64,000 nucleotides of DNA, taken from NCBI RefSeq assembly GCF_027625935.1, contig NZ_CP115300.1, forward strand, positions 4,278,001 to 4,342,000. Direction: 5' to 3'. Positions 1-64,000 of this stretch are shown piece by piece. How positions within the stretch are numbered: the first letter of the stretch is position 1; the number at the start of each line of letters is the position of its first letter. The notes below the pieces were generated by a model that saw only the letters and a program-made list of their open reading frames with translations, was not told where the DNA came from and ran no database searches. The position numbers and the translations under genes were made by a program. This DNA is from Streptomyces camelliae (GTDB lineage: Bacteria > Actinomycetota > Actinomycetes > Streptomycetales > Streptomycetaceae).

Positions 1-84
1 GGCCGCGATGGCGGTGACGAGCAGGGCGGCGAACAACGCGCGAAGGCATCCGCGGGCCCGGCCGCTTCGTTTGCCGACCCGCAC
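1..84 (-). CDS. N-terminus of a probable secreted or membrane-anchored protein (runs off the left edge)
   Basis: Reading leftwards from a GTG at 84-82, the frame stays open to the window edge. The 28 visible residues begin with a basic stretch (VRVGKRSGRARG) followed by a hydrophobic run (LFAALLVTAIAA), which is the pattern of a signal peptide or a membrane anchor. The C/G run immediately before the GTG is the only candidate ribosome binding site and lies very close to it. The function cannot be told. The repeat-rich stretch to its right would be its upstream region. Confidence 0.45.
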   Translation of the reverse strand, partial: MRVGKRSGRARGCLRALFAALLVTAIAA

Positions 85-100
85 CCCCCGTGACGCTTTC

Positions 101-250
101 GTCGCCAGGCGCGGGTGGCCCTGGTGGGGGGCCTTCGCCGTCGGCGGCTGCGGGTGAGGGGAGGGGGTGGCGGAGGGGCGGTCGTCGATCGTCGCCGGGC
201 GCGGGTGGCCCTGGCGGGACACATGCGCCGCCGGCGGCTGCGGGTGGGAG
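101..250. repeat. Two copies of a 60-bp direct repeat, 90 bp apart, in a gene-free stretch (85-624)
   Basis: Positions 101-160 and 191-250 are near-identical (gtcgcc-ggcgcgggtggccctgg core, then a shared ggcggctgcgggtg). A shorter repeat built on gagtcg-gtgccgtgtg follows at about 263-300. All of 85-624 lacks a convincing gene. Apart from these repeats it holds the dispersed element at 301-380 and a short inverted repeat with gcgcccc/ggggccc around 394-412. Confidence 0.6.
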
Positions 251-300
251 GACGGGGACTGCGAGTCGAGTGCCGTGTGCGAGTCGGGTGCCGTGTGCGG

Positions 301-380
301 GTCCGTTGTGGCTGGTCGCTCCCCCAAGCTCTCAACTTCGTTCGAGCAGGGAGGTACCCCCATCGCTGCGGAGCCGTATA
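301..380 (+). repeat. Dispersed intergenic repeat, copy 1 (inverted partner at 19093-19170)
   Basis: The stretch with gtcgctcccccaagctctc followed by aacttcgttcgagcagg and ggtacccccatcg recurs as the reverse complement at 19093-19170 with only a few differences. Similar elements are common between Streptomyces genes as far as I recall. Both copies lie outside coding sequence. No function is assigned. Confidence 0.7.
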
Positions 381-624
381 GGGATACAGCCCCGCGCCCC
401 TCACGGGGCCCATTCACCGCCGGCATCTGCTGGTGGGCCCGGTGCCCGGTGTGCCCCATGGTCGGCTTCCTTTCAGAATGCCCGGCCATCGGGCTTTTCT
501 GGCAAGGAAGTTATGGAGCGAAGCGTGTCGTCGGCGTCCCGCCTGAGAGCTGTCCTGCGAGGTAGCTCTCAGGTACTACGGGTATGACCGGGGCGGGCCC
601 CGGGGTGATCCTCCTGAGGCGGGG

Positions 625-1524
625 TCACCAGGCCAGTTGGGCGATCTCCTCCGCCACCACCGCGCACGCGTCCGCGGCCGGGTCGATCAGGGGGAAGTGG
701 CCCACGTCCTCCAGCAGGGTAAGGCCCACCACCTCACCCGCCTTCGCCGCCGCGTCCGCGTACGACTCGGCCACCGCGTGCGGTACGACCAGGTCCGTAC
801 GGCCCTGGACCAGCGTCGTCGCGATGCCCGTCGGGAGCAGGAGGACGGGGTCGGCGTACGGGCGGCGGCCGGCGAAGGTGTCGTGGCCGCCCAGGAGTTG
901 CAGGCTCGCGTTGCCGCAGACGTCCAGTTTCTCCGCCACCTCGAAGTCCGCGATGGGGGCCAGGGCGACGACGCCCCGCAGGGGTGCCGGGCCCGCCGTG
1001 CGCCACGGGGCGTCCGCCGGGAGGCAGTGCCGGGCCGCCGCCCACAGCGCCAGGTGGCCGCCCGCCGAGTGGCCCGTCAGCACCATGCGGCGCGGGTCCG
1101 CCTGCGGCAGCGCCGTACGCACGAGATCCGGCAGGGCGTCCAGGGCGGCCGCCACGTCGTCGAAGGTCTCCGGCCAGCGGCCGGCCGGAGGGACGGTCTC
1201 GCCCGTGTTCTGCTCGGGGATCAGGGACGACGAGGGCTCACCGCCGCGCCGGTACTCCACGTTGGCCACCGCGAAACCCCTACGGGCCAGGTAGTCCGCG
1301 AACGGCGTGATGTGCCGCCGGTCGTACCGGGCCCGCCACGCGCCCCCGTGCAGGACCACCACCAGCGGAGCGGAGACGTCCTGGTCGGACCGCGGTGCGT
1401 AGAAGTCGATCACCTGGTCGGGGTGGTCGCCGTAGGCGGAGCTGACGTCGGGGTCGACCGGGGAGTGCGAGAAGGCCGACTCCTCTTCGGCGGCGGCGCG
1501 GGCAGCTGCGGCGTCGTCCGGCAT
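625..1524 (-). CDS. Alpha/beta hydrolase, probable kynurenine formamidase (arylformamidase)
   Basis: This 299-residue protein has the alpha/beta-hydrolase esterase layout. HGGAW near residue 60 forms the oxyanion hole, GHSAGGHLAL is the nucleophile elbow, and an Asp and a C-terminal GHFPLIDP segment supply the rest of the triad. HGGxW is typical of kynurenine formamidases. The gene lies just downstream, on the same strand, of genes for tryptophan 2,3-dioxygenase and kynureninase. It would therefore hydrolyse N-formylkynurenine to kynurenine and formate in the cytosol. The role rests mainly on this context, since the fold alone also fits general carboxylesterases. The start is the ATG at 1524, about 190 bp from the kynureninase stop, so it may have its own promoter. 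Confidence 0.8.
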   Translation of the reverse strand: MPDDAAAARAAAEEESAFSHSPVDPDVSSAYGDHPDQVIDFYAPRSDQDVSAPLVVVLHGGAWRARYDRRHITPFADYLARRGFAVANVEYRRGGEPSSSLIPEQNTGETVPPAGRWPETFDDVAAALDALPDLVRTALPQADPRRMVLTGHSAGGHLALWAAARHCLPADAPWRTAGPAPLRGVVALAPIADFEVAEKLDVCGNASLQLLGGHDTFAGRRPYADPVLLLPTGIATTLVQGRTDLVVPHAVAESYADAAAKAGEVVGLTLLEDVGHFPLIDPAADACAVVAEEIAQLAW

Positions 1525-1716
1525 GCTCCAACCTCTCAGCGATGGAACGTGTTTGGCGTGTGGCGGACCAGATGGGGAACTTTTCGTTCACCTTGGCGGG
1601 GACGGTATCAGGCCAGTGACGTGCGCGGACATGGGGATGTGACGGAGGGTGAGGGAAAACGGTTCTGTGCGGGCCCTGGGGGAGAGACCTGACCGGCCGC
1701 TCCCCCAGGACTCCCG

Positions 1717-2910
1717 CTACGCCAGCTCCTCCGCCAGGATCCGCGCCGCCCGCTCCGTCTCCGCGAAGCCGACGTACAGCGGGGTGAAGCCGAAGCGCAG
1801 GACGTCCGGGTGCCGGAAGTCACCCACGACACCCCTGCTGATCAGCCGCTTCATCACCGCACCGGCGTCCGGACAGCGCAGGGCGACCTGGCTGCCGCGC
1901 TCCTCGTGCCGCTCGGGCGTCACCGACTCCACGCGGCCCGGCTCGGTGTACGCCCGCACGCAGCGCAGGAAGAAGTCCGTCAGGGCGAGGGACTTCGCGC
2001 GGACGGCCGCGACCGAGACGCCGTCCCAGACCTCCAGGGCCGCCTCCAGGGCCAGCATGGACAGGATGTCCGGCGTGCCCACCCGGCCGCGCAGCGCGCC
2101 CGGCGCCGGGGCGTACGACGGGCTCATGCCGAACGGGTCGGTGTGGGAGTTCCAGCCGGGCAGCGGGGAGTCGAAGCGGGACTGCAGCTCCTGGCGGACG
2201 TAGAGGTACGCCGGTGAACCCGGGCCGCCGTTCAGGTACTTGTAGGTGCAGCCGACCGCCAGGTCGACCCCGTGCTCGTCCAGGCCCACCGGCAGCGCGC
2301 CCGCGCTGTGGCACAGGTCCCAGACGGCGAGGGCGCCCGCCGCGTGGATCGCCGCGGTCAGCCCCGGCAGGTCGTGCAGGCGGCCGGTGCGGTAGTCGAC
2401 GTGGTTCAGCAGGACCGCCGCCGTACGCTCGCTCAGGGCCGCCGGCACCTCCGCCGGGGTCACCGCGCACAGGGTGTGGCCGGTCAGGCGGGCCGCCGAG
2501 GAGGCCAGGTAGCCGTCCGTGGGGAAGGTCGTCGCGTCGACGAGGATCTCGCTCCGGCCCTCACCGGCCTCGTCCGCCATCCGAACCGCGGCCACAAGTG
2601 CCTTGAACACGTTGACACTTGTGGAGTCACCCACGACGATCTGGCCGGGCGCCGCCCCGACCAGCGGGGCGATCCGGTCACCGATCCGCTCGGGCGCGGT
2701 CCACCAGCCGCTCTCGTCCCAGGAGCGGATGCGCAGCTCGCCCCACTGGCGCCGGACCACGTCCGCGACCCGGTCGGGCACAACCGCCGGGAGCGCGCCG
2801 AGCGAGTTCCCGTCCAGGTACACAACGCCGTCGAGGACGAAGCGGTCCCGGAGCGGCGCCAGTTCGTCCGCGGCGTCGAACTTCTCTGCTTCCAGGGCCA
2901 GTTCAGACAT
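1717..2910 (-). CDS. kynU: Kynureninase
   Basis: Kynureninase is a fold-type I PLP enzyme that cleaves kynurenine to anthranilate and alanine (or 3-hydroxykynurenine to 3-hydroxyanthranilate). The 397-residue product has the normal family length. It shows the substrate-side motif YLDGNSLGALP near residue 35, an Asp in WDLCHSAGALP, and the PLP lysine in CTYKYLNGGPG. The start is the ATG at 2910. The open frame extends further upstream, but that part lies inside the dioxygenase gene. The ATG overlaps the dioxygenase stop by 8 bp (ATGTCTGA), so the two are translationally coupled. A short G-rich inverted repeat (ctgggggag/ctcccccag) around 1678-1711 may terminate transcription. Confidence 0.95.
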   Translation of the reverse strand: MSELALEAEKFDAADELAPLRDRFVLDGVVYLDGNSLGALPAVVPDRVADVVRRQWGELRIRSWDESGWWTAPERIGDRIAPLVGAAPGQIVVGDSTSVNVFKALVAAVRMADEAGEGRSEILVDATTFPTDGYLASSAARLTGHTLCAVTPAEVPAALSERTAAVLLNHVDYRTGRLHDLPGLTAAIHAAGALAVWDLCHSAGALPVGLDEHGVDLAVGCTYKYLNGGPGSPAYLYVRQELQSRFDSPLPGWNSHTDPFGMSPSYAPAPGALRGRVGTPDILSMLALEAALEVWDGVSVAAVRAKSLALTDFFLRCVRAYTEPGRVESVTPERHEERGSQVALRCPDAGAVMKRLISRGVVGDFRHPDVLRFGFTPLYVGFAETERAARILAEELA

Positions 2911-3751
2911 GGGACCTCGCCGTCCACAGCTCGGGGAACACGTTCTTGCGGGCCCGCTTCTCCAGCCAGGCCACACCGGCCGAGCCGCCCGTGCCGGGCT
3001 TGGCGCCCATGGCGCGGCGGGTGGCGACCAGGTGGTCGTTGCGCCAGCGCCACACCAGTTCGGCGACGTCGGTCAACGCCTCGCCCAGGCGGGCCGGCTC
3101 GGCGTCCGGGTCGCCGGAGTAGATCGCCGCCCAGGCCTGTTCGACCTGGTCGGAGGGCTCGTAGCGCTGGGAGACGTCCCGGTGGACGACGGACGCGGGG
3201 ACGGCGTGGCCGTGGCGGGCCAGGAAGCGGAGCACCTCGTCGTACAGGCTCGGCTCGTGCAGCGCCTTCGCCAGTTCCGCGTGAACGCGGGGGGCGCCGC
3301 GGTGCGGTACGAGCATGGACGCGGACTTCTCGCCGAGCAGGAACTCCATGCGCCGGTACATGGCCGACTGGAAGCCGGAGCCCTCGCCGAGGGCGGAGCG
3401 GTAGGAGTTGAACTGCGCGGGGGTGAGCTGGGCGAGCGGGGTCCAGGAGGCGTTGAGGGCCTCCAGCTCCCGTACGGAACGCTTCAGCGCGGCGATCGCG
3501 GTCGGTACGTCGTCCGAGCGGAGGGCGTTCGCCGCCGTCTCCCACTCGTGCACGATCACCGTGAACCACAGCTCCATCACCTGGGTCGTGACCAGGAAGA
3601 CCATCTCTCCGGGATCGTCGGAGAGGGTGTGCTGGAGGTGGGTGAGCACGTCGGCCTTGACGTAGTCCTCGTACGGCGTGGTGCCGGCGAAGTCGAGATG
3701 CGGGGTCTCGGGCTCCTGAGTCTCGATCGACAGATGAGCCTGTTGGGACAT
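2903..3751 (-). CDS. kynA: Tryptophan 2,3-dioxygenase
   Basis: This haem enzyme opens the indole ring of L-tryptophan to N-formylkynurenine, the first step of the kynurenine route. The 282-residue product starts at the ATG at 3751 (MSQQAHLS), preceded by an aggaga ribosome binding site. Family landmarks are SGFQSAMYRRMEFLLG, the haem-ligand region WRWRNDHLVATRR and the GTGGSAG substrate loop. Compared from memory with Xanthomonas TDO, the distal-pocket histidine (His55 there) falls on Thr here (TTQVMELWF), while the proximal His is retained. It heads the kynA-kynU pair. Free Trp breakdown could feed anthranilate-derived metabolites. Confidence 0.93.
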   Translation of the reverse strand: MSQQAHLSIETQEPETPHLDFAGTTPYEDYVKADVLTHLQHTLSDDPGEMVFLVTTQVMELWFTVIVHEWETAANALRSDDVPTAIAALKRSVRELEALNASWTPLAQLTPAQFNSYRSALGEGSGFQSAMYRRMEFLLGEKSASMLVPHRGAPRVHAELAKALHEPSLYDEVLRFLARHGHAVPASVVHRDVSQRYEPSDQVEQAWAAIYSGDPDAEPARLGEALTDVAELVWRWRNDHLVATRRAMGAKPGTGGSAGVAWLEKRARKNVFPELWTARSHV

Positions 3752-3902
3752 CGCTGTCTCCTGTTGTACTCCGGGTAGCGGTCCGCCCCTGCCGATTCCG
3801 GCACGGGGGCCCCGGTCCCCAACGGCATCCTCTGCAATCGACTCCCGTACGGCAAGGCCCGTCCGTTGCCGGACGGGCCACACCGGTCCCGTGAGGGAGG
3901 GG

Positions 3903-4316
3903 TCAGCCCAGGGTCTGGGCGGCCGTCGGGGAGGAGTCCTTCAGGAACTGCGAGCAGCGCTCGTACTCCTCCTGCTCGCCGATCGCCTGCGCGGCGCGGG
4001 CGAGGGCGTGCAGGGCGCGCAGGAAGCCGCGGTTCGGCTCGTGCTCCCACGGCACCGGGCCGTGGCCCTTCCAGCCATTGCGGCGAAGGGCGTCCAGGCC
4101 GCGGTGGTAGCCCGTACGGGCGTAGGCGTACGACTCCACGACCCGGCCGGCCTCGAACGCGTCGTCGGCCAGCTGGGCCCAGGCGAGGGAGGAGGTGGGG
4201 TACTTGGCGGCGACGTCCGCGGGGGCGGTGCCGTTCGCGAGGGCTTCGCGGGGCTCCGGGTCGTCGGGGAGGTGGGTCGGGGGCGGGCCGCCGAGGAGGT
4301 TCTGGTGAATCGTCAT
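3903..4316 (-). CDS. DUF3151 protein
   Basis: This 137-residue soluble protein matches the actinobacterial DUF3151 family, recognisable by the N-terminal NLLGGPPPTHLPDD and the segment HRGLDALRRNGWKGHG. The family has no known biochemical role. It is generally found close to fructose-bisphosphate aldolase, as here, with one exporter gene between them. The predicted secondary structure is mostly helical, with a TPR-like feel (LAWAQLADDAFEAG, RALHALARAAQAIGEQEEY). It ends about 150 bp upstream of the tryptophan dioxygenase start and is probably a separate unit. Confidence 0.88.
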   Translation of the reverse strand: MTIHQNLLGGPPPTHLPDDPEPREALANGTAPADVAAKYPTSSLAWAQLADDAFEAGRVVESYAYARTGYHRGLDALRRNGWKGHGPVPWEHEPNRGFLRALHALARAAQAIGEQEEYERCSQFLKDSSPTAAQTLG

Positions 4317-4373
4317 GGGGTCCAGTCTGCTACGCGGCTACGACGGCCGCCGCCGGGTGGGCACCGTCCCGGC

Positions 4374-5828
4374 CTACACGTGTCCCTTCCCCTCCAGCGG
4401 CGGCACCGTCACGCTCCCGTAGGTCCGGCAGTCCGGATGGCGGCAGTCCGGCGCCGGGCGGCGGATCAGGGCGAGGGCCAGCGCCGCGCCCACGACCAGC
4501 ACCCCCGCGCACATCGGCATCGCCCGCCGGAACGCCGTGTCGAAGGAAGACGGCACCCGGTACGCCTCCGGGCCCATGCCCGCCAGCAGCGGCAGCGCCG
4601 CCACCGCGATCAGGCCCGCGGCCCGTGCCGCCGCGTTGTTGATGCCGCTGGCCAGGCCCGCGCGGGCGGTGTCCACCGAGGCGAGGACCGTCGCCGTCAG
4701 GGGGGCCACCAGGGTGACCATGCCGGCGCCCATCACCAGCAGGGCCGGAAGGACGTCCGTGAGGTAGGAGGAGTGCGGCCCCACCCGCAGCATCAGCAGC
4801 ATCGCCGCCGCACAGAGCAGTGGGCCGACCGTCAGGGGCAGGCGCGGGCCCGTGCGGTCCGCCAGGGCGCCCGAGCGGGCCGAGAAGAGCAGCATCAGGG
4901 CCGTCGTCGGCAGCAGTGCCGTACCGGCCGCCAGCGGCGAGTAGCCCGACACCACCTGGAGCTGGAGCGCCACCAGGAAGAAGAAGCCGCCGAACGCCGC
5001 GTACACGCACAGGGTGACGAGGTTGACGGCCGTGAACTGGCGTGAGGCGAAGATGTCCGGCGGGAGCATCGGGTCCGGGCGGTGCCGTTCGACCTGGACG
5101 AAGGCCACGGCCGCCGCCAGGCCCACGACCGCGGTCAGAGCCACGATCAGTGAACCCGTCCTGGCCTCGATCAGGGCGTACGTCAGCAGGGCCAGGGCCA
5201 GGGCGCCCAGCACCGCGCCCAGCACGTCGAAACGGGCGTGCCTGCCCCCGTCCGCGGACTCCGGGACATGCCGTAGGGCGACCGGTACGCACAGCAGCGC
5301 CAGCGGGACGTTCAGCAGGAACACCCAGCGCCAGCCGGGGCCGGACACCAGCCAGCCGCCCAGGAACGGGCCGACCGCAGCGCCGATCCCGCCGAACCCC
5401 GACCACAGGCCGACCGCCCGGCTGCGGTCGTCGGGATGGAAGGAGGCCTGGATCAGCGCCAGGGAGCCGGGCGTGAGCAGCGCTCCCCCGATGCCCTGCA
5501 GGGCCCGCGAGGCGATCAGCATGGCCGGGTTCAGCGCCAGGCCGCACAGCAGGGACGCGGCGGCGAACCACACCACGCCCAGCACGAAGATCTTCCGGCG
5601 CCCGTAGTGATCGCCGAGCGAGCCGCCCAGCAGGATCAGGCCGGCCAGCGTGACCATGTACGCGTTGACCGTCCACTGGAGCGCGGCCAGGCTCGCGTCC
5701 AGGTCACGGCCGATGCGGGGCAGTGCCACATTGACGACGGTCGAGTCCAGCAGGGCCATGCTGGAGCCGAGGACCGTGGTGAGCAGGATCCACTTGCCCT
5801 GGGGCGAGGCCAGCCGGACATCGGGCAT
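4374..5828 (-). CDS. MFS drug exporter, DHA2 (14-TM) family
   Basis: This 484-residue membrane protein has about 14 hydrophobic helices. It carries the DHA2 signature near the N-terminus (LDSTVVNVALPRIGRDL), the loop motif GGSLGDHYGRRKIF, and motif C-like GPFLGGWLVSGPGWRW in helix 5. It should expel drugs or toxic metabolites by proton antiport at the cytoplasmic membrane; the substrate cannot be read. The C-terminal tail (PDCRHPDCRTYGS) contains two Cys-His pairs. It sits between the DUF3151 and aldolase genes on the same strand, with no regulator beside it. Confidence 0.88.
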   Translation of the reverse strand: MPDVRLASPQGKWILLTTVLGSSMALLDSTVVNVALPRIGRDLDASLAALQWTVNAYMVTLAGLILLGGSLGDHYGRRKIFVLGVVWFAAASLLCGLALNPAMLIASRALQGIGGALLTPGSLALIQASFHPDDRSRAVGLWSGFGGIGAAVGPFLGGWLVSGPGWRWVFLLNVPLALLCVPVALRHVPESADGGRHARFDVLGAVLGALALALLTYALIEARTGSLIVALTAVVGLAAAVAFVQVERHRPDPMLPPDIFASRQFTAVNLVTLCVYAAFGGFFFLVALQLQVVSGYSPLAAGTALLPTTALMLLFSARSGALADRTGPRLPLTVGPLLCAAAMLLMLRVGPHSSYLTDVLPALLVMGAGMVTLVAPLTATVLASVDTARAGLASGINNAAARAAGLIAVAALPLLAGMGPEAYRVPSSFDTAFRRAMPMCAGVLVVGAALALALIRRPAPDCRHPDCRTYGSVTVPPLEGKGHV

Positions 5829-5891
5829 GTCCCCAGGTATACAGCGGACCCGGTGACGTGGACAGTCACCGGGTCCGTCGAGAGGAGCGGG

Positions 5892-6914
5892 TTACTTGAT
5901 CTTGTTGCCCGCCGACCGCAGGTTCTGCGTCGCCTCGACGACACGCGCGGCCATGCCGGCCTCGGCCAGCTTGCCCCAGGTGCGCGGGTCGTAGGACTTC
6001 TTGTTGCCGACCTCGCCGTCGACCTTCAGGACGCCGTCGTAGTTCGCGAACATGTGGCCCGCGACCGGGCGGGTGAACGCGTACTGGGTGTCCGTGTCGA
6101 GGTTCATCTTCACGACGCCGTTCTCCAGCGCGGTCAGGATCTCCTGCTCGGTGGAGCCGGAGCCGCCGTGGAAGACGAAGTCGAACGGGGACGGCTTGCC
6201 GAACTTGGCGGCGACGCCCTCGTTCAGCTCCTTCAGCAGCTCGGGGCGCAGCACGACGTTGCCCGGCTTGTACACGCCGTGGACGTTGCCGAAGGACGCG
6301 GCCAGCAGGTAGCGGCCCTTCTCGCCCAGGCCCAGGGCCTCCACCGTGCGGATCGCGTCCTCGACCGTGGTGTACAGCTCGTCGTTGATCTCGTGCGAGA
6401 CGCCGTCCTCCTCACCGCCGGTCGGGGTGATCTCCACCTCCAGGATGATCTTGGCGGCGCTGGTGCGCTCCAGGAGCTCCTGGGCGATGGCGAGGTTGTC
6501 GGCGAGGGTCTCGGCGGAGCCGTCCCACATGTGGGACTGGAAGAGCGGGTTCCGGCCGGCCTTCACGCGCTCCTCGGAGATCGCGATCAGCGGACGTACG
6601 TACCCGTCGAGCTTGTCCTTCGGGCAGTGGTCCGTGTGCAGCGCGATGTTGACCGGGTACTTCTCGGCGAGGATGTGCGCGTACTCGGCGAGGGCGACCG
6701 CGCCGGTCACCATGTCCTTGCTGTACTGGCCGCCGAGGAACTCGGCACCACCGGTCGAGATCTGGACGATGCCGTCGCTCTCCGCCTCCGCGAAGCCGCG
6801 CAGTGCCGCGTTCAGGGTCTGCGACGAGGTGACGTTGATGGCCGGGTAGGCGAACTTGCCTGCCTTCGCCCGGTCGAGCATCTCGTTGTAGACCTCGGGG
6901 GTTGCGATGGGCAT
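5892..6914 (-). CDS. fba: Class II fructose-bisphosphate aldolase
   Basis: This zinc-dependent aldolase interconverts fructose-1,6-bisphosphate with dihydroxyacetone phosphate and glyceraldehyde-3-phosphate (glycolysis and gluconeogenesis). The length of 340 residues is normal. Visible motifs are the catalytic and metal segment HTDHCPKDK near residue 100, SHMWDGSAE, EVEITPTGGEEDG, the metal-binding FGNVHG and the phosphate-binding HGGSGS. The ATG at 6914 is preceded by aaggagcgg, a strong ribosome binding site. The GC-rich housekeeping codon pattern matches its neighbours. Confidence 0.97.
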   Translation of the reverse strand: MPIATPEVYNEMLDRAKAGKFAYPAINVTSSQTLNAALRGFAEAESDGIVQISTGGAEFLGGQYSKDMVTGAVALAEYAHILAEKYPVNIALHTDHCPKDKLDGYVRPLIAISEERVKAGRNPLFQSHMWDGSAETLADNLAIAQELLERTSAAKIILEVEITPTGGEEDGVSHEINDELYTTVEDAIRTVEALGLGEKGRYLLAASFGNVHGVYKPGNVVLRPELLKELNEGVAAKFGKPSPFDFVFHGGSGSTEQEILTALENGVVKMNLDTDTQYAFTRPVAGHMFANYDGVLKVDGEVGNKKSYDPRTWGKLAEAGMAARVVEATQNLRSAGNKIK

Positions 6915-7057
6915 CTGTCCGCTCCTTGTGTTGCGGGTGAGAGGTTCTGCGTTACGGCCCTGACCTAGACCTTGGGTGTGACGTCATCGTCGTCCCCATC
7001 TTTCCAGACATGGACCGATGGTCCATGCGCCGGTCAAGTCCAGGTCATACCGCCGGG

Positions 7058-7606
7058 TCAGTCCAGACCCAGTTCATCCTTCGAGAAGGCGAACCGGTAC
7101 GGAACGCCCGCACCGGCCTCGATCTTCTCGGCGGCACCGGTCGCCCGGTCCACGATGGTCGCGACGGCGACGACCTCGGCGCCGGCCTCGCGCACGGCCT
7201 CCACCGCGGTGAGCGGGGAGCCGCCGGTGGTGGAGGTGTCCTCGACCACGAGCACCCGCCGGCCGGCGATGTCCGGGCCCTCGACCCGCCGCTGCATCCC
7301 GTGCGCCTTCGCCGCCTTGCGCACGACGAACGCGTCCAGCCGCTGCCCGCGCGCGGCGGCGGCGTGCAGCATGGCGGCCGCGACCGGGTCGGCGCCCATG
7401 GTCAGGCCGCCGACCGCGTCGAACTCCAGGTCGGCCGTCAGGTCCAGCAGCACCTGACCGACCAGCGGGGCGGCCACGCCGTCCAGGGTGACGCGGCGCA
7501 GGTCGACGTAGTAGTCGGCCTCCAGACCCGAGGAGAGGGTCACCTTGCCGTGCACCACGGCCTTGTCCTTGATCTGCTGCAGCAGCGCGCCGCGTACGTC
7601 CGTCAT
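7058..7606 (-). CDS. pyrE: Orotate phosphoribosyltransferase
   Basis: The enzyme transfers orotate onto PRPP to make OMP in de novo pyrimidine synthesis. The product is 182 residues. The PRPP-binding motif VLVVEDTSTTGGSP lies at residues 118-131; the usual VDDVxTTG form has the first Asp replaced by Glu here. The N-terminal YYVDLRR and the VRKAAKAHG flexible-loop segment also fit the family. It ends about 145 bp upstream of the aldolase start. It begins only 10 bp after the epimerase-like gene, so these two are probably co-transcribed. Confidence 0.95.
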   Translation of the reverse strand: MTDVRGALLQQIKDKAVVHGKVTLSSGLEADYYVDLRRVTLDGVAAPLVGQVLLDLTADLEFDAVGGLTMGADPVAAAMLHAAAARGQRLDAFVVRKAAKAHGMQRRVEGPDIAGRRVLVVEDTSTTGGSPLTAVEAVREAGAEVVAVATIVDRATGAAEKIEAGAGVPYRFAFSKDELGLD

Positions 7607-7616
7607 GCCGACCAGC

Positions 7617-8405
7617 TTAGAGGCGCCGCCAGCTCCAGGTCGTCGTCGCCTCCAGCGGCTCCAGCGGGGTGACCAGGCGCGGGAGCGTGTTCAGGCCGTT
7701 GGGCGGGCCGGTCTGCGGCTCCACGCACACGGCCTCGGCCTGCTCGTCGTAGACGACGACCCACTCCTCGTGGCTGGTGACCTTCAGCTCCAGCTGTCCG
7801 GGCCAGGTGAGGGTGACGTCGACGCCGTCGGGCATGCCGAAGCAGTCGTCCCAGGGGCCGGGCTTCGGGTCGATGCGGTTGCCGGTGGGCAGATGGTCGT
7901 CGCCGCGCTCCTCCTGCCAGGCGGGCTCGAAGTCGAGCGTCACGTCCTGGCCGCCGAGGTTGCGGTTGAACCAGGGGTGCCAGCCGATCTGCGCCGGGAA
8001 GGAGTCGTGCCGGGCCTCCACCGACATGGTCAGCGTCAGGCTGTCCTCGGCGAGCGTGACGACCTGGGTGACGCGGCCCGGGTGCGGCCAGGGGTCGACC
8101 AGGTCGTACGTGATCACCGCCTCGTTCCGAGCGACCCGCGCGGTCTTCCAGGCGCCGTCGCGTGCGGTGCCGTGGATGGCGTGCGGCGGGGAGTTCAGCG
8201 GCATCTGGCGGACGATGCCGCCTTCGGGGAAGCGGCCCTCCCTGATCCGGCCGCACCAGGGGACCATGGGGAAACAGCCGAAGCGGTCCCCTTGGCGGAG
8301 CAGTTCCAGGGAGTCGACCCTGAGGGCGCTGATACGGCCGCCGTTGGCGGGGCTGACGTGTACTTCTGCGGTGCCCGCGGTCAGCGTGATGTCTTCGTTA
8401 CTCAC
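7617..8405 (-). CDS. Aldose 1-epimerase family protein
   Basis: This 262-residue protein has the galactose-mutarotase-like beta-sandwich. Supporting segments are GRISALRVDSLELL at the N-terminus, MVPWCGRIREGRF, HAIHGTARDGAW (with the family's conserved His), GWHPWFNR and a late Glu-containing VCVEPQTGPPN. Such enzymes interconvert alpha and beta anomers of free or phosphorylated sugars in the cytosol; the precise sugar is not predictable. It is 10 bp upstream of pyrE on the same strand and 13 bp downstream of the SRPBCC gene, so it belongs to a short operon. Confidence 0.9.
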   Translation of the reverse strand: MSNEDITLTAGTAEVHVSPANGGRISALRVDSLELLRQGDRFGCFPMVPWCGRIREGRFPEGGIVRQMPLNSPPHAIHGTARDGAWKTARVARNEAVITYDLVDPWPHPGRVTQVVTLAEDSLTLTMSVEARHDSFPAQIGWHPWFNRNLGGQDVTLDFEPAWQEERGDDHLPTGNRIDPKPGPWDDCFGMPDGVDVTLTWPGQLELKVTSHEEWVVVYDEQAEAVCVEPQTGPPNGLNTLPRLVTPLEPLEATTTWSWRRL

Positions 8406-8418
8406 GGGACGACACTAC

Positions 8419-9264
8419 TCACCTGCGCTTGCGAAGTGCCCTTGTCACGACGATCGCCGACGCCAGGGCCACGGCCGCCGCCGGGGCCGCCCAGCGCAGG
8501 GCCTGGTTCCCGGTGATCGTCTGGGGGGCCGGGACCGGGGCGTAGCGGCCTCTCGGCGGGGCGTGGTCGACCTCCTCGGCGCTGCGGCCGATCATCGTGC
8601 GGCGGGCGTGCGCGGCCTCGGCGGGGGGTTCGCCGGTGTCGGTGAAGTCGTCCGAGAAGCGGTCCGTCGCGGGGTCCAGGGAGGGCGGGGGGACCTCGGT
8701 GTCGAAGACCGAGGGGTGTTCCGCCTCCGGTGTCTCCGGTGCCTCCGGTGCCTCCTCCGGCTCCTGCGCTTCCTCGGGCTCCGGTGCCTCCTCGGGCTCC
8801 GGTGCCTCCAGTGTCTCCTCCGGCTCCCGCTCCTCCGGCTCCCGCACCGGTTCCGCCAGGTTCTCCAGGAAACGGTTCAGCAGGCGCGTCGCCGCCGAAC
8901 TCACCGCCTCCGCCGGGAGTTCCGCGATGCGGCCGTCCGCGTCCGCCGTGCCCTCGGCCGTGACGGTCGTACCGCCCTCGGTCTCCGTGAGGCGCAGGGT
9001 GAGGGCGAGTTTCACGGTGCCGGTGCCCCGGGCCTCGGTGGCGTCCCCCGTGACGTCGTACGCGCCGTCCTCGCGGGGTGTGATCCGTACGGCCCCCCGG
9101 TAGGTGACGGAATGTCCGCCGACGCGCAGCTTCAGCCGGCCGGCGACGGGGTCGGCACCGGCGTCCTGCTGAAGGCCGGGGACCGCGCGGGCGACGCGTG
9201 CGGGGTCGGCGAGGGCGCTCCTGAGCGGGTCGACCGGGACCGGGACGAAGACCTGGTGCTCCAT
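8419..9264 (-). CDS. SRPBCC/CoxG-like domain protein with acidic linker and C-terminal membrane anchor
   Basis: Residues 1-150 resemble the START/SRPBCC fold of the CoxG (CO dehydrogenase subunit G) family: a N-terminal HQVFVPVPVDPLRSALADP helix-grip start, then beta strands such as HSVTYRGAVRIT. Residues about 160-190 are a low-complexity run of EPEEAPEPEEA repeats. The C-terminus has one hydrophobic helix (WAAPAAAVALASAIVV) followed by RALRKRR, a tail anchor with a basic end. It probably holds a hydrophobic-ligand domain at the inner face of the membrane. No CO dehydrogenase genes are nearby, so the name should not be read as a function. Confidence 0.8.
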   Translation of the reverse strand: MEHQVFVPVPVDPLRSALADPARVARAVPGLQQDAGADPVAGRLKLRVGGHSVTYRGAVRITPREDGAYDVTGDATEARGTGTVKLALTLRLTETEGGTTVTAEGTADADGRIAELPAEAVSSAATRLLNRFLENLAEPVREPEEREPEETLEAPEPEEAPEPEEAQEPEEAPEAPETPEAEHPSVFDTEVPPPSLDPATDRFSDDFTDTGEPPAEAAHARRTMIGRSAEEVDHAPPRGRYAPVPAPQTITGNQALRWAAPAAAVALASAIVVTRALRKRR

Positions 9265-9318
9265 GTCGGCTGAGCCTACCCAGGAGTGGCCGGAACGTAC
9301 CCTGCGACGACCGGCCGG

Positions 9319-10956
9319 TCAGTACCGCGGATGCACCAGCGTGGAGGCGGGCAGCCCTGGGATCCAGGTCCGCCCGGCCGCCGTCGCGTCCGCCGTCAGG
9401 CCGGCCCGGGTGAGGGTGCGCGAGTGGCCGGCGCCCAGGCGCAGCGGCGGCGCGGTGCGTCCCGGGGCCGCCAGCAGGAAGCCCCAGTCGTGCGGGGCGC
9501 GGGAGGCACCGGCCGAGCGGTCGGGGCCGGCCGCGAAGCCGGAGTCATGGCCGAGGACCCGGTAGGGGGAGGTGGCGAAGCCCGCCGCGCGGAGGGTCGC
9601 GGCCACCGTCCAGAAGACCCGGGGGCGGGTGGTGACGGCCCCGGCGTGCACGACGAGCCGGCCACCGGGGGCGAGGACGTGGCGGGCCAGGCCGTAGAAC
9701 TCCTGGGAGTACAGCTTGGTACTGGCGGTGATGCCGGGGTCGGGCAGGTCGGCGATCACGACGTCGTACGCCGAGGCGGGCGCCCCGCGCAGCCAGCCGA
9801 AGGCGTCGGCCGTGACGACGTGGACGCGGGGGTCGTCGTAGGCGTGGCCATTGGCGGCGGCGAGGCCGGGGTCGTGGCGGGCGAGTCGGACCAGGCCGGA
9901 GTCGATCTCGACGAGGTCGACGCGGCGCACCCCGCGCACGCGCAGCACCTCGCGGGCGGCCATGCCGTCGCCGCCGCCGAGGATGAGCACGCGCGCGTGG
10001 GCGCCGCCGGACAGGGCCGGGTGGACGAGGGCCTCGTGGTAGCGGCGTTCGTCGCGGCCGCCGACGCGGAGCCGGCCGTCGAGGAAGAGGTCGAGCGGCT
10101 TGCCGTCGGTGCCGCCGGCCAGGACGACCTCCTGCACGTCCGTCTGCACGGCGACCCGGACGTCCTGGCCGTAGACGGCGTGCCGGGCGGCGCGTTCGAA
10201 GTCGCCGGCGAGGGCGGCGGCGGAGGCGAGGACGCCGAGGACGGTGAGGCCGACGAGGAGCAGGGTCCAGCGAGCCCGGTGCGACAGGTCGCGGCGGAAG
10301 AGGCCGAGGACGAGGGCGCCGCCCGCCACCACGTTGACCGTGCCGGTGACCAGCGCGCCCGTCAACTGGCCCAGGAACGGCAGCAGGAGGAAGGGAAAGG
10401 CCAGGCCGCCGACCAGCGCGCCGACGTAGTCCGCGGCGAACAGGTCGGCGACCGCGCCGCCCGCGTCCTGGAGCCGGATGCGCTGGATCAGCTCCATCAG
10501 CAGCGGCACCTCGGCGCCGATGAGCAGACCGATGGCGAGGGAGAAGGCGACCAGCAGGAAGCGCGGGCCGTCGGCCCAGACCCCGCCCCAGCCGCCGGTC
10601 CAGGCGAAGACGGCGTACAGCGCCATCGCGCTGCATCCGCCGATGAGCGCCAGGGTCGTCTCGATGGCGCCGAAGCCGGCCGCCGCATGCCAGCGCAGCC
10701 GCTTGGCGCCGAGCGAGCCGACCCCCATCGCGAACACCATGACGGACAGCACGACGGAGGCCTGGGTGACCGAGTCGCCCATCAAGTACGAGGCGAACGC
10801 GACGAGTTCGAGTTCGTACACCAGCCCGCAGGCCGCGCAGACGAAGACGCACACGAGGACCAGGAACCGCCCGGTGCCGGGCCGGACGGGCAGCCGGGCG
10901 GGGCCTGTCCAGTGGGGCGGGACGCGCGGGGGCGCGGGGGCGTGCGGTTCGATCAC
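9319..10956 (-). CDS. Membrane-fused spermidine synthase-like protein
   Basis: The N-terminal part (residues about 25-245) has some seven hydrophobic helices ([20 protein letters not shown] first). The C-terminal part (about 290-520) is a polyamine aminopropyltransferase domain with the SAM-type motif [18 protein letters not shown], an acidic strand end in VDLVEID, and [10 protein letters not shown] at the catalytic Asp position. The soluble homologue makes spermidine from putrescine and decarboxylated SAM. The membrane-fused version is widespread in actinobacteria and its true substrate is unsettled. It lies just downstream of DUF2617 on the same strand. Confidence 0.85.
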
Positions 10957-11035
10957 CCTGCGACGTTACGTCACACGCTCGGCACGCTTCGTCACCCACA
11001 CGTGTGGATCTGGGGCGAGTTGCGGCCGAACACGT

Positions 11036-11557
11036 TTATGCGGCTGCGGTCGGCATCCGGGCGCCCACGCGGGTGCGGGTGGCGACCAGCTGGCCGTCCT
11101 GCGGGTAGGCGTGCCAGGTCCGCCAGTGCACCTGACCCTCGTGCCGCTGGGCCAGCATCGCGGTGAAGGCGTGCGGGCTGCCCGGGAACACGCCCGCCAG
11201 GCCGTGCGGATGGTCGGAGACCAGAGCCAGCAACTCCTGGGCGCGGCCCGCGAAGGAGCCGGGCGTGAGCAGTTCGACGCGGGCGGCGAACTCGTACTCC
11301 CAGTCGCCGACGCGTTTGGCGACGCCGAGCGGCAGCGGGGTGCTGGAGCCGGGGATGCACGCGACCGTCTCCGAACAGATGCCGCGCTCCTCCTCCAACA
11401 GCACCTGGTGGGACGCGCCGAGCAGTCTCAACTGGAGCTTCACCCCGGTCAGTTCGAGGTCGAGGGTGGCCAGTGCGGGCAGCGGTTCGCGTCCCAGGGC
11501 CCAGGCGAGGTCGGCGGCGCGCGTGTCGGTGTAGGAGGTGTTCAGGGTCGTGAGCAT
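11036..11557 (-). CDS. DUF2617 family protein
   Basis: This 173-residue soluble protein starts MLTTLNTSYTDTRAADLAW, which is characteristic of DUF2617. It has central strands (LDLELTGVKLQLRLLGASHQ), EEERGICSETVACIPG and GDWEYEFAARVELLTPGSF. No catalytic motif is evident and the family has no known role. It is 80 bp upstream of the spermidine-synthase-like gene on the same strand, a pairing I recall from other Streptomyces. Confidence 0.83.
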   Translation of the reverse strand: MLTTLNTSYTDTRAADLAWALGREPLPALATLDLELTGVKLQLRLLGASHQVLLEEERGICSETVACIPGSSTPLPLGVAKRVGDWEYEFAARVELLTPGSFAGRAQELLALVSDHPHGLAGVFPGSPHAFTAMLAQRHEGQVHWRTWHAYPQDGQLVATRTRVGARMPTAAA

Positions 11558-11810
11558 GGGTCGGCTCCGCTAACACACGATGAGGGAGGGAGATCGGCCA
11601 CATCAGCCAGGTCGGCGTCCCGGCCGTCCCGGCCGGAGGGGGAAGTCTGCGGGGCGTCCGAGGGGGCTGCGTTGGCGTTTTAGAGGGAATCATGGACAGA
11701 GCAGCCGCCACAGCGTTTTTACCCAACTTCGTGGGGTTTCCATCCCTCAGAGGGCTCCTCTGCTCAACTGTTCAACCATGGCGTACGCGGGGGCGCGCGT
11801 CCGCACGGGC

Positions 11811-11846
11811 GAGCGCCCGCCGGCTGCCATCGCCCGGCGGGCGCCC
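11811..11846. terminator. GC-rich hairpin in the gap upstream of the DUF2617 gene
   Basis: gcgcccgccgg (11813-11823) pairs with ccggcgggcgc (11834-11844) across a 10-base loop. It follows the leftward Gly/His-rich gene (ends 11941) and is followed at 11850-11910 by short cggatgcggtc repeats. The rest of 11558-11940 contains no gene that I can support. Confidence 0.6.
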
Positions 11847-11940
11847 GTGGTGCGGTCCGGATGCGGGATGGCTCCGGATGCGGTCCGGATGCGGTCCGGA
11901 CGCGGTTCCCCCGGAACCCTGGGAGCTCAGCTGCCCCGTG

Positions 11941-12309
11941 TCAGCTGCCTCCCCCGCATCCGCCCCCGCCGCCGCACGAGGAACCTCCGCCGCAGGAGGA
12001 GTGGCCGCCGCAGGAGTGGCCGCCGCCGCACGAGTGGTGACCGCCGTGGTGACCGCCGTGGTGACCGCCATGGTGTCCCCCGTGGCTCCCCGAGGACGAG
12101 CCCGAGTCGCCGCCGCCCACCCACCAACTGCTCGCGCCGTCGGCGTACGCCCCCGACGAGGACGACGTCGACGACGAGGAGCGGTACGACCGCGACCGGC
12201 CGCCCCTGCCGAGCGACACCCGCGTCCGCCGGCTCCTGGCCTGACTCCGCAGCGCCCCGACGCTCACGAACACGACGACCGCCAGCACGACGAGGATGAC
12301 GATGCCCAT
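11941..12309 (-). CDS. Small membrane protein with Gly/His/Cys-rich tail
   Basis: The 122-residue product starts at ATG 12309 (MGIVILVVLAVVVFVSVGAL), which places a single N-terminal transmembrane helix at residues 2-19. A basic and Ser-rich middle follows (SYRSSSSTSSSSGAY). The last 50 residues are almost entirely Gly, His, Ser and Cys: four HHGG units, then repeated SCGGG/CGGGG blocks with about seven Cys. Such a tail could bind Zn, Ni or Cu at the cell surface, but no specific family function is known. The repeats are encoded by tandem caccatggcggtcaccacgg-like DNA at 12030-12080. It is monocistronic. Confidence 0.75.
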   Translation of the reverse strand: MGIVILVVLAVVVFVSVGALRSQARSRRTRVSLGRGGRSRSYRSSSSTSSSSGAYADGASSWWVGGGDSGSSSGSHGGHHGGHHGGHHGGHHSCGGGHSCGGHSSCGGGSSCGGGGGCGGGS

Positions 12310-12431
12310 GGACGTCACCTGCTTTCCGTTCCCCCGAGACGGCCCCCCGTGGACCGCGGTGAACGAGGGATGCCCGGCCGCCCGAGGACGCAAAGCAGAG
12401 TTGAGGAACTTCTGAGGGTCCCTCAGGGGAA

Positions 12432-12471
12432 ACGGCCCCTGACCTGCACCGCAGGGTGCTTCAGGGGCCGT
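12432..12471. terminator. Strong hairpin at the left end of the element relic
   Basis: acggcccctga (12432-12442) and tcaggggccgt (12461-12471) are perfect inverted repeats, and an inner cctgc/gcagg pair extends the stem. It lies downstream of the leftward Xis-like gene, where the integrase of an intact element would normally end. Confidence 0.75.
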
Positions 12472-12484
12472 CCGTGCCTCACTG

Positions 12485-12501
12485 GGCCGTCTGTGGGCCG
12501 T
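12485..12501. repeat. 17-bp direct repeat, left copy (candidate att remnant)
   Basis: ggccgtctgtgggccgt occurs here and again at 14970-14986 in the same orientation, bracketing the Xis-like, membrane-protein and kinase genes. On the minus strand this copy lies in a short frame (SGGDHGPQTAQ then stop) that resembles the C-terminal tail of some Streptomyces integrases, from memory. The att interpretation is an inference. Confidence 0.45.
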
Positions 12502-12616
12502 GATCTCCCCCAGAGCGTGAGGTGCTGCTAGGCGCTGGATCGCAGGCCAGGGAGCGGATTGGCCGCTGGTGGAGCCGCTAGGTCCAGCACTGGCGGGCGC
12601 TAGGTCCAGCAGCGGT

Positions 12617-12853
12617 TCATGCCGCGTCTTCGGGGGCGGTCTGCTCGGTCACCCAGGCGCGGACGGCGGCGGGGTCGAAGCGCAGGTACCGGCCGACGCG
12701 GAAGCCGGGCGGGCCGATGCGCTTGCGGCGCCACTGGTAGAACGTGTCGACGCTCGGCAGGCCGAACATGGCGACCAGGTCTTCGGGGGCGAGGTAGCGG
12801 CCAGGGAGACCGCCGCGCAGGATCGCGCGGGGGTCGGTCGGCTCTTCGGCCAT
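12617..12853 (-). CDS. Excisionase-like (AlpA/MerR-type helix-turn-helix) DNA-binding protein
   Basis: This 78-residue protein has the layout of actinomycete integrative-element Xis proteins: YLAPEDLVAMFGLPSVDTFYQWRRKR as the winged HTH, then GPPGFRVGRYLRFDPAAVRAWV. The start is ATG 12853 (MAEEPTDP). A longer open frame upstream has no support. In intact elements this gene is followed by a tyrosine integrase, which bends the DNA with Xis for excision. Here the 130 bp downstream hold only short stop-riddled remnants, with a ctggacctagcg motif repeated twice. It is probably a relic that may still bind DNA. Confidence 0.8.
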   Translation of the reverse strand: MAEEPTDPRAILRGGLPGRYLAPEDLVAMFGLPSVDTFYQWRRKRIGPPGFRVGRYLRFDPAAVRAWVTEQTAPEDAA

Positions 12854-13159
12854 GGCGGCGGTGACTCCTCGTGTCCGTGGGGTGGCCGTGACGGTGTCAG
12901 GCGCCAGATGGGTGTCAGGGCCGGGTGCTCCGTCCTGAGGGCCTTCCCAAGGAGAGGCCCTCACCGCCGGCATCGCCGTCTTCCGGCGGGCGCGTGGGCA
13001 TTCGAATAGGAGCCGGCTCCTGACAGGCCGCACGGGATGGCGCGCGATCACGAGGATCGCGCTCGACATGCTCTGACAGACACGGAGGGGCAGGCTGGAT
13101 GTAGGGCCTTGCCGACCCCTGCTTCGCTAAGGGGACATGCATCTCGTCAAGCGGGGTGA
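12854..13159. other. Intergenic region between divergent Xis-like and membrane-protein genes
   Basis: About 305 bp with no supportable gene. It is the divergent promoter space for the leftward Xis-like gene and the rightward 13160 gene. A G-rich stretch (ggggtga) at 13153-13159 touches the 13160 start codon. Confidence 0.5.
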
Positions 13160-13843
13160 ATGAAGCCTATGACGGAAAAAGACATACTTTCAGCTGTCAT
13201 TCCGCTTTTGGTGCCGTTGCTGACGGCCGCAATGGGCGCCCTGGGTATTCTACTCAAAGATCGCCGCATGGAAAAGAACCGCGATCACCGAATCCGACGC
13301 CAAATCGAGTTCGGTCAAGCGGAGGTGCAATTTATTCATGCCTGGCTACAGGCCCGTCAACTGTTGGGCCCATTGGGACAAGAATCCCAATCTGCTCAAG
13401 AATGGCTGGACAGGTGCTACGCGGCGATTGAGTCCTCTCAAGCGGAGGTGTACCAGGCGGAGGTGGCACCCCAGAAGCAGTTGCCTGTCCTACGTCGACT
13501 ACTCCTGCTTCGGTCGCTCCAGGGAATTTCGGCACAAATATGGCGGATCATTTACTATGCGGCGTTTGCGGGTGTCAATATTTATGTGGTCGCGATGGCC
13601 GTAGGGCTTGTGCAATGGATCCGAGGGGTGCCGGGCGCATCCGACTTGGTGTTCGGTGCCGCAATTCTCGCGGTGATCGTGTGGCTGTTCGCATCAGCCG
13701 CTCGCGCTGCTGCTGTCCGCAGTGACAGAGAAGCCCGAAAGCCAGCAGCGCCACCGCGCCGGCCTCCGAACAACATCGAGGGATGGTCCCCCCGCAAAAC
13801 GCAAAAGTCTCAGCTGTGGCGCACGCCGCACGGCGATTCGTGA
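13160..13843 (+). CDS. Hypothetical membrane protein with coding unlike the host
   Basis: I do not recognise a family. The 227-residue product has a hydrophobic helix at residues 8-30 (IPLLVPLLTAAMGALGILL), a basic soluble section with coiled-coil-like helices (RRQIEFGQAEVQFIHAWLQ), two more helices around 133-155 and 163-183, and a Pro/Arg-rich tail. Codons such as AAA, ATT, TTT and ATA are frequent, quite unlike neighbouring genes, which supports recent acquisition. The start may be ATG 13160 or ATG 13169; the upstream ggggtga suits the second by spacing. It lies within the element relic next to the Xis-like gene. Confidence 0.65.
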   Translation: MKPMTEKDILSAVIPLLVPLLTAAMGALGILLKDRRMEKNRDHRIRRQIEFGQAEVQFIHAWLQARQLLGPLGQESQSAQEWLDRCYAAIESSQAEVYQAEVAPQKQLPVLRRLLLLRSLQGISAQIWRIIYYAAFAGVNIYVVAMAVGLVQWIRGVPGASDLVFGAAILAVIVWLFASAARAAAVRSDREARKPAAPPRRPPNNIEGWSPRKTQKSQLWRTPHGDS

Positions 13844-13910
13844 GAAACAGGATCGGGCCTGGGCCCAGACGGCGAAAACGAAGAGAACAGCACGTTGAGC
13901 AGGCGTGCGA

Positions 13911-14489
13911 TCACGCCGTGGGAGATTCCTGGCTGCCCGTCAGGTAGCGTCGGCGGAGACGGGTGAAGGCGGTGGGGCGGGGGCGGTGCGGGAGGAACTC
14001 CTTGATCCGCTGCGCGCATTCGCGTGGGCTTGCCGCGCTGGAGTCGCACTCCAGGTCGTAGTCGCCGTGACCGTGGACCAGGTCGTACTGGTGCGCCGCG
14101 AGGCCCGGCGGGCGGTCGCCCCGGGCCAGCTCGCGGCGGGCCAGTTCATCCGGCGGGCAGTGGACACCGACGAACAGTACGTCCTCGGGACGTAGCACCG
14201 TCAGGCAGTCGAGCAGCCGCCACGGCTCACTCAGCACATGGTCGACCACGACGTCGTTTCCCACCTCTGCCATGGCCGCGATCGAGCGGTGGAAGCCCAT
14301 CCTGGTCCGCCGCAGCGCGGCGTCGAGCTCTGCGGCCCCGAGTTCCCGCTTGGTGCGCATCGCGTTGAAGCCGTCGACCGCCATGTGGAAAAAGACGCCA
14401 TCGTCCATGATCTCCACAAGCTCCCGGGCGATGCTCGACTTCCCTGAGCTGGAGGTGCCGTTCAGGAAGATGATCCGACCAGATGCCAT
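13911..14489 (-). CDS. Chloramphenicol phosphotransferase-like kinase
   Basis: This 192-residue P-loop kinase has the Walker A GTSSSGKSSIARELV at residues 10-24. It is followed by an aspartate in MAVDGFNAM (the catalytic-base region of CPT), VVVDHVLSEPWR as the Walker B-like strand, and the lid arginines in RRELARGDRPPG. The layout follows the Streptomyces venezuelae chloramphenicol 3-O-phosphotransferase family, as does the closing YDLVHGHGDYDLECD segment. Most family members have no proven drug substrate, so resistance is not demonstrated. It sits within the element relic and may be cargo. Confidence 0.85.
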   Translation of the reverse strand: MASGRIIFLNGTSSSGKSSIARELVEIMDDGVFFHMAVDGFNAMRTKRELGAAELDAALRRTRMGFHRSIAAMAEVGNDVVVDHVLSEPWRLLDCLTVLRPEDVLFVGVHCPPDELARRELARGDRPPGLAAHQYDLVHGHGDYDLECDSSAASPRECAQRIKEFLPHRPRPTAFTRLRRRYLTGSQESPTA

Positions 14490-14633
14490 ATCGGCATGAT
14501 CACATGTCAGCCGGCACCGCGTTCAGGGAATCTCCAGCGGATCTCGGCCGGTGAGCAGGATCCGCGGCAGATCCGAATCTGCAGTGATCGAGCCGGCGAG
14601 AGCTGGCGCAATGACGACCGCGGCCACCGGTGA

Positions 14634-14840
14634 TCATCGTGGCAGCCCGACGACGGAACCATTCCGGACGGACTGATCCCGCTCACCTGCAACGAGATCC
14701 AGCGCCTATTCACCGTCCTACTCGTCAGGCCGCCTGTCCACGGCCTCGCGCACCGATGACGCTGGTCCACCTGGCGCAGACGCCACCAAGCCCGCGCACG
14801 CCGGAGCCATTACCGCCGTCAAGCCGCACTTCAGTCATGA
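14634..14840 (+). pseudogene. 3' remnant of an IS4/IS701-type transposase
   Basis: In one frame from 14667 the translation reads DGLIPLTCNEIQRLF and then, past an in-frame TGA at 14757-14759, RWSTWRRRHQARARRSHYR, closing at TGA 14838-14840. The sections LIPLTxxEIxRL and WSxWRRRHQARAR are the C-terminal hallmark of a Streptomyces transposase family, as I recall it. The catalytic core and N-terminus are gone. It shows past IS activity inside the element relic. The rest of 14490-15110 has no other supportable gene. Confidence 0.75.
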
Positions 14841-14969
14841 AGATCCACATCCACGGCTGGAGTACTGACAGCCAACATGCTGGTCATCCGGGGTTTGGGC
14901 CGCTGTCGGGGGCACTGACGTCAGCGGTCCCTCCCGCTCGTGCCAGGAGCTCTTCGGGGCCCTGTGCCA

Positions 14970-14986
14970 GGCCGTCTGTGGGCCGT
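14970..14986. repeat. 17-bp direct repeat, right copy (candidate att remnant)
   Basis: This is identical to 12485-12501 (ggccgtctgtgggccgt). A second shared word, gagttgaggaact, occurs at 12398-12410 and 15080-15092, one just outside each 17-mer, which supports duplicated end sequences. Together they delimit about 2.5-2.7 kb. Confidence 0.45.
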
Positions 14987-15119
14987 CCGACGGCGACCGA
15001 CGACGACAGACGACGACAGCTCTCCCCCAGCTCAGAGGGGGCACGTCGGGTGTCGCCGCAGGCGCTCATCCCCGAACGTGAGTTGAGGAACTCCAGAGCT
15101 TGAGCGCAGGATGACCGGC

Positions 15120-16301
15120 ATGACCTCCACCGCGCGCCCCCACCTGAACCGCCGGCTCGCCGAGTTCGGTACGACGATCTTCGCCGAGATGTCCGCCCTC
15201 GCCACGGCGACCGGGTCGATCAACCTGGGCCAGGGCTTTCCCGACACCGACGGCCCCGAGGAGGTCCGGGAGGCCGCCGTACGGGCGCTGCGCGAGGGCC
15301 GTGGCAACCAGTACCCGCCGGGGCCGGGCATCCCCGAGCTGCGCACCGCGATCGCCGGGCACCAGCTGCGCCGCTACGGGCTGTCGTACGACCCCGACAC
15401 CGAGGTGCTGGTCACGGCGGGCGCGACGGAGGCGATCGCGGCGAGCCTGCTGGCCCTGCTGGAGCCGGGCGACGAGGTCGTGGCCCTGGAGCCGTACTAC
15501 GACTCCTACGCGGCGAGCATCGCGATGGCGGGCGGCCGCCGGGTCCCGGTGACCCTGCGCCCGGACGGCGGCTCCTTCCGCCTGGACCTGGACGAACTGC
15601 GCGCGGCGGTCACCGACGCCACCCGCCTCCTGCTGATCAACACCCCGCACAACCCCACCGGTACGGTCCTCACGCGCGCGGAGCTGGCCGCGATCGCCGA
15701 GCTGGCGGTCGAGCGGGATCTGCTGGTCGTGACGGACGAGGTGTACGAGCACCTGGTCTTCGACGAGGCCGAGCACATCCCCCTCGCCACGTTGCCCGGG
15801 ATGCGCGAGCGCACGGTCACCATCGGCTCGGCCGGCAAGACGTTCTCCTTCACCGGCTGGAAGGTCGGCTGGGTCACGGCGGACGGTCCTCTCGTCTCCG
15901 CCGTCCGGACGGCCAAGCAGTACCTGACCTACGTCAGCGCCGGCCCGTTCCAGTACGCGATCGCCGAAGCTCTGCGGTTGCCGGACGCGTACTTCGACGG
16001 CTTCCGCGCCGACCTGCGCCGCAAGCGCGACCTGCTCGGCGACGGCCTGCGCGCGGCCGGGTTCGAGGTCTACCAGCCCCAGGGCACGTACTTCATCACC
16101 ACCGACATCACCCCCTTCGGCGAGAAGGACGCCTACGCCTTCTGCCGCGCGCTGCCCGAACGCTGCGGTGTCGTCGCCATCCCGAACTCCGTCTTCTACG
16201 ACGACCCCGACGCCGGCCGCAGCCAGGTCCGCTTCACTTTCTGCAAGCGGGACGACGTGCTCGCCGAGGCCACCGGTCGCCTGCGACGCCTCGCGTCCTG
16301 A
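15120..16301 (+). CDS. Fold-type I PLP aminotransferase (methionine/kynurenine/DapC-like)
   Basis: This is a class I/II aminotransferase of about 393 residues. Visible are INLGQGFPDTDGP near the N-terminus, NTPHNPTGTVLT, the cofactor Asp-Tyr in VVTDEVYEHLVF, the PLP lysine in GSAGKTFSFTGWKVGW and the substrate carboxylate Arg in SQVRFTFCK. This subgroup includes methionine aminotransferase YbdL, glutamine transaminase K/kynurenine aminotransferase and actinobacterial N-succinyldiaminopimelate aminotransferases; the sequence alone does not decide. ATG 15120 has agga 9 bases upstream. ATG 15111 is the alternative start. It was probably a core gene at the left edge of the accessory region. Confidence 0.9.
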   Translation: MTSTARPHLNRRLAEFGTTIFAEMSALATATGSINLGQGFPDTDGPEEVREAAVRALREGRGNQYPPGPGIPELRTAIAGHQLRRYGLSYDPDTEVLVTAGATEAIAASLLALLEPGDEVVALEPYYDSYAASIAMAGGRRVPVTLRPDGGSFRLDLDELRAAVTDATRLLLINTPHNPTGTVLTRAELAAIAELAVERDLLVVTDEVYEHLVFDEAEHIPLATLPGMRERTVTIGSAGKTFSFTGWKVGWVTADGPLVSAVRTAKQYLTYVSAGPFQYAIAEALRLPDAYFDGFRADLRRKRDLLGDGLRAAGFEVYQPQGTYFITTDITPFGEKDAYAFCRALPERCGVVAIPNSVFYDDPDAGRSQVRFTFCKRDDVLAEATGRLRRLAS

Positions 16302-16324
16302 ACTCACGGACGGGGCTTCCGGAT

Positions 16325-16558
16325 TCACGCTCCCCGGCAGGTCGTGATGATCTCCTCCAGGTCGGCGACCGCCGCCCGGACGCCCTCGGTGAGGAGGACG
16401 GCGGTGGGGTTGAGGAGGATCTCGTCGACACCGGCGTCGCGATAGCCGGCCAGGTCCGCGGCTATCTCCCGCGGAGTGCCGGTCACGAACACCTGGGCGC
16501 GCAGGAGCTCCGCCGCCGGGTCGCGAGCACCGACGTCCACGCCCGCCCGGCGCAGCAT
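16325..16558 (-). pseudogene. C-terminal fragment of an F420-dependent LLM-class oxidoreductase
   Basis: Only 77 codons remain: LRRAGVDVG, VTGTPREIAADLAGYRDAGV and DEILLNPTAVLLTEGVRAA. This is the end of a luciferase-like (F420/FMN) oxidoreductase that is normally about 300-350 residues. The 5' end stops where the truncated ABC exporter begins, within about 16556-16570. The remaining frame has no plausible start or ribosome binding site. It is a casualty of the deletion joining the two genes. Confidence 0.75.
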
Positions 16559-16560
16559 GT

Positions 16561-17901
16561 CCGCGCGGGGTCATCCAACTGCTCGACGGCGGCGTTCACT
16601 TGCTGGCGACCATCGTGCTGATGGGCATGACGAGCCTGCCGCTGCTCGGCATCACCTCCGGCGTCCTGGTGGTGGTCGGCGTCGCCATCGGTGTGGTGAT
16701 GCCACGCATTCGCCAGGTCACCACACGCGCGCAGACGTCGGTCGGCGAGCTCGGTGCCGCGCTCGACCGCGCGCTCGGCGCCGCCCGCACCGTGAAGGCC
16801 AACGGCGGCGAGGCGACGGAGACCGCGCGGGCCGTGGCCGCCGCCGAGGACGCCTACCAGGCCGGACTGGCCGGCGCCCGCTACCACGCCCTGATCGCGG
16901 TGCTCTCCACGCTGGTCGTCCAGGCGTCCTTCCTCGCCGTCATCGGCCTCGGTGGCGCGCTGGTCGCCACCGGCTCCCTCGATCTGGCCGCGCTGATCGC
17001 CTTCCTGCTGTACCTCTTCAATCTCGGCGGCCCGGTGTTCTCCCTCGTCGGCGGCACGACCTCGCTGCAACAGGGCCTCGGCGCGCTCGCCCGGATCGAG
17101 GAGGTGCAACGCATGCAGGTCGAGACGGACGTCGACGAGTCGCCCGCGCAGCCCGTCGGCCCGCCGCCCCAAGTGACCCTGGACGACGTCACGTTCGCCT
17201 ACCCGGGCCGCCCCACGACCCTCGACCGGGTCAGCCTCACCGCTCCGGCCGGCGGCGTCACCGCGCTCGTCGGCCCGTCCGGCAGCGGCAAGACGACCGT
17301 CTTCTCACTCCTCCAGCGGTTCTACGACATCGACTCAGGCCGCATCCTCCTGGACGGCACCGACATCACCACCCTCAGCCGGGCCGAAGTCCGCCGCCGT
17401 ATCGCGTACGTGGAGCAGGACACCCCGATGCTGGCGGGCACCTTCCGCGAGAACCTGCTGTACGCCGCCCCCGACACCACGGAGGAAGAGGTCTCCCGGG
17501 TACTGCGCGACACCCTCCTCGACTCCCTCGTCGCCCGGCTCCCCCAGGGGCTGGACACCGAGATCGGGGTGCGGGGCCTGGCCCTGTCCGGAGGTGAACG
17601 ACAGCGGCTGGCCATCGCCCGGGCGCTGCTGCGCCGCCCGCAGGTGCTCCTGCTGGACGAGGCGACCGCACACCTGGACGGACTGAGCGAGACCGCACTG
17701 CGGCATACGGTGGAGCGAGCCGCGCGGCGGTGCACGGTGCTCCTGATCGCCCACCGGCTGTCCACGGTGACCTCCGCCCGCCACACGGTGCTGCTGGCCG
17801 ACGGCCGCGTACACGACCACGGCCTGCACGGCGAACTCCTGGGGCGCAGCGCGCTGTACCGGGACCTGGCCGCCACCCAGCTGACCGCCACGGGAACATG
17901 A
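16561..17901 (+). pseudogene. ABC exporter (fused permease-ATPase) lacking its N-terminal third
   Basis: The open frame enters from the scar (PRGVIQLLDGGVHLL) and covers the later transmembrane helices (IVLMGMTSLPLLGITSGVLV and LIAVLSTLVVQASFLAVIGL). The nucleotide-binding domain is complete: Walker A GPSGSGKTT, Q-loop YVEQD, signature LSGGERQR, Walker B VLLLDEAT and H-loop LLIAHRL. A whole MsbA-like half-transporter has about 580-600 residues, so roughly the first 150, including two membrane helices, are missing. The first possible internal start is TTG 16600. It has no promoter of its own, so a functional protein is unlikely. Confidence 0.8.
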
Positions 17902-18002
17902 CGGCCCCCTCGTCCGTCCCTCATGGTGTACGGCGCACGCGACGCCGTACCGCCTGACGTACTGACCATCCGTCAGACAGCAACAGCAAAGGAACGACCC
18001 GC

Positions 18003-18635
18003 ATGCCGAAGGACCCGGCACCCTCGCCCGGCAACGCCGCCGACTCCGCCACCGACTCCGCCGCCGCGACGGGATCCGCGTACGAGGACTGGACCGACGA
18101 GGACGAGCACGAGGCGCCGGAACCCGTCGTCGAGACGGCGGTGGAGGACGACCTCTTCGGCGCGATCACCGTGCGCCTGGACACGCGCCAGGGTGAAGTG
18201 ACCGTCGAGGGCGAGTCGGTGCCCCGAGTCGTCCTGCGCCGCACCGCCGGCACCGAGGCCGCCGACCACATCCCGGTCGGCACCCGCGACGGCACACTCC
18301 TCACCCTGACCGTGGACGGCGAGGAAGCCGCCATCACCCCGGCCAAGGGACGGCTCACCCGGCGCTCGTACCGCGTCGACGTCGACCACGCGGGCCACGG
18401 CCGGCGCCTGGTGCCCGACTCCATCCCGGGCAGCCGGCTGCTGCGGGACGAGCAACACGTCGGGGACTTCACCTCGGGGGGCGACGGACGGGTCCAGGCG
18501 GAGTGGCGGGAGGACACCGCCCCGAACGCGACGGACGCAGCCCTCGGCTACGCACTCGCCGCCGCGTTCGGAACCGGCGCCCAGCCCATGTGGATGATCG
18601 CGATCGAGATGATCGGGGACATGATCCCCGGGTGA
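18003..18635 (+). CDS. Hypothetical protein with acidic N-terminal region
   Basis: I do not recognise a family for this 210-residue protein. Residues 1-45 are low-complexity and acidic (YEDWTDEDEHEAPEPVVE). The remainder looks like a small beta-rich domain: DLFGAITVRLDTRQGEVTVEG, HIPVGTRDGTLLTLTVDGEE and RSYRVDVDHAGHGRRLVPDS. The last 25 residues are hydrophobic (ALGYALAAAFGTGAQPMWM). ATG 18003 has aaaggaa about 6-11 bases upstream. It lies between the truncated ABC gene and a convergent LuxR HTH gene. Confidence 0.6.
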   Translation: MPKDPAPSPGNAADSATDSAAATGSAYEDWTDEDEHEAPEPVVETAVEDDLFGAITVRLDTRQGEVTVEGESVPRVVLRRTAGTEAADHIPVGTRDGTLLTLTVDGEEAAITPAKGRLTRRSYRVDVDHAGHGRRLVPDSIPGSRLLRDEQHVGDFTSGGDGRVQAEWREDTAPNATDAALGYALAAAFGTGAQPMWMIAIEMIGDMIPG

Positions 18636-18646
18636 CTCGTCGGACG

Positions 18647-18892
18647 TCAGCTTCGTGCGCCTCTGATGTCGTCGGCGTACAGGTGCGAGACGATCGCCGC
18701 CTCGAACCTCGACTTGAGATCGAGCTTGCGCACGATGCTGGCGGTGTGCGCCCGCACCGTACGCTCCGCGATGCCGAGACGGCGGGCGAGCCACCGGTTC
18801 TGCTCACCGGTGGCGAGCAGCAGCAGGACCTCCCGCTCTCTGTCGGTGAGAGCGAAGAAGTCGGGAGCGTGCTTTCCTACGACGACGGCCAT
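18647..18892 (-). CDS. Stand-alone LuxR-type DNA-binding protein
   Basis: At 81 residues it is little more than a GerE/LuxR HTH: FFALTDREREVLLLLATGEQ, then the recognition part LARRLGIAERTVRAHTASIV and RKLDLKSRFEAAI. No receiver or ligand-binding domain is present, so activity probably depends on expression level or a partner. It is convergent with the 18003 gene with an 11-bp gap. It could regulate nearby accessory genes, but nothing in the sequence shows its target. Confidence 0.82.
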   Translation of the reverse strand: MAVVVGKHAPDFFALTDREREVLLLLATGEQNRWLARRLGIAERTVRAHTASIVRKLDLKSRFEAAIVSHLYADDIRGARS

Positions 18893-19092
18893 GCAATTCC
18901 CCCTGCAAGCGATTGGTCTGGGCGGTCTGGTCGGTCATCCAACCCGCCAAGGGCCAGCCGTCCGGACGCCCCGTGACACAGCAATTCGCTGACCGGAACG
19001 GCGTCGACTTGGCAAGTTCATGGCCAGAACATTACTATATGTTTGATTTGTTTGGCGGATTTGAATCGCATGCATCTCCGGAGTCCGCACCG

Positions 19093-19170
19093 ATATGCGG
19101 CTCCACCGCGATGGGGGTACCCCTGCTCGAACGAAGTTGAGAGCTTGGGGGAGCGACAAGCCACAACGCA
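19093..19170 (-). repeat. Dispersed intergenic repeat, copy 2 (inverted relative to 301-380)
   Basis: This is the reverse complement of the element at 301-380, with gcgatgggggtacccctgc followed by tcgaacgaagttgagagc and ttgggggagcgac. It lies in the 18893-19249 gap, which also has an AT-rich stretch at 19024-19070 (attactatatgtttgatttg) likely to contain a promoter. Confidence 0.7.
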
Positions 19171-19249
19171 CCCGCAGACGGGCGACGAGACGCAAACCGA
19201 CGGCGCGTCACCGCACGGCCGAAACGAGCGTCGCGCAAGGTGCTCAGAT

Positions 19250-20422
19250 GTGACCCACGCCAGCCCCCTCCGCACCGCTCTCAGCGCCCGCCCCATCACC
19301 ACGCCGAAGCCGGCGCCGCACCTCGTCGCCGTAGGCCTCTTCCTCGGTGCCCGGCTCGCCGGCGCGGCCGTGCTCACGCTCGTCGCCACGCTCGCCGGCC
19401 AGCGCCCGCTCGCGCTGCTCGGCCGGTCCTGGGACTCGGTCTGGTACCTGGGCATCGCCGTGCACGGCTACGGCCACGACCTGCCCTCCCACGCCCCGGG
19501 CGTCCACAGCGACCTGGCCTTCTTCCCGCTGTACCCGGCGCTGGTGCGGGCCGTGACGGCGGTGCTGCCGGTCACCGGGGGCGCGGCCGGGCTGCTGATC
19601 TCGTGGGCCGCGGCCGCGGTGGCCGCCGCCGGGATCTACGCGGTCGGCGAGCTGCTGTACGGGCGGTCCACCGGGATCGCGCTGGTGCTGCTGTGGGGGC
19701 TGCTGCCGCACTCGGTGGTGCTGTCGATGGCGTACACCGAGCCGCTGCTGACCGCGCTGGCGGCCTGGTCGCTGTACGCGCTGCTGGCCGGCAACTGGCT
19801 GTGGGCGGGCGCGCTGGCGGCGCTCGCGGGGCTGTCCCGGCCGAACGGGTTCGCGGTCGCCGCCGCCGTACTGGCCACGGCCGGCTGTGCGGTGTGGCGG
19901 CGGCGCGGAAAGGTTTCCCACAGGCTGTGGACGGGCGCGGCGCTCGCCCCGCTGGGCTGGGCGGGGTATGTGCTGCGGGTCGGCCTGCACGAGGGTGATC
20001 CGCTGGGCGGCTATTTCGAGGTGCAGCGGCAGTGGGGGTCGAGGTTCGACTTCGGGCGGGGCTCGCTGCACTTCGTGCATCTGATGGTGGCGCACGGCAG
20101 CCCGTTCGTGTTCCCGGTGGCGCTGCTGATCGTGGCGGCCGGGACGGTGCTGTTCGTGCTGCTGGCGCTGGACCGCGCCCCGGTGCCGCTGCTCGTGCAC
20201 AGCGGGGTGCTGCTGCTGATCGCGCTCGGCGGGTCGGGCTTCTTCGAGTGCAAGCCGCGGTTCCTGCTGCCGGCGTTCCCGCTGCTGCTGCCGCTCGCGC
20301 GGCTGCTGGTCCGCCTGGCACGAACCCGGCCCTGGCACACGACCATGCTGGTCGCGACCCTGGCCGGGTTCAGCCATCTCTACGGCGCGTACCTGGTCGT
20401 CTACGCGCACACTCCCCTGTAG
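19250..20422 (+). CDS. PIG-V/GT39-like polytopic glycosyltransferase
   Basis: This roughly 390-residue multi-spanning protein has about ten hydrophobic helices. The first loop carries SWDSVWYLGIAVHGYGH, the acidic WDxxxY motif of polyprenol-phosphate-sugar-dependent mannosyltransferases of the PIG-V type. Later loops have LSMAYTEPLLTALAAWS and AGLSRPNGFAVAAAV, also typical. It would transfer a sugar from a lipid donor on the outer face of the membrane. GTG 19250 is chosen because aagg lies about 9 bases upstream; an open extension to 19043 would run through the dispersed repeat. It is convergent with the YbjN gene with a 3-bp gap. Confidence 0.82.
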   Translation: MTHASPLRTALSARPITTPKPAPHLVAVGLFLGARLAGAAVLTLVATLAGQRPLALLGRSWDSVWYLGIAVHGYGHDLPSHAPGVHSDLAFFPLYPALVRAVTAVLPVTGGAAGLLISWAAAAVAAAGIYAVGELLYGRSTGIALVLLWGLLPHSVVLSMAYTEPLLTALAAWSLYALLAGNWLWAGALAALAGLSRPNGFAVAAAVLATAGCAVWRRRGKVSHRLWTGAALAPLGWAGYVLRVGLHEGDPLGGYFEVQRQWGSRFDFGRGSLHFVHLMVAHGSPFVFPVALLIVAAGTVLFVLLALDRAPVPLLVHSGVLLLIALGGSGFFECKPRFLLPAFPLLLPLARLLVRLARTRPWHTTMLVATLAGFSHLYGAYLVVYAHTPL

Positions 20423-20425
20423 GGG

Positions 20426-20965
20426 CTACTGCTCGTCGCCCTCGGGCTCGTCGCCCGGGTCCGCCTGGTCGAGGTCCTGCTCCAGGCCGAGCTGCTCCAG
20501 CAGCCACTTGTCGAACTCGATCGCGGCCCGCACCCAGCTGACCGTCGAGGAGACGAAGTGGTTGATGTCGACGCCCGTGCCGATCAGCATCTGGGCCTCG
20601 CCGATGAGGCGGACGGTGCCGTCCTCGTGGGTGTGGGTGTAGACCTTGGGCCACAGGGTGCGGCGGTTCCAGTCGTCGACGGCCTCCAGCAGCTGCGCCT
20701 TCTCGTCGATCTTGTGGGGGCGGTCGTAGAAGGTCCGCACCGAGAAGACCGCCTGGTCGGCCTCCCCGCGGAACATGAAGTACGTGCGGAACTGCTCCCA
20801 CGGAGCCGCGAGGTCACCCTCCTCGTCGACGACGTACTTCAGCTCCATCTGGTCGAGGAGCTGCTTCACGAGGTCCTGATCCGGAAGGACGGGGCCCGCC
20901 GGTCCCTGGGGCTGCGGTTCGGGCTGGCCCCCGAAGTTCGGAATCGAGGACGGGTCGATGCTCAC
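20426..20965 (-). CDS. YbjN-domain protein
   Basis: About 179 residues. The core from residue 40 is the YbjN (type III secretion chaperone-like) fold: VKQLLDQMELKYVVDEEGDL, YFMFRGEADQAVFSVRTFY, LLEAVDDWNRRTLWPKVYTH and the closing helices. The tail is acidic (GDEPEGDEQ). GTG 20965 (VSIDPSSIPNFGG) has gaaggg at good spacing. ATG 20995 is an alternative. The function is unknown; YbjN proteins are linked to stress and motility in enterobacteria, which does not transfer safely. It is downstream of the NRPS cluster on the same strand and may mark its left boundary. Confidence 0.85.
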   Translation of the reverse strand: MSIDPSSIPNFGGQPEPQPQGPAGPVLPDQDLVKQLLDQMELKYVVDEEGDLAAPWEQFRTYFMFRGEADQAVFSVRTFYDRPHKIDEKAQLLEAVDDWNRRTLWPKVYTHTHEDGTVRLIGEAQMLIGTGVDINHFVSSTVSWVRAAIEFDKWLLEQLGLEQDLDQADPGDEPEGDEQ

Positions 20966-21039
20966 CGTGAATTTCCCTTCATTGGATGCCGCCATCCTCC
21001 CCCATGCGGGGAGGGGGGAAGCAAGCCCCGACCCGCCTG

Positions 21040-22632
21040 TCATCCCTGGGCGGACAGAAGTGCGCCGACCGCCCTTCGGTCGATCTTGCGGTTGGCGTTG
21101 AGGGGGAAGGCGTCGAAATGGGTGAAGGACCTCGGGAGCATGTACGCGGGCAGCCGCTGCGCCAGCTGGCCACGCAGGGTCAGGGCGTCCTGGGCGTCCC
21201 CGGTGTAGGCGGCTTCCAGGGCCGGCTCGGCGCCCTCGGCCCTGCGCACGCTCACCACGGCCTCGGCGATCCCGTCGACCGAGCGCAGGGCCGCCTCGAC
21301 GTCCCCCAGCTCGATGCGGTGGCCGCTGATCTTCACCTGCTGGTCGAGCCGCCCCAGGTGCAGCAGCGCGCCGTCCGCGCCCCGCCGCACCCGGTCGCCG
21401 GTGCGGTAGTACAGCTCCGGGCCGGGCGCCCCGGGCCCCTCGTGCACGGTGGCGCGCCGCCCGTCGAAGCGGAGGAACCGGCCCGCGTTCTCGACGGGGT
21501 CGAGGTAGCCGGGGAAGCGCTGCGGGCCGCGCAGGCACAGCTCGCCCTCGTCGGCCGGGCGGCCGTCGTCGTCCAGGACGAGGGCGTCCAGATGCGGGTA
21601 GGGCGTGCCGATGGGCACGGTGCCGTTGGCCGTGGCGGGCCAGTGGGCGGGGTCGGCGGGCAGCCGGTGCTGGGTGCAGGAGACGGTGACCTCGGTGGGG
21701 CCGTAGAGGTTCTCCAGCACGCTGCCGGGTGCCGCCGCCTGCCAGGCCGCGGCCTGGTCCAGGGTGAGCGGTTCGCCGCCGAACAGGGTCCAGCGCAGCT
21801 CGGGCATGCTGCCGGGGGCGAGGTCGCGCAGCCTGCGGGCGTAGGTGATCACCGACGGGACGGAGAACCAGTGGGTGATCCGGCGCTCGCGGATGAAGCG
21901 GGCCGGGCGGACCAGCTCGGCGCGGGCCGGTACGACGAGGGCGGCGCCGGTGCTCCACGCGGTGAACATGTCCCAGGCGGTCGGGTCGAAGGTGAGGTCG
22001 AAGGTCTGCGAGACACGGTCCTCGGGGCCGATGCCGTAGCGGTCGACCGCGTAGTCCAGTACGGCCGCCGCGTTGCGCTGCGTCACCGGGACGCCCTTGG
22101 GGGTGCCGGTGGAGCCGGAGGTGAACACGATGTACGCGACCGCGTCGGAGCGCGGCTCGTACGCCGGCAGGGCGGCGAGGCCCTCCGGTGCGAGCCCCGG
22201 TGCAGGCTCCGGTGCGAGCCCCGGTGCAGGCTCCGGTGCAGGCTCCGGTTCGGTGAACGGCAGGACCGGGCACGGGAATCCGGCCACGCCGGCGGCGTCC
22301 GGCTCGGCGAGCACCGCGTCCAGTCCCGCCGCCCGCGCGATCGCGGTGAGCCGGGCCGGCGCGACCCGCGGGCCCAGCGGTACGGCGGCCGCGCCGAGCC
22401 GCTGGGCGGCCAGGTAGGAGGCGTACGCGGCGACGGTCCGGTCGGCGAGGACGCCGACGCGCTCCGGGCGCCGCCCGCCGAGCGCGTCGAGCACCCGGGC
22501 CGCGGTGTGCTCGGCGAGCCGGCGCAGCTGCGCGTAGCCGAGGACCCGGCCGTCCGTCTCCAGCGCGGTCCGCCCGGGATGCGTGCCGGCCGACGCGGCG
22601 AACCGCTCGTACAGCGTGCGCGGTTCAGCCAC
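21040..22632 (-). CDS. Stand-alone NRPS adenylation enzyme
   Basis: This 530-residue amino-acid adenylation protein has no carrier domain. Core motifs are FTSGSTGTPKG (A3), TFDLTFDPTAWDMF (A4), LYGPTEVTVSC (A5), YYRTGDRVRR (A7), GRLDQQVKISGHRIELGDVE (A7-A8) and NANRKIDRR (A10 lysine). The A4 context resembles free-standing prolyl-type adenylases in pyrrole pathways, as I recall, but a hand-read code D-P-W-F-L-G-L-V-S matches no substrate I know. Residues about 125-150 contain EPAPGLAP repeats from 18-bp DNA repeats at 22188-22255. It overlaps the preceding gene by 8 bp, so it is the last gene of the NRPS operon. It probably loads the free carrier protein (41134-41382). Confidence 0.88.
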   Translation of the reverse strand: MAEPRTLYERFAASAGTHPGRTALETDGRVLGYAQLRRLAEHTAARVLDALGGRRPERVGVLADRTVAAYASYLAAQRLGAAAVPLGPRVAPARLTAIARAAGLDAVLAEPDAAGVAGFPCPVLPFTEPEPAPEPAPGLAPEPAPGLAPEGLAALPAYEPRSDAVAYIVFTSGSTGTPKGVPVTQRNAAAVLDYAVDRYGIGPEDRVSQTFDLTFDPTAWDMFTAWSTGAALVVPARAELVRPARFIRERRITHWFSVPSVITYARRLRDLAPGSMPELRWTLFGGEPLTLDQAAAWQAAAPGSVLENLYGPTEVTVSCTQHRLPADPAHWPATANGTVPIGTPYPHLDALVLDDDGRPADEGELCLRGPQRFPGYLDPVENAGRFLRFDGRRATVHEGPGAPGPELYYRTGDRVRRGADGALLHLGRLDQQVKISGHRIELGDVEAALRSVDGIAEAVVSVRRAEGAEPALEAAYTGDAQDALTLRGQLAQRLPAYMLPRSFTHFDAFPLNANRKIDRRAVGALLSAQG

Positions 22633-24256
22633 GGCCGCCGCCCTGCGCCGCGGGCGTCACGTACGCGTCGTAGTACACCGGCGTGCCGAGGAACGACGAG
22701 GTGAACACCCCGCCCACCCGTGGGCCGCGGACCGCCAGGTAGACGTAGGAGAAGACCGGCACCAGCGGGATATGACAGGTCGTCAAGGTCTCGTCCAGCG
22801 CGGCCCATTCGGGCGCGGCGAGGTCGGCGGGCAGGGCGGAGACGCGGGCGATCTCGGCGTTGACGCCGGGGTCGTCGAGGTAGGTGTAGTTCGCGTTCCC
22901 GGTGGCGCGCAGGGTGCGTCCGTCGAAGCCGGTGAGCAGCGTCGAGGCACCGGGCCAGTCGGCGGCCTGGCACATCAGGTAGAGGTCGTACGCGTGGCCG
23001 CGGGTGAGGACGGCCGCGTTGTGCCGGGGCCGCTCGATCTCCACCAGCTCGACGGCGAATCCGGCCGCTTCGAGGGAGCGTCGCACCTCGGCCGCGCCGG
23101 CGGTGAAGTACGCGCCGTCGCGGCTGAGCAGCCGCAGCGTACGGCCGTCCCAGCTGTCCGGCAGGCCGCGCGGGCCGCCCGCGTGCGGGTCCGGGTAGGG
23201 GCGGTGGCCGATGGTCGCGGGCGAGAGGATGCTGTGGGTGATCTCGCCCTGCGTGGCACCCGCCATCGCGCCGAGGACCGCCTCCTTGTCCAGGGCGCGG
23301 GCGATCTCCCGGCGGACCGCCACGTCCGTCACCCGGGCCGTGTTGATCGCCAGGTACCAGACGAGCGGGGTGCGGTCGCGGCGCAGCCGGGGGCCGAGCG
23401 CCGGGTCGGCCAGCAGCTGTGCGGCGACCTCCTCGGGAGCGTTGTTCTCGGCGACGGCGACGGCGTCCGGGCCCTCGCCGGCGTGGGCGCGCCGGTTCTG
23501 GGTGGCGGCGTCGACGCCCAGTTCGAGCTCGACGCGGTCCGGGTGGTCGTGCCGTACGGCGTCGGTGGCCGGGTCCCAGTGCGGGTTGCGCTCCAGGACG
23601 AGGCGCTCGCCGGGGACGTGTTCGGCGATGCGGTACGGCCCGGAGGCGAGCGGCGCCTTGCCGTAGCTCTCGCCGGTGTCGGCGTCCCGCGGCACCGGCA
23701 CGGTGGTCACGAGGGCCGCGGCGAACGGCAGGTCGGGGCGCGGCTGAGGGAAGCGGAACACCAGGGTGCGCGCGTCCCGCACCTCCAGGCCGGGCACCTC
23801 GTCGGTGCCGTCGGTGAAGGGGCCCGCGTAGGGGCCGGCCGCGCGCAGCCAGTCCTGGAGGTGCTGGGGGCCGCCCGCGAGGCTCTCCTCGAAGGAGCGG
23901 GCGATGCCGTGGGCCACGTCCGCCGCGGCGATCGGGCGGCCGTCCTCGTAGCGCAGGCCGGGTTTGAGGGTGAACTCCCAGGTGCGGCCGTCGCCGTCGA
24001 CGTCCCGGCCGGGGTGTTCGGCGAGGTCGCCGACCAGCCGCCAGCCGCCCTCGCCGTCCTCGGCGAACATCGTCAGGGTGCGGAAGAGGAGGTGGCCGAG
24101 CGCGGTCGCCTGGATGGTCTGGATGCGCTGCGGGTCCAGGTGGTCGTGGTCGGCGTCGCGCAGGATGCGCAGCGTGCCGCCGCGCACCGCACCCGGCACC
24201 GGGCGGGCCGGTCCCCGCGAGTCCCGCGGGTCCCAGGCGATGGATGCCTTGCTCAT
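22625..24256 (-). CDS. Peptide-type (family 5) substrate-binding-protein homologue without a signal peptide
   Basis: The 543 residues follow the SBP_bac_5 fold of oligopeptide/nickel binding proteins: GGTLRILRDADHDHLDP near the N-terminus, WEFTLKPGLRYEDGRPI, DVAHGIARSFEESLAG, LASGPYRIAEHVPGERLVLERNP and VRREIARALDKEAVL. Remarkably, the N-terminus (MSKASIAWDPRDSRGPARPV) has no hydrophobic segment, twin-arginine motif or lipobox, and no open upstream extension supplies one. No permease or ATPase genes lie nearby. It is embedded in the operon and overlaps the adenylase gene by 8 bp. A cytosolic role in binding a peptide intermediate or as a biosynthetic partner is possible but unproven. Confidence 0.85.
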   Translation of the reverse strand: MSKASIAWDPRDSRGPARPVPGAVRGGTLRILRDADHDHLDPQRIQTIQATALGHLLFRTLTMFAEDGEGGWRLVGDLAEHPGRDVDGDGRTWEFTLKPGLRYEDGRPIAAADVAHGIARSFEESLAGGPQHLQDWLRAAGPYAGPFTDGTDEVPGLEVRDARTLVFRFPQPRPDLPFAAALVTTVPVPRDADTGESYGKAPLASGPYRIAEHVPGERLVLERNPHWDPATDAVRHDHPDRVELELGVDAATQNRRAHAGEGPDAVAVAENNAPEEVAAQLLADPALGPRLRRDRTPLVWYLAINTARVTDVAVRREIARALDKEAVLGAMAGATQGEITHSILSPATIGHRPYPDPHAGGPRGLPDSWDGRTLRLLSRDGAYFTAGAAEVRRSLEAAGFAVELVEIERPRHNAAVLTRGHAYDLYLMCQAADWPGASTLLTGFDGRTLRATGNANYTYLDDPGVNAEIARVSALPADLAAPEWAALDETLTTCHIPLVPVFSYVYLAVRGPRVGGVFTSSFLGTPVYYDAYVTPAAQGGGRG

Positions 24257-24276
24257 GGTCGTGCTCCGAGGGGTCC

Positions 24277-24372
24277 GGAAGGGCTGGAGGAAGGGCTGAG
24301 GGAAGGGCTGGGGGAAGGGCTGGGGGAAGGATTGAGGGGAGGGCTGAGGGAGGGGCTGGGGGAAGGGCCGGG
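24277..24372. repeat. Short tandem repeat in the only sizeable gap of the NRPS operon
   Basis: About eight imperfect copies of a 12-base unit (ggaagggctggg and variants with gaggg or attga) fill most of the 145 bp between the monooxygenase and binding-protein genes. In the transcript it would be a C/U-rich tract (ccttcccccagcc). Apart from this, gene spacing in the operon is 0-51 bp. Confidence 0.7.
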
Positions 24373-24401
24373 GGCGGTGCGGGCGCCCCCGGCGGGCGCT
24401 G

Positions 24402-25463
24402 TCACGCGGACGCCTCGCGCAGGGCGCCGAGGCGCTCCAGGCCCGTCAGCACCTCGTCCTTGGCCACCCCGAAGTCGATCAGGCAGGCCAGTTCGTCGAC
24501 GCCCGCGGCCCGCGCCCGCTCCACGACCGCCGCCGCCTGCTCCACCGTCCCGAACAGGCCGCTGGTGGTGTAGTAGGTGTCGAAGGAGCGCCGTACCAGG
24601 AAGTCGATGTCGGACTCGCGCAGCTGGTCGGGGTCGAAGCCGGAGAAGATGCTGCCGGCCGAGCGGGCGATGAGCCCGAAGGAGCTCTTCAGGTACGCGG
24701 TGAACGGCTCACGGACCGTCTCCTTCACCTGCTCCGGGTCCTCGCCGAGGTAGGTGTGCAGCATCAGGGCCACCTGACCGGGCCGGCCGTCGTGATCGGG
24801 GCGTTCGGCGAGCGCCTTGCGGTACAGGGCGATCTTCTCGGCGAGCTGGTCGAAGTCCTGGCCGAGGAGATGGGTGAGCACCCCGGCGCCCGCCGCACCG
24901 GCCGCACGGAACGTCTCCGGGCCGCCCGCACTGGTCACCCAGACGGGCAGCTCGCGCTGGACGGGCGGCGGGAAGACCCGCACCTCGGCCGGGTTGCCCG
25001 CGCCGTCCGTGACGGCCAGCGGCTCGCCCCGCCACAGGGCGCGCACCTGCTCCACGGCCTCGATGACGGCGGTCTTGCGGCCCGCGTAGCCCTCCGGGCG
25101 CAGCGCGAAGTCGACCGCGTTCCAGCCGGAGGCCAGGGACAGCCCGGCCCGGCCGCCGGAGAGGTTGTCGACGACCGACCACTCCTCGGCGATGCGCAGC
25201 GGGTGGTGCAGCGGGGCGACCACGCTGCCCGCGCGGACGGCGACCCGCTCGGTGACGGCGGCGACGGCCGCACCGGTCACGGACGGGTTCGGGTAGAGCC
25301 CGCCGAAGGGGTGGAAGTGCCGCTCGGGCGTCCACACGGCCGAAAAGCCGTGCGTGTCGGCGTACTTGGCGCCTTCGAGCAGCAGGTCGTAGCGGCCGCC
25401 GCCGCTGTCGCCGGCGCCGTCGGCGACACTGCCGTCGGCGAAGTAGAAGAGACTGAAGTCCAT
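24402..25463 (-). CDS. Luciferase-like monooxygenase, MupA/Atu3671 family
   Basis: This 353-residue flavin-dependent TIM-barrel enzyme belongs to the biosynthetic branch usually associated with NRPS/PKS lines. Markers are MDFSLFYFADGS, GFSAVWTPERHFHPFGGLYP, SVVAPLHHPLRIAEEW and DNLSGGRAGLSLASGWNAVD. Members use reduced FMN and oxygen to hydroxylate or otherwise oxidise carrier-bound intermediates; the mupirocin MupA domain is the namesake. Here it is a free protein, so it must act in trans, perhaps on the amino acid loaded on the stand-alone carrier protein. Whether it hydroxylates carbon or nitrogen cannot be read. No dedicated flavin reductase is seen. Confidence 0.88.
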   Translation of the reverse strand: MDFSLFYFADGSVADGAGDSGGGRYDLLLEGAKYADTHGFSAVWTPERHFHPFGGLYPNPSVTGAAVAAVTERVAVRAGSVVAPLHHPLRIAEEWSVVDNLSGGRAGLSLASGWNAVDFALRPEGYAGRKTAVIEAVEQVRALWRGEPLAVTDGAGNPAEVRVFPPPVQRELPVWVTSAGGPETFRAAGAAGAGVLTHLLGQDFDQLAEKIALYRKALAERPDHDGRPGQVALMLHTYLGEDPEQVKETVREPFTAYLKSSFGLIARSAGSIFSGFDPDQLRESDIDFLVRRSFDTYYTTSGLFGTVEQAAAVVERARAAGVDELACLIDFGVAKDEVLTGLERLGALREASA

Positions 25464-25493
25464 CGCAGGGCCTCTCGGGCGGGTCGGTGCCGG

Positions 25494-25706
25494 TCAGCGC
25501 AGGCTGAGCGGGCGCAGGTCGGTCCAGACGGTCTCGATGTGCGCGAGGGCCTCGGCACGCGTGCCCTCGAAGCCTTCGGCGCGCCAGCCGTCGGGCACGG
25601 GCAGCAGCGCGGGCCACACCGAGTACTGCTCCTCGTGGTTGACGACGACGAGGTGGCGGGGCTCGGCGGGTACGGCGGTCTCGGGGGTGTCGTACGACTC
25701 GGGCAT
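25494..25706 (-). CDS. MbtH-like protein (NRPS adenylation activator)
   Basis: The 70-residue product carries the full MbtH signature: [21 protein letters not shown], a Gly, and [10 protein letters not shown]. MbtH-like proteins bind adenylation domains and are often needed for their solubility and activity, so this one likely serves the cluster's A domains. The ATG at 25706 shares bases with the stop codon of the exporter gene (TGATG), giving tight translational coupling. It was identified by motif and start position because its frame is open into the exporter gene. Confidence 0.95.
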
Positions 25707-27025
25707 CAGGCTTCTTCCTTGGTCACAGGGGTGGTCAGGGGGATCTGGGCGGGCAGGTCGAACCGGATCCGCGCCAGCGAGGACAGGGCGAGCGGGACCA
25801 GCGCCGAGGACAGGCCGATCGCGGTGATCAGGACCGTGGCGCGCAGCCCGAAGGCACCGCCCAGCAGACCGCCGGCGAGGGCGCCGACCGGGGCGATGCC
25901 CATGGCGACGAAGCGGTTGGTGGCCGCGACCCGGCCCTGGAGCGAGTCGGGGGTGAGGGTCTGCCGGATGCTGAGCACGGTGACGTTGTTGGCGACGCCG
26001 AACGACGCGAACAGGAAGTTGATCAGCATCAGGGTGCCGACGGCCAGGAATCCGGAGCCGTGCACGGTGGAGATGCCGAGCATGACCAGGTTGGCGATCG
26101 AGGCGGTGACGAGCATCGTGCGGCCGTAGCCGAACCGCTGCGGCAGCCGGCCGGCGAAGGCCGCGCCGACCAGGAAGCCGGGGCCGAGCGCGGCCATCAC
26201 CAGGCCGATCTCGCCCGCGCTCAGGCCCAGGGTGCGCGGCATGAACTGGACGAAGGCGACCTCCAGCGCGGTGAACGACAGATTGAAGATGGAGGCCATG
26301 ACGGTCATGGCGCGCAGCGGCTCGTTGCCGAAGACGAACTTCAGGCCCGCCCACACCTCGCGCAGCGTCCCGGCGGGGGTGACCCGCTCGGACTGCTCCG
26401 CCCTGTCCTCCTGGTGCCGGATGGTGGCGACGGTCAGCGCGGACACCAGGTAGGACAGCGCCCCCGCCAGTACCGCGACGGGCGCGGTCAGCCACTGCAC
26501 GAGCACACCGCCGAGCGCCGGGCCGCCGATGGTGGCCGCGGACTGGCTGGCGCCCAGTGCCGAGTTGCCGCGGGTGAGCTGCTCGCGCTCCACCAGCCGG
26601 GGCAGATAGGCCTGCCCGGCCACGTCGAACAGCACGCTGCCGCAGCCGGCGAGGAAACCGAGGACGTACAGCCAGCTGATGCCGAGCCGGTCCGTCCAGT
26701 ACAGGACGGGCACGACGGACAGCACGAGCGCGCGGCCGAGGTCGGTGGCGATGAGGATGTTCTTGCGCCGGGCCCGGTCCACGAGCACACCCGCGAACAA
26801 CGAGACCAGCAGATACGGCAGTTTGACCACCGAGGTGAGCAGACCGACCTGCGCGGAACTGGCGGCCAGGGCCAGCACCGCGACCAGGGGCAGGGCGAGT
26901 TCGCTGACCTGGGCGGCGAACAGCGAGGCGGTCTGCCCGGTCCACAGCCGGGTGAAGTCGGCGTTGCGCCAGACGCTGGGGGTGGGCGGGGCCGCCGCCT
27001 CCGCTGCGGTGGTGGCGTCCGTCAT
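25706..27025 (-). CDS. MFS exporter (EntS/DHA3-like), probable product exporter
   Basis: This 439-residue major facilitator has 12 predicted helices. The N-terminus ([19 protein letters not shown]) and [21 protein letters not shown], the loop 2-3 signature, place it near the enterobactin exporter EntS and macrolide efflux group. A second [14 protein letters not shown] repeats the loop in the second half. Its position inside the NRPS operon, 34 bp after the thioesterase-containing gene and fused by overlap to mbtH, suggests it exports the product or provides self-protection. Confidence 0.9.
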
Positions 27026-27059
27026 GAAGTGCTCCTACGTAAGGGGGAGTTGATCGGGC

Positions 27060-31007
<3,948 letters not shown>

Positions 31008-31058
31008 GGGGTTCCTTCCGGGGTGCGTCTGGGGAGCGTCTGGGGGCGGGATCCGGGG

Positions 31059-37867
<6,809 letters not shown>

Positions 37868-37871
<4 letters not shown>

Positions 37872-40800
37872 GTGTGGTCCTCGGGTACGCGGGGGTTCGG
37901 GCGTGCGGAGGCGACGGGTGTACGGGGCACAGCGGGCCGCCGGGACCGGGTGAGGTCGGCCAGGGCGGTCGTGAACAGGTCGGTGATCCCGGCGAGCACG
38001 GCCGGGTCCAGCAGGCCCTCGGGGGCGGTGACGGCACCGGTGACGGACGGCCCCTCGTCCCAGAGTTCGCAGGCCAGTTCGGCCTGGGGGCCGAGGGCGG
38101 GCGCGGCCAGCGGGGCGAACCGCAGGCCGTCGGACTCGGCCGGGGCGGACGGCCGTTGCAGCACCAGCAGGGTCTGGTAGAGCGGGGCGCGGCCGCCGGG
38201 CGGGCGGGGGGCGAGCGCGGCGATCTCGTCGGTGCCGAGCGCGGTGTGCGCGAACACCTCCAGCAGCCGGTCGCGGACCAGCGCCAGCAGGGCGGTGGCG
38301 TCCAGGGCCGGGTCGGCGGCGATCCGTACGGGCAGGCCGTTGGCGAAGTAGCCGACGGTGCGCTCATGCGCGTCCGCGCGGTCCTCGACGATCGTGCCGA
38401 CGGCGAGGTCGCGCTGCCCGGTGACCTCGGCCAGCGCCCGCCACCAGGCCGCGAGCAGCGGGACCAGCACCGGCTGGCGGTCGCGGGCGGCGAACTCCCG
38501 CAGCCGGGCGGTGGTTTCGGCGCCGAGCGCGAACCGGTGCGTGACGAGGGGCCGGGTCCACAGCTCCCGCGGCCCGAGCGCCGCGCCGCCCGGCCACTCG
38601 GGCGCGGTCAGTCCGGCGAGCCGGCCGCGCCAGAACTCCTGTGCCTCGGCGGCGCCGGGGCGCGGGAGCCCGGCGGGCGGTGCGGGTGCGGCGGGCGGAG
38701 TGCGGCCCGCGTAGGCGGCGGCGAGGTCCGCGACCAGGATCTCCTCGGACCGGGCGTCGTAGACGATGTGGTGCACGGCGAGCAGCAGCAGCTGCCGTCC
38801 CGGGCCCGCGGCCAGGACGGCGGCGGCCAGCAGCGGCCCGTGCTCGACGTCCTGGACGAGCGCCGCGAGCTCCTGGGTGACGGTGTGCTCGCCGGCCGCG
38901 GCCTCCGTCTCCGTACGGATCAGCAGCTCAGGCGGCACCGGGCGGCCGGCCACGCGCCGGTGCGGCCGGCCCGCCTGCCGGGGGAACGTGGTCCGCAGCG
39001 CCGGATGCGCGCCGACCACCGCCGTGAGGGCGCGGCCCAGCCGCTCCGGGTCCAGCGTGCCGCTGACCGCGATCCGGCTGACGGCGACATGACCGGGCGC
39101 ACCGGGCGCGAGCCGTGAGGCGAGCCAGAAACGCCGTTCACCGGGGGAGAGTTCGAAGGACGCGGTCCCACCGTCACCGGTGCCGCCGTCACCGGTACCG
39201 CCGTCGCCGCCGTGCCCGCCGCCCCGGCGCCGCGCGGCCAGCACCTCCAACTCGCTCACCCTCGGGTGCTCGTACACGTCCCGGGCCGACAACGACACCC
39301 CGAACAACCGCGACAACCGAGCGGCGATCCGCAGTACATGCAGGGAACTGGCCCCGACGTCCAACAGATCCGCGTCCGGCTCCAGGTGGGGCGCGGAGAG
39401 TATGTCCCGCGTCTGGTGCAGCGCAGGGCTGACGGGAACGGGCCCCGAGACCACGGCAGCGACAGGAGCGGCTGCAGGAGCCGAACCCCCCGCAGACGCG
39501 GAGTCGGGCACAGCCGCGGATCCACCCACCGGAGCCCGGCCGCCCGCCGCCTCCGCCACTCGCTGCCGCACCCACCCCTCCACCGCCCGCAGGTCCGCCT
39601 TGCCGGTGGGGCCCAGGGGGACGGGGTGCAGGTGGAGGTAGCGGTCGGGGTGGAGGTGGGCCGGGAGGTGGTCGGCGGCGGCGCGGCGGAGCGCGGCCTC
39701 CGGCAGGGGTGCGGCGTCCTCGCTCGCGTACGCGCACACCGTGCCCGTGACCGTGGCGTGCTCGTCGCGCAGCGGGACGAGGAAGGCCTGACGGACACCG
39801 GGGAAGCCGGCGACACGCCGCTCCACCTCGCCGGGCTCCACCCGGTACCCGCGGATCTTGAACTGCCGGTCGGCCCGGCCCACGAAGTTCAGCCGGCCCG
39901 CGTCGTCCATGCGGACCCGGTCACCGGTGGCGTACGCGCGCAGCGTGCCGTGTCCGGGGAGGCTGACGCGGGAGAAACGGCGGGTGTTCTCCTCGGGCCG
40001 GTTCACATAGCCGAGGGCGAGTCCGTCGCCAGCGACCCACAGCTCGCCCTCGGCGCCGGGGGCCACGGGGCGCCGGGTGCCGGGGTCGAGGACGGCCAGC
40101 ACGGTGCCCCGGACCGGACGGCCCACCGGAATGCCGTACGGCGCCGCGGTGTCGGCGGGCCGGACGTCGTGCGTGCTGACGAAGACCATCGACTCGACCG
40201 GTCCGTAGCCGTTGGTGACGCGCAGGCCGGGGTGCCGTTCGAGGAGGACCGCGATGTGCGCCGGGGACAACCGCTCGCCGCCGCACATCAGATGCCGTAC
40301 GCCGGTGAACGCGCCGGGGTCCTCGTCGACGATGAGGTTGACGAGGGAGCTGGTGAGCCACAGCGTGTCCACCCCGTGCCCGGCGACGAGGGCGCGCAGT
40401 CCGTCCGGGGTGAGCAGCGGCTCGTCGGGGGTCACACAGGTCCCCCCGTTCATCAGCGGACCGAAGACCTCCAGCGCGCCCGCGTCCCAGTACGGCGCGG
40501 CCAGCAGCGGCATGACGGTGCCGGGCCCGAACGCGGCGTATCCGCCGTCGACGAAGGTGCGGACGAAGGCCCGGTGCGGCACGATCACGCCCTTGGGGCG
40601 TCCGGTCGAGCCGGAGGTGAAGAAGACACACGCGGGATCGTCGGCACCGACGTCCGCCCGCTCACCCGCCCCGTGGGGGGCCGGGCGGTTGGACTCGGGC
40701 AGCCGCAGGATCCGTACTCCGGCCGGGAACCGCCCGGCGGGCACGGCCGCCGCGTCGCCGGTCGCGTCCAGGACGACGCGTGCGCCGAGGTCCTCGAACA

Positions 40801-41137
40801 CGCCGTGCAGCCGCCGCGCGGGCCAGGCCGGGTCCACCGCGGCGTAGGCGGCGCCGGCCAGCAGTACGCCGAGCGCGGCGACGGCGAACTCCCCGCCCGC
40901 CGTGGCGGCCACCGGCACGAAGCCGCGGGGCGGGACACCCGCGTCCACGAGCAGGTCCCGTACCGCGCGGGCCCGCCCGGCCAGTTCGGCGTAGGTCAGG
41001 CGGGTACCGCCCGGTCCGCGCAGCGCGGTGGCCCGCGGGGACCGGGCGGCCTGCCGCAGCACCGCCTCGTGGGCGGTGGCGCCGGCCGGGACGGGACGCC
41101 CCGGGCCGACGGCGACCGAGAGGTGCGGGCCGGTCAT
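37868..41137 (-). CDS. Initiating NRPS: A-T-C, Val-like specificity
   Basis: 1089 residues starting directly with an adenylation domain (about 20-540): FTSGSTGRPKG near 175, PYWDAGALEVF and GYGPVESMVF. The code D-A-L-W-M-G-G-V-F is close to the valine code DAFWIGGTFK. The carrier domain near residue 597 reads DVGASSLHVLR, with the phosphopantetheine Ser kept but the usual GGxS altered. A C domain (about 655-1060) follows with HHIVYDARS, so the Gly of HHxxxDG is Ala. The next NRPS begins with another C domain, giving a C-C junction. Linkers are Ala/Pro- and GTGDGG-rich. The start ATG overlaps the carrier-protein stop (ATGA). Confidence 0.93.
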
Positions 41138-41382
41138 GACAGACGTGGCGCCGCGCCCAGCACCGCCGCCAATTCGGCGGGGGTCGACTGGAGTACGGCG
41201 GTGAAGTCGGCCTCGATACCCCAGAGTTCCTCGACGCGTTCGACGACGAGGACGGCGTGGAAGGAGTCACCGCCCTGGGCGAGGAAAGTCGAATCGTCGG
41301 CGATCTCGGTACCCAGGATGTCGGCCAGGAGGAGCCGGACGCTTTCCGCGTCGATTTCGGAAGTGACGTCGAGTCGGTTCAT
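41134..41382 (-). CDS. Stand-alone peptidyl carrier protein
   Basis: The 82-residue acidic four-helix protein has the attachment motif AQGGDSFHAVLVVE, where Ser receives 4'-phosphopantetheine. The helix 1 (DAESVRLLLADILG) and helix 3-4 (DFTAVLQSTPAELAAVLG) patterns match. ATG 41382 is preceded by ggagaaagc. As the first gene of the operon, coupled by ATGA to the first NRPS, it is a good partner for the stand-alone adenylase and the luciferase-like enzyme. It may deliver a modified amino acid to one of the two neighbouring C domains. Confidence 0.92.
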   Translation of the reverse strand: MNRLDVTSEIDAESVRLLLADILGTEIADDSTFLAQGGDSFHAVLVVERVEELWGIEADFTAVLQSTPAELAAVLGAAPRLS

Positions 41383-41655
41383 GTCGCTTTCTCCAGTGAT
41401 CCGCAATGATCCGTGAGCCGGGCCGGGGGTCGGATTCCTAGCTCCATCCGCTGTCCCCCACGACCGGAAGAAGAAAGACGGCAAACCTGGACTTACCCAT
41501 AGAGAACAACCCCCGTTGTGAGGCGCCCGGTGAGCGCAGAGTGATCGAACGACCGCACGAAAGGCCGTTTCACGATGTTGTAATCCCGCCTCCATGGCCG
41601 TCCAGGGACACCGGCGCGCATGATGATGCAGACAGGAAACTGCAGGGGGGAAGAA
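41383..41655. promoter_or_regulatory. Divergent promoter region of the NRPS operon and its regulator
   Basis: The 270 bp between the leftward carrier-protein start and the rightward regulator start is comparatively AT-rich, with gaagaaagacggcaaacctgg and acgatgttgtaatcccgc sections. It must contain the promoters of both units. I could not pick a reliable -35/-10 pair or a clear operator, though the LuxR-type regulator very likely binds here. Confidence 0.45.
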
Positions 41656-42705
41656 TTGGACAAAATCCTTGAATCCGGCCCTTCTCTGCTCCTCCAGCGA
41701 CTGGCACCGGACCACATACGGCTTTATGACTGGGGAGCGACTCAGGCCTTTTTCACGCCGTCGGAGGCCGCCGGTGAACTGGGTATCCCGGAGGCCGCGG
41801 TGGACCAGGCGATCGAGACGCTGGCGGAATTCCATCTGGTGGACCAGGTGGACGGCGCGGAAAACCTGCGGAGCCTGTGTCATGGCGGTCCCTGGTGGCG
41901 CACCGTCCATCCGCATCTGGCCGCCGCCCGTATGGCGAGCGCGGAATCACGGCTGCGTCGACGGCTTTTCGAACTGAACACGCGACGCGATTCCCTGACG
42001 GCGCTCGCCTCGGTGTACACGGCCCGCCCCCAGGAGCGTGCCGGCGCCGCCGAGACCGTCGAGGTCGTCGACGCGCTCCGTGACGTCATCAGCCTGATCG
42101 AGCAGGCCAGCGCCGAGTGCGAGCACGAGATGATCACGTGTCAGCCCGGTGGCGGGCGCCCCACGGAGGAGCTGGAGCAGGCGGTCGCCCGGGACACCGC
42201 GCTGCTGGACCGGGGCGTGCGGATGCGCACGCTCTACCAGCACCCGGCCCGGCGGCACGCCCCCACCCAGGCCTACGTCGAGCGGGTCGTCTCCGCGGGC
42301 GCCGAGGTGCGCACGCTGACCGATCTGTTAGGGCGCATGATCGTCTTCGATCGCCGGATCGCCTTCCTCCCGCACCACCAGCGCCGGGGCGGGGCGGTGG
42401 TGCTGCGCTCCCCCGCCGCCGTGGCGTTCCTGTGCGGCGCGTTCGACCGCGCGTGGGACCTCGCCGTCCCGTTCGGCGCGCCCGAGCACGCCCCGGTCGC
42501 GGTCGACGATCTGCGCCAGGTAATCCTGCGGCTGCTGAGCCAGGGCCTCAAGGACGAGGTGATCGCCCGTCGCCTGGGCATCTCGCTGCGCACCTGCCGC
42601 AAGCACATCGCGGACCTGTTCCAGGAGCTGGACGCCGAGAGCCGCTTCCAGGCGGGCTACCTCGCGGCCACCCGCGACCTGCTGCGGGACACCCCCGCGA
42701 GCTGA
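41656..42705 (+). CDS. Cluster regulator: TrmB-like wHTH and PLD-like domain plus LuxR HTH, with a TTA codon
   Basis: About 349 residues. The N-terminal winged helix (FTPSEAAGELGIPEAAVDQA) resembles TrmB. The middle carries MITCQPGGGRPTEELEQAV and LLDRGVRMRTLYQHPARRH, like the PLD-type ligand domain of TrmB regulators. The C-terminus is a LuxR HTH (VIARRLGISLRTCRKHIADL). TTG 41656 is preferred because aggggggaag lies just upstream; ATG 41620 is the alternative. A TTA leucine codon at 42328-42330 (in DLLGRM) should make translation depend on bldA tRNA. It is divergent from the NRPS operon and is its probable pathway-specific regulator. Three paralogues lie at 46.9-49.9 kb. Confidence 0.85.
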   Translation: MDKILESGPSLLLQRLAPDHIRLYDWGATQAFFTPSEAAGELGIPEAAVDQAIETLAEFHLVDQVDGAENLRSLCHGGPWWRTVHPHLAAARMASAESRLRRRLFELNTRRDSLTALASVYTARPQERAGAAETVEVVDALRDVISLIEQASAECEHEMITCQPGGGRPTEELEQAVARDTALLDRGVRMRTLYQHPARRHAPTQAYVERVVSAGAEVRTLTDLLGRMIVFDRRIAFLPHHQRRGGAVVLRSPAAVAFLCGAFDRAWDLAVPFGAPEHAPVAVDDLRQVILRLLSQGLKDEVIARRLGISLRTCRKHIADLFQELDAESRFQAGYLAATRDLLRDTPAS

Positions 42706-42718
42706 CCGCCCGCCGAGG

Positions 42719-42796
42719 CTCCCGGCGAACGCGAAACGGCCGGGCTCCGGGCAAACGCGAGACCGCCGGACTCCCGGCGAACGCGAAACGGCCGGG
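42719..42796. repeat. Three tandem 26-bp repeats after the cluster regulator
   Basis: Units 42719-42744 and 42771-42796 are identical (ctcccggcgaacgcgaaacg plus gccggg). The middle one, 42745-42770, differs at a few bases. They start 14 bases after the regulator's stop and run directly into the hairpin terminator. Confidence 0.85.
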
Positions 42797-42833
42797 GTGC
42801 CGGTGACCGTCGAAACGGTCACCGGCACCCCGG
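42792..42833. terminator. Bidirectional terminator between the cluster regulator and clpB
   Basis: A perfect 19-bp inverted repeat (ccggggtgccggtgaccgt at 42792-42810 with its complement at 42815-42833) encloses a cgaa loop. It separates the rightward regulator from the leftward clpB gene and isolates the NRPS cluster transcriptionally. Confidence 0.9.
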
Positions 42834-42962
42834 CCTCAGCCCTCTCGCACGCGCCGGCACACGCCGGTAGCCCCCGGCCGCTCCCGCCCCGTCAGTCGGT
42901 ACCTCCGGCGGCTCCCGGCCCGTCAGTCGCTACGCCCCGGCCGCTCCCGGCCCGTCAGCACG

Positions 42963-45560
42963 TCACAGCGTCTTCCCGGTCGCCGGCCCCACCAGCAGCC
43001 CCTCGCCGAAGCGGTCCACGCGGACCGTGTCACCGTCCTTGATCTCGCCGGAGAGGATCTCCCGGGCGAGCCGGTCACCGATGGCGGTCTGCACCAGGCG
43101 GCGCAGCGGCCGGGCGCCGTAGGCCGGGTCGTTGCCCTCCTCGGCGAGCCAGGCCAGCGCCTCGGGCGTGACCTCCAGGGTGAGCCGGCGCTCGGCCAGC
43201 CGCCTGCCCAGCCGGTCGATCTGGAGCTGCGCGATCCGCTCCAGCTCGGCCTTGTCGAGGGCCGAGAAGACCACCAGGTCGTCCAGCCGGTTGAGGAACT
43301 CCGGCTTGAAGGAGGCCCGGACGACCTCCAGGACCTGCTGCTTCTTCTCCTCCTCACCGGTGATCGGGTCGATCAGGTACTGGCTGCCCAGGTTGGAGGT
43401 GAGCACCAGGATGGTGTTGCGGAAGTCGACCGTGCGGCCCTGACCGTCCGTCAGGCGTCCGTCGTCCAGGACCTGGAGCAGGATGTCGAAGACCTCGGGG
43501 TGGGCCTTCTCCACCTCGTCCAGCAGCACGACGGTGTACGGCCGCCTGCGCACGGCCTCCGTCAGCTGGCCGCCCTCCTCGTAGCCGACGTAGCCGGGAG
43601 GCGCGCCGACCAGCCGGGCCACGCTGTGCTTCTCGCCGTACTCCGACATGTCGATGCGGACCATGGCCCGCTCGTCGTCGAAGAGGAAGTCGGCGAGGGC
43701 CTTGGCGAGTTCGGTCTTGCCGACGCCCGTCGGGCCGAGGAAGAGGAACGATCCGGTGGGGCGGTCGGGGTCGGCGATCCCGGCGCGTGCGCGTCGTACG
43801 GCGTCCGACACGGCCCGTACGGCCTCGGTCTGGCCGATGAGCCGCTTGCCCAGCTCCTCCTCCATGCGCAGCAGCTTCTGCGTCTCGCCCTCCAGCAGGC
43901 GCCCGGCGGGGATGCCGGTCCAGGCGGCGACGACGTCGGCGATGTCGTCGGAGCCGACCTCCTCCTTGACCATCGTGTCCTGGGCGGCCTCCTCCTCGGC
44001 CTCGGAGGCGGCCTCCAGCTCCTTCTCCAGCGTGGGGATCTCGCCGTACAGCAGCTTGGCCGCGCGGTCGAAGTCGCCGTCGCGCTGGGCGCGTTCGGCC
44101 TGGCCACGCAGGTCGTCCAGGCGTTCCTTGAGCTCGCCGACCCGGTTGAGGGACTGCTTCTCCTTCTCCCAGCGGGCGGTCAGGCCGCGCAGTTCCTCCT
44201 CCTTGTCGGCGAGGTCGCGGCGCAGCTTCTCCAGGCGGGTGACGGAGGCCGGGTCGGTCTCCTTGGCGATCGCCAGCTCCTCCATCTTCAACCGGTCGAC
44301 GGCGCGCTGGAGTTCGTCGATCTCGACGGGGGACGAGTCGATCTCCATACGGAGCCGGGAGGCCGCCTCGTCGACCAGGTCGATGGCCTTGTCGGGGAGG
44401 AAGCGGGAGGTGATGTAGCGGTCGGAGAGGGTGGCCGCCGCCACCAGCGCGCTGTCGGCGATCTGCACCTTGTGGTGGGCCTCGTACCGGCCCTTCAGGC
44501 CGCGGAGGATCGCGATCGTGTCCTCCACCGTCGGCTCGGCGACCAGCACCTGCTGGAAGCGCCGCTCCAGCGCCGGGTCCTTCTCGATCCGCTCCCGGTA
44601 CTCGTCGAGCGTCGTCGCACCGACCATCCGCAGCTCACCGCGGGCGAGCATGGGCTTGAGCATGTTGCCCGCGTCCATGGCGGAGTCGCCCCCGGCGCCC
44701 GCGCCCACCACCGTGTGCAGCTCGTCGATGAAGGTGATGATCTGCCCGTCGGAGTCCTTGATCTCGCCGAGCACGGCCTTCAGCCGCTCCTCGAACTCGC
44801 CCCGGTACTTGGCCCCGGCGACCATCGCGCCGAGGTCGAGGGAGACGAGCCGCTTGTCCTTGAGGGACTCGGGGACGTCCCCTTTGACGATCCGCTGCGC
44901 GAGCCCCTCGACGACGGCGGTCTTGCCGACGCCGGGCTCGCCGATGAGGACGGGGTTGTTCTTCGTACGACGGCTCAGCACCTGCACGACCCGCCGGATC
45001 TCCTGGTCCCGCCCGATGACCGGATCCAGCCGGCCCTCGCGGGCGGCGGCGGTGAAGTCGGTGCCGAACTTCTCCAGGGCCTTGTACTGACCCTCGGGGT
45101 CGGCGGTGGTCACGCGGCGTCCTCCCCTGGCCTTCTTGAAGGCCTCCAGCAGCTTCTTCGCATCGGCGCCCTGCGCCTGGAGCACCTCGGCGACCCGGCC
45201 GCCCTTCGCGGCGATGCCGATGAGCAGGTGCTCGGTGGACAGGTACTCGTCGCCGAGGTCCTTCGCGCGCTCACCGGCGTCGGCGAGCACGGCCAGCAGC
45301 TCGCGGTTGGGCTGCGGCGGCGCGACGGTGGACCCGGTCACGCTGGGCAGCGTGGCCAGGATCTTCTCCGTACCGGAGCGTACGGCGGCCTGGTCGGCGT
45401 CGACGGCCGCGAGCAGGTCGGTGATGTTCGCGTTGTCCTGGCCCTGGAGCAGAGCCAGCAGCAGATGAGCGGGGGTGAGGTCCGGGTGTCCCTCGGTCAC
45501 GGCGCGGTTGCTCGCCGCGTTGATCGCGTCCCGGCTCCTGTTGGTCAGCTCGGCGTCCAC
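42963..45560 (-). CDS. clpB: Disaggregase chaperone ClpB
   Basis: 865 residues, the full ClpB length. It has the N-terminal repeat domain, the D1 AAA+ domain with [15 protein letters not shown], the coiled-coil middle domain ([20 protein letters not shown] region) that separates ClpB from ClpA/C, and the D2 domain with [15 protein letters not shown]. With DnaK/DnaJ/GrpE it resolubilises aggregates in the cytosol using ATP. GTG 45560 follows ggaggag. A HAIR operator lies about 60-80 bp upstream, which puts it in the HspR regulon together with the dnaK operon 10 kb away. Confidence 0.98.
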
Positions 45561-45619
45561 GTGTCCGTTCTCCTCCTGCGTGACTCTCTTCCACTGCTGA
45601 CTTAAGCAGCGTACACAAA

Positions 45620-45640
45620 GTTGAGTCTATTCCGCTCAAG
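45620..45640 (-). promoter_or_regulatory. HAIR operator (HspR site) upstream of clpB
   Basis: On the minus strand the sequence is CTTGAGC-N7-ACTCAAC, two mismatches from the HAIR consensus CTTGAGT-N7-ACTCAAG. HspR represses clpB in Streptomyces through such sites (established knowledge), and hspR is encoded in this window. Confidence 0.88.
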
Positions 45641-45676
45641 GTGGGCGGGAGAACGTGGGGGCACTAGGTTGCGGGC

Positions 45677-46069
45677 ATGCTGAAGCACTCCGATGAATAC
45701 CTGGTCTTCTGGCGGGAACGGCACCTGTGCACGCTGACCACGCTCCGGCCCGACGGCAGCCCGCACGTGGTGCCGGTCGGGGTCACGTACGACGCGGAGG
45801 CCGGATTGGCCCGGGTGATCACCAACGGGACCAGTACGAAGGTGCGGCACGTGCGCGCGGCCGGAAGCGAGGGCGCCCGGGTGGCGGTGTGCCAGGTGGA
45901 CGGCCGGCGCTGGGCCACGCTGGAGGGCCGGGCGCGGATACGGACGGAACCGGAACGGGTCGCGGAGGCGGTCCGGCGCTACGCCGAGCGCTACGAGCGG
46001 ACGCCGGGGCCGAATCCGGCGCGCGTGGTGATCGAGATCGAGGTCGAGCGGGCGCTGGGGCATGGCTGA
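45677..46069 (+). CDS. PPOX-class (FMN/F420-binding split-barrel) protein
   Basis: This 130-residue flavin-reductase-like split barrel has LTTLRPDGSPHVVPVGVTYD followed by NGTSTKVRHVRAAGS and VAVCQVDGRRWATLEGRARI. It is typical of the Rv1155-like F420-dependent oxidoreductases of actinobacteria. It probably binds F420 or FMN and reduces or protects an unidentified substrate in the cytosol. It is divergent from clpB and ends in a strong terminator. It is not obviously linked to the peptide locus on the other side. Confidence 0.85.
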   Translation: MLKHSDEYLVFWRERHLCTLTTLRPDGSPHVVPVGVTYDAEAGLARVITNGTSTKVRHVRAAGSEGARVAVCQVDGRRWATLEGRARIRTEPERVAEAVRRYAERYERTPGPNPARVVIEIEVERALGHG

Positions 46070-46132
46070 GACGGCCGACTGCTTTCGGCCACCGCGGGAG
46101 CGCGCCCATACCCCGAAATGTCCCCGCAAACT

Positions 46133-46173
46133 GCAGCGGCGTCACCGTGTTCAGGTCACGGTGACGCCGCTGC
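46133..46173. terminator. Bidirectional terminator
   Basis: gcagcggcgtcaccgtg (46133-46149) and its complement (46157-46173) form a perfect 17-bp stem with a ttcaggt loop. It lies between the rightward PPOX gene and the leftward peptide/Rieske-like operon. Confidence 0.9.
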
Positions 46174-46217
46174 GGGGGGAAGCACCTGAGCGATCTTTTT
46201 ACGACGGGGGAATCGCG

Positions 46218-46553
46218 TCAGGCACTGCGGGGGGTGGCCGAGATGGTTCGCAGATCGGGGTCCGCCGGCTCGGCAAGCCGGTGGTCCCGCTGGTCCAGGT
46301 TCACAAAGATCATTCCGTACCGGATGGCACAGCGCACCGGCTGGGGCGCGCCACGCGGCTTGCGCAGGCATCGGTACGCCCGCACGTCCCCGTCCTCGTC
46401 CCGCGTCACGACCACCGGCTCACCGAACACGGTCACCATCAGCGAGTCGCCGCTGTGGGGGATGGCGGTGACCAGGTCGATGAAGTGCCAGCCGGAGCGG
46501 TAGGCCGTGGCCATTTCGCGGCGGAAGGAACGGTCGTCTGGCGGGGTGGTCAC
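46218..46553 (-). CDS. Rieske-fold protein without iron-sulfur ligands
   Basis: The 111 residues resemble the N-terminal Rieske domain of ring-hydroxylating oxygenases: SGWHFIDLVTAIPHSGDSLM, VTVFGEPVVVTRDEDGDVRA, and FVNLD near the end. The cluster ligands are missing: where CxH should stand the sequence reads YRCLRKPRGAPQP, and the second pair is RCAIRYGMIF, so at most two Cys and no His remain. It therefore should not bind a 2Fe-2S cluster. GTG 46553 is 1 base past the peptide gene's stop, with gtgaggag inside the preceding gene's end, so the two are coupled. It may be a binding or scaffold partner of the peptide; this is inferred from position only. Confidence 0.7.
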   Translation of the reverse strand: MTTPPDDRSFRREMATAYRSGWHFIDLVTAIPHSGDSLMVTVFGEPVVVTRDEDGDVRAYRCLRKPRGAPQPVRCAIRYGMIFVNLDQRDHRLAEPADPDLRTISATPRSA

Positions 46554-46554
46554 G

Positions 46555-46794
46555 TCAGCTCCTCACGCCGTCCTCAGGAAGCGCCGGCCAGGTGGTGTCC
46601 ATCGCGCTCGCCTTGGTGTGCGCGACCGCCGGCCAGGTGGTGTCCATCGCGCTCACGTTGGTGTGCGCGACCGCCGGCCAGGTGGTATCCGCCCGCACGT
46701 CGCCCTTCTCGCTCGCGAAGCCGCTCAGCACCCCCGCGGTCAGCCCCACGGAGAAAGCGGCGACAAGTACCGAGCGAAGCAGTCTCTTGCCCAT
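46555..46794 (-). CDS. Secreted peptide precursor with three DTTWP repeats
   Basis: 79 residues from ATG 46794, or 85 from GTG 46812, which has aggggacc at good spacing. A classical signal segment (KRLLRSVLVAAFSVGLTAGV) is followed from residue 36 by DTTWPAVAHTNVSAM, DTTWPAVAHTKASAM and DTTWPALPEDGVRS, i.e. two exact-length 15-residue repeats and a partial third. Signal peptidase cleavage at VRA-D would release precisely the repeats. I know no family for it. It resembles a multi-core peptide or pheromone precursor. It is co-transcribed with the Rieske-like gene and divergent from a LuxR-type regulator. The repeats come from 45-bp tandem DNA units. Confidence 0.7.
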   Translation of the reverse strand: MGKRLLRSVLVAAFSVGLTAGVLSGFASEKGDVRADTTWPAVAHTNVSAMDTTWPAVAHTKASAMDTTWPALPEDGVRS

Positions 46795-46925
46795 AGTCGG
46801 CTTCGTCCTCACTTGAAGGTCCCCTCTTCCCCCGTCCAGTACGACGATGGCTCATTCGAGCACGTCATGACCACATAATCGATGCATCATGTTCCTGCAT
46901 GTTCAGGACCCTGGGGGGTGGAGAT

Positions 46926-47909
46926 TTGGGAACGAATCGGGATAAAGCTACACATCCCCATGCGGTGACTGAGATGTGCGAGGAAGGTGGCCGTCTCTAC
47001 GCCGATGCCCTGCGCGCCGGACGTATCGCCCGAACAGAGGTGGAATCCGCCCCCTGCCTGCTGGAGTTCGCCCTCCTGCACCCCGATCCCGACGATTCGG
47101 AGTGGCTGCGCCCGCTGCCCGCGCCCGTGGCCCTGGCCCAGCGGCTCAGCCCCCTGGAACGGGAGATCGCGGAGCGCAGGCGACTGTCCATCCAACTTGC
47201 CGATACATTCGAGCCGTTCATGATGCTCAGCAGTCGCATGGCGGCCACCGCGGATTCCATCACCGTGCTGGAGGGCGGGGAGCGCATCAACGCGGCGCTG
47301 AACCTGGCCACCACGCAGTGCCAGACGGAGGTGCTCACCGTCCAGCCGAGCGACCGGCTGTCCGAGAAGAACCTCCTGCGGGGCCTCGAACGCGACAGAC
47401 CGCTCATCGAGCGCGGGGTCCGCATCCGCACGCTGTACCAGCACACCGCCCGGTACAACCCGGAGAAGCTCGCCTACGTCGCCCAGCTGGCCAACGGCAA
47501 GGCGGAGTACCGCACGGTCGACGAACTGGTGGAGCGGCTCATCATCTGCGACGAGACCGTCGCCTTCATCCCCACCCGGGACGACCAGCAGGTCGCCCTG
47601 GAGGTGCGCCAGCCGGGCCTGGTCCGCTACCTGATCAAGGTGTTCGAGTTCATGTGGGACCGGGCGGTTCCGCTGAGCGCCGGCGGCCGGTACGAGACCG
47701 CGCCCGACGGCATCACCGAGATCCAGCACTCCATCGCCAAGCTCCTGGTCGAGGGCCACGTCGACGAGGCCATAGCCCGCCGCCTCGGCATGAACGTCCG
47801 CACCTGCCGCGCCCACATCGCCAAGCTCGCGCAGGCCCTGGGCAGCGGCAGCCGCGCCCAGCTCGGCTACCTCATCGCCCAGTCCGGCATGCTCGACCGG
47901 GACCGGTGA
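46926..47909 (+). CDS. LuxR-type regulator, paralogue 1 (next to the peptide gene)
   Basis: About 327 residues. The N-terminal helical part (LYADALRAGRIARTEVESAP, CLLEFALLHPDPDD) is followed by the ligand-type domain (EVLTVQPSDRLSEKNLLRGL, LIERGVRIRTLYQHTARYNP, ICDETVAFIPTRDDQ) and a C-terminal LuxR HTH (AIARRLGMNVRTCRAHIAKL). TTG 46926 is chosen because the product then aligns with the starts of its paralogues (HPH motif near residue 10); ATG 46899 is an alternative. It shares its upstream region with the DTTWP peptide gene and is a natural candidate to sense that peptide or a related ligand. Confidence 0.82.
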   Translation: MGTNRDKATHPHAVTEMCEEGGRLYADALRAGRIARTEVESAPCLLEFALLHPDPDDSEWLRPLPAPVALAQRLSPLEREIAERRRLSIQLADTFEPFMMLSSRMAATADSITVLEGGERINAALNLATTQCQTEVLTVQPSDRLSEKNLLRGLERDRPLIERGVRIRTLYQHTARYNPEKLAYVAQLANGKAEYRTVDELVERLIICDETVAFIPTRDDQQVALEVRQPGLVRYLIKVFEFMWDRAVPLSAGGRYETAPDGITEIQHSIAKLLVEGHVDEAIARRLGMNVRTCRAHIAKLAQALGSGSRAQLGYLIAQSGMLDRDR

Positions 47910-47931
47910 CGAACCCACGACAGGAGGCCCA

Positions 47932-48921
47932 TTGAGTGGGGCACCGCACCCGCAGCACGGACCCGAAGAGCTGTGTACGGCAGGTACGGAGCTGTACGAA
48001 CGCGCCCTGCGCGAGGGGCGGCTCAGCCGTGTGGAAGCAGAGCCGGCACCCTGTCTGCTGGCCTTCGGGCTGCTTCAGCCGGCCATCGCGGACCTGGACC
48101 GGCTCGAACCCGTCCCCGCGGCCGTCGCCCTGCAGGAACTGCTGCGCACCTCCGCGGAACGCATCGCCGACGAACGCCGGCGGGAGACCCGGCTCGCCCG
48201 GGCCTTCGAGCCGTTGCTGCGCGCCGGCGCCGACCCCACCGCTGCCGTCGGTGAGACACCGGACATCCGCGTCCACAGCGGCCCCGACAGGATCAACTCG
48301 GCCATCTCCCACGCCATGGCCGACGCCTCCGCGGAGCTGCTGACCATCCAGCCGCACGTCGCGCACACCACTCTGCCGCTCGAACGACGGGCCCTCTCCC
48401 TCGACCGCGACCAGGCCCTGCTCGACCGGGGCGGCCGTATCCGCACCCTCTACCAGCACACGCTGCGTCACGCGCCCACCGTCCACAGCCGGTACGAACT
48501 GCTGCGGGGCGATGCGCAGGCCCGCACCCTCAACGAAGTCACCGAGCGGCTGATCGTCGTCGACCGCGGCATCGCCTTCATCCCCGCGAACAAGGACCGC
48601 ACGCTCGCCCTGGAAATCCGTGTCCCGGCCCTGGTCGACTACTTCGTGACCGTCTTCGACCGGTTCTGGCACCTGGCCACCCCCCTGTACCCGCGGACTC
48701 CCCAGCAGCCGTCCGTGGGCGGCATCACCCCCCGTCAGCGTGCCATCGCCACCCTCCTCATCGAGGGCCACACCGACGCCGCCATCGCCGAACGCCTCGG
48801 CATGAACATCCGCACCGCCCGCCTCCACATCGCCAAACTCGCCGCCACCCTCGGCAGCGACAGCCGGGCGCAGCTCGGCTACCTCATCGCACGGTCGGGG
48901 ATGGTGGATCGGGAGCCGTGA
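47932..48921 (+). CDS. LuxR-type regulator, paralogue 2
   Basis: 329 residues from a TTG start (ggagg lies only 4 bases before it). Same architecture as its neighbour: LYERALREGRLSRVEAEPAP, LLTIQPHVAHTTLPLERRAL, LLDRGGRIRTLYQHTLRHAP, VDRGIAFIPANKDRTLALEI, then the HTH AIAERLGMNIRTARLHIAKL. It begins 22 bp after paralogue 1 on the same strand, so both are probably one transcript. Its last 38 bp overlap the 3' end of the convergent paralogue 3. Confidence 0.82.
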   Translation: MSGAPHPQHGPEELCTAGTELYERALREGRLSRVEAEPAPCLLAFGLLQPAIADLDRLEPVPAAVALQELLRTSAERIADERRRETRLARAFEPLLRAGADPTAAVGETPDIRVHSGPDRINSAISHAMADASAELLTIQPHVAHTTLPLERRALSLDRDQALLDRGGRIRTLYQHTLRHAPTVHSRYELLRGDAQARTLNEVTERLIVVDRGIAFIPANKDRTLALEIRVPALVDYFVTVFDRFWHLATPLYPRTPQQPSVGGITPRQRAIATLLIEGHTDAAIAERLGMNIRTARLHIAKLAATLGSDSRAQLGYLIARSGMVDREP

Positions 48922-49927
48922 GCGCGGTCGCCGAGACGGCGGAGGGGCGGCCGTCCAGGCCCACCTGGGCTATGCGGACGCCCAGCTGGGTACGGCTGGC
49001 CGCGCCCAGGGTCTCCGAGAGGCGGGCGATGTGGGCGCGGCAGGTGCGCACGCTGATGCCGAGGCGCTCGGCGATCACCGCGTCCTGGTGGCCCTCCGCC
49101 AGCAGCGCCGCGATGGACTGCTCGCGGTGGGAGATGCCCTCGATGCCCGTGTCGGGGAGCGGGGCCGTCAGCGGGATCGCCAGGCGCCAGAGCCGTTCGA
49201 AGACCGTGACCAGGTATCCCACCAGCGCCGGGTGGCGCAGTTCCAGGGCCATCGTGCGGTCCGCGTTGGCCGGGATGAACGCCACCGTGCGGTCGAAGAG
49301 GATCAGCCGGTCGATGACCTCGTCCAGGGTGCGGGCCTCCACCGTGTCGCCCATCAGCTCCAGGTAGTTCAGCAGGCCCTGGCCGTGGCGGGCCACGTGC
49401 GTGTAGAGGTCGCGCATGCGGACACCCCTGCCGCGCAGGGCCAGGGCGCGGTGCAGGCCCTCGGTGAGTTCCGCCTCGCGGCGGATGCCGCCCGGCTGCA
49501 CGGTGAGCACCTCGGTGGTGCACGCCTCGGTCGCCTCGTCCATGGCCGCCTGGATCCGGGACAGGCCGTCCAGGACCCGGATGGCGCTGCCCTCGGCCGG
49601 GGCCGCCAGCGCGTGCAGCTGCCGGCCGAGACCGGCGTACCACTCGAACGCGGCCACCGCCGAGCCCACCCGGCGCTGGCTCGCGCTGACCTCGTCGTAG
49701 ACCCCGCGCAGCAGCCGGGTCATGACCTCCTGCGGGGAGGTCGGCACCAGCCAGTCCATGTCGTCGGGGTCCGGGTGCAGCAGGGCCAGTTCCAGCAGGC
49801 AGGGCACCTGCTCGACGTCAGTGCGGGACACCCGCCCGCGCCGTACGGCCCGGGAATACACCCGGTCGCCGGCCGCGCACAGTCGGTCGGCGCCGTGTGG
49901 ATGCTCCTCCGCCCCGCGCCCGGCCAT
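48884..49927 (-). CDS. LuxR-type regulator, paralogue 3
   Basis: 347 residues from ATG 49927 (MAGRGAEEHPHG), with gggggtg about 10 bases upstream. The N-terminal part matches paralogue 1 closely (VSRTDVEQVPCLLELALLHP). The central domain has EVLTVQPGGIRREAELTEGL, GRGVRMRDLYTHVARHGQ and FDRTVAFIPANADRTMALEL. The LuxR HTH is VIAERLGISVRTCRAHIARL. It is transcribed towards paralogue 2 and overlaps it by 38 bp at the 3' ends. Divergence between paralogues is high enough to suggest different ligands. Confidence 0.85.
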   Translation of the reverse strand: MAGRGAEEHPHGADRLCAAGDRVYSRAVRRGRVSRTDVEQVPCLLELALLHPDPDDMDWLVPTSPQEVMTRLLRGVYDEVSASQRRVGSAVAAFEWYAGLGRQLHALAAPAEGSAIRVLDGLSRIQAAMDEATEACTTEVLTVQPGGIRREAELTEGLHRALALRGRGVRMRDLYTHVARHGQGLLNYLELMGDTVEARTLDEVIDRLILFDRTVAFIPANADRTMALELRHPALVGYLVTVFERLWRLAIPLTAPLPDTGIEGISHREQSIAALLAEGHQDAVIAERLGISVRTCRAHIARLSETLGAASRTQLGVRIAQVGLDGRPSAVSATALTAPDPPSPTVR

Positions 49928-50030
49928 CGCCCATTTCACCCCCGGTGTGCTGCCACTTCCGCAGCGCAACTATGCGGCGGCGCCGACCGGGTCCGCAACA
50001 CGGCTCACCCCTCACCCCGGGGTGTGCGCC

Positions 50031-51137
50031 TCACTTCAGGCCGACCTGGGCGCACTCCGCCTTGTACTTGGCGGTGCAGATGTCGCCCACCGTGTAGATG
50101 CCGTCCGCGATGACCGTGGACTTGATGTTGCTCTTGGTCAGGGCGACCGGCTGGATCAGCTTGGCCGGGATGCTCTTGGTGGTGGGGCTGTCGACCTTGT
50201 CCTGGGTGAGGGCGTCGAACTGGATGTCCTTGCCCTGGACCTTGGCGACGGCCATCTGGGCCGCGGCCTGCGCCTCGTCCGGGTAGGACTTGTAGACACT
50301 CATGTACTGCTCGTCGTTCAGGATCCGCTGGACCGCGTCGAGTTCCGCGTCCTGGCCGGTGATCGGGGGCAGGCTGGTGACGCCGGCCGCCTTCAGGGCC
50401 TTGATGACGCCGCCCGCCATGCCGTCGTTGGCGGAGTAGACCGCGGCGATGTTGTTCTTGCCGATCTCGCCGATCGCCTTGGCCATGTTGGCCTCGGCCG
50501 TCTCCGGCTTCCACTTGAGGGTGTCGTACGACGCCGCGATCGTCACCTTGCCGTTCAGCTCGGAGAGCGCGCCCTCCTTGAACTGCTTGGCGTTGGGGTC
50601 GGTGGGCGAGCCGTTGATCATGACGATCTTCTCGGAGGTGTCGACGTGCGAGCCGAGCGCCTCCAGCAGAGAGCGGCCCTGCACCTCGCCGACCAACTCG
50701 TTGTCGAAGGAGACGTACGCGTCGATCGGGCCCTCGGCGAGCCGGTCGTAGGCGATGACCGGGATGCCCGCGTCCTTGGCCTTCTGCACCTCGCCGGCGA
50801 TCGCGTGCGCGTCGACCGCGTCGAGCAGGATGACGTCGACCTTGTCGTCGATCATCTTCTGCATCTGCTGGTTCTGCTGCGAGGCGTCCGTGTCGGCGTT
50901 GGCGTAGTCGACCTTGCCCTGGTTCTTGGTGAGTTCGGCGACCTGGGACTTGATGATGGGGTAGTCGAACTTGTCGTACCGGGTGTTCGCCTTCTCCGGC
51001 AGCAGCAGACCCACCGTGAGGTCGTTGCCCTTGCTCGGGCTCGCGCTCGCGCTGTCCCCCGTCGCTCCCAGCATGCCGCAGCCGGCGAGCGAGAGGGTCA
51101 TCGTGGTGGCGGCCACGGATATGGCGATACGACGCAT
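50031..51137 (-). CDS. Sugar ABC transporter substrate-binding lipoprotein (XylF/RbsB-like)
   Basis: 368 residues from ATG 51137. A lipoprotein signal (TMTLSLAGC) puts the mature protein on the outer face of the membrane. The fold is periplasmic-binding-protein type I: LTVGLLLPEKANTRYDKFDY, VDVILLDAVDAHAIAGEV, AGIPVIAYDRLAEGPIDAYV, AAVYSANDGMAGGVIKAL and ITGQDAELDAVQRIL, closest to xylose-binding proteins. No permease or ATPase gene is adjacent. It either works with a transporter encoded elsewhere or has a sensing role. As I recall, an orphan binding-protein gene also sits next to hspR in S. coelicolor. Confidence 0.9.
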   Translation of the reverse strand: MRRIAISVAATTMTLSLAGCGMLGATGDSASASPSKGNDLTVGLLLPEKANTRYDKFDYPIIKSQVAELTKNQGKVDYANADTDASQQNQQMQKMIDDKVDVILLDAVDAHAIAGEVQKAKDAGIPVIAYDRLAEGPIDAYVSFDNELVGEVQGRSLLEALGSHVDTSEKIVMINGSPTDPNAKQFKEGALSELNGKVTIAASYDTLKWKPETAEANMAKAIGEIGKNNIAAVYSANDGMAGGVIKALKAAGVTSLPPITGQDAELDAVQRILNDEQYMSVYKSYPDEAQAAAQMAVAKVQGKDIQFDALTQDKVDSPTTKSIPAKLIQPVALTKSNIKSTVIADGIYTVGDICTAKYKAECAQVGLK

Positions 51138-51349
51138 GCGGGGGCTCACTTCAAGTGCGTTCCGGACGTGGTGGCTCCTATAGGACCCAGGTGTCTGAAA
51201 AGACAACGCGGCGGCCACACCTGGCGTCAAGCGGAACTACTTAACGAGTGCGCAACACCACGCACAGCTGACCCTGTGAAGGGGGAGCGGAATCACCTTC
51301 AAACGCCCTTTACGGACCCTCCATTCAACGGGAGTTCATGAGAAGGCAA

Positions 51350-51378
51350 AAAAGGGGCCCGGAATCCGGGCCCCTTTC
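51350..51378. terminator. Terminator of the dnaK operon
   Basis: aaaggggcccgga (51351-51363) pairs with tccgggccccttt (51365-51377), and A and T runs flank the stem. It lies 3 bases after the hspR stop on the minus strand. Confidence 0.92.
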
Positions 51379-51380
51379 GG

Positions 51381-51830
51381 TCAGTCGTTGTGCTGCCGTT
51401 TCGGCCGCCACACCACCAGCGCGCTGGTCTGCTGCACCTCCTGGTACGGCACCAGGTCGCGGCGGTAGGAGGCGTGCACGGCGGCCTCGCGCTGCTGCAT
51501 CGCGGCCGCCGCGCCGTCCAGGGCCGCCTCCAGCTCCGCGACGCGGGACTGGAGCGCGGCGACCTGGTTCTCCAGTTCGATGATGCGCTTGATGCCGGCC
51601 AGGTTGATGCCCTCGTCCTGCGACAACTGCTGGACGGTGCGCAGCAGTTCGATGTCGCGGGCCGAGTAGCGGCGGCCCCGCCCGGCGGTCCGGTCCGGTG
51701 AGACCAGACCCAGGCGGTCGTACTGGCGCAGCGTCTGCGGGTGGAGTCCGGAGAGCTGGGCCGCCACCGAGATGACGTAGACCGGGGTCTCCTCGGTCAG
51801 TTCATACGGGTTACGCCGACGGCCGTCCAT
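51381..51830 (-). CDS. hspR: Heat-shock repressor HspR (MerR family)
   Basis: 149 residues. The MerR-type winged helix occupies residues about 14-80: YVISVAAQLSGLHPQTLRQY, DRLGLVSPDRTAGRGRRYS and ARDIELLRTVQQL. A coiled-coil dimerisation helix follows (IIELENQVAALQSRVAELEA). HspR binds HAIR sequences with DnaK as co-repressor. It is the last gene of its own operon, which gives feedback control; the HAIR sites at 55571-55591, 55623-55643 and 45620-45640 are its evident targets here. The start is taken as the second Met of the MMDGRRRN frame. It follows dnaJ by 5 bp. Confidence 0.96.
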   Translation of the reverse strand: MDGRRRNPYELTEETPVYVISVAAQLSGLHPQTLRQYDRLGLVSPDRTAGRGRRYSARDIELLRTVQQLSQDEGINLAGIKRIIELENQVAALQSRVAELEAALDGAAAAMQQREAAVHASYRRDLVPYQEVQQTSALVVWRPKRQHND

Positions 51831-51835
51831 CACTC

Positions 51836-53008
51836 TCAGTCTCCCTTCGCGGCCTCGAACAGCTCCGCCCGCGGGTCCTCGTCCGCGGTCGCCTCGCGAT
51901 ACGCCTCCAGTGCGTCACGAGCCTTCCCCGACAGGTCCTTCGGGACACGCACCTCGACGGTGACCAGCAGGTCGCCTCGGGTGCCGTCCTTGCGGACCGC
52001 GCCCTTGCCCCGGGCGCGCATCGTGCGGCCGTTCGGGGTGCCGGGCGGGAGCTTCAGGGTGACGGCGGGGCCGCCGAGCGTCGGCACCCGCACCTCGCCG
52101 CCGAGGGCCGCCTCGGCGAACGTCACCGGGACGGTGACGGTGAGGTTGTCGTCCTTGCGGCCGAACACCGGGTGCGCGCCGACGTGAACCATCACGTACA
52201 GGTCGCCCGCAGGTCCGCCCCGCTCGCCGGGCGCGCCCTTGCCGCGCAGCCGGATCCGCTGCCCGTCGGTCACCCCGGCCGGGATACGGACCTGCATCGT
52301 GCGCGACGACTTCGCGCGGCCGCTGCCCTTGCACTCCAGGCAGGGGTGCTCGGCGATCAGGCCGCGCCCCTTGCAGTCGGGGCAGGGGTCGGTGAGCGAG
52401 AACCCGCCGCCCGAGCCCCGCGCGACCTGGCCGGTGCCGACGCAGGTCGGGCACACGCGCGGTGTGCCGTTCTTGTCGCCGGTGCCCGAACAGGCCTTGC
52501 AGGGCGCCTGGGAGGACATCCTGAGGGGCACCGTGGCGCCCTCGATGGCCTCCGTGAAGCTCAGCGTGACCTCGGTGTCGATGTCCTGGCCGCGGCGCGG
52601 CTGGGTACGTGTCGTCCCCGTGCCGCCGCGGTTGAACAGGCCCCCGAAGACGTCACCGAGTCCGCCGCCGAAGCCTCCGCCCTGGGTGGTCGTGCCGCCT
52701 CCGAAGAGGTCGCCCAGGTCGAAGTTGAAGGAGCCGCCGCCGGCGCCCGGTCCGGGGCGGAAGCCGCCGTTGCCGAACAGGGCGCGTGCCTCGTCGTACT
52801 CCTTGCGCTTCTTGGGGTCGCCGAGTATGTCGTTCGCCTCGGAGATCTCCTTGAAGCGCTCCTCGGCCTTGGCGTTGCCCTTGTTGGCGTCCGGGTGGAA
52901 CTCGCGGGCGAGCTTCCGGTACGCCTTCTTGATCTCGGCCTCGGTGGCGTCCTTGGGGACGCCGAGGACCTTGTAGTAGTCCTTCTCGATGAAGTCCTTG
53001 GTGCTCAT
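51836..53008 (-). CDS. dnaJ: DnaJ co-chaperone (type I Hsp40)
   Basis: 390 residues. J domain about 10-75 (DYYKVLGVPKDATEAEIKKA, with HPD in REFHPDANKG), a Gly/Phe-rich linker with FGGGTTTQGGGFGGGLGDVF, then four CxxCxGxG zinc-finger repeats (CKACSGTG, CPTCVGTG, CPDCKGRG, CLECKGSG) and the C-terminal substrate-binding barrel. It delivers clients to DnaK and stimulates its ATPase. Its position after grpE with a 36-bp gap matches the conserved Streptomyces operon. Confidence 0.98.
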   Translation of the reverse strand: MSTKDFIEKDYYKVLGVPKDATEAEIKKAYRKLAREFHPDANKGNAKAEERFKEISEANDILGDPKKRKEYDEARALFGNGGFRPGPGAGGGSFNFDLGDLFGGGTTTQGGGFGGGLGDVFGGLFNRGGTGTTRTQPRRGQDIDTEVTLSFTEAIEGATVPLRMSSQAPCKACSGTGDKNGTPRVCPTCVGTGQVARGSGGGFSLTDPCPDCKGRGLIAEHPCLECKGSGRAKSSRTMQVRIPAGVTDGQRIRLRGKGAPGERGGPAGDLYVMVHVGAHPVFGRKDDNLTVTVPVTFAEAALGGEVRVPTLGGPAVTLKLPPGTPNGRTMRARGKGAVRKDGTRGDLLVTVEVRVPKDLSGKARDALEAYREATADEDPRAELFEAAKGD

Positions 53009-53044
53009 CCCCGACGTCCCTCCTTCCTGTCTGCGGTGATTACG

Positions 53045-55614
<2,570 letters not shown>

Positions 55615-55622
55615 TCAACAGA

Positions 55623-55643
55623 CCTGAGTCAAGGGGACTCAAG
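55623..55643. promoter_or_regulatory. HAIR operator 2 upstream of dnaK
   Basis: CCTGAGT (55623-55629), seven bases, ACTCAAG (55637-55643): one mismatch from consensus, centred 52 bp from the first site. This second site lies just before the 3' end of the next leftward gene (55646). Confidence 0.93.
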
Positions 55644-55645
55644 TC

Positions 55646-56677
55646 TTATCCGTTCCTTACACGCAATGGGCCTCTGACCTGCACAGATGTCATGTGCGGA
55701 GGCCGCTGGACAGGGATTCGGGCAGGAATCCGAAGGAGTACGGCGACGGCGAGCAGCACCCCTCCGCCCACCCACAGCGCGGCCCCCTCCCCCGTCCACC
55801 CAGTGTGTACGAGCACCCCCACGAGCACCGAGGAGAACGAGCCGGCACCCAGCAGCACGACCGAGCCCGCCGGGGTGAGCCCGAGCCGGCGCAGCGGGTG
55901 CGCGAGATGGTCGGGGCCGCGCCGCAGCAGCGGACGCCGGGCGAGGCGCCGGGCGAGGACCACCAGGACGGCGTCGGCGACGGCGACGGCACCGAAGCAC
56001 ACCGCCACGGCCGCGCTCGGCGCGAGCTCGTACCCCGCGCGCGTGAGGACGATCGACGACGACAGCAGGAATCCGGTGAACAGCGAGCCGCAGGCGCCGA
56101 GCCCGATCCGCGCGGGCGGCCAGTTGTGCATCAGGAAGCCGGTGAGGGCGGCGGCGAAGACGCTCAGCAGCGCGGCGAGCCCGTCCAGCACCTCGGCGGC
56201 GGCACAGGCCCCGGCCCCGAAGGCGGTGACGACCCCGACGGTCCCCGCCAGCCCGTCCGCGTGATCGAGCCCCTTGAAGGCGAGCGAGGCGACGACGATC
56301 CAGCCGACCGCGAGCACCCCGCCCGCCACCCCTGTCTCCTCGTACGGCACCACGCAGACCGCCGCCACGGCCGTACCGGCGACGAGCACACGCGCGCGGA
56401 GCCGCCACACGTCCGCGACCAGGCCCAGCCCGGCGAGCGCGGCGGCGGCGGCCAGCAGCCGGCCGACACCGTCCCCGAGCGGCGCGATCCCGCTCCACTC
56501 ACCGGCCCAGGCCACCAGGCAGGTGACGGCCACCACGGCGAACCCGCCGAGCAGCGGCAGACGGCGCTGCAGGCGCCGGTCGACGATGCCCGCCCGCAGC
56601 GCGAGTCCGCGCAGCATCGCCGCGAGGACGGCGGCGAGCAGAAGGGCGGCGGTAGCGGCGGCGATCCCGTAGAGCAC
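55646..56677 (-). CDS. MraY/WecA-like polyprenyl-phosphate sugar-1-phosphate transferase (glycosyltransferase family 4), divergent
   Basis: About 343 residues with some ten hydrophobic helices. Family landmarks appear in weakened form: ASLAFKGLDHADGLAGTVGV replaces the usual NxxDGxDGLA, GACGSLFTGFLLSSS replaces GDxGS, and PDHLAHPLRRLGL stands for the last-loop His motif. It would attach a sugar phosphate to undecaprenyl phosphate at the inner face of the membrane and start wall polymer synthesis. The altered acidic residues make reduced or different activity possible. GTG 56677 is preferred over 56722. It is divergent from the EtfD-type gene. Confidence 0.72.
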   Translation of the reverse strand: MLYGIAAATAALLLAAVLAAMLRGLALRAGIVDRRLQRRLPLLGGFAVVAVTCLVAWAGEWSGIAPLGDGVGRLLAAAAALAGLGLVADVWRLRARVLVAGTAVAAVCVVPYEETGVAGGVLAVGWIVVASLAFKGLDHADGLAGTVGVVTAFGAGACAAAEVLDGLAALLSVFAAALTGFLMHNWPPARIGLGACGSLFTGFLLSSSIVLTRAGYELAPSAAVAVCFGAVAVADAVLVVLARRLARRPLLRRGPDHLAHPLRRLGLTPAGSVVLLGAGSFSSVLVGVLVHTGWTGEGAALWVGGGVLLAVAVLLRIPARIPVQRPPHMTSVQVRGPLRVRNG

Positions 56678-56862
56678 GGCTCTAAGGTAGGGGCGAATGT
56701 AGCAATTCGGTACGAATAACACGATCCGATGAGTCGGGGATGACGCGCATCACCCGGAGGCCTGCTGCATCCCGACGGATGATGGGGGTAGTCTCAGACG
56801 GACTACATAAGTTACCGCTTAGTAATATCGCTCAGTTCTCAAGGCCGCCCTCAGGAGCCCCA

Positions 56863-59145
56863 ATGCAACTCGCCGCGATCATCGTGTCGCTGGTCCTGAT
56901 CGTGGTCGGCGTGGCTCTGTTCGGCCGCGCCCTCCTGCAGATCTACCGCTTCATGCGGATGGGCCAGCCGGTTCCGGCCGGGACCCGGACCAACGACCCC
57001 GCTCAGCGCACCGTCACCGTAGCCAGAGAGTTCCTCGGCCACACCCGGATGAACCGCTGGGGCGTCGTCGGGGTGGCGCACTGGTTCGTGGCGATCGGCT
57101 TCTACACGCTGCTGCTGACGATCGTCAACGCCATCGGCCAGCTCTTCAAGGCCGACTGGATCCTGCCGGTCATCGGCGACTGGACGCCGTACAACGTCTT
57201 CGTCGAGTTCATCGGCACGACGACGGTGCTCGGCATCGCGGTCCTGGTCGTGATCCGCCAGCTGAGCAGGTCGGACAAGCCGGGCCGCAAGTCCCGCTTC
57301 GCCGGCTCCAACTGGGGTCAGGCGTACTTCGTCGAGACCGTCATCCTCATCGTCGGCGTCTGCATCTTCATGCTGCACGCCCTTGAGGGCGCCCAGCACC
57401 ACGTCGACGGCTACGAGGCCTCGTTCTTCATCTCGTACCCGGTCGTGTCGTGGCTGAAGGGCATGGACGTCTCCACCCTCCAGAACCTCACCTACTTCTT
57501 CGCCGGCCTGAAGATCGCGACGTCGTTCATCTGGATGATCGTGGTCGCCCTGAAGACCGACATGGGCGTGGCCTGGCACCGCTTCCTGGCCTTCCCCAAC
57601 ATCTGGTTCAAGCGCAACGCCACCGGCGAGACCTCCCTGGGCGCCCTGCTCCCGATGACCTCCGGCGGCAAGCCGATCAACTTCGAGGACCCGGGCGAGG
57701 ACGACGTCTTCGGCGTCTCCCAGGTCGAGCAGTTCTCCTGGAAGGGCCTGCTGGACTTCTCCACCTGCACCGAGTGCGGCCGCTGCCAGTCCCAGTGCCC
57801 GGCCTGGAACACCGGCAAGCCGCTCTCCCCCAAGCTCCTCATCATGTCCCTGCGGGACAACGCCCACGCCAAGGCGCCGTACCTGCTGGCCGGCGGCGGC
57901 AAGACGGCGGAGGGCGAGGAGAAGGCGTCCGAGGAGCAGCTCGCCGGTGTGCCCGCCGCCGCTCTGGTCGAGGCCGAGCGGCCGCTGATCGGCACCGCCG
58001 AGGAGAACGGCGTCATCGACCCGGACGTGCTGTGGTCCTGCACCACCTGCGGCGCCTGCGTCGAGCAGTGCCCGGTGGACATCGAGCACGTCGACCACAT
58101 CGTCGACATGCGCCGCTACCAGGTCATGATCGAGTCCGCGTTCCCCTCCGAGGCGGGCACGATGCTCAAGAACCTGGAGAAGAAGGGCAACCCCTGGGGC
58201 CTGGCCAAGAAGCAGCGCCTGGAGTGGACCAAGGAGGTCGACTTCGAGGTCCCCGTCGTCGGCAAGGACATCGAGGACCTCTCCGAGGTCGAGTACCTGT
58301 ACTGGGTCGGCTGCGCGGGCGCGCTGGAGGACCGCGCCAAGAAGACGACGAAGGCCTTCGCGGAGCTCCTCCACATCGCGGGCGTGAAGTTCGCCATCAT
58401 GGGCGGCGACGAGAAGTGCACCGGTGACTCGGCGCGGCGGCTGGGCAACGAGCCGCTGTTCCAGGAGCTCGGCATGGAGAACGTCGCCGCGCTGAACATG
58501 GCCTTCGGCGAGGAGACCGACGAGGACGGCAACGTCACGCCGGAGTCGAAGAAGCCGAAGTCGGCCAAGAAGATCGTCGCCACCTGCCCGCACTGCCTCA
58601 ACACCATCGGCAACGAGTACCCCCAGCTCGGCGGCGACTACGAGGTCATCCACCACACCCAGCTGCTCCAGCACCTGGTCGACGAGGGCAAGCTCATCCC
58701 CGTCACCCCGGTCGAGGGCATCATCACCTACCACGACCCCTGCTACCTCGGCCGCCACAACAAGATCTACACGCCCCCGCGCGAGATCATCGGCAAGGTC
58801 CCCGGCCTGCGCAACGAGGAGATGCACCGCCACAAGGAACGCGGCTTCTGCTGCGGCGCCGGCGGCGCGCGGATGTGGATGGAAGAGCGCATCGGCAAGC
58901 GCATCAACAACGAGCGCGTCGACGAGGCGTTGAGCCTGAACCCGGACATCGTCTCCACCGCCTGCCCGTTCTGCCTCGTCATGCTCACCGACTCGGTCAA
59001 CGGCAAGAAGAACGAGGGCAAGGCCAAGGAGTCCATCCAGGTCGTGGACGTCGCCCAGCTCCTCCTCGACTCCGTCAAGACCCCGGTCGACCCGGCCGGC
59101 GAGGCCGAGTCCGAGAGAGAGCCGGAGCCCGAGCCGGTGAAGTGA
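56863..59145 (+). CDS. Membrane Fe-S oxidoreductase, EtfD/HdrD-like (ETF:menaquinone oxidoreductase)
   Basis: 760 residues from ATG 56863 with caggag upstream. The N-terminal quarter is a cytochrome-b-like membrane domain with about five to six helices (IIVSLVLIVVGVALFG first). Two 4Fe-4S motifs follow: CTECGRCQSQCP near residue 302 and CTTCGACVEQCPVD near 392. The C-terminal half has two CCG-type cysteine-rich domains (YWVGCAGALEDR near 480, HDPCYLGRHN near 625, FCCGAGGARMW near 663). In mycobacteria the homologue EtfD passes electrons from fatty-acid beta-oxidation (ETF) to menaquinone. A rightward terminator follows at 59163. Confidence 0.9.
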   Translation: MQLAAIIVSLVLIVVGVALFGRALLQIYRFMRMGQPVPAGTRTNDPAQRTVTVAREFLGHTRMNRWGVVGVAHWFVAIGFYTLLLTIVNAIGQLFKADWILPVIGDWTPYNVFVEFIGTTTVLGIAVLVVIRQLSRSDKPGRKSRFAGSNWGQAYFVETVILIVGVCIFMLHALEGAQHHVDGYEASFFISYPVVSWLKGMDVSTLQNLTYFFAGLKIATSFIWMIVVALKTDMGVAWHRFLAFPNIWFKRNATGETSLGALLPMTSGGKPINFEDPGEDDVFGVSQVEQFSWKGLLDFSTCTECGRCQSQCPAWNTGKPLSPKLLIMSLRDNAHAKAPYLLAGGGKTAEGEEKASEEQLAGVPAAALVEAERPLIGTAEENGVIDPDVLWSCTTCGACVEQCPVDIEHVDHIVDMRRYQVMIESAFPSEAGTMLKNLEKKGNPWGLAKKQRLEWTKEVDFEVPVVGKDIEDLSEVEYLYWVGCAGALEDRAKKTTKAFAELLHIAGVKFAIMGGDEKCTGDSARRLGNEPLFQELGMENVAALNMAFGEETDEDGNVTPESKKPKSAKKIVATCPHCLNTIGNEYPQLGGDYEVIHHTQLLQHLVDEGKLIPVTPVEGIITYHDPCYLGRHNKIYTPPREIIGKVPGLRNEEMHRHKERGFCCGAGGARMWMEERIGKRINNERVDEALSLNPDIVSTACPFCLVMLTDSVNGKKNEGKAKESIQVVDVAQLLLDSVKTPVDPAGEAESEREPEPEPVK

Positions 59146-59162
59146 CCGCGGCTCTTGGACGT

Positions 59163-59199
59163 ACGGCGCCCCCTGCTTCGCACAGGCAGGGGGCGCCGT
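59163..59199. terminator. Terminator downstream of the EtfD-like gene
   Basis: acggcgccccctg (59163-59175) and cagggggcgccgt (59187-59199) form a perfect 13-bp stem, 18 bp after the stop codon. Confidence 0.92.
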
Positions 59200-59209
59200 C
59201 GTATCTGGC

Positions 59210-59388
59210 TCAGTTCAGCCGCTCCAGCCGCCGGCCCCGGCTCTCCGCGACACGCAGGGCGTCGGCGAGGGCTTGGGTCAGGCACTCGCGGAGTTCTCCA
59301 CCGCGTGGGCCCGCGAGGCGAACCGCTTCTCCAGCACCTCCCGCTGCTCGGCGGGGACAGACAGCACGTTGATCTTGACTACGCTCAT
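59210..59388 (-). pseudogene. Truncated antibiotic-biosynthesis-monooxygenase (ABM) family gene
   Basis: From ATG 59388 the frame reads MSVVKINVLSVPAEQREVLE then KRFASRAHAVENSA and stops at 59278-59280 after 36 residues. This is the typical N-terminus of a roughly 100-residue ABM-fold protein. Its remaining two thirds are replaced by an out-of-frame piece (LADALRVAESRGRRLERLN, stop 59210-59212) that looks like the C-terminus of an unrelated gene. It appears to be a deletion product. The rest of 59200-59557 holds no other supportable gene. Confidence 0.6.
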
Positions 59389-59557
59389 GTATCCATCCTG
59401 GACCATGCTCCGGTGGCGGCCGACGGAGGACAGTGCTACACCATCTGGTGAGTCATGTCGGCAAAAGCGTTATTTGTCCCGCTTATTTCTCATTCATTCC
59501 ACTATCCAGTTCTTGGTAGAGAGCTGCCGCCAAGATCGATTCGAGGAGTGGAAGCGA

Positions 59558-60004
59558 ATGAAGACATCGCCAAGATGGCGATCCGTTCTGGCCTCAGCCA
59601 TCACGGCCGTCGCGCTCGCCGCGGCCCCGCTGGCGAGCGCGGGGACGGCCTATGCCGGTGACAACGACAACCCTTACCCGCCGAAGCCGCACCACCACCA
59701 CGAGCACGAGCACGAGCACGAGAAGCCGGAGTATCCGCCGAAGCCGCCGAAGCCACACCACCACGACCACGAGGAGCACGGCGAGGACCACGAGCACGGC
59801 CAGGAGCACGAGCACGGCCAGGACGACGAGCACGGCAAGGACGACGAGCACGGCAAGGAGCACGGGCACCACGGTCCGCCGCACCTCGCCAACACCGGTG
59901 ACAGCCACAGCAAGGAGAAGCTGGCGCTGGGTGGTGCCGCGGCGGGCCTGATCGCTGCGGGCGCCGGCACCATGCTGGTCGCGCGGCGTCGCCGTAGCTC
60001 ATGA
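59558..60004 (+). CDS. His-rich cell-wall protein with LAXTG sorting signal
   Basis: 148 residues. Signal peptide (MKTSPRWRSVLASAITAVAL, cleavage near AYA-GDN), then about 75 residues dominated by His, Glu, Asp, Lys and Pro (PKPHHHHEHEHEHEKPEYPP, later EHGQ/DEHGKD repeats). The C-terminus has LANTG, a hydrophobic helix (LALGGAAAGLIAAGAGTMLV) and RRRRSS. LAXTG is the motif of Streptomyces class E sortase, so it should be covalently wall-attached. About 27 His suggest Zn, Cu or Ni binding. Ribosome binding site gaggag. The stop overlaps the ATG of the next frame (ATGA). No sortase gene is in the window. Confidence 0.85.
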   Translation: MKTSPRWRSVLASAITAVALAAAPLASAGTAYAGDNDNPYPPKPHHHHEHEHEHEKPEYPPKPPKPHHHDHEEHGEDHEHGQEHEHGQDDEHGKDDEHGKEHGHHGPPHLANTGDSHSKEKLALGGAAAGLIAAGAGTMLVARRRRSS

Positions 60005-61887
60005 CGTTGCCGAAAGTACGGATGTTCTTCCCGAGGCGTCCTGGGCGTGCCCAGGACGCCGGACGACGGGCGCGCCGAGCAGATCGGCGCGCCCTCGGGC
60101 CTCTTGCCAGGAACATGCTGTTGGCCGCCGCCGCTCTTCCCCCGGCGGCGGCCGCCTGGATCGGAATCACGGGCTGGTTCGCCCGCACCGAACTCCTCGC
60201 CGCACAGCACGATCTGACCGCGCTGCGGCAGGCGATGGCGGCCACGGCGAAAGCCCACCCCGCCGGGACCGCCGCCGCGGGCGCCCCGGCGGAGTCCGCA
60301 GCGGAGCGCCTGCTGCGCTCCGCGGCCACGCACGCCGCCCGCGCGCACTGGCTCACCACGGGGCCGGCCTGGTACACCGCCGCCCAGGTGCCGTTCGCCG
60401 GCGGCCCCCTCCGGACCGTGCGCGGCATCGCCGAGGCCTCGGACCGGCTGGCCGGCCAGGTACTGCCGCCACTGGTGCGGGCCGTCCCGCAGCTCACGGC
60501 GGGCGCCCACGCGGGGGGCATCCCGCGGGTGCTCACCCAACTCGAAGGGCAGGCGCCCGCGTTCGAGCGAGCCGCGCGGGTCGCGGCCCAGGTGCGGGGC
60601 GACGTCCGCCGGCTGGCGGGCTCCACCTGGCTGCCGGCGGTCGACCGCGGCCGTGAGCAGCTGTCGGACCAGCTCGACCGGCTCGTCCCGCAGACGGCCG
60701 ACGTCGCCGTCGCGGCCCGTGCCGTGCCGCCCATGCTCGGGGCGCACGGCCCCCGGCACTACTTCCTGTCCTTCCAGAACACGGCCGAGGCCCGGGGCAC
60801 CGGGGGCCTGCCCGGAGCCTTCGCCGTGCTGCGGGCCGACCGGGGCCGGCTGTCCTTCGAACGCTTCGGCAACGACACCGAGATGGACGGTGTCCGCACC
60901 GACGTGAACCTCGGGTCCGAGTTCGCGGACCAGTACGGCGACAACGGACCCGGCGAGATCTGGCAGAACTCCAACATGAGCCCGCACTTCCCGTACGCGG
61001 CCCGCATCTGGACCTCGTACTGGCGGACGCACACCGGCCGTGACCTGGACGGAGCGATCGCCATCGACCCCGCCACGCTCGGCCGACTGCTGGGCGCCAC
61101 CGGGCCCGCCCGGCTGGCCGACGGCACCGCGCTCACCGCCGACAACGCGGTGGACCTCACCGAGCGGACCAGCTACGCCGCGTACGAGAACGTCGGAGAG
61201 CGCAAGGCGTTCTTCGTCGAGGCCGCGAGCGCCGCAGCCAAGCAGTTGATGCACGCGGCCGACGACCCGGGCCTGCTCCCCGCGCTGCTGCGGGCCGTGC
61301 ACGATGTGCAGCAAGAGGGCCGCCTGCAGGTGTGGAGCGCACACGGGGCCGAGGAACGGCTGCTGGAGTCACGGCCGTTCGGCGGCGCGCTGCCTGACAC
61401 GCCCGGCCCCTTCGCGGGGCTCGTGGTGAACAACGCGGCGGGCACCAAGCTGGACTACTACCTGGACCGGAGCCTTGTCTGGGCGCCCGGCGCCTGCACC
61501 GACAACGGCCGGAAAGTCACCGTGACCGTGACGCTCACCAACCGGGCGCCGGCTTCCGGCCTGCCCGATTACGTCACGGTGCGCGCAGACCACCCGGACT
61601 ACCGCACCAGGCCTGGTGACAACCGGCTGTTGGTGTCCTACTACGCCGGCCGGGGGGCGAGCCTGACGCGGGCCACCCTGGACGGCCACCCGGTCGAGCT
61701 GATCCCCGGCGTCGAACGCGGTCACCCCGTGTACACCCTCGACCTGGAGCTGCCCCGACAGTCCAGCCGCACGCTGGTGCTGCATCTGAACGAGCCCGAC
61801 GCCGACGGCTCCCCGACGATCCTGCGCCAGGCCCTGGTGACTCCACTGCACACCACGGTGAAGCCCGCGGCTCCGTGCGCGTCCTGA
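60001..61887 (+). CDS. DUF4012 protein (exopolysaccharide-associated, membrane-anchored)
   Basis: Up to 628 residues. A basic N-terminus and a single membrane helix (MLLAAAALPPAAAAWIGITG, about residues 39-58) precede a large extracytoplasmic DUF4012 region. It contains FLSFQNTAEARGTGGLPGAF, FGNDTEMDGVRTDVNLGSEF, DLDGAIAIDPATLGRLLGAT and a beta-rich C-terminal part. The family occurs in capsule and exopolysaccharide loci, and its biochemistry is unknown. ATG 60001 overlaps the previous stop. However, two hairpins at 60035-60094 lie within the first codons, so ATG 60115 may be the true start. It faces a flippase gene. Confidence 0.83.
   Translation: MTLPKVRMFFPRRPGRAQDAGRRARRADRRALGPLARNMLLAAAALPPAAAAWIGITGWFARTELLAAQHDLTALRQAMAATAKAHPAGTAAAGAPAESAAERLLRSAATHAARAHWLTTGPAWYTAAQVPFAGGPLRTVRGIAEASDRLAGQVLPPLVRAVPQLTAGAHAGGIPRVLTQLEGQAPAFERAARVAAQVRGDVRRLAGSTWLPAVDRGREQLSDQLDRLVPQTADVAVAARAVPPMLGAHGPRHYFLSFQNTAEARGTGGLPGAFAVLRADRGRLSFERFGNDTEMDGVRTDVNLGSEFADQYGDNGPGEIWQNSNMSPHFPYAARIWTSYWRTHTGRDLDGAIAIDPATLGRLLGATGPARLADGTALTADNAVDLTERTSYAAYENVGERKAFFVEAASAAAKQLMHAADDPGLLPALLRAVHDVQQEGRLQVWSAHGAEERLLESRPFGGALPDTPGPFAGLVVNNAAGTKLDYYLDRSLVWAPGACTDNGRKVTVTVTLTNRAPASGLPDYVTVRADHPDYRTRPGDNRLLVSYYAGRGASLTRATLDGHPVELIPGVERGHPVYTLDLELPRQSSRTLVLHLNEPDADGSPTILRQALVTPLHTTVKPAAPCAS
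60035..60094. terminator. Two consecutive perfect hairpins at the start of the DUF4012 frame
   Basis: GGCGTCCTGGGC (60035-60046) pairs with 60049-60060 across a 2-base loop. gggcgcgccga (60068-60078) pairs with 60084-60094 across 5 bases. They look like an attenuator or terminator for the His-rich wall-protein gene, although the downstream frame stays open through them. Confidence 0.7.
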
Positions 61888-62215
61888 ACGGAGCCGATCG
61901 CCCGGCCTCCTGCTGGGCAGCCACACACTGCTGCCCGAGGGGCCACGTCGGACGACCAGTGCCAGGTGACAGGCCCCCACCTGGACGACACGGCGCCGAC
62001 CAGGTGGTGACGCCGGCTTGCACGGCAGCTGCGGGGCGCGGCTGCCGTGCACCCATCCGGCCCACCTGACCGGGATCACCGTGTGGCCATCCAACCCAGG
62101 GCAAGGCGGTCGCGGACGACTCCGCCGCGCACAGCCGTCGTCCACATGTCCCGCAGACCGCCCGGCCGCGAGAACTGCCGTGCGCGGCCGCACTGCTCGG
62201 CCGCGCCAAGGCTGA
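61888..62215. other. Intergenic region between convergent DUF4012 and flippase genes
   Basis: 328 bp. No ORF with a plausible start, motif or codon bias was seen on either strand, and I found no strong simple terminator. A few partial inverted stretches rich in gccgc/gcggc are present. Confidence 0.4.
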
Positions 62216-63670
62216 TCACGCGGCAAGGCCGCGAGAGACAGCTGCCGAGTACAGCGGGAGCCGACGTCGCAGCACCACACACACCAGTCCCACCGGCAAC
62301 ATGCCCAGCAGACCGTGCACGACCTGGGACAGCGGTCCCCGGCCGTAGTCGGCCGCCAGGTACCCGCTGACGCACAGCGCGGCACCGACGCCCGCATGGA
62401 CGAGGTACGGCCGGACGAGCGCAGACAACGAGCACACCCCGGCCCGATGCCAGCGGACGAGCTGCTCCACGTGGCCGAGGCCTGCTGCGACCGAAGCTGC
62501 CACGGCGACGAACGCCATACTCTGACCAGCAGTCACCGACGACACCACGAGGACCACCGTAGCCACGAGCACGAGCAGTTGGGTCCGCAGCAGGCTGCCC
62601 ATCGCCTTGCGGATCTCGTCCGCGGCATAGCTGACCTGGCACAGCAGCACGAAGGGGGCACCCAGGGCCAGCACGGGCATCAGCGCGCCCGCCGGTCCCC
62701 AGCCGGGCCCGAGCAGGAGCTCCAACGCGGCCGGGCCCACCCCCGCCAGAATGCCGAAGGCGATGAACGCGACGGCGGAGGCCGCACTGAGCACATCGGG
62801 CAGGACTGTGGCGAGCGACCGCCCTTCGCCGTTGATCCGGGCCAGTGACGGCATCACGGCTTTCCGCAGACTCTGGCACAGGACGCTGACCGGTAGGCTC
62901 ACCGCGAGTGTCGCGCGGGAGAACTGACCGGCTGCGGCCGGTCCCAGAAACCGGGTGACGGCCCACAGAGACACGTCGGCCGCCGTCATCTGGATCATCC
63001 CGTAGCCGGCGAACGCCCCGGAGATGCGGAGCATGTCGCGAGCCGGTACCAGGGGTCCGTCCACGAGGGGCAGGCGTGCCAGCCGCACAGCTGCCACCAT
63101 GAGAGTCACCGTGGGTGTCACCACCTGGGAGATCACCAGCCCGTACGGGCTCCAGCCCAGTTCGAGCAGGACGGCACCGACCGCCATGCCGACGAACTGA
63201 GCCCCGGTCTCTGTGACAGAGCAGAAGCGGGCACGGTCCATGCGGCGCAGCGCCGCGACGGCCACCAGCGAGGCAGGCTGGGCGAGGAAGTAGAGGCCGT
63301 AGAGCTGCACGATCGGCCGGACTTCCGGCAGCCCCCACACGGTGGCCGCCAGTGGGGCCACCGCCTGGCTGACTGCGCAGCAGAGGAGACCACTGAGCAG
63401 GGAGACGCGGTACGCGGTCCGGACGGTCTGCCGCGTGAGCTGCTCCGCTCGCATCAGGTAGGTGGCGAGCCCTGCTCCGGCGACATAGCCGAGCACGGTG
63501 AGAGCCGCGGCGGCCGCGGCGAACGCCCCGAAGCTCTGGGGGAGCACCACGCGGGCGGTGTAGGCGGTGTAGCAGAGTTGGATCACCGTGGCGACGATCG
63601 CCGAGCCATAGTTCCAGACCAGGGCGACCAGCGCGGTACGTGCCTCGGATACTGCGGTGTCGGTGGACAA
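62216..63670 (-). CDS. Polysaccharide flippase (Wzx/MVF superfamily)
   Basis: 484 residues with 12-14 hydrophobic helices. Typical Wzx-like sections are NYGSAIVATVIQLCYTAYTA near the N-terminus, VLPQSFGAFAAAAAALTVLG, FLGPAAAGQFSRATLAVSLP and SLRKAVMPSLARINGEGR. It should flip undecaprenyl-linked glycan units across the cytoplasmic membrane. ATG 63670 was taken as the start. The upstream ligase/polymerase-like gene (ends 63740) is on the same strand 70 bp away, and the DUF4012 gene faces it, so this is an exopolysaccharide locus continuing beyond the right edge. Confidence 0.88.
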   Translation of the reverse strand: MSTDTAVSEARTALVALVWNYGSAIVATVIQLCYTAYTARVVLPQSFGAFAAAAAALTVLGYVAGAGLATYLMRAEQLTRQTVRTAYRVSLLSGLLCCAVSQAVAPLAATVWGLPEVRPIVQLYGLYFLAQPASLVAVAALRRMDRARFCSVTETGAQFVGMAVGAVLLELGWSPYGLVISQVVTPTVTLMVAAVRLARLPLVDGPLVPARDMLRISGAFAGYGMIQMTAADVSLWAVTRFLGPAAAGQFSRATLAVSLPVSVLCQSLRKAVMPSLARINGEGRSLATVLPDVLSAASAVAFIAFGILAGVGPAALELLLGPGWGPAGALMPVLALGAPFVLLCQVSYAADEIRKAMGSLLRTQLLVLVATVVLVVSSVTAGQSMAFVAVAASVAAGLGHVEQLVRWHRAGVCSLSALVRPYLVHAGVGAALCVSGYLAADYGRGPLSQVVHGLLGMLPVGLVCVVLRRRLPLYSAAVSRGLAA

Positions 63671-63739
63671 GGGCTCCCCATCTCACAGAGCATGCCGCGG
63701 GCGGTGAGGACCGCGGGAAACCGATGGTGTCCGATCGCC

Positions 63740-64000
63740 CTACCGGCCCGAACCGGTGTGCGTCGCTGCGGCGGAACCCACCGCCTCCAGCCTCTTCCTG
63801 ACGCCGCACGGGTACCGGGCGTGCGGCGCCGGGTGTGGCAACGTGTACAACCCTGCCGGCTCCGGCTCCGGCTCGGCCCCGGAGCCTCGGACGGCTGCCA
63901 GCAGAATCGTGATGTCCAGGACTACCAGCACGAGGTAGGGGCTGAAGCCGACGCCTCGCAGCGGCGCCTCGGTCAGACACGTGACCGTCGTGATCGCTAC
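63740..64000 (-). CDS. C-terminus of an O-antigen ligase/polymerase-like protein (runs off the right edge)
   Basis: The frame is open from the window edge to the stop at 63740, giving 86 residues. It begins VTCLTEAPLRGVGFSPYLVL and VVLDITILLAA, matching the last periplasmic loop and membrane helix of O-antigen ligase/WaaL-like proteins. A hydrophilic tail (EPEPEPAGLYTLP, later RKRLEAVGSAAATH) follows. It lies upstream of the flippase on the same strand, which supports an exopolysaccharide assembly role. Confidence 0.65.
   Translation of the reverse strand, partial: VAITTVTCLTEAPLRGVGFSPYLVLVVLDITILLAAVRGSGAEPEPEPAGLYTLPHPAPHARYPCGVRKRLEAVGSAAATHTGSGR

Follow-up and report, generated by a model that had tools for sequence, protein, structure and literature searches.

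Within the 64,000-nucleotide stretch of Streptomyces camelliae DNA analysed here (the window), a small gene with tandem peptide repeats lies beside a divergent LuxR-type regulator, which we call RegA, and this arrangement raises the question of whether the two encode a signal and its receptor. Our reading, which rests on comparative sequence analysis, is that they would form a peptide signalling pair in which RegA senses an exported pentapeptide pheromone, and we give it a probability of roughly 0.78. The features of the locus are collected in Table 1.

Table 1. Features of the peptide locus, with positions in the window
Feature	Position	Strand	Basis or remark
Rieske-like protein, 111 aa, gene directly after the peptide gene	46218..46553	-	both Cys kept, both His positions Arg
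Peptide precursor gene, 85 aa, leader and three DTTWP cores	46555..46812	-	ORF, homologues, codon comparison
Core copy 3, DTTWP, residues 72-76	46585..46599	-	
Core copy 2, DTTWP, residues 57-61	46630..46644	-	
Core copy 1, DTTWP, residues 42-46	46675..46689	-	
Conserved dyad TCCTG-N6-CAGGA, candidate RegA operator, divergent region	46893..46908	.	98/103 loci; function predicted
RegA, proposed peptide receptor, PLD/TrmB-like sensor (~118-262) and LuxR-type HTH (274-330)	46899..47909	+	Pfam, co-variation, model
Codon for RegA residue 145 (Val in this strain), partner of core residue 2	47331..47333	+	co-variation
Codon for RegA residue 230 (Gln in this strain), partner of core residue 5	47586..47588	+	co-variation; Gly cores fail among later-fetched loci
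RegB, RegA paralogue	47932..48921	+	48% identical to RegA
RegC, convergent paralogue	48884..49969	-	49% identical to RegA; no core co-variation

The precursor and its locus

The precursor carries three copies of DTTWP at 15-residue spacing (D42, D57, and D72), the first immediately preceded by VRA, and its stop codon ends one base ahead of the Rieske-like gene. The first-pass annotation had described the signal-like segment, the three repeats, a cut site of the AxA kind before the first of them, and the one-base gap, and all four are borne out. It had also read a 79-residue frame from ATG 46794; the ORF is real, but GTG 46812 is the more likely start because RTKP, at residues 2-5 of the longer version, is retained at 99 of 103 deduplicated loci. 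Leaders are basic and then hydrophobic, with a median net charge of +5 over residues 1-14, and are conserved among relatives, most of which are 54-101 residues long and a few longer.

Public databases hold 14 homologues of the precursor, including the window's own cluster, and more are found across Streptomyces, so the ORF is not a chance one and the repeat-peptide family reaches far beyond this strain. With the S. coelicoflavus precursor as the query, none of the 23 relatives listed was named for S. coelicolor A3(2). The cores follow the pattern [D/N]-x-x-W-x and occur in 1 to 10 copies per precursor, with an invariant tryptophan (295/295 cores), and one ends exactly at the precursor C terminus in 46 of 111 cases. 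A single tetrapeptide is used throughout in 81 of 84 multicopy precursors, and the cores are hypervariable from species to species. Core copies of one precursor differ at 302 synonymous versus 4 non-synonymous codons and spacers at 168 versus 721, and this codon comparison shows selection at the protein level keeping the copies identical within a precursor.

The gene order clpB, PPOX, Rieske-like, peptide, divergent RegA, RegB, RegC, hspR is kept at 80 of 80 named Streptomyces loci, the peptide gene and RegA being divergent neighbors at every one. Across 200 sampled genomes, the precursor adjoins all 51 Rieske-like genes found, and RegA orthologues occur in 50 genomes, every one at a precursor-carrying locus; the check for homologous regulators devoid of a repeat peptide thus turned up none among these orthologues. 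Beside the genome's own 15 regulator matches (∼1.5 kb per side), a search limited to [DN][ST]xW-type cores found repeated cores in the known precursor only, along with four other ORFs that hold a single chance motif each.

Rieske [2Fe-2S] proteins bind their cluster through two cysteines and two histidines. The Rieske-like protein keeps two of these four ligands, since all 131 of 131 sequences, some of them redundant, show C62-x-R64 and C75-x2-R78, with both cysteines present and Arg at both histidine positions; its earlier description as lacking Fe-S ligands therefore holds for the histidines and fails for the cysteines. It scores 17.8 bits against the Pfam Rieske family, under the cut-off of 20.3, and is strongly conserved, its gene starting -4 to +5 bases from the end of the peptide gene (measured at 78 of 80 loci, two by eye).

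RegA, its paralogues, and a candidate operator

RegA is 336 residues long, with an ambiguous start (ATG 46899 or TTG 46926), and is modelled as a PLD-like α/β domain followed by an HTH. Its Pfam matches comprise GerE and other HTH families and a weak DUF7436, with no autoinducer-binding domain, no TrmB family, and, to an E value of 1, no tetratricopeptide-repeat (TPR) family. Sequence similarity to TrmBL2 spans profile positions 37-242, and structural alignments with TrmBL2 extend to residue 21, towards the N-terminal end where TrmB regulators have a winged-helix DNA-binding domain, though at an rmsd of 13-22; a PADLOC search yielded nothing beyond a weak hit to the HTH region. The intergenic dyad has a single exact copy in the genome. 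Allowing up to 2 mismatches, we found 152 sites versus 167 for a reversed-pattern control, so this search is uninformative and no operator-based regulon is visible in it.

The two further paralogues claimed beside the divergent regulator are present as RegB and RegC, and RegB-like copies number 0 to 4 at other loci. A fourth paralogue (ORF 41620-42705, 36% identical to RegA) is divergent from an NRPS that it had been proposed to govern in connection with the peptide. Both the paralogue and the NRPS are real, but nothing ties the peptide to either, and NRPS control by the peptide is unsupported.

Co-variation of the core with RegA

Core divergence correlates with that of RegA (Mantel r of 0.54), whereas values for ClpB, RegC, and the Rieske-like protein are ∼0 and RegB gives a weak overall correlation of 0.195 with no residue code. 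Among the neighbors compared, these alignments show co-evolution with the core that is specific to RegA. The suggestion that the repeats are ligands for the neighboring regulators accordingly survives for RegA, which behaves as a receptor would, and is not supported for RegB or RegC.

The clearest pairing is between core residue 2 and RegA residue 145, where Ser goes with Met in 57 of 57 cases and Thr with Val in 38 of 39; it holds in 15/15 independent pairs and was obeyed by all seven Ser/Thr cores at later-fetched loci. One Leu core among those loci had Ala at position 145, and one FTEWP core is an exception to the pattern. A second rule, linking core residue 5 to RegA residue 230 (Pro with Gln; Val, Leu, or Ile with Gly), failed for all three Gly cores among the later-fetched loci. 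Leu145 together with Gln230 occurs in 13 of the 120 database homologues listed and may also depart from the pattern. By eye, the RegA of S. rubrogriseus carries Met145 and Gln230, for which the code predicts a D-S-x-W-P core; the closest relatives of this RegA in the present set have DSHWP.

Could joint inheritance or exchange of adjacent genes account for the association by itself? Local linkage between the core and the RegA region is present, third-position distances in the leader and RegA codons 1-30 correlating with the core at 0.31. However, the Rieske-like gene, equally close on the other side, shows no correlation, and in the sensor region the first and second codon positions correlate at 0.49 and 0.44 against 0.27 and 0.14 for third positions. 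Given these adjacent-gene and third-position controls and the near-perfect tracking at residue 145, linkage as the sole cause is very improbable. When the sensor region was removed from the RegA tree, 3 of 17 pairs fell on supported branches, all 3 concordant, and for core 5 (Val/Leu/Ile versus Gly) 1 of 3 was concordant and 2 undecided, this test being underpowered. A tree of codons 1-90 gave one supported pair for core 2 and one for Pro-Gln, each concordant, and two for Val/Leu/Ile-Gly, neither concordant nor opposed.

The same core-RegA co-evolution would be expected if the precursor stayed in the membrane, with its leader, as hydropathy allows, serving as an anchor and its cores holding RegA there as a private anti-regulator instead of a diffusible signal. 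Yet many copies per chain, frequent exact C-terminal ends, and hypervariability at the species level suit released peptides better, and a signal sequence or anchor of the usual topology would be expected to put the cores outside, so we regard such a tether as improbable. Somewhat less remote, but still unlikely, is a RiPP-like product in which the core is modified, perhaps with the Rieske-like protein acting on its tryptophan, and the end product serves as an autoinducer detected by RegA. The invariant tryptophan and the conserved gene directly downstream fit this idea; the replacement of both histidine ligands by Arg, the absence of a mononuclear-iron domain from the 111-residue protein, its lack of co-variation with the core, and the absence of any further recognized maturase from the conserved gene map speak against it. 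Modification of the core is not needed to explain the data.

Proposed circuit

In the pheromone circuit that we favor, the small gene would give rise to a precursor holding its copies of a species-specific peptide of about five residues, DTTWP here. Its basic and hydrophobic leader suggests export, and proteases would then release the core, which is often the exact C terminus or follows an AxA-like site. The pentapeptide may re-enter through a BldK/Opp-like ABC transporter for oligopeptides and bind the PLD-like sensor domain of RegA, where co-variation would place core residue 2 close to RegA 145 and core residues 3 and 5 close to 152-161, 190, and 226-230. RegA probably binds the intergenic dyad and may control the peptide/Rieske-like operon and further targets. 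Disruption of SCO3664, the positional counterpart of RegA in S. coelicolor, is among those that raise actinorhodin more than 50-fold; because this gene is a strong negative modulator of actinorhodin, a role for the circuit in gating antibiotic production is probable.

Relation to known systems

Phr signals are pentapeptides, and in yeast alpha-factor type precursors a secreted leader precedes tandemly repeated copies of a single short pheromone. The leader with tandem identical short peptides is found here as there; unlike in yeast, with its membrane receptor, the system is bacterial and has, as its proposed receptor, a DNA-binding regulator inside the cell. RRNPP systems are described, in PMC10075063, by a Sec-secreted, exopeptidase-matured propeptide of 10-100 residues and an adjacent gene for a receptor of 250-500 residues with tetratricopeptide repeats. 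The pair resembles RRNPP systems, above all Rap-Phr, in its small propeptide with a basic and hydrophobic N terminus and the mature peptide towards the C terminus, in the lengths of precursor and RegA, which fall inside both ranges, in gene adjacency, and in paired specificity. It differs in that RegA combines a PLD/TrmB-like sensor with a GerE-type HTH in place of TPRs, in that one precursor can carry as many as 10 identical copies, and in its host, Streptomyces and not Firmicutes.

The predicted RegA sensor shares the PLD-like fold of TrmB/TrmBL2 (5box, 5bpd, 2f5t, and 3qph), but RegA has its LuxR-type HTH at the C terminus, and the solved TrmB sensor is a sugar-binding domain whereas the proposed ligand of RegA is a peptide. 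LuxR-type acyl-homoserine-lactone receptors join an autoinducer-binding domain to a GerE HTH; the RegA sensor is PLD-like instead. Another Streptomyces signal for comparison is the extracellular 655-Da peptide of S. coelicolor, imported by BldK, tied to differentiation, and known by mass only in the available part of PMC9640686, where different strains are suggested to use different peptides. Ours would likewise be a small extracellular Streptomyces peptide; the 45 core pentapeptides have masses of 532-691 Da and none is 655, and we do not equate any of them with the BldK peptide.

Significance

Streptomyces appear to carry an undescribed species-specific signal, in which one small precursor holds a five-residue sequence that changes in step with one neighboring regulator. 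Within a partial library, literature searches on core strings, SCO tags, and related topics gave no description of the system, and none of the listed matches to core strings concerned Streptomyces peptides, judging by title. In the available parts of reviews, the Streptomyces signals named are gamma-butyrolactones or small molecules. To our knowledge, the TrmB/PLD receptor fold has not been seen to read peptides.

At slightly better than even odds, we extend this to a genus-wide pheromone language: each species would secrete its own [D/N]-x-x-W-x peptide, which a one-component receptor of the TrmB/PLD type would read intracellularly through a residue code (core 2 with 145, core 5 with 230), with peptide and receptor co-diverging as pherotypes independently of the flanking genes and gating antibiotic production. 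If true, this would add a new class to peptide signalling and establish that peptides can be read by the TrmB/PLD fold, and the pentapeptide would be a candidate for the sort of oligopeptide taken up by BldK-type transporters. More than 100 matched ligand-receptor alleles are available in the locus family as a natural set, and a conserved, short, cheaply synthesized pentapeptide with a predictable receptor code is immediately testable in dozens of species. Many clinical antibiotics come from Streptomyces, and such a pentapeptide might switch antibiotic programs.

Organization and distribution of the repeat-peptide locus

The window belongs to a Streptomyces-like chromosome, with Streptomyces as the source of its closest named loci and proteins. 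Between clpB and the hspR-like gene, the window encodes a PPOX protein, the Rieske-like protein, the repeat peptide, the paralogous LuxR-type regulators RegA, RegB and RegC, and a periplasmic binding protein. The precursor comprises 85 residues, with a leader followed by three DTTWP cores spaced 15 residues apart, and its stop codon lies 1 base ahead of the Rieske-like ORF, in agreement with the first-pass annotation on both the repeats and the spacing.

Features of the locus and its surroundings in the window
Feature	Coordinates	Strand	Remark
Three-protein NRPS with thioesterase and divergent regulator gene	27060-42705		adjoins clpB
Divergent LuxR-type RegA paralogue	41620-42705		beside NRPS; 36% identity to RegA
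clpB	42963-45560	-	named by eye from sequence and synteny
Rieske-like gene	46218-46553	-
Precursor	46555-46812	-
Dyad TCCTG-N6-CAGGA	46893-46908
RegA	46899 or 46926-47909	+
hspR-like MerR gene	51381-51833	-	named by eye from sequence and synteny

A protein search returned 14 proteins, the window's own cluster included, with the same leader and differing cores. A scan of genome contigs with the Rieske-like protein as query gave 403 relatives, of which the 80 best were retained; 78 of these bear Streptomyces in their titles, and the other two are titled "Actinobacteria bacterium" and Kitasatospora. All 80 loci contain the precursor, which was found by pattern in 78, with its end at −4 to +5 bases relative to where the Rieske-like gene starts, and by eye and a second pattern in loci L048 and L091. 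RegA is divergent from it at 80/80 loci and is followed, where the contig extends that far, by zero to four RegB-like copies and then RegC. The tandem RegB-like copy number varies across species (L046, L052, L075 and others), and no core-residue code was seen in these copies.

Among 200 sampled Streptomycetaceae genomes, 51 carry the Rieske-like gene, all from one genus (63 genomes sampled), and the precursor adjoins it in all 51; this total comprises two sets of 30 and 20 genomes plus G060, which was counted from its adjacent precursor and Rieske-like matches. RegA orthologues (E ≤ 1e-95) occur in 50 genomes, every one among these 51. The single genome lacking an intact match, G136 (locus L164), has RegA in two tblastn pieces, with the peptide gene present. 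The precursor thus belongs to a family that extends well beyond this strain and is not an accident.

Selection on the core peptide

Core statistics were obtained for 111 precursors (the window and L016 to L125, some redundant). All 295 tryptophans fall inside cores, whose first residue is Asp in 281, Asn in 13 and Phe in 1. Precursors contain 1 to 10 copies, with 22 different consensus tetrapeptides overall, and among the 84 multicopy precursors the tetrapeptide is identical throughout in 81 and the pentapeptide in 54. In 46/111 the C terminus falls exactly after core residue 5. Twenty more divergent loci added further cores, such as seven copies of DSGWT (L175), nine of DIAWS (L165) and four of DPVWD (L167), with one odd copy each in L157 and L166.

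Across 371 copy pairs from 103 deduplicated loci, core residues 1 to 4 showed 302 synonymous versus 4 nonsynonymous codon differences, and three spacer codons 168 versus 721. The uniformity of the cores is not merely due to recent duplication given the synonymous excess between copies; selection therefore maintains the peptide itself, which argues that the ORF is translated. Leader variability (0.15 at third positions versus 0.10 and 0.11 at first and second) is by itself a weak sign of translation.

RegA as the probable partner of the core

Core distance correlated with RegA protein distance over 73 loci with complete genes (r = 0.544, and 0.544 given ClpB; p = 0.002, 499 permutations), and at these loci no correlation was found with RegC (−0.01), the Rieske-like protein (0.00) or ClpB (−0.02). 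RegB reached 0.195 versus 0.542 for RegA at the same 52 loci. The association along RegA is highest at residues 131 to 160, and this co-variation identifies RegA as the probable partner of the core.

Tabulating residues over 103 loci revealed two pairings. For core residue 2 and RegA position 145, Ser occurs with Met in 57/57 and Thr with Val in 38/39, the one exception being an FTEWP core whose RegA has Leu. Cores with Val or Leu also pair with Val (7/7). For core residue 5 and RegA position 230, Pro occurs with Gln in 29/29, Val, Ile or Leu with Gly in 18/18, and Ser, Asp, Gly, Asn or Thr with Arg in 52/54; two Ala cores have Arg in one case and Gly in the other. When 77 loci were placed on a tree built from ClpB DNA, core residue 2 changed at least 18 times, and independent pairs on supported branches were concordant in 15/15 for core 2 and RegA 145 (p = 6.1e-5), in 8 or 9 of 9 for Pro-Gln (p = 0.008), and in 8 with 1 opposed for Val/Leu/Ile/Ala-Gly (p = 0.039).

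Twenty loci were obtained after the rule was formed, with RegA readable in 19 (L164 was left out). Here Ser-Met held in 6/6, Thr-Val in 1/1 and Val-Val in 1/1, and Leu was paired once with Val and once with Ala. For core-2 residues that the rule had not covered, the pairings were Ile-Val (5/5), Pro-Leu (3/3) and Phe-Ala (1/1). The pairing may reflect size complementarity. At core 5, scored with five loci of mixed residues left out, Ser, Asp, Asn or Thr occurred with Arg in 11/11, and the rule failed for three Gly cores (Asn, Gln and Gln). At the position matching RegA 145, RegC has Val at 74/74 loci, and in RegB no pattern with the core was found. Leu145 with Gln230 occurs in 13 of the listed database RegA homologues (P0015 to P0134) and in one case only, FTEWP, among loci with cores read; this class may mark a further core type.

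Such associations could also arise from linkage of neighboring genes. Over 99 loci, third-position distance correlated with the core at 0.31 for the leader and RegA codons 1 to 30, 0.04 to 0.27 for the rest of RegA, and −0.04 to 0.11 for the Rieske-like gene, versus 0.49 and 0.44 at first plus second positions of RegA codons 121 to 150 and 151 to 180. Thus, linkage is present in part but does not account for the RegA sensor signal. On a tree of RegA without codons 126 to 235, core residue 2 and RegA 145 changed 17 times each, with only three pairs on supported branches, all concordant; at core 5, Pro-Gln was concordant in 2/2 and Val/Leu/Ile-Gly in 1/3, with 2 undecided.

Regulatory region, Rieske-like protein and related genes

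The divergent region is strongly conserved, with TCCTG-N6-CAGGA at 98/103 loci. The dyad overlaps the ATG at 46899, so RegA may start at the TTG at 46926; RegA is probably autoregulated. This is the motif's single exact copy in the genome, and no regulon could be read from it.

Profile matches of the Rieske-like protein to dioxygenase alpha subunits (E = 6e-5) support a Rieske fold. The first-pass annotation had described it as devoid of Fe-S ligands, which is right for the two His, replaced by Arg in 131/131 sequences, and wrong for the two Cys, kept in all. This Cys2Arg2 protein, in place of Cys2His2, is conserved far above the regulators. It is possibly a helper acting on constant parts, the leader and Trp.

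The regulator gene said to govern the NRPS is indeed present and divergent; a tie between NRPS and peptide was not found. In its own 9.6-Mb genome RegA has 15 matches, at least 9 of them long, and these relatives might bind other small molecules or peptides.

In Streptomyces coelicolor, SCO3661 is clpB and SCO3668 hspR (PMC2631018), and SCO3665 and SCO3666 are LuxR-family regulators of 327 and 394 amino acids (PMC3282765). In the window, clpB and hspR are separated by six larger genes; by gene order, therefore, SCO3664 should be the RegA counterpart. SCO3664 insertions are listed among those raising actinorhodin >50-fold (PMC6585502), a phenotype of the insertion mutants.

Place among known signaling systems

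Searches by core string, SCO locus tag and topic retrieved no description of the system, and within the literature searched the pair is undescribed. A 2026 review names gamma-butyrolactones as Streptomyces signals, and an RRNPP survey (PMC10075063) describes actinobacterial signals as typically small molecules. BldK imports a 655-Da peptide, and strains may use different peptides, according to a pangenome paper (PMC9640686).

By mode of action, RRNPP systems are the closest kind: of the five features compared, three are found in the precursor-RegA pair, and the precursor sequence is compatible with secretion. RRNPP receptors are TPR proteins, which RegA is not; by analogy, the pair would work in an RRNPP-like manner without belonging to that class. 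Taken at the level of sequence, precursor and RegA appear to be a real peptide-receptor pair under allele-specific co-evolution, in which the core peptide would act as a pheromone in a putative cycle.
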